Source: a virus
Length of the DNA stretch: 23,500 nucleotides
Strand: one strand, 5' to 3'
Virus record (IMG/VR): IMGVR_UViG_3300037635_004849
Location: 1-23,500 of that record
Part shown: one piece after another, positions 1-23,500 of the stretch
Position numbering within the stretch: the stretch's first letter is position 1
Layout of the letters: each line of letters starts with the position of its first letter
The notes under the pieces: generated by a model
What the model saw: the letters and a program-made list of their open reading frames with translations, nothing else
What the model was told of the DNA's origin: nothing
Databases searched by the model: none
Program-made: the position numbers and the translations under genes

Positions 1-863
1 CCAGATCTTAGAGCTCCTCCATTATCAAGTATAGTATTATATACAATACGTGGTTTAGAATACTCTGGAAATAAATAAGACAGTACTAAGTCGTCTTCAT
101 CTAAAAGTTTTTTTGAAGTAGGATCTACATCAAAGGGAAGAGTATCTATGTTTAAAATTTTAGGAGGATTCTTGTCGTCTGTAAATGCGATTATAATCTC
201 TCTCTTATAGTTTAACACATAACAGCCTTTAATAAAACTGTCAGATCTAAACTTTAGTTTACTAGACTCTAGAATTTTTGTATAAGATCCGTCTTTGTAT
301 CTACCAATCTCAGAGTAATATACCTCTTCTAGAATGTTTAATTCAGATCCAGTTTCTAAAGAAAAAGTTAGATTGGCTTTTATGTTTTGTACGTTGTTTG
401 TATCAGAAAAAACAACACTAAAGTTATTTGCAGGTGTTGTACTATCTGTTTGTGTTACAGTAACTCCTCCGTTTATAAAATAAGTATAAGCACCTCCGCC
501 TGATGGAAAAGGTAAGTCATCAATAATAACAGTCTCACTTTGTACTATACCTACATTATTAGTATAGGTTATAGTAAGATTTCCTGTCATGTTAGCTGGA
601 ATTTCTACTAAGTATACTGCTACTGTTCGGTTAGTTATGATTGTATCAGAGTCATCATCTCTAGAGAAAATAATTATCTCATCATCTGTAACCGGAATAC
701 TACCTATTATTTTTCTAGTTAACGTGTGTATTTTATCAAACCCTAACTCATTTGTAACAGCACCTTGAATTTTATTAATAAGGATGTTACGAGCGTTTGG
801 ATACGTTCCGTCAATCTGATCGATAGCATGTGTATCTTTATATAAACCTTTATCTAGTTTCAT
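1..863 (-). CDS. Putative tail stabilisation/hub protein, P22 gp10/crAss-like (partial, N-terminal part)
   Basis: This gene begins at ATG 863 and stays open for 287 codons to the edge of the window, so its C-terminus is missing. It starts one base after the stop of the upstream gene (TAA-C-ATG). The protein opens MKLDKGLYKDTHAIDQIDGT, then a segment with YPNARNILINK and GAVTNELGF, and near the edge has NGGALRSG. From memory, an opening of the form 'K-L-D-K-G-L-x-x-D-T...D-Q-x-x-G-T' and an 'N-G-G-x-L-x-S-G' motif are typical of P22 gp10-like tail stabilisation proteins annotated in crAss-like and other Bacteroidetes podoviruses, where they form the tail hub or nozzle. The rest is beta-rich with no membrane segment. 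The family call is inference from these motifs. The reading frame itself is very secure. Confidence 0.6.
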   Translation of the reverse strand, partial: MKLDKGLYKDTHAIDQIDGTYPNARNILINKIQGAVTNELGFDKIHTLTRKIIGSIPVTDDEIIIFSRDDDSDTIITNRTVAVYLVEIPANMTGNLTITYTNNVGIVQSETVIIDDLPFPSGGGAYTYFINGGVTVTQTDSTTPANNFSVVFSDTNNVQNIKANLTFSLETGSELNILEEVYYSEIGRYKDGSYTKILESSKLKFRSDSFIKGCYVLNYKREIIIAFTDDKNPPKILNIDTLPFDVDPTSKKLLDEDDLVLSYLFPEYSKPRIVYNTILDNGGALRS

Positions 864-864
864 G

Positions 865-1659
865 TTATTTTAAGATCTGTTCTTGAGACTGATTACCCAT
901 AAAGAAATCTCTATGCGCATTTATATTTGGGATTAGTCTAACCCACATGTTTTTGAATGATTCTACTTTATCTACAGAAGGGAAAGCAAGATCGTTCTGA
1001 GCACTGATGCAATATTGACCCCATTTTTGATCTGCTACTTCCCAACTGAATAAAGGATGAGCATACCCACCCATTAACATTTGTCTTAAAACATACCATT
1101 CTAAAGCCTGCTTTACGTAAATATTATCTGGGACCATAGGATATCCATCAGTATCAGTAGGATAAGCAGTGTAGTGTATTTTTATTTTTCCTTTTGGAAA
1201 ACTTGTTTGAATAGAGCCATTGTTTATTACATAGTAATCTCCTCTATACACGCTGTCTCGTGTAGATCTTTTAGTAAGACCGCTTTGATTATTACTTACA
1301 TTGTTTACATCAGTTGTATATGCTGCTGTAAATACTTCTCCGTTTGTTCCGTTAGGAGACATAGAAGTTGTTGAAGAAGCATTTGGTAAATCATATCCTG
1401 TTACATCAGTTCCGTACAGTAGTGGTTTCCCTGCATACTCAACTTGTATGATATCAACCAAATCTACCGGTAAAGCTGCTTTGTGACTATCCATAGTAAC
1501 TTCTAGTGCTTTTCTTTCAGAGATTGATACATGACCAATATACTCTAAAGCTTCACCTATCCATTCCATAGCGTCTAAGACCCAGCCTTCATCGTTAATA
1601 CGCAAGTCTCTAAATATTTTAGCGATTACGTTTTTCGAACTTATGTGTTTATAATTCAT
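865..1659 (-). CDS. Putative head-tail connector/neck protein
   Basis: A 264-residue protein starting at an ATG that overlaps the stop of the upstream gene by four bases (ATGA), which implies translational coupling. The N-terminus (residues 1-45) is helical with the pattern SSKNVIAKIFRDL...EWIGEALEYIG. A central Ser/Thr/Asn-rich stretch (about 85-140) looks like a surface loop. Residues 155-195 read as a beta strand followed by YPTDTDGYPMVPDN and a helix ALEWYVLRQM. The combination 'I-x-I-x-Y-x-x-x-P-T-D-x-D-G-Y-P-x-x-P-D' plus an amphipathic helix is typical of head-tail adaptor proteins (T7 gp11/P22 gp4 type; ring proteins of crAss-like phages). It lies directly upstream of the P22 gp10-like gene, as expected for a neck cluster. 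Function is inferred from motif and position; no catalytic residues are visible. Confidence 0.6.
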   Translation of the reverse strand: MNYKHISSKNVIAKIFRDLRINDEGWVLDAMEWIGEALEYIGHVSISERKALEVTMDSHKAALPVDLVDIIQVEYAGKPLLYGTDVTGYDLPNASSTTSMSPNGTNGEVFTAAYTTDVNNVSNNQSGLTKRSTRDSVYRGDYYVINNGSIQTSFPKGKIKIHYTAYPTDTDGYPMVPDNIYVKQALEWYVLRQMLMGGYAHPLFSWEVADQKWGQYCISAQNDLAFPSVDKVESFKNMWVRLIPNINAHRDFFMGNQSQEQILK

Positions 1660-2081
1660 TTGATAAAGTTTAAAAATGAGAATTCATCCAATTTTAATTT
1701 GTCTGAAAGCTTTTTTCTGTTCCCTTTTGTAGGAGTAAACTTATATACACTTTTATTGGCTACTTGACATATTGCCTTTTCCCAATACCATCTAAACCAA
1801 TGATCATCAGTCCAGTATACTACTTTATCTATGCCCTGCTCTTTTAACTTTCGTGTCTCAAAATAGTTGACACTTTTCTTTTCAAAATTTCTTTCTACTC
1901 GTTTTATTTTTAGCCTACCTAATTGATGTCCTGGATAAAACGTTTGCCCTTCTAATATTGCATCTACTACTTTATGATTAAATTTTGATATGACGTATTT
2001 GTATAAAGTATAGGTAACCTCTGTGTCTGGGTACTTCTTTTTAAAATACTTGTACATATCTTTTGCTCCATAGTTATTCAT
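1656..2081 (-). CDS. Conserved phage protein of unknown function (neck cluster)
   Basis: A 141-residue basic protein overlapping the upstream gene by eight bases and the downstream gene by four, so it sits in a tightly coupled run. It is rich in Lys and aromatic residues. Visible segments are an N-terminal helix (MYKYFKKKYPDTEVTY), a central stretch with HQLGRLKIKRVERNF (about 52-66), and a Trp/Tyr-rich motif VVYWTDDHWFRWYWEKA (about 87-103) followed by NKSVYKFTPTKGNRKKL. I recall similar 'L-G-x-I-x-I...T-D-D-x-x-x-R-W-Y-W' proteins as uncharacterised members of crAss-like and flavobacterial phage neck regions, but cannot name a function. Its basic charge and its place between two neck-type genes would fit a minor structural or head-completion protein. 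That role is inference. Confidence 0.5.
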   Translation of the reverse strand: MNNYGAKDMYKYFKKKYPDTEVTYTLYKYVISKFNHKVVDAILEGQTFYPGHQLGRLKIKRVERNFEKKSVNYFETRKLKEQGIDKVVYWTDDHWFRWYWEKAICQVANKSVYKFTPTKGNRKKLSDKLKLDEFSFLNFIK

Positions 2082-3159
2082 TTACTTTGATTTCGTTATT
2101 ATCGTTCTGTATGTTTTCTAATTTGTATTCTGCTGCTAGTATTGATTGTGTTATTTGTTGTATCATGTCTGCTGTTACTGGATATGCGCTATCATCATTG
2201 TAACAAGGTTCTCCAATGTAAGTAAATGATCTAAGCTCTTCTACGTCTTCGAAAATGCCTCGTACAAATAATGTAGGTAACACATAGTCATCTCCTAAAT
2301 GAGGATTTGTTGCAGGTACATTTAATGTGTATATTCTACCGTTTTGGTAAAAATACTTTGGAGCATCTGCATTAAATTTAGTAAAGTAAGAGTATTCGTA
2401 TGCACCAGGTGTAATTGGTATAAGAGGAACTTTAGTTCTACTTAATACACTATCTAGATCTATATCTTCTTTTGTAATAGTGTATACAATTGAAGAAGTT
2501 CCATATCTGTTATTACCGTTAGAATCTAAATCATCTGTTGGTAAATTAAGAGTTACTTTATCTCCAACTTTATATCCTGTTCCACCTTGTGTAATAGTAA
2601 GACCGGTTAGTGTTGCGTTTGTTATTGGAGTACCTGCATTAACTATTGATGTTAAAGAAAACACAGCTCCCTCTCCGCTCTCACTTGTAGTAGTTATATT
2701 ATTAAGAGTTATAGTATCACCAGCACTCAATCCGTCTATTTGTGTATCAGAGAAAGATCCTTGCCATGTACCATAAGTAGTTGCTATTTGTTCTGTAACA
2801 GCAACAACTTGTCTTAATTCAAGCTTGCCTGTATAAACAGTTTTAAAATAAGCTACCTCAAAAAAAGGTACACCTCTTTTTAACCTTACAGGTTTAGGAA
2901 GTATAGAGTTTGATTTGTGTAAAGGTTGATTGTTAACAGCTGCAGAAAACTCAATTGTCTCTGCTATGTTTACTATAGAAATTGGTGCTTCTAAAGTTTG
3001 AATAAACTGGTCAGGTAAATACGTGTTACGCTCTTGATCTCTACGAATTAATAAAGATCTATAATACTTAATCTGAAATTTAAGTCGCTCTATATATGCT
3101 GCATTTGTAGCTCTGCCCGATGCATCGGCTATATTATATGCAATTTCATTAAGAGTCAT
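2074..3159 (-). CDS. Putative neck/ring structural protein with a beta-rich insertion
   Basis: A 361-residue protein with three visible parts. Residues 1-125 hold an N-terminal helical region (MTLNEIAYNIADASGR, then IERLKFQIKYYRSLLIRRDQER) and a beta region. Residues 128-230 are a Gly/Thr/Ser-rich segment with SGEGAVFSLT and GGTGYKVGDKVTLNLP. Residues 230-361 return to a compact fold with TPGAYEYSYFTKF, LFVRGIFEDVEELR, CYNDDSAYPVTADMIQQI and a C-terminal helix. The outer parts resemble ring/neck proteins of Bacteroidetes podoviruses (a 'G-I-F-E-D...Y-P-x-x-x-D-M-I-x-x-I' ending). The middle looks like an inserted beta domain of the 'G-G-T-G-Y-x-V-G-D' type seen in other marine phage structural proteins. 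No enzyme motif is seen. Assignment as a neck protein is inference from pattern and neighbours. Confidence 0.55.
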   Translation of the reverse strand: MTLNEIAYNIADASGRATNAAYIERLKFQIKYYRSLLIRRDQERNTYLPDQFIQTLEAPISIVNIAETIEFSAAVNNQPLHKSNSILPKPVRLKRGVPFFEVAYFKTVYTGKLELRQVVAVTEQIATTYGTWQGSFSDTQIDGLSAGDTITLNNITTTSESGEGAVFSLTSIVNAGTPITNATLTGLTITQGGTGYKVGDKVTLNLPTDDLDSNGNNRYGTSSIVYTITKEDIDLDSVLSRTKVPLIPITPGAYEYSYFTKFNADAPKYFYQNGRIYTLNVPATNPHLGDDYVLPTLFVRGIFEDVEELRSFTYIGEPCYNDDSAYPVTADMIQQITQSILAAEYKLENIQNDNNEIKVNE

Positions 3160-3172
3160 AACGCGTTATTGT

Positions 3173-3661
3173 TTAAATTACCATATACCTTGTTTTTTTA
3201 TTTTTGTCTTTATAAGCTTTTAAACATCTGTTTCTGTTACTGTCTTCAGATACATATGATACATGTACCCAATCTGGATTATTCTCATCACCAAACTCCC
3301 AGATTAATTGATCAAAATCTAAGTTGTCTTTTATGAATTGATACATTTCAGCATTTGTTTTGTGCCCATGTGTATCATCTATATCCATAGCCCTACCCTC
3401 GCAGTGCTGTGATGTTTGACGTTTCTTTCCGTCGATTATTTTACTTGCTCCACCGATTGCTTCGTTTAATTCGTCGCAACGATAAAATGAATTTATTCTT
3501 ATAGGACCTCCCACATACTTGCGCAGAGGTTCAAAGATTTGTTCTGCTAACACTTCCATATTAGTTCTATGGTAGTCGCCAGGTGAATTATCAATACCTA
3601 ATCTCGTAGCTGTAGAACTTCTTATCCCCTCTTTGTATGTTATGTGATCAGAAATTTTCAT
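3173..3661 (-). CDS. Zinc D-Ala-D-Ala-type peptidase (M15 family), probable endolysin
   Basis: A 162-residue protein of the length usual for single-domain M15 peptidases. Visible motifs in order are INSFYRCDELNEAIGG (56-71, the conserved substrate-groove segment with Arg61), SQHCEGRAMDID (84-95, giving zinc ligands His86 and Asp93), and DWVHVS (130-135, giving catalytic or ligand Asp130 and third zinc ligand His133). This is the arrangement of the Peptidase_M15_3-like group, which cuts peptide cross-links in peptidoglycan. No signal peptide or membrane segment is present, so release at lysis would need a holin, which is not in the window. Because it lies among structural genes it could instead be a virion-associated lysin that helps DNA entry. 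The next gene upstream ends six bases before it starts. Enzyme class is firm; role as endolysin versus virion lysin is open. Confidence 0.85.
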   Translation of the reverse strand: MKISDHITYKEGIRSSTATRLGIDNSPGDYHRTNMEVLAEQIFEPLRKYVGGPIRINSFYRCDELNEAIGGASKIIDGKKRQTSQHCEGRAMDIDDTHGHKTNAEMYQFIKDNLDFDQLIWEFGDENNPDWVHVSYVSEDSNRNRCLKAYKDKNKKTRYMVI

Positions 3662-3667
3662 AAGCTA

Positions 3668-3970
3668 TTACTTGCTTTGAATCTCTCCAGTATTTTTATC
3701 AATACTAACGTCTCCGTATTTTTCTTTTAATTCGCTTACAAGTTTGTTTCTTTCATCTATAATAGATTGAAATCTGTCTTTTAAAGCTTGCTCGTTTTTT
3801 TCTACGTTTAACTTTACTAACTGTAAGTCACCTAATTGATAAGTAACATCTTGGATTTGTCTTTCTGCATCTTGGATACCTTGTAACTCTTCCTGTGTAA
3901 CTTTGTTTACTTCTTCAGTAGCTGGTACATCTTGTACTAGTTCTACTTCCTTTGCTGGTTTCTTAGCCAT
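3668..3970 (-). CDS. Small coiled-coil phage protein of unknown function
   Basis: A 100-residue acidic/basic helical protein. Residues 24-85 show heptad-like spacing of hydrophobics (Val, Leu, Ile) among Glu, Gln, Lys and Arg, predicting a long coiled coil. It ends with YGDVSIDKNTGEI, a short 'K-Y-G-x-x-x-I-x-x-x-T-G-E-I' tail that I recall from other small phage coiled-coil proteins. There are no Cys residues, membrane segments or catalytic motifs. The ATG at 3970 is preceded by an A/T-only leader with no Shine-Dalgarno sequence. A 67-base gap separates it from the vWA gene upstream, and the M15 peptidase follows after six bases. Possible roles are a scaffold, chaperone or lysis-associated protein; none can be chosen from the sequence. 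Confidence 0.6.
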   Translation of the reverse strand: MAKKPAKEVELVQDVPATEEVNKVTQEELQGIQDAERQIQDVTYQLGDLQLVKLNVEKNEQALKDRFQSIIDERNKLVSELKEKYGDVSIDKNTGEIQSK

Positions 3971-4037
3971 GATTTGAAATTAAATTTTGTTATTAATACA
4001 AAAATGCGAAAAAAATCGTTACTAACCAAAGTTTCTT

Positions 4038-6020
4038 TTAATAATCAGCACTAATTGTAACAGTGCTTCCCTCTGCCCAAGCTAGAGCACTTGCCTTTCT
4101 CCAACCGTTAGATCCTGATGTAGACCAACTAGAAGAACCTCCTAAATTTTGTAATCCTATGTACATACTACTAAAAGTTTTTCTAGTACCACTAAAATAT
4201 ATGTATATATAATCAGTACCAGAAGGATTATCTTGAAAATAAACCGCAGACAAAGTACTTCCGTTAAAAGAGATGTTACTTATAGATCCCATACTAAAAG
4301 GAAACTGTGATGACCATCCATATGCAGTAGTAGTATAATAAGTAGCAGCTCCTATACTTAAAGAGGCAGTAAAATCAAACGAAGAACCAACAGTAAAAGT
4401 TTTTATATTACTACTATAAACAATACCTCCATTATTTTTTCTTTCAAACCATCCTCTTAATTTATACGTATTTCCAGAAAGTAAATAAACTGAACTTTCA
4501 TTAATTGTTTGAGTTTTAGTTCCAGGATAAGCACCACCACTGTAAACAGTTAATTGATTTCCTGTAGCGCCAGATACAACTCCATTAGTGTAAGCTACTA
4601 CGGGCGTTGCAGAAAAACCAGCATTACAATAGGTCCAACCCATACTATCAACTCCTGCATTATTTACAATTGCTTTAGAATAAATATTTGTTCCACCAGT
4701 AGCTGTTACAGATGTACCGTTAGTTGCTAAATTAATAGGACTTGTGCTGTAAACAAACCCTCTACTTGTTATTGTAGTACTACTTGCAACATTTGCATTA
4801 GCTGTAAATTTACTCGCATTAACAGATTCTAATGCACCATACGAAGTTCCTGTAGCATTTGTTGCCCAAGGTTTCCAGTAATTAGTTAAATTACTATTAA
4901 CATCTGCTACAACAAAACTTGCATCAAATCGTGTATCTGACACTGAGCTTGCATTAACAGTTCCTGTCGGTGCTGAATCTATAAAAGTACTTGGAAGACT
5001 AACAGCAGTAAAAGTAGCAAACCCGGTTGATATGTCATCGCATATGTCTTCAATAAAATCTACAATATCAGTTGGATCTCCAGCAAAATTAGTCAACCCA
5101 CCAGTGTTATTTGCATAACCATTATATACATCATATCTAGTAGTTGTACCGTCACTAGAATCTGTATCAGAAAAAGTACCTAAAACAGATATAGTCGTTA
5201 CATTAGCAACTGCTTGATTAGATAACGTACCCATTTTAGCTAGTTCTTCTGCACCATTAAACTGATCATCTCCATCACCATCAGGGGAATTATCTGTAAT
5301 TAATATTATCATTCTAGTTACACCAGTTCTAAAACTTCCTGCAAGATTATGATTTAATACCCTATCAATCGCAGTATCGTTTGGTTCTGGTCCACTGGCT
5401 CCTGAACCTATAAGCATACTTGTTGCGGAATTAGTAGTCCCATCTAAGTAACCTATTTTTGTATCAAAATCACTTTTATTAGTAGAGGCAAAAGGAACTA
5501 CAGCAGATAACCACACTTCTCCTGAGTTGTATTTATTAGCAGAAGGTAAGTTAGAAACAGTAGTGTTATTACCGGTCCAATACGAAGGTGTTCCATTATC
5601 TTCACCCCCCGTTTGATCAATTAAAACAGCAGCTAATCTATAATCTCCTCCAGATTCAGTAACAACTTTAGATGATATAGCTTCTACGTTTTCTTTTAAA
5701 AGGGTCATGTCATCACCCATACTTCCAGTATAGTCTAACAAAAAAACAACGTCCATAGCTTTATTACAAGGTATTGCTACAAAATCGTGATCATAAGCAT
5801 AAAACTCACCCATACTAAAAGCTGCTGTATTATCAGGATGGTTTGGACTTTGTGTATTAGTAGCATCATAATCTTCTCCATTACCATATTGATCACCCCC
5901 CTGTGTAATGTCTCTTAGACTGTATGGTCCAGATCCATTATCACCGTCATTGTAATCGTTGCTAAGTTTTTCATTAGCTATAGAAAATAAACTTAAACTT
6001 CCACTTCCAGGCACTGCCAT
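4038..6020 (-). CDS. Tail/fibre-associated protein with von Willebrand factor A domain
   Basis: A 660-residue protein with a mosaic build. Residues 1-80 form an N-terminal module ending in AAFSMGEFYAYDHDF, a 'S-M-x-E-F-Y-x-Y-D-H' signature I recall from marine phage fibre proteins, probably the virion attachment part. Residues 88-330 are a vWA domain: strand MDVVFLLDYTGSMGDD supplies the metal-ion adhesion site (Asp96, Thr98, Ser100), with Thr216 and Asp243 (LITDN) as likely further ligands. Residues 340-545 are Thr/Ser/Asn-rich and contain fibronectin-III-like pieces (RGFVYSTS at about 420; YKLRGWFERK at about 519). Residues 545-660 form a C-terminal beta module ending GSTVTISADY. The vWA fold normally binds protein or sugar ligands through Mg2+, so this is a candidate adhesin on the virion. 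It starts one base after the stop of the preceding gene. Domain call is strong; function is inferred. Confidence 0.8.
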   Translation of the reverse strand: MAVPGSGSLSLFSIANEKLSNDYNDGDNGSGPYSLRDITQGGDQYGNGEDYDATNTQSPNHPDNTAAFSMGEFYAYDHDFVAIPCNKAMDVVFLLDYTGSMGDDMTLLKENVEAISSKVVTESGGDYRLAAVLIDQTGGEDNGTPSYWTGNNTTVSNLPSANKYNSGEVWLSAVVPFASTNKSDFDTKIGYLDGTTNSATSMLIGSGASGPEPNDTAIDRVLNHNLAGSFRTGVTRMIILITDNSPDGDGDDQFNGAEELAKMGTLSNQAVANVTTISVLGTFSDTDSSDGTTTRYDVYNGYANNTGGLTNFAGDPTDIVDFIEDICDDISTGFATFTAVSLPSTFIDSAPTGTVNASSVSDTRFDASFVVADVNSNLTNYWKPWATNATGTSYGALESVNASKFTANANVASSTTITSRGFVYSTSPINLATNGTSVTATGGTNIYSKAIVNNAGVDSMGWTYCNAGFSATPVVAYTNGVVSGATGNQLTVYSGGAYPGTKTQTINESSVYLLSGNTYKLRGWFERKNNGGIVYSSNIKTFTVGSSFDFTASLSIGAATYYTTTAYGWSSQFPFSMGSISNISFNGSTLSAVYFQDNPSGTDYIYIYFSGTRKTFSSMYIGLQNLGGSSSWSTSGSNGWRKASALAWAEGSTVTISADY

Positions 6021-6021
6021 A

Positions 6022-6333
6022 TTACCAAGGTTTTTCTAGTCCATAATCCATAGGAACTTTCATGTTAGCAATCATTTCATCTACATACGTTTTAGTAAAC
6101 TCGTATACAGGATGATTTTCTATCCAGTCTATTACATTTTGCTCTGTTAAATTAGCAAACTCTATAAAAGATTCTGAGTCGTAATTTACATCTAAATGCG
6201 AATTAGCTTTATGAGAGTATTCTCCGTCAACGCATTCTATTGTAAACTCAACTTTAGTTATTACGTTTTCTTTACCGTCGTAATTAGGAGCACCTTGTAG
6301 ATGCGTTATTGTTGTTGTGTATGTTTTAGCCAT
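6022..6333 (-). CDS. Small hypothetical protein between fibre genes
   Basis: A 103-residue acidic protein. The first half is beta-rich (AKTYTTTITHLQGAP, then VITKVEFTIECVDGEY). The second half is helical, with LTEQNVIDWIENHPVYEFTK (about 62-81). The pattern 'L-T-E-x-x-V-x-x-W-I' is one I recall from short uncharacterised proteins encoded beside tail-fibre genes in marine phages. It has one Cys, no signal peptide and no membrane segment. It lies directly between the S74 fibre (four-base gap) and the vWA protein (one-base gap), so it is probably translated with them. A fibre-assembly accessory or a small structural subunit are both possible. I do not recognise a named family with confidence. 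Confidence 0.6.
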   Translation of the reverse strand: MAKTYTTTITHLQGAPNYDGKENVITKVEFTIECVDGEYSHKANSHLDVNYDSESFIEFANLTEQNVIDWIENHPVYEFTKTYVDEMIANMKVPMDYGLEKPW

Positions 6334-6337
6334 GATT

Positions 6338-7684
6338 TTAATTTTTACAGTTACAGTTACAAGCTGTTTTATTACAAGCAGCCATTTGTGATTTAAGTTC
6401 GTTTATTTGTTTTTGTTGTTCTTTTATTGCTTCTATCAAGTATCCAGTTAAGTTACCATATGCAACTCCTAATGTACCATCGTCATCGCTAACAAGTTCA
6501 GGAGCTACCTTTTGCATCTCTTGTGCTATTACACCAGAGCTTGATATACCAGTGTCTTTTCTATCAAAACTAACACCTCTCATTTGCAGTACTTTACTAC
6601 CGTCTAATGTTTTAACATTTTCTTTTAACCTAGCATCTGAATAAGCTATAACATCTGCACTAGCTGTTACTGATCCTTCAAAGTTTCCTGGTCCAGCATA
6701 AACATTTTGCCATCTGTAAGAACCTGTACCTAGTCTAGTGTTTGTACTTGTTGTGGTTCCTTCAGGAATAAGAGCAGTAGGACAATTAATGTGAATATGA
6801 TTACTATCTCCACTTTTACCAATAGTACAGTTACCTAATTGAATATAACCACTTCCCTGCACAGTAAAAGAACCACTACTACCAGCGGTAATCTTACCAG
6901 GAAAAGTCCAGGAACCATTCTTATCATAAGTCGTTGTATTGAAATTACCACTATTACTTTGTCTGGTATATAACTTCATTTGCCCTCCTCTACTATCAGC
7001 ACCTCCACCTTCTGTTTCACCTCTTATTATAACTGCTCTATCATCAGTGCCATTAGTATGGGTAGTTTGCCATTTTATATCTCCTAGTATTTGAGCATCA
7101 CCATTTGTATTTCTTCTAAAGTCTAAATTTGCAGGAACGCTATCAGTTTGATATAAATTCAAAGTTCCCTTTATAGTAGCTAAAGTATTTTGTAATTGTA
7201 AAATGAGATTACCACCTACGTAATGTTGCATAACATCGGCAGAACTTTCTGTTATGTATGTATTACTTTGACCATCTAGATAAAACTTTCTAGCAGCTGC
7301 AATAGCAAAATCAGTACCACTAAAAGATGCGACATCACTACCTATTTTAAATCTAGTTGCTCCGTTCGCAATAAACCTTAATTCACCTGTGCCATTGTCA
7401 CTTATGTAACTATGCGTACCATCATGATATAGTTCTAAGTCTTGAGAATCACCTAGTTGTATTTTATCATTATCGGCTAATTGAATATTACCATCAATAG
7501 TTACTGTACCATCTGAGTTTACATTAAATATTGGAATACCAGAAATATCTGAAACAGAGAATATATCTCCTGTTAGACTATCTGTTACAGAGAATACTTG
7601 TCCAACGCTTCCTTGAACGTCTAAGAGTGTACCTCCTGACCCACTTACTATGAGTCCCTTTTTTATTTTAAATTCATTTGCCAT
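6338..7684 (-). CDS. Tail fibre protein with C-terminal peptidase S74 autoprocessing chaperone
   Basis: A 448-residue fibre. Residues 21-105 form an N-terminal repeat module (LDVQGSVGQVFSVTDSLTGD ... IQLGDSQDLELYHDG) shared with the giant fibre. The middle is beta-strand and Gly rich (105-320), with TRLGTGSYRWQNVYAG just before the chaperone. Residues 345-430 are the intramolecular chaperone of endosialidase (peptidase S74): YSDARLKENV holds the Ser349-Lys354 dyad with the expected five-residue spacing, so self-cleavage is predicted just before Ser349. It continues with SGVIAQEMQKVAPELV, VAYGNLTGYLIEAIKEQQ and a short coiled coil. Such domains fold the trimeric fibre and are then released. 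The extreme C-terminus is Cys-rich (Cys437, 442, 444, 446), which is unusual for the family as I know it. The mature receptor-binding part would be residues 1-348. Confidence 0.9.
   Translation of the reverse strand: MANEFKIKKGLIVSGSGGTLLDVQGSVGQVFSVTDSLTGDIFSVSDISGIPIFNVNSDGTVTIDGNIQLADNDKIQLGDSQDLELYHDGTHSYISDNGTGELRFIANGATRFKIGSDVASFSGTDFAIAAARKFYLDGQSNTYITESSADVMQHYVGGNLILQLQNTLATIKGTLNLYQTDSVPANLDFRRNTNGDAQILGDIKWQTTHTNGTDDRAVIIRGETEGGGADSRGGQMKLYTRQSNSGNFNTTTYDKNGSWTFPGKITAGSSGSFTVQGSGYIQLGNCTIGKSGDSNHIHINCPTALIPEGTTTSTNTRLGTGSYRWQNVYAGPGNFEGSVTASADVIAYSDARLKENVKTLDGSKVLQMRGVSFDRKDTGISSSGVIAQEMQKVAPELVSDDDGTLGVAYGNLTGYLIEAIKEQQKQINELKSQMAACNKTACNCNCKN
7379..7624 (-). repeat. Shared fibre N-terminal module, copy in S74 fibre
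   Basis: Residues 21-102 of the S74 fibre, paralogous to 18752-18997. Probably the virion-proximal or trimerisation part of both fibres, and a possible recombination site. Confidence 0.85.
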
Positions 7685-7705
7685 AATTGCCTTTCATTTT
7701 CCAGG

Positions 7706-9028
7706 TTATATATTAAATCTATTTTTATATGCGTTGAAGTTTTGTTTTACTTCTTCTGCAGAGAGTGCTTTGTTATATATTTTTGCTACTGGAACATTCC
7801 CTTCAAGAAAGTAATTTGAATACAAAGTACTTGATGCTCCTACTAACAGGTTATAATTATTGTCTACATTCATTAAGCTTCCTCCACTGGTAATAGCTTC
7901 TTGCACTCCGTTTATATAAAAATGCCCATTGTTTGTTACGCTACTGTCTCTAATCATCACAACATGAATGTAAGTTCCTAATAGATTACCAAATGTATTA
8001 GTTGTAAACCTTTCAACACTACTTGACCCATTAGCTGTAGACCATAAAAATTTCTGGTGTCCTGTATTATAGTATATGCCCATACCCGCGTTTGCGGAAC
8101 TTGCTCCTTTTTTTACCACAACTCCTTTATAGTGACCTGTACTTGTTGTAATGTCTGAAGGAATGTAAAGTACAGCTTCTATTGTAAAATTATTTGTACC
8201 AAAATCAGTAAAACTAGTATCGCCTATGCTAATACGGTCATCTGTTCCATCAAAAGTAGGTTGACCCGTAGAATCAAATGACACGTTAGACACGTTTATT
8301 TCTGCTGTGTTTTTTAAATCTATTATACTTTGCGTACTTGATCTAGTTCCTGATGTATAATTTACAGGACCTGTTGGTACTGTCGCATGCTCTGTAATCA
8401 TGAAGTTTGTAAATATACCTTCACCTGTAATAGTTCTGTCATTGTATATATACATAGAGCTTATAGAAGATGGTGTTTTACTACTATTAACCTGTACATA
8501 TAATGCTATTTTTCTCCATTGCCCTATATAATCACTGTTATTATTCCAATCATCTCCAGCATTTGGTGTGTTTAGCGACGTGTTCCAACCTATGCCAGAG
8601 GTTGTACCATCAGTATACTGTATTCCCATATAGCCATTTAAACCCGTGGATGAGCTTGAGTGCCTAACATACGGTGTTATCATGTAGAAATCAAAACTAA
8701 CTAGCACATACTCTGTATTAGAGCTAAGAGCGGCTGTAGTAAAGTTTTTATATAGACCAGCGTTGTTGTTATAAGTATTAGAGTTAGATAAAGCAGGATT
8801 ACTTACAAAGTTTCTTTGAAAAACTCCAGAGTCAGAGTTTAATCCGTAATAATTACTTCTATATAAAGTCTCACCACCAGAGCCAAAATACCCAGGTAAA
8901 CCAGCTGTTATTAAGTTAGTAGCAGGTTCTCCTTTATAATGTCTAGTACTTGAATGTTGGTCTAAGCCGTATCCAGTGTCGTATCCAAACACTAACTGGT
9001 CGTTATGTAATTTAGGTCCTGTATACAT
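7706..9028 (-). CDS. LamG-like lectin-fold tail protein, paralogue 1
   Basis: A 440-residue protein, first of three paralogues. It has an N-terminal module with GPKLHNDQLVFGYDTGYGL and GEPATNL (1-39), a variable jelly-roll-like region (about 40-222) ending FMITEHATVPTGPVNYTSGT, a conserved linker IDLKNTAEINVSNVSFDSTG and FDGTDDRI (236-266), a concanavalin A/LamG-like domain (about 265-430) with HVVMIR, FYINGV and LLVGASS, and the shared C-terminal tail AEEVKQNFNAYKNRFNI. LamG-like folds bind carbohydrates, so a receptor-binding or capsule-binding role on the virion is likely. The ATG overlaps the preceding gene's stop (TAATG). A 21-base gap follows before the S74 fibre. The fold is supported by pattern only; the ligand is unknown. 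Confidence 0.8.
   Translation of the reverse strand: MYTGPKLHNDQLVFGYDTGYGLDQHSSTRHYKGEPATNLITAGLPGYFGSGGETLYRSNYYGLNSDSGVFQRNFVSNPALSNSNTYNNNAGLYKNFTTAALSSNTEYVLVSFDFYMITPYVRHSSSSTGLNGYMGIQYTDGTTSGIGWNTSLNTPNAGDDWNNNSDYIGQWRKIALYVQVNSSKTPSSISSMYIYNDRTITGEGIFTNFMITEHATVPTGPVNYTSGTRSSTQSIIDLKNTAEINVSNVSFDSTGQPTFDGTDDRISIGDTSFTDFGTNNFTIEAVLYIPSDITTSTGHYKGVVVKKGASSANAGMGIYYNTGHQKFLWSTANGSSSVERFTTNTFGNLLGTYIHVVMIRDSSVTNNGHFYINGVQEAITSGGSLMNVDNNYNLLVGASSTLYSNYFLEGNVPVAKIYNKALSAEEVKQNFNAYKNRFNI
8234..8350 (-). repeat. LamG-family interdomain linker, paralogue 1
   Basis: Encodes the conserved linker (INVSNVSFDSTGQPTFDGTD) that joins the variable first domain to the LamG domain. It matches 9508-9621 and 11076-11192 in protein and closely in DNA. 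Confidence 0.8.
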
Positions 9029-10236
9029 TATATATCAAATCTATTTTTATATGCGTTAAAATTCTGTTTTACTTCTTCTACAGTTAGCGACTTGCTAAAT
9101 ATCTTAAAAACTGGGAGTTCTCCTTTAAAGTATCTGCTATCTCCATTAGATCGAGAACCTATACGAGGACCACTTGGATTAGGAGCTAAGTTACCAGAAC
9201 TTGTTATAGTTCCTTTCAGTATTCCGTTAGCATAAATTTCCATAGTCCCATTTGATAACTGCTGCAATACAAAATGTACATACTCGTTGTCGTAATTTCC
9301 TGCAGATATTACATGCTCTGTTCCGTCATAAAAGTCAAATGCCCATTGACTAGATGTATATAAATTGTAATTCAGGTTCCACCTAGTGATATCTACATCA
9401 AAAACTACCATAGCAGCTTGATCGGCAGAAGATTTTTTTAATACTAATTCTACAGCCACTGGTGCGCTTGTAAAGTAGCTTCTAAAAGATGAAGGAATAT
9501 TTATGTAGTCGTTAGTTCCATCAAACGCAGGCTGCCCTGTTGAATCAAAACTAACATTTGATACATCTATATTTGTGGTTTTTTTTAAATCTATAAGAGA
9601 TTCTGTAGATGAACGAGTTCCTAATACATATGGAGTTACATGAGTATTAATTTCTAGTTTTGCTCCACCAATAGCCCAAAAACCAGTATGACTACCATCT
9701 GTTACACCGCTTCTACTTGGGTAGGCTATTATAGCGTTACCACTTACAGCAGAAGACGAATTACATGTAATTGATAATTGTTGCCAGGTTCCTTTGTTAT
9801 TAAGATCATACCATCTATTTGTAGTATTTGTTAACGTAGTTCCTTCCATACTTTGATGCATAGCAGTAATATTACAATCACTACTTACGTATACCCAGCA
9901 ACTCAAAGTGTAAGATGTATTAGCTAAAAAACTATAACCTATTAAAGTATAACCATAAGAATTACCACTCCAAGTTGAACTTAAAGACCCTGACGTATGG
10001 CTATATACTCTACCAACGTCTTCGGGTGGTTTTTGAAAACTAGCCGTCCAAGTAGATGTGTTGTATTCTGTTCGGTTAGGTCTTGCATTAGCATTGCTTA
10101 TGTCTCCAAATAAATTAACAGCAGGCTCTCCTGGGTACAATCTAGTAGTAGTGCTATTATCAGCCACGCCAAAATAAGTGTCGTATCCAAATACTACACC
10201 ATCTTCAATTAAATTTGCGCCTACTTTTGTTGCCAT
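9028..10236 (-). CDS. LamG-like lectin-fold tail protein, paralogue 2
   Basis: A 402-residue paralogue. The N-terminal module (GANLIEDGVVFGYDTYFGV, then RLYPGEPAVNL; 6-42) matches its two relatives. The variable region (about 45-205) reads like a CBM4/9-type carbohydrate-binding jelly roll: TSYTLSCWVYVSSD, GTWQQLSITCNSSS, then GFWAIGGAKLEINTHVTPYV, a typical ending for that fold. The shared linker SLIDLKKT, IDVSNVSFDSTGQPAFDGTN lies at 213-242, and a LamG-like domain (245-385) has YVHFVLQQL, MEIYANG and PRIGSRS. The C-terminal tail is VEEVKQNFNAYKNRFDI. It starts one base after the stop of the small 10238-10567 gene and shares TAATG with paralogue 1. Role as a sugar-binding virion protein is inferred from the folds. 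Confidence 0.8.
   Translation of the reverse strand: MATKVGANLIEDGVVFGYDTYFGVADNSTTTRLYPGEPAVNLFGDISNANARPNRTEYNTSTWTASFQKPPEDVGRVYSHTSGSLSSTWSGNSYGYTLIGYSFLANTSYTLSCWVYVSSDCNITAMHQSMEGTTLTNTTNRWYDLNNKGTWQQLSITCNSSSAVSGNAIIAYPSRSGVTDGSHTGFWAIGGAKLEINTHVTPYVLGTRSSTESLIDLKKTTNIDVSNVSFDSTGQPAFDGTNDYINIPSSFRSYFTSAPVAVELVLKKSSADQAAMVVFDVDITRWNLNYNLYTSSQWAFDFYDGTEHVISAGNYDNEYVHFVLQQLSNGTMEIYANGILKGTITSSGNLAPNPSGPRIGSRSNGDSRYFKGELPVFKIFSKSLTVEEVKQNFNAYKNRFDI
9508..9621 (-). repeat. LamG-family interdomain linker, paralogue 2
   Basis: Encodes IDVSNVSFDSTGQPAFDGTN. Second copy of the linker at 8234-8350, in the same place within the gene. Confidence 0.8.
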
Positions 10237-10237
10237 A

Positions 10238-10567
10238 TTATTCTTCTATGTTTTCAGTCCATTCTTCTGTTTCTAACAGTTCTAATATTTCAGAATGATT
10301 GTATTCTGTATAATCATCACTATATATGCTTGGTCTACCGTAAACTCCAGCTTCTATAGTATTAGTCATTTCTTGATTTGTATCAACATCCCAAAAAGTT
10401 TCTGTATAAGTTTCTTCTATTACATTAACTTCATATTTAACAAAAGTCAAAGTCTCATCTACAGACTTTCTTAATGAATCAGCATTTGGTTCAAGAACTT
10501 GATTAAAATCAATGTCGTCTATTACATTTGTTGGTATTACCAACCATCGTCTGTTTTCGAATCTCAT
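10238..10567 (-). CDS. Small acidic hypothetical protein between LamG genes
   Basis: A 109-residue very acidic protein. The N-terminus MRFENRRWLVIPTNVIDDID and a following FNQVLEPNADSLRKSVD segment resemble, from memory, short uncharacterised marine phage proteins of the form 'R-W-L-V-I-P-x-x-x-x-x-x-I-x-F-x-Q-V-L-E'. The middle is beta-rich (LTFVKYEVNVIEETYTETFW), and the C-terminus is a Glu/Asp-rich helix (EILELLETEEWTENIEE). There is no membrane segment, signal peptide or catalytic motif. It sits between LamG paralogues 3 (four-base gap) and 2 (one-base gap), so it is cotranslated with fibre genes. It may be an assembly partner of those lectin-like proteins, but this is only inferred from position. 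Confidence 0.6.
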   Translation of the reverse strand: MRFENRRWLVIPTNVIDDIDFNQVLEPNADSLRKSVDETLTFVKYEVNVIEETYTETFWDVDTNQEMTNTIEAGVYGRPSIYSDDYTEYNHSEILELLETEEWTENIEE

Positions 10568-10571
10568 AATT

Positions 10572-11801
10572 TTATATATTAAATCTATTTTTGTATACGT
10601 TATAATTTTGTTTTATTTCTGTAGCTGTTAGTTCTTTGTCGTAGTATTTAGCTACTGGTATTTCTCCTTCAAACCAACTACCGGTACTACCTCCGAATGC
10701 TCTTTGTCCGCCAATATAAAGATTTGTGCTATCAGGAGCTCCAGTAAAAGTTGTACTATTACTGTTTTTCAATTCACCATTGATATATAAGTTCATCCCC
10801 GAACCTCCTCCAAAGGTTACTATAACATGATGATATACGCCTTTTGCATATCCAGATGATGCAGCATAACCACCTGTGCTAGCATCTCTAATTTGAAATC
10901 CAATAGTATTAGTTCCACCTTTATAAATACCATACTGACCCGAGTAGGATCCTGCTATTGAAAAAATGTTACTATAATAATTGTTAGCCCACGTTCCGCT
11001 TGTTGGAACTTTAAAAACACATTCCATAGAAAATGGTTTAGCGTAATTTGAAACACCTATTCCGGATACGACTATTCGGTCATCAGTACCATCAAATTCA
11101 GGTTGACCTGCTGAGTCAAAAGAAATATTTGATACGTCTATACTATTTGTTTTTGTTAGGTCTATTAAACTAGCTGTACTAGATCTTGTACTGTCTACAA
11201 AAGGAACAGCTACTCCTTCATTAACCATAAAATTATCAAATAAATATTCAAAATCTAATGTATTGTCTGTATTTAAATTTGTTCTATAAAAATTATATCC
11301 AGTATAAGTTGACGTATATGTTCGTGTTAATCTTTTCCACCCGTCTTCTAAATCAACTATAGTATCCGTAACATTACTTGCAGCACTTCCAGAATCAGGT
11401 GTTTTATATCCGTTTTTATAAAAAGCACTAGGACTAAAGGATGAATTAGTTCCTTTTATTTTTTTATAATCAAACGAGTAAGTATATACATTTCCTGATG
11501 TATTTATAATACTACTTTGTTGGTTTACCATATAATATCCTGAAGTATTAGTAGAGTATATTCTAAACACATTTTTTCTATTACCGTAAGAAATTATTTC
11601 AGTTGTTACTGATGCACCGTGACTACCATGCATAGGACTAGTTACAACATTTGCTCTATCTGCTCCTCCATTTATAGAATTAGATATAGGCTTACCCTGA
11701 TAAAATCTTGTAGCGGTAGTATTATCTGCAACCCCGTATCCGGTATCGTAACCAAATACTAAACTTTCATTTATTAAATTAGGTCCTCTGTGTATTCCCA
11801 T
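10572..11801 (-). CDS. LamG-like lectin-fold tail protein, paralogue 3
   Basis: A 409-residue paralogue of the genes at 7706-9028 and 9028-10236. It has the shared N-terminus (GPNLINESLVFGYDTGYGVA, then RFYQGKPISN), a variable beta region (about 45-200) with VYTYSFDYKK, GWKRLTRTYTST and a closing YLFDNFMVNEGVAVPFVDST, the common linker SLIDLTKTNSIDVSNISFDS and EFDGTDDRIVV (211-245), a LamG-like domain (about 245-395) with PFSMECVFKVP, YHHVIVTFGG, MNLYINGELK and NLYIGGQ, and the C-terminal tail TEIKQNYNVYKNRFNI. Ends and linker are conserved while the first domain differs from its relatives. The start codon shares its A with the stop of the giant fibre gene (TAATG). A carbohydrate-binding virion role is likely but not shown. 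Confidence 0.8.
   Translation of the reverse strand: MGIHRGPNLINESLVFGYDTGYGVADNTTATRFYQGKPISNSINGGADRANVVTSPMHGSHGASVTTEIISYGNRKNVFRIYSTNTSGYYMVNQQSSIINTSGNVYTYSFDYKKIKGTNSSFSPSAFYKNGYKTPDSGSAASNVTDTIVDLEDGWKRLTRTYTSTYTGYNFYRTNLNTDNTLDFEYLFDNFMVNEGVAVPFVDSTRSSTASLIDLTKTNSIDVSNISFDSAGQPEFDGTDDRIVVSGIGVSNYAKPFSMECVFKVPTSGTWANNYYSNIFSIAGSYSGQYGIYKGGTNTIGFQIRDASTGGYAASSGYAKGVYHHVIVTFGGGSGMNLYINGELKNSNSTTFTGAPDSTNLYIGGQRAFGGSTGSWFEGEIPVAKYYDKELTATEIKQNYNVYKNRFNI
11076..11192 (-). repeat. LamG-family interdomain linker, paralogue 3
   Basis: Encodes IDVSNISFDSAGQPEFDGTD. Third copy of the linker. With the conserved gene ends it gives each paralogue three blocks of homology around two variable domains. 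Confidence 0.8.
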
Positions 11802-14800
11802 TATATTGCTCTTATTAAAGTTTTAACACTCCAGTTATCTGAAGTTGTTGTTGCTATTAATCTTAAATTAAACCCTGATTTATCTACACTTAAAACTACA
11901 TCTGATGTATCGCCTAAGTCTTGCGTCGATGTTTCTGTAAACTCTACGTCTGTTCCATCGTGACAAGCATATACTGTACCTGATCTTACGTTTGTACCTT
12001 TCTTAACTACAAAGTCAAAGAAAGCCGCTGTATATGTTTGAGTACTTACTTGAGCAACTACTTCCGCTCCTGTATCAATGTCTGTATTATTTTGACTTGA
12101 TATGTTAGCAGTTCCTGTTGTAATATCACTTATTACATTGAGGCTACCTGAGTTGCTAAGAGACATTCTGGTAGAGTATAAACTACCATTATAATTTTTC
12201 CACTCTATTTCATCCCCATTATATAAAACTTGATAATACCTACTTGTACCACCAGAGTCTTGGGATTTCATTCTGTAACCAGCGGGATCTGATAACGTGG
12301 ACGACTCAAGCCCTAACAATACGCCTGTATTCATACCTCCAGCGTCAATGTTTTTTGATAGTGTTAGCCCAAAAGAAGGATTAGTATTATTAATACCAAC
12401 TGCACCAGTACTGAGTATAGTCATTGCCTCTGAGTCATAAGGAACTCTAAAGCCTAACCTACCATTGCTACCTGTTGATCCGTTAGCAAAAATGTCAGCG
12501 TGAAAATTTACAATTGTACCAGCGCCATCATCAGAATAAGATCTAAACCTTATACCTGAGTCACCATTCGCACTTTCATCATTTATTCTAACTTGAGGGA
12601 AATCTGAATCAAGAACATGTAAAGCACATATAGGATCTTCTTCACCTATACCTACATCGCCACCCATAACTAAAAACTTCTCTGTGTCAAACCTGGTTGA
12701 AGCCGTATTTATAATGTATACATCTCCAGTAGCGTAGTTCACGGTAGCTATATTTTGACCATTCCAAGCCCAACCTATGTTATTAGGCGGTACTCCTGTA
12801 TTAAAATACCCTACTAAAGTACAATCTAATCTAACTTGGTAAACGTTATAACCGTTCTGTGTTATCCATAAATAAGAACCATCATAAGTAATAGCCTGAG
12901 CTTCTAAGCCGTTAAGTATATCTGCCGTAGTTTGTACGTGAGTTATTGTTTTACCTTCTAACTTGTATTGAGAAACTTTACCATTTGCAGCAGTATATAA
13001 ATGCCCTTCAGCATACTCTACATCATATGTTGAAGTAGTATCTTGTAATGCTTGGGTAAATACTATAGTAGCAGTACCCGTTCCATTATCTAAATCATAA
13101 GCTACTATTTTAGCTCCAGAGCCTGCATATTGTATAACATACAGATATCTACCATCCCAAGCAGCCCCATGAGGGTGATCAGTATTACCGTCGTTAGGTA
13201 AACTTATACTACTTCCATAAGTGTTGTTTATAGCTTCAAAACTACTGTTATAAAACTTAGCGGTTTGAGCATTATAATCTGTTGCTATATAATGCTTTCC
13301 AGTCCAGACAATTCCTCTTACAGCTGTAGCAAGATTTTTTCCAGTATCATAATACGATATACTGGCGTCCATAGACTTATTACCAAAACCTGTTATCCCT
13401 GATGTTGAGTTATTGTATTGATTTGATTGGTTTAAATAATTAACACCAGTTGCCACAATACCACCATCAACATCTAATTTTTCACTAGGATTATTTGTTC
13501 CAATCCCAACTCTTTGATTTGCTCCATCAAAAGTAACTAAAGGAGTTGAAGTACTAGCGGGGTCTCCTACAGCAATCTGCATTCCTTGATTGATTGGAGA
13601 CATAATAGCATAGTTTTCACCCGAGGCAACTAAAGATATATCTCCTTCAACGTCTAATTTGTAATCAGGAGTATCAGTACCAATTCCAACATTTCCATTG
13701 TGGTCAATTCTAACAGCTTCATCTAATGTTTCATCATTTTGTGTAATAAATAAACCTAAACCAGTACTAGAATCAGAGTCGCTTGAACTTTCTCTAATCG
13801 CAGCTATACTAGCTCCAACAAAACTATTACCTGGTGCTGTGCTATCATTCCCTGCTATTTTAAACTTTATACCTACACCCTCGCCTCCTAATTGATTAAT
13901 CGTATTACTGTCATCTCTTGATGAAATAGTATGTGGATAATCTATAGTAGATTGCGCTGATAATTGTTGACTAACTTCTAGTAAAGATGAAGCAGAGGTT
14001 GTTCCAATACCAACACTAGAAGAATTATCAGTATCAATACTTACACTGTTACTTATTATTTTTTCAGTCCAAGTATCATTGTCTCCAGTAATTGAAGAAA
14101 CAGGTGTTTCACTATACCAAGTCCCTCCAATACCTGAGCCTATCATTGTGTAGATAGGAGTTTGATAATTTCTTATTACTTTGTGCCATATTGTCCAAGA
14201 TCCTGATGCAGCAGATGTTACGGATAAATTAATTTGAAAGTTTTCAGCTAACAAAGCTTCTGAACCATAATTAACTATATTAGCATATATACGATATTGA
14301 CCGTTTTGCATTTTATAGCTAATATGCACATCTGCATTTATATTGTTATTAGCGGTTTCTCCAGCTGCTAAAACTTTTAGTGTAAAAGCAGAAAAAGAAA
14401 ACGTAGACCAATTGTGTGAATATACTTTTTGCCAGTTATTAGTATGCGTATTACTTGTATAAGTACCTGCATGACTAAAAAATGTTTCAGCCTTAATCTT
14501 ACCTTGTACAGTTATATCATCAGAAAAAGTACCACCATTAGTAGCAGATACAAAATCTGTAGGTATTGAAGGTGTCCCAGTAAAATTCGCATAATTTAAA
14601 TAATAAGTCCCTTGTTGTCCATCTAATTTATCGGAGTCTAAACCATTACCTGAACCTTGTTTTGTAATTTGATTAGGATGTATCATTCCTGTACCTTCCG
14701 TTCCCTCCCACTGTGAAGAAGAAAAAGCAATACCAGTAAAATGAAATCTACCTTGTCTATTTTGAAATTTTATTTTTCCAAAACTACTTAAACTTGTACC

Positions 14801-17800
14801 CGCAAAAGTTATGGTAGAGCCATCATGTTGACTCGCTCCTTCGTCACTGTTTTGGACTGTTTGGTGTGTGTTTATTCTTCTTAAGAAAACCTCACCTCCA
14901 TCTGACTGAACACCAAGAACATCAACATAACCACCACTACTCCAAGTAAGATGTGAAATCCAACAAGATTGTGCCCCTGTAGGAACTGTAAATGTTATTG
15001 AACCTGTTCCATCGTTATGAGCATAACCTCCTGAAATATTAGGTTCACCCCATGCTTCACTAGTTCCTGTAGACCAAGTTCCTGATCTAGACTCATAGTC
15101 GTCATTAACATCTAATACAAACTCTCCATTTATTCTTTTTAACAACGTCCCGTGAGTTCCGTCTACTGTATCAGCATCTAAACCAGAACCTGCTCCATCA
15201 TTTGCTGAATTCCATATTTTAGTATTTGACCCTAAATAAGTAGTGTCGTAAGTTTCATTTACGTAGGTTGTTATATTAGTTATAGTTGGAGTTTCATAAA
15301 TTACAGTTATACCTGCACCTGAAGTTGGGTTAGAGTGTATTATTGAGTGACCTAATGCGTCAATTACTACCTTAACAGACTTATAATGAGAAACTTCAAC
15401 ATATATATCTGTGTAGTAAACATTCTGATTAGAGTGATCCCAACCTGCATCTGTATGATCTCCTAATACTATTTTGTATCTCTGTAGATCACCGTTGTTA
15501 CCTCTGTAATCTACAACTCTTAAATTTAAAGTTTGGTCATTAGTTCCGTTGTAGTATCCAAATAAATGATACTTGATATATCCTGAGTTATAAGTCTCTT
15601 CATTTATTGTGAAATAAAGATTCTGCCATGTAGTATCCCAATGTTTTGGACAGTAGTAAACACGTCCAATATGATGTCTTCTAGCCTGTGTCCCACTTGC
15701 TGCTAATCCAGGGAATACGTGTCTATCGGTCACCCCAGTTAAATAAGAAGTTCCTGGATTATTTAAAATCTGTGAATCTCCACTTGTTGAGTTCCAATCA
15801 GCATTAACATTTGCTTCAGCATTTGTGGGAGCAAAAGTTGTAGGAAGTGCCGAAATATCAACTCCATCTACTGTGGCATTTTCCTGCATTATAATATTAC
15901 CTGCAAAAGTTGCGTGTGAATTAGTGTCTAGCGTCAATCCAATTGTCATAGTACCGCCTTCTCCTGTCCACGCGTTCCCGTATCCAAGTTTTAATTCGCC
16001 ATTAACACCTCGTATCATTGCAGGTTTATCTGTTCCTCCTGAATCTTGATTACCTATAAGTATATGTTGTGCAGTTCCTGTTTCTGTAATTTTTATTGCT
16101 CCTCCAAAAGTAGAACCTGTTGGTGTAGAAATAGCACCACTAAAAGTTCCACCATTTGCAGCAGATACAAAGTCTGTAGGTATAGTAGGTTTATTAAGTA
16201 TAAAAGCGTCACTTGTTGTAGTTGTCTCATTCCAATCTGCTTGTACATTTTGTTCTGCGTTATCAGCAACTCCTGTAGCGGTTGAGTAACCAGCGTCTTC
16301 GTGAGAATTATTTGTAAAAGCTGTTAAACCAGTTGGTTCAGTCGCTTGATCTGTTGTCGTGTTTTCATTGTAAGTAGTTACAGTAGCTGGCGCTCCTTCT
16401 GTTATACTTGGAGTTAATCTATATCTAAAAATAGTCCAAGCAACAGTTTTAACCCATAAAGTAACAGTGCTACCGTCAACAATATATTTAATCCAACCTT
16501 CTTGACTCCAGTTTCTAGATGGGTTATGATCGTTGTACCACGCGCCTAATATATCGCAATCGGTATCATTATCAGAGTGAACGTGTATACCAGCTTTTCC
16601 AGTTGCATATCTAGTAGACCAATGAAAGTTAAAGTTGTAATCGGTATAAGTACCTACCGTTATCTCAGCAAGTTTATGGTACCTAACCATACCAGCGTTA
16701 GCATTTGTATTTGGATCTAATCCGTAACCATAGCCAAGTCTTATAAAGTCAGCAGAACCAGCTGTGCCTGCTTTTAAATATGTCGTAGAATCAACAGATC
16801 CATCTGCTTTTAAAAATCCTGTAGAAGCACCACTAGGTACAGCAAAAGAAGCACCAATTACATCCCCTGCAACAGTTAAATCATTAGTTAAATCCCAAGT
16901 ATCATCACCATCATCAAATATTAAACTAGCTTGAGTTATAACATCATCATTAGCGTCTACTCCTCTATAAATAGATATACCAGAGGTTGCTGATGTTGCA
17001 GTATCTGGTGTTCCTTGTGTTGTGTTAAGTTGTAGTATATTATCTTCAACTTCTACAGTTGTAGTATTTAATGTAGTTGTGGTTCCATCTACTGTTAAGT
17101 CACCAGATATTATGGCATTACCAGGAATTGTAACTTGACCATCTTTGTTTATGATTAGTTGACTAGTAGCTCCGTTTTGTATTTTAAAATCACTTGCTCC
17201 TGTTCCTTGAAAATCTCTTCTTAAAATAAATTGATGGTCACTATTACCATCTGAGTCTTGATATGCAAATATTGTATTAACAGTATCATTGACGTGTAGT
17301 TTAATTGATTGATCTGATGTTCTACCAGCTGATAAAGATCCAGTTCCTGCTCCCGTGTGAACACTTAAGTTTCCTCCAAAATTACCACCACTTGCCGCAG
17401 ATACAAAATCAGTTTGATTTACTACTGTGCTAGGTGCAGCATCAGTTATACCGTATCCTGCTAAAGTTGTTGGTGTAGTCTCTATTTCTGCAAATGTAGG
17501 TTTATGACCTTCATGAAATATTTCTCTAGGAGTACTATTGTCTACAACGTAGTTTCCTTCCGCTAATGTTGATGTATCTAATTCAACACCTGTAGTACCT
17601 CCTGAAACTGGAGCAGGCTCTGTTGTAACAGCGTTTGATCCTGCTGACGTATGAAAAACAGTAGCCCCTGATTTAGTTAAGTGGAGTCTTAACATTTGGT
17701 ATCTAGTAGTTTTTACATAGACATCAAAATAATGATAGTACTGACTAGTTGTAATATCAGACTCAATAATTCTAATACCACAGTTGTCAGTTGCTTCAGA

Positions 17801-19078
17801 CCCTGTTGCATTATGCAAAACATCTACTTGTCCAGTTATTTCAATATTATCACTAGATCCTGCTTCTCTACCTACGATACCTAAGTCAACTTTTTGTGAT
17901 GCAAATCCTTCAACGTGGTTAGAAAAAAGACCCCTAATGTGTAAACCACCATTACCTTTATTAACAGTAGCAACTTTATACCACCTGTTTCCAGTAATGG
18001 CTGATTCGTCATCTATTTCAAAAACCCATTCTTTTGCTGAACCGTCTTTTGTTAAAAATTTAGCATTTGATTCAGTTTCTGTATAATACCTACCATCATG
18101 ATTATGAGCACTTGGTGGGAACGTACTAGGCTTATTAAGTATAAAAGAATCACTAGTCGTAGTGGTTTCAGTCCAGTCTGATTGCACGTTTGCCTCAGCA
18201 TCTGTAGGTGCAAAAGAAGTTGGTAAGCCTGATATATCAACACCATCAACTGTAGCGTTCGCCGCCATTACAATATTACCTACAAATCGAGCACTTCCGT
18301 CAGGTTTTAAAGTTAAGTTTAAGTCTTCGTCTGAAGTTCCATTAGCATTAGAAGTATAAAACCTCATTTCTTGATTATAACCACCAGTATTAGCAGTTCT
18401 TATACTACCCAGCCAATCTCCGTCATTAGATGATATACCTCTAAGCAATACAGACTCTGCGTTAGTTGTATTTGTGCCTTGTATATATAAAGCGTCTGTA
18501 AGTTTTTTAGTTGATCCGGCTGAAAGTGGTAAGTAACCTGTTAAGTCTTGGTCCCCAGTGTTTGTTCCTGAAGATGATCCTGAGAAATTTGTAGCAGATA
18601 TATTGCCTGTTATAGTAACACCCGTGTTTGTAGTTTCAAATTTTTTAACACCACCATAGTATAATTCCACACTATTAGCTTCATTCATGTTAGCTAATAA
18701 ATTGCCAACTGAATCTTTGAAAATTATATCATTACCACCGTTAATAATTAAATCTCCTGTGCCTACTTCAGAAATATAACTATTACTTCCGTCATGATAT
18801 ATCTGTAAGTCTTGAGAAGCTCCTAATTGTATTTTATTACTATCCCCTAAGTTAAGAGTACCGTCTATAGTAATTAAACCGCTAGAGTTTACATTTAATA
18901 TAGGTATACCTGATATGTCTGATACTGAGAATAAATCTCCAGTAAGACTATTAGTTACAGAAAATAATTGCCCTTGAGTTCCTTGGACATCTAATACTGT
19001 AGAACTACTAGTAAAATTACTACCATCAATAATAGCCTTACCTAAAACTTCTATATTCGTTAAGAACTTTTGTGCCAT
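11801..19078 (-). CDS. Giant modular tail fibre (2425 residues)
   Basis: The largest gene in the window. Residues 28-110 are the N-terminal module shared with the S74 fibre (LDVQGTQGQLFSVTNSLTGD ... YHDGSNSYIS). After a GYLPLSAGSTKKLTDALYIQ segment (181-200) come repeated linkers: NVQSDWTETTTTSDSFILNK (297-316), a second copy at 944-963, and NADWNSTSGDSQILNNP at about 1092. These alternate with four beta-sandwich-like domains near 352-495, 795-905, 1130-1275 and 1535-1660. 'G-L-D-A-D-T-V-D-G' type motifs occur at 1299 and 1489. Residues 1690-1885 and 2140-2240 carry VGIGTDTPDYKLDV-type trimeric fibre repeats, flanking a propeller-like segment (1912-2128). The end (2330-2425) has GTVYACHDGTDVEFTETSTQ and no S74 chaperone. 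Probably a trimeric receptor-binding fibre. The frame is intact throughout. Start ATG lies 27 bases after the preceding stop. Confidence 0.85.
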   Translation of the reverse strand: MAQKFLTNIEVLGKAIIDGSNFTSSSTVLDVQGTQGQLFSVTNSLTGDLFSVSDISGIPILNVNSSGLITIDGTLNLGDSNKIQLGASQDLQIYHDGSNSYISEVGTGDLIINGGNDIIFKDSVGNLLANMNEANSVELYYGGVKKFETTNTGVTITGNISATNFSGSSSGTNTGDQDLTGYLPLSAGSTKKLTDALYIQGTNTTNAESVLLRGISSNDGDWLGSIRTANTGGYNQEMRFYTSNANGTSDEDLNLTLKPDGSARFVGNIVMAANATVDGVDISGLPTSFAPTDAEANVQSDWTETTTTSDSFILNKPSTFPPSAHNHDGRYYTETESNAKFLTKDGSAKEWVFEIDDESAITGNRWYKVATVNKGNGGLHIRGLFSNHVEGFASQKVDLGIVGREAGSSDNIEITGQVDVLHNATGSEATDNCGIRIIESDITTSQYYHYFDVYVKTTRYQMLRLHLTKSGATVFHTSAGSNAVTTEPAPVSGGTTGVELDTSTLAEGNYVVDNSTPREIFHEGHKPTFAEIETTPTTLAGYGITDAAPSTVVNQTDFVSAASGGNFGGNLSVHTGAGTGSLSAGRTSDQSIKLHVNDTVNTIFAYQDSDGNSDHQFILRRDFQGTGASDFKIQNGATSQLIINKDGQVTIPGNAIISGDLTVDGTTTTLNTTTVEVEDNILQLNTTQGTPDTATSATSGISIYRGVDANDDVITQASLIFDDGDDTWDLTNDLTVAGDVIGASFAVPSGASTGFLKADGSVDSTTYLKAGTAGSADFIRLGYGYGLDPNTNANAGMVRYHKLAEITVGTYTDYNFNFHWSTRYATGKAGIHVHSDNDTDCDILGAWYNDHNPSRNWSQEGWIKYIVDGSTVTLWVKTVAWTIFRYRLTPSITEGAPATVTTYNENTTTDQATEPTGLTAFTNNSHEDAGYSTATGVADNAEQNVQADWNETTTTSDAFILNKPTIPTDFVSAANGGTFSGAISTPTGSTFGGAIKITETGTAQHILIGNQDSGGTDKPAMIRGVNGELKLGYGNAWTGEGGTMTIGLTLDTNSHATFAGNIIMQENATVDGVDISALPTTFAPTNAEANVNADWNSTSGDSQILNNPGTSYLTGVTDRHVFPGLAASGTQARRHHIGRVYYCPKHWDTTWQNLYFTINEETYNSGYIKYHLFGYYNGTNDQTLNLRVVDYRGNNGDLQRYKIVLGDHTDAGWDHSNQNVYYTDIYVEVSHYKSVKVVIDALGHSIIHSNPTSGAGITVIYETPTITNITTYVNETYDTTYLGSNTKIWNSANDGAGSGLDADTVDGTHGTLLKRINGEFVLDVNDDYESRSGTWSTGTSEAWGEPNISGGYAHNDGTGSITFTVPTGAQSCWISHLTWSSGGYVDVLGVQSDGGEVFLRRINTHQTVQNSDEGASQHDGSTITFAGTSLSSFGKIKFQNRQGRFHFTGIAFSSSQWEGTEGTGMIHPNQITKQGSGNGLDSDKLDGQQGTYYLNYANFTGTPSIPTDFVSATNGGTFSDDITVQGKIKAETFFSHAGTYTSNTHTNNWQKVYSHNWSTFSFSAFTLKVLAAGETANNNINADVHISYKMQNGQYRIYANIVNYGSEALLAENFQINLSVTSAASGSWTIWHKVIRNYQTPIYTMIGSGIGGTWYSETPVSSITGDNDTWTEKIISNSVSIDTDNSSSVGIGTTSASSLLEVSQQLSAQSTIDYPHTISSRDDSNTINQLGGEGVGIKFKIAGNDSTAPGNSFVGASIAAIRESSSDSDSSTGLGLFITQNDETLDEAVRIDHNGNVGIGTDTPDYKLDVEGDISLVASGENYAIMSPINQGMQIAVGDPASTSTPLVTFDGANQRVGIGTNNPSEKLDVDGGIVATGVNYLNQSNQYNNSTSGITGFGNKSMDASISYYDTGKNLATAVRGIVWTGKHYIATDYNAQTAKFYNSSFEAINNTYGSSISLPNDGNTDHPHGAAWDGRYLYVIQYAGSGAKIVAYDLDNGTGTATIVFTQALQDTTSTYDVEYAEGHLYTAANGKVSQYKLEGKTITHVQTTADILNGLEAQAITYDGSYLWITQNGYNVYQVRLDCTLVGYFNTGVPPNNIGWAWNGQNIATVNYATGDVYIINTASTRFDTEKFLVMGGDVGIGEEDPICALHVLDSDFPQVRINDESANGDSGIRFRSYSDDGAGTIVNFHADIFANGSTGSNGRLGFRVPYDSEAMTILSTGAVGINNTNPSFGLTLSKNIDAGGMNTGVLLGLESSTLSDPAGYRMKSQDSGGTSRYYQVLYNGDEIEWKNYNGSLYSTRMSLSNSGSLNVISDITTGTANISSQNNTDIDTGAEVVAQVSTQTYTAAFFDFVVKKGTNVRSGTVYACHDGTDVEFTETSTQDLGDTSDVVLSVDKSGFNLRLIATTTSDNWSVKTLIRAI
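12695..13345 (-). other. Beta-propeller-like segment inside the giant fibre
   Basis: Residues 1912-2128 of the giant fibre contain five repeated blade-like units. Each has a small-hydrophobic run into an aromatic, then Gly, then a strand: RGIVWTGKHYIAT, HGAAWDGRYLYVI, YDVEYAEGHLYTA, QAITYDGSYLWIT and IGWAWNGQNIATV. The key aromatics fall at about 1925, 1974, 2022, 2065 and 2105, a period of 40 to 49 residues, normal for propeller blades. Each unit is followed by a second strand ending in a Tyr/Phe-bearing turn (VAYDLDNG, VSQYKLEG, VYQVRLD, VYIINTAS). Units are visible by eye; whether the fold closes as a five-bladed propeller is inference. Confidence 0.6.
15755..15898 (-). repeat. Giant-fibre linker repeat, copy 3
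   Basis: Residues 1061-1108 (NIIMQENATVDGVDISALP through NVNADWNSTSGDSQILNNP). Same order as copy 1, with a shortened Thr run, which points to tandem duplication followed by drift. Confidence 0.8.
16187..16261 (-). repeat. Giant-fibre linker repeat, copy 2 (second half only)
   Basis: Residues 940-964 (QNVQADWNETTTTSDAFILN and the following KP). It lacks the ATVDGVDIS part found in copies 1 and 3, and is followed by IPTDFVSAANGGTFSG, itself repeated at about residues 1505-1520. Confidence 0.75.
18128..18277 (-). repeat. Giant-fibre linker repeat, copy 1
   Basis: Residues 268-317, running from NIVMAANATVDGVDISGLP through NVQSDWTETTTTSDSFILNK. The full unit recurs at 15755-15898 and its second half at 16187-16261. 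It separates globular domains of the fibre. Confidence 0.8.
18752..18997 (-). repeat. Shared fibre N-terminal module, copy in giant fibre
   Basis: Residues 28-109 of the giant fibre. The module matches residues 21-102 of the S74 fibre in the same order (LDVQG, FSVT-SLTGD, FSVSDISGIPI-NVNS, IQLG-SQDL, YHDG, YIS), and the DNA is also clearly alike by eye. Confidence 0.85.
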
Positions 19079-19105
19079 AATTTACCAAGTATTTAAGTAG
19101 CCTTA

Positions 19106-20428
19106 TTACGCTACTTTTTGTATTAAAACTGTAATTTGTTCATCTGATGCAGGTGCTACATTAAAGCTAACTTTTATATGATCGTTTGATGCTGTATCAT
19201 TTCCATCACTTACACCACGTCTAACCTCTGCTATTACAGTATTACCAGAAGCATCGTATAATTGAACAATTACTTTGTTAGAACTTAAACCGTGATCTAT
19301 GTAAAAAACAGTTTCAGTATCATCACCAACAGTTGTGCTAGCACTTGAATCACTAAGAATTTCTGCAACTACAGTAGCTATAGGAAATTTTTGAGTAACG
19401 TTACTCGCACCTACCCCTGCTAAACTTACTATACCTGTAGCAGCAGTTAGTTCATTTAAATCTAAAGTTAAAGAGTGAGTAGTTCCTTCCCCGGATGTTG
19501 CAGCTGAAGAATCAATACCTGTACTACCTGTAATAGTAGCAACATAATCTCCAATAGTATCAGTACCTAAAGTAATATCACCTTCTGTAGCAATAACTTT
19601 AGCAGTACCGTCATCTATCATCCATTTGTCTGTCGACTCATTCCAGTAAATAAGTACATCAGACTCATTACCTCTAAGAACTTCAAGACCTGCATTTTGA
19701 GTAGGATTAACGTTACCAGCTATATTACTATTCAAAGTAATAATATTATCTGCTAGATTAATTGTTTCTGAGTTAACTGTTGTAGTTGTACCTGATACAG
19801 TTAAGTTACCTGTAATAACAATAGTATCACCAGAATCTGCACCTATTGTAATATTTTGATCTGCAGCGCCACCAGCCGATTCTAAAGCAGCTAATCTAGT
19901 TAATAAGTTTGCATTACTAATATCATCAACAGTTGTATCACCAGCTAACGCTGTAGTAGAAGTTGTACCTAAACTAGGTAAAGTAACACTAGTTGTTGTA
20001 ACTGTGTCTACGTGACCTTCACTTGTGTAAGATGTAGAAATGTTATTAAAACTTCCACCAAATCCTAATGTTACAGCTGTTCCAGCAGTTGCTGTTGCTG
20101 TTACAGAATCGTGATTAATTGTAAATGCTTTATCGGCAGATTGATTTAAAGTAAAGGTTCCAGTTTCATTAGTTCCAAAACTTAAAAGAGTTCCAGCAGT
20201 AATAGTTACTGTTGAGTCATAAACAGGATCGCCTACTTCTAACCATCCCCCTGTAGAACCACTATAAACTTTAAGTCTATAGTCAGCCTCTGCACTAGGT
20301 GAGGTATCAAAATATATACGACCTGCTTGTAAACTTGCAGTAGGCGCAGCCCCTAAAGGGTGTATAGACGCGTTTTGTAGTTGATTACCATTAAGGTTTA
20401 TATCAACAAGATGTTTAATTTCAGCCAT
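19106..20428 (-). CDS. Tail fibre/structural protein (440 residues)
   Basis: A Thr/Ser/Gly-rich beta protein. Residues 1-70 (KHLVDINLNGNQLQNASIHP, then AGRIYFDTS, YRLKVYSGSTGGWLEVG) form an N-terminal module typical of marine phage fibre proteins. A short helix lies at 168-185 (NANLLTRLAALES). Residues 203-285 hold ITGNLTVSGTTTTVNSETIN, LADNIITLNSN, AGLEVLRGN, IYWNESTDKWMIDDG, a recurrent fibre module that also occurs in diverged form in the giant fibre (about 655-735). Residues 372-440 form the C-terminal module FYIDHGLSSNKVIVQLYDAS ... EQITVLIQKVA. No enzyme motif or chaperone domain is present. It lies between a small collagen-motif protein and the giant fibre, so it may be the proximal part or adaptor of the long fibre. 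Leader before ATG is A/T-only. Function is inferred from modules and place. Confidence 0.75.
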   Translation of the reverse strand: MAEIKHLVDINLNGNQLQNASIHPLGAAPTASLQAGRIYFDTSPSAEADYRLKVYSGSTGGWLEVGDPVYDSTVTITAGTLLSFGTNETGTFTLNQSADKAFTINHDSVTATATAGTAVTLGFGGSFNNISTSYTSEGHVDTVTTTSVTLPSLGTTSTTALAGDTTVDDISNANLLTRLAALESAGGAADQNITIGADSGDTIVITGNLTVSGTTTTVNSETINLADNIITLNSNIAGNVNPTQNAGLEVLRGNESDVLIYWNESTDKWMIDDGTAKVIATEGDITLGTDTIGDYVATITGSTGIDSSAATSGEGTTHSLTLDLNELTAATGIVSLAGVGASNVTQKFPIATVVAEILSDSSASTTVGDDTETVFYIDHGLSSNKVIVQLYDASGNTVIAEVRRGVSDGNDTASNDHIKVSFNVAPASDEQITVLIQKVA

Positions 20429-20456
20429 GATTATTTATTTTAATTATATTATACAT

Positions 20457-20789
20457 TTAGTTTAAATAAGCTTTACCCGAGAATGTTGCCTCAAATTTTA
20501 TTACTATTCTGAAGTTTGTTTCATAAGAAACTTCTCCAACAACTACTGTATCTGCTGAATCAACTACTGTTACTGATGGTTTTTTATTAAGAGAGTGATT
20601 AATTGTCCACTCATTAGAGGCTATTGCCTGAGTAAATACTTCTGAACTTTGCGCTACTCCTGCAGGTCCCTGAGTACCTACACTAGTGACTACTACTTGG
20701 TTTTGCGAAGTTACGATTTTATTTTTAGTTGAGGAATTAACATGTACCTCATTATTTGCAGGTGTGGATATTTTTACGTACTTAGGCAT
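20457..20789 (-). CDS. Small fibre-type protein with GPAG motif
   Basis: A 110-residue protein. The N-terminal half (residues 1-40) carries NNEVHVNSSTKNKIVTSQNQ and then VGTQGPAGVA, a short collagen-like element of the kind that ends or joins trimeric fibres. The C-terminal half (about 50-110) reads FTQAIASNEWTINHSLNKKP, SVTVVDSADTVVVGEVSYE, then IVIKFEATFSGKAYLN. The 'W-x-I-x-H-x-L-N-x-x-P-x-V-x-V-V-D' and 'F-S-G-K-A-Y-L-N' motifs are familiar from phage fibre proteins as a small beta domain, here as a stand-alone gene. Its start overlaps the upstream stop (TAATG). It is probably a structural adaptor in the tail or fibre base; this role is inference. Confidence 0.65.
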   Translation of the reverse strand: MPKYVKISTPANNEVHVNSSTKNKIVTSQNQVVVTSVGTQGPAGVAQSSEVFTQAIASNEWTINHSLNKKPSVTVVDSADTVVVGEVSYETNFRIVIKFEATFSGKAYLN

Positions 20790-21133
20790 TATGCTACAGA
20801 TTTAATAATTTGTATTTGTCCTGATATCAGTCTTTCTGTAACAGAGGATAATGTAAGATCTAAATCAAAGTCAGCTCTATTCCACGTGTACCCAGCTGTA
20901 GTAGAAGAGGGTATACTAATACTAAACTCACCTTGAGTTGCATTTGTAATAGTTATTCCATTTCCTACACTCAAGTCAACAACTAGTGATGTATCGCTTC
21001 TATTGTCTTTTGCTTTTAAAGTAATAGTAGCCCCTGTAATATCTACTGGAGTATCATCCGCTTGCTTATAAGTAATTGTATTACTAAAGGTAGTGCCTTG
21101 TTCAATTTTAAAATTATGAGATCCTGCAGCCAT
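20789..21133 (-). CDS. Small beta-rich protein, BppU N-terminal-like
   Basis: A 114-residue protein with alternating beta strands: NFKIEQGTTFSNTITYKQAD, then TPVDITGATITLKAKDN, GITITNATQGEFSISIPSST and WNRADFDLDLTL. The order 'polar strand, D-x-T-G-x-x-x, strand, G-x-F-x-I-x-x-P' resembles the N-terminal domain of baseplate upper proteins (BppU/DUF2479) and many small cyanophage and marine phage proteins. Such domains usually anchor fibres to the tail. It has no Cys residues, membrane segment or enzyme motif. The gene is coupled on both sides by TAATG overlaps, to the phosphoesterase upstream and to the GPAG protein downstream. The resemblance is by pattern and of moderate strength. Confidence 0.6.
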   Translation of the reverse strand: MAAGSHNFKIEQGTTFSNTITYKQADDTPVDITGATITLKAKDNRSDTSLVVDLSVGNGITITNATQGEFSISIPSSTTAGYTWNRADFDLDLTLSSVTERLISGQIQIIKSVA

Positions 21134-22356
21134 TATAAAGAGTAATCAAAAATATTAGGTTTACCGCTTCCATTGTTTTCAATCAAACTAAACCCAGCGT
21201 TACTGGTCCATCCATTTGATTCACTGTAAAAGTTCCCGGTAAACAATGGGGCAATATCTACAGCTCGATAGTTTGCTTGATCTAGGTATGTTTCGTTTAA
21301 AGTATGAAAAACCTTTTTTGATTTTCTAGAATGCCAATGACCTCCTAGTAAAACATTATATGATTTTTGATCTCCATATTCAAAAAACACTTTACCTATA
21401 TCTCCTTTTGATACTCCGTGGTGGTTATGTGTCATTACGTAAAAAATACCATCTATCATTCTGTTTAAAATAATAGAAGAGAATTCTACATTAACATTGC
21501 TATTTAAATAGCTTTGTTTAACCATGTAAGATAACAGTCCAGCAACATCTCCTTCGTTATCGTGTTTTGCGTCTGAGGTAGATCTATCATGATTACCTGC
21601 AACCATATACACGTTAGTTAAATTATTAACTGATGCTAAAAAGTCTCTTAATATTTCATAAGCCAAAATAACGACGTGGTGCCCATATAATCCTTTCCCC
21701 ATGCTTTTCCATGAGTTGATGTGATTAAGTCCCGTAAAAGACTCTATAAAGTCTCCTAGGAAGATTATGGATACCTTTTCATATCCTCGCTCGTTTACTT
21801 TATCAGCTATCTGTCTTAAATACTTAATTACAGTTTTGTAATTAAAGTCTTGGGTTTTTGCTAGTTTCTGTATATCTGCTCCAATATGTAAATCTGCCAG
21901 ACAAAGAACTCCATGATTAGTGCCTGGGGTTCTTTTTATATTTGCAGTAGATATCGCAGAATTTAGTTTTTTCCTAATTTCTAGATAGTCAATTTCTTCT
22001 TCACGTGGTTTTAAAGAAAGCTTAACTTGATAGTTAGTCTTCTTTCCTTTTTGTGAAGTAACATCCCACGCGTTACATGTGTAACCAGTTACTTCGAATT
22101 TTTTTAAATCAATTCGAAAAAAATTTATTGCCTCTGCTAAAGAGGTTATAGGTTTTTCTCCTTTGTAATTGTATGTTGTTGGTACTCTAGTATCTTCTGC
22201 TGTACTTTGTTTTGCTACTTTAGCGACTTTTCTTCTTAAAGTCCTATGGGAAAATATATTTCCCGTGTGGTGATCTTGTACTATTTCTGCTATTTTACTG
22301 TAACTTAGGTCTGGGCTTTCTTGAAGCTTTTCTCTAATCAGGTCTTCTAATTTCAC
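21133..22356 (-). CDS. Metallophosphoesterase with N-terminal helix-turn-helix-like region
   Basis: A 407-residue protein starting at GTG (22354-22356). No in-frame ATG nearby would keep the N-terminal domain. Residues 3-47 read like a helix-turn-helix (LEDLIREKLQE, LSYSKIAEIVQDH, FSHRTLRRKVAKV). Residues 70-117 form a linking domain with NAWDVTSQKGKK and YQVKLSLKPR. Residues 147-390 are a calcineurin-like phosphoesterase with the full two-metal set: ADLH (Asp155, His157), GDFIE (Asp202), GNHD (Asn255, His256), HNHH (His310/312) and GHWH (His340, His342). Family members include nucleases (SbcD/Mre11) and phosphodiesterases; substrate here is unknown. It is first after the terminator and candidate promoter, and is followed by small adaptor-type genes. 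The leader lacks a Shine-Dalgarno sequence. Catalytic class is firm; DNA processing or packaging is only inferred. Confidence 0.85.
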   Translation of the reverse strand: MKLEDLIREKLQESPDLSYSKIAEIVQDHHTGNIFSHRTLRRKVAKVAKQSTAEDTRVPTTYNYKGEKPITSLAEAINFFRIDLKKFEVTGYTCNAWDVTSQKGKKTNYQVKLSLKPREEEIDYLEIRKKLNSAISTANIKRTPGTNHGVLCLADLHIGADIQKLAKTQDFNYKTVIKYLRQIADKVNERGYEKVSIIFLGDFIESFTGLNHINSWKSMGKGLYGHHVVILAYEILRDFLASVNNLTNVYMVAGNHDRSTSDAKHDNEGDVAGLLSYMVKQSYLNSNVNVEFSSIILNRMIDGIFYVMTHNHHGVSKGDIGKVFFEYGDQKSYNVLLGGHWHSRKSKKVFHTLNETYLDQANYRAVDIAPLFTGNFYSESNGWTSNAGFSLIENNGSGKPNIFDYSL

Positions 22357-22401
22357 GATTGAATGTTTTAAAGTTTCTCAAAAATAAGAAAAATATAGGT
22401 C

Positions 22402-22438
22402 TTATACCAAATTTTCTTCTGTTTACCAAATTTTTAAT
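22402..22438 (-). promoter_or_regulatory. Candidate promoter/operator with an 11-base direct repeat
   Basis: On the minus strand AAAATTTGGTA occurs twice, 19 bases apart (22424-22434 and 22405-22415). A TTGGTA in the first copy lies 17 bases before a TATAAG that starts in the second, a spacing like a bacterial -35/-10 pair. It sits just upstream of the phosphoesterase gene and downstream of the terminator. It could equally be a binding site for a phage regulator. Confidence 0.45.
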
Positions 22439-22440
22439 TC

Positions 22441-22474
22441 AAAAAAAAGGGACAGTTTTCACCGCCCCTCTTTT
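22441..22474 (-). terminator. Intrinsic (Rho-independent) terminator
   Basis: Read on the minus strand, AAAAGAGGGGC pairs with GTCCCTTTTTT around a ten-base loop (GGTGAAAACT). The 11-pair stem has two G-U wobbles and runs into a tract of eight T. It lies about 45 bases after the stop of the 261-residue structural gene, where it would end or reduce transcription into the fibre operon. Confidence 0.8.
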
Positions 22475-22520
22475 GAACTAACAATAAAAACTAACAAACA
22501 ATTATATTATATAACTATGT

Positions 22521-23306
22521 TTATTTTAGTTTTTCAACCTGTGTAACAATAGCGGCTGGTGTTACAGTAGAGTTACCATCTGCTACATAAACTTCAATAA
22601 TAAAGTCATCGTAGTTTTTAGCATTACCCACTGCTTTTGATTTAGACACTTTTGTTCCTTCGATTAAAACTAAATCGTAATTTCCAGATACTGTAGATAC
22701 CGGCTGCTTGATGTTTGTACCACCAAGACCAAATAAACCACCGTCAATGAATCCAGCTTTTTCTGCTTCAGCTACTTTTGCTTGAGTTCCTACAGAAGGA
22801 ACAGCAGCAGTACTGTAAGCAAATGAACTAGCGTCATTACCAGCTAGTCTAAAGTGAGAATCAATTGGAGCTGTAATTGTAATAACAGCACTTGAGATAC
22901 TAGCACCAAAACCAGCAAACTCAGAGCTTGACTTAGCAAACTCAGCATCCATAAGAGCTTTGATAGCTGCAGCACTTGCACCTTCAAAAGTCTTTACTGG
23001 AAGGTTCGCAGTACCTTTAGTAGTATTAATGATTTTTACGTACGCACTACCTGAATCTAATGCAATAGTTGCAGTAGAGGATTGTGCTGTACCAGCGCTA
23101 TAAGCTATAGCGGTAACTTTTTTAATGTCACCTTCGCTGATTGGACCTACGTTTTTAGTACCATAAAATAATGATACATTATCGTCGCCACTTGTTAATG
23201 ATGCTACTCTTGTAGCTCCATCTTTAACGTAACCGAACTTTGCTGCTTCGAAAGCACTAGCCGCGGCTGCGTCACTGTTAATGATTAGGACTTCTTTTTT
23301 TGCCAT
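22521..23306 (-). CDS. Probable abundant virion structural protein (Ala-rich), unassigned
   Basis: A 261-residue protein unlike the fibre genes: rich in Ala, Lys, Val and Ile, with few aromatics and no Trp or Cys. The start reads MAKKEVLIINSDAAAASAFE, with VKDGATRVASLTSGDDNVSL (about 27-46) and FYGTKNVGPISEGDIKKVTA (49-68) after it. Later come a helix AAAIKALMDAEFAKSSS (111-127), strands such as SSAVITITAP (137-146), and a C-terminal FIIEVYVADGNSTVTPAAIV. It has its own terminator and a richer GC look than its neighbours, as expected of a highly expressed capsid, tail-tube or decoration protein. I cannot assign which of these it is; it is short for an HK97-type major capsid protein. The ATG lies 35 bases after the preceding stop with an A/T-only leader. 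Confidence 0.6.
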   Translation of the reverse strand: MAKKEVLIINSDAAAASAFEAAKFGYVKDGATRVASLTSGDDNVSLFYGTKNVGPISEGDIKKVTAIAYSAGTAQSSTATIALDSGSAYVKIINTTKGTANLPVKTFEGASAAAIKALMDAEFAKSSSEFAGFGASISSAVITITAPIDSHFRLAGNDASSFAYSTAAVPSVGTQAKVAEAEKAGFIDGGLFGLGGTNIKQPVSTVSGNYDLVLIEGTKVSKSKAVGNAKNYDDFIIEVYVADGNSTVTPAAIVTQVEKLK

Positions 23307-23341
23307 GATAAATAAATATTAAAGATTAAAAATTATATAAA

Positions 23342-23500
23342 TTACTCAGATTGAGATCCCTCAATTGAATTGGTTTGGTATCTCGGAGCCTCTGTTGCTT
23401 CTAATAAATGTTTAACTGTTAAATCTACTATCTCTTGGTGTGTATGTTCTGCTAGCTCGCAATCTTGGTTCGAAGATAAAGAAATTTCTGATGGCTCCCT
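23342..23500 (-). CDS. Unknown protein, C-terminal fragment
   Basis: A reading frame open from the window edge to a TAA at 23342-23344 gives the last 52 residues of a protein. The fragment is acidic and helical (CELAEHTHQEIVDLTVKHLL), ending with SIEGSQSE. It runs in the same direction as all other genes and stops 35 bases before the next start, so it is probably a real gene end. Too little is visible to name a family or say what it does. Confidence 0.6.
   Translation of the reverse strand, partial: REPSEISLSSNQDCELAEHTHQEIVDLTVKHLLEATEAPRYQTNSIEGSQSE

Follow-up and report, generated by a model that had tools for sequence, protein, structure and literature searches.

A von Willebrand factor A domain in a predicted exchangeable adhesin encoded in a phage tail-fibre locus

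The window, meaning the whole stretch of DNA analysed, comprises 23,500 nt and corresponds to positions 1-23,500 of IMG/VR record IMGVR_UViG_3300037635_004849. Viral contigs with homologues were found by scanning viral contigs and are numbered L001-L118. The gene of interest lies at 4038..6020 on the minus strand. It encodes a modular protein of 660 amino acids that bears a von Willebrand factor A (vWA) domain. The open reading frame is intact, and it and its motifs lie where the earlier note had placed them. The relatives were retrieved in close, intermediate and distant tiers. The close homologues are 73% (L001) and 72% (L002-L004) identical. The next tier consists of L007-L013, L053, L057 and L094, and the distant vWA homologues (L100-L118) share approximately 25-37% identity.

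The protein contains a 79-residue N-terminal module, the vWA domain and Fn3-like and beta domains, in that order and all on the minus strand. The N-terminal module (residues 1-79, MAVPGSG...MGEFYAYDHD; 5784..6020) is presumed to serve virion attachment or assembly. It had no match in the PDB or PHROGs. The vWA domain covers residues 80-336 (5013..5783), with a core at about 88-332, as supported by Pfam, by the structure model with Foldseek and by conservation. Residues 337-660 (4041..5012) contain a fibronectin-III-like (Fn3-like) segment and a C-terminal beta module. The Fn3-like segment shows the pattern VTSRGFVY...YRAYATNSxGTSYG. This pattern makes the earlier fibronectin-III-like label plausible, but Pfam gave no Fn3 match.

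The neighboring genes form a tail-fibre locus. A DUF7936 protein is encoded at 6022..6333 on the minus strand (PF25590, E=6e-12), and this gene is adjacent in 25/69 loci with the N-terminal module, including that of the sheath-bearing L004. Next to it lies the gene of a tail fibre with a C-terminal S74 intramolecular chaperone (6338..7684, minus strand; PF13884, E=6.5e-11), which matches PHROG tail-fibre families with E values down to 5e-28. The S74 fibre lies within 1.5 kb upstream in 58 of the 69 loci, and most of the other contigs end on that side. Three tandem LamG-type (PF13385) paralogues occupy 7706-11801 of the window (7706-9028, 9028-10236 and 10572-11801). A protein of 109 amino acids interrupts the tandem. 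Phage immuto has relatives that bear the annotation of structural proteins. The 2425-aa product of 11801-19078 is fibre-like and contains internal repeats; parts of this protein recur in fibre genes on further contigs, for example L004, L016 and L019. L004 contains two DUF7936-like genes (2885-3199 and 5266-5613), one on either side of its vWA gene. In L053, a small gene at 7874-8395 directly follows the vWA gene and appears methyltransferase- or spermidine-synthase-like by eye.

The locus occurs in more than one type of phage. The window, L001 and L053 encode a crAss-type tail ring protein. L002-L004 encode a tail sheath that is closest to that of the Flavobacterium myophage immuto (61%). The gene order S74 fibre, DUF7936 and vWA is common to the crAss-like contigs and the sheath-bearing, myoviral L002-L004. 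In immuto, LamG proteins, the 110-aa protein and a DUF7936-like protein precede the sheath; searches of immuto gave no match to the vWA domain or to the N-terminal module. For the terminase of sister contig L022, the nearest relatives are those of a spring podovirus and of Flavobacterium elemo and Cellulophaga phages. Because the terminase and sheath are closest to those of Flavobacterium and Cellulophaga phages, the hosts are probably flavobacteria, which would be marine. The window probably derives from a crAss-like podovirus infecting Flavobacteriia.

The vWA domain is real. The earlier note had placed one at residues 88-330 (5031-5759), and homologue matches, predicted fold and selection all bear this out. 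PF00092 matched the whole 660-aa protein at E=0.0014 and the domain alone at E=1.1e-4, with 22.9 bits, just below the curated cut-off of 23.8. The match is borderline for the window domain by itself but firm in its relatives. The L053 homologue clears the cut-off at 24.4 bits, and PF00092 matches 23/26 aligned homologue domains (best, 1.4e-19). VWA_4 matches 18 of these domains, and Integrin_beta matches 4. PF13519, which the note had also named, gave no match with the window alone. A profile of the 26 sequences retrieved collagen VI, integrin alpha-X and integrin beta-1 from the PDB by sequence only. The single 660-aa protein had no PHROG match and no PDB sequence match.

An AlphaFold model of the vWA domain was built from a 12-sequence alignment. 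It has a pTM of 0.69 and a moderate pLDDT of 60.6, which is higher in the second half and below 50 in loops around residues 128-212. The model shows the alternating beta-alpha order of a Rossmann-like fold. At E<=0.001, Foldseek retrieved 218 PDB structures, of which the listed ones were mostly vWA-type proteins, led by integrins (integrin-beta), PTMP1, LapA and SpaC, so the structure prediction that the note had proposed yields a fold of the vWA type. The full-length model has a pLDDT of 41; it served only for secondary structure and for a fold match, which was consistent. Codon-level omega for the vWA domain is approximately 0.11-0.14. This indicates purifying selection, which argues against a chance resemblance.

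The domain carries the conserved residues of a predicted metal site (MIDAS). Its first loop, D96-Y-T98-G-S100-M-G-D-D, lies at 5709..5735 on the minus strand, with DYTGS at 5721-5735. The third loop, T242-D243, lies at 5292..5297 on the same strand. D96, T98, S100, T242 and D243 are invariant across the 26 phage homologues, down to approximately 25% identity. The earlier note had described a complete site formed by D-Y-T-G-S, Thr216 and Asp243. The first and last of these hold, but Thr216 (5373..5375, minus strand) is unlikely to be a ligand because it is unconserved and lies within a helix (residues 213-223 of the model). It is Thr in only 7/26 homologues and otherwise Y, I, V, M, L, D or E. 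We propose Glu212 in its place, on account of its conservation, its helix position and its alignment with integrin. It belongs to P211-E212 (5385..5390, minus strand) and lies just before or at the start of the helix. Position 212 is Glu in 22/26 homologues; T-V-G-W-E or T-I-G-W-E occurs in the remaining four. In L009-L013, the Glu is missing and T-V-G-W-E takes its place, so the third ligand appears to vary within the family. In the sequence-only profile match, the phage P-E coincides with that of integrin beta-1. In integrins, the Glu of the P-E motif is a MIDAS ligand. By sequence, the D-x-T-x-S, the Glu or Thr type at the third position and the Asp agree with the MIDAS pattern (DxSxS, Thr/Glu, Asp), and the P-E Glu agrees with the integrin-beta type. 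The window has an acidic pair (DD) after S100-M101, and in the family D103 and D104 are each acidic in 7/26. An ADMIDAS based on the SMGDD of the window was dropped, since the pair is a family minority, and the protein was not filed as an integrin beta for want of that pair.

The modules of the protein recombine independently, as the identities of single modules disagree between pairs of contigs. L008 and L012 share 93% identity in the N-terminal module and 54% in the vWA domain. For L008 and the window, the corresponding values are 47% and 82%. L009 and L001 share 56% in the vWA domain and 83% in the C-terminal part, which recombines separately from the vWA domain. The N-terminal module is present on approximately 65 viral contigs, joined to vWA or to very different C-terminal cassettes. 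In L062, its partner is an S74 chaperone, which PF13884 matched with 21.9 bits (cut-off, 22). Among relatives that share this N-terminal module, most lack the vWA domain and contain other domains in its place. Tail-fibre locus and modular exchange are thus both present, as for a receptor-binding protein.

Related vWA domains occur elsewhere in phages. In the distant phages L100-L115, the protein has its vWA domain at the C-terminus. The large-phage proteins of L100-L113 that start with MIPTNSS.TTNGCD end in a vWA domain of the same family, and in L100 an S74 fibre precedes the vWA gene by about 2 kb. Related vWA domains are also fused to other predicted virion proteins in L116 (PHROG 14478) and L118 (PHROG 21108). 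The L116 protein (3101-7909) has 1602 amino acids and carries the vWA at its C-terminus. By sequence, vWA domains in phage virion proteins therefore appear not to be unique to the window, and the earlier remark that phage tails seldom contain them holds only in part. The L116 and L118 proteins belong to virion-structural PHROGs, which supports a virion role. The 660-aa protein itself has no match among named phages or PHROGs, and its virion location is therefore an inference. Named phages also gave no match to a distant vWA relative or to three N-terminal modules. Scans of bacterial genomes found no relatives, and a host origin of the protein could therefore not be traced.

The best reading is that of a tail-fibre adhesin whose receptor-binding cassette is exchangeable and depends on metal (probability about 0.7). 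The earlier proposal of a metal-dependent virion adhesin is the best-supported reading, apart from its use of Thr216; the switchable binding that it also suggested is speculative. The adhesin reading is favored by the vWA fold, the invariant D-x-T-x-S and T-D, the conserved acidic third position, the tail-fibre locus and the N-terminal module in common with the S74-chaperone protein of L062. Residues 1-79 may be a common mounting piece on the tail. In the vWA domain (residues about 88-332), a divalent ion would sit at the tip, coordinated by D96, T98, S100, E212 and D243 in the manner of an integrin-beta MIDAS. Its partner on the host would be an acidic group carried by a surface protein or polysaccharide. 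Residues 337-660 would supply an Fn3-like spacer together with beta modules, which may contribute to specificity. The vWA domain belongs to a set of several swappable head cassettes traded between phages, including the sheath-bearing myoviral ones. Such swapping fits a receptor-binding part under selection.

The main rival gives the vWA domain a structural or assembly role in the tail, in fibre-fibre or fibre-baseplate contacts, and leaves host binding to the C-terminal beta module or the LamG proteins. This is improbable. vWA domains can serve solely in assembly or in protein-protein contacts inside a tail, and this one is strongly conserved. Evolution is fastest in the C-terminal module (50% identity and omega 0.5 against L001), which would suit a receptor-binding tip, and the neighboring LamG proteins are evident sugar binders. 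However, the domain is absent or replaced wholesale in most relatives with the same N-terminal module and is thus not needed for assembly, and its C-terminal position in the distant phages also speaks against this role. A degenerate vWA fold that has lost metal binding and acts as a scaffold is very unlikely. The third position does vary between Glu and Thr types, but D96, T98, S100 and D243 stay invariant in the 26 sequences, which a metal site explains best. The viral vWA proteins described in the literature that we found are CobT or AAA+-partner types (PMC8651126, PMC7911831). That the protein is an intracellular MoxR/CobT-like one working with an AAA+ ATPase, like those of haloviruses and ATV, is highly improbable, since its gene sits in a tail-fibre locus, its N-terminal module and Fn3-like architecture are unlike CobT, and 12 vWA-bearing contigs gave no AAA_3 match and no AAA_5 match above the cut-off for an adjacent MoxR/CobS-type ATPase.

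If the adhesin reading is true, a swappable vWA receptor-binding head would connect divalent cations with the host range of phages. It would also suggest that abundant marine bacteria display a surface ligand, probably an acidic one. To our knowledge, the phage receptors of these bacteria are mostly unknown. More speculatively, flavobacterial phages may use an integrin-beta-like, metal-switched vWA cassette that has spread across unrelated virions, with Glu and Thr site types setting host specificity. Viral vWA proteins are already known by annotation; in the open-access literature, we found no description of vWA as an exchangeable adhesin cassette of a tail-fibre locus.

Integrins, pili and biofilm adhesins are characterized by metal-dependent adhesion through vWA domains. 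The integrin beta I-like domain (PF00362) is among the top Foldseek matches and shares the aligned P-E and a D-x-[ST]-x-S-M loop. Identity is only about 12%, however, and the phage protein comes from a tail locus and has no alpha partner. Most of the phage family lacks the ADMIDAS-like DD seen in the window. Several viral VWFA proteins match the model by Foldseek, those of NIOZ-UU157 (E=8.7e-10) and cr106_1 (6.3e-6) and a PaMx28 virion structural protein (4.9e-4). They are named by domain alone, and the literature on NIOZ-UU157 gives no function. Pilus-tip and surface adhesins (GBS 3tvy, SpaC 6m3y, LapA vWFA 9no5 and Mfa5) also carry a vWA adhesion head on an appendage. The GBS cell wall anchor protein 3tvy matches the phage domain by sequence, and SpaC and LapA match the model by fold. 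Unlike the phage protein, these adhesins are host encoded, are cell-wall bound or secreted and have other N-terminal anchoring. Modular receptor-binding fibres with S74 chaperones likewise have a constant N-terminal module, swapped C-terminal domains and a place in the fibre locus. They differ in the tip, which here is a vWA domain predicted to be metal dependent.
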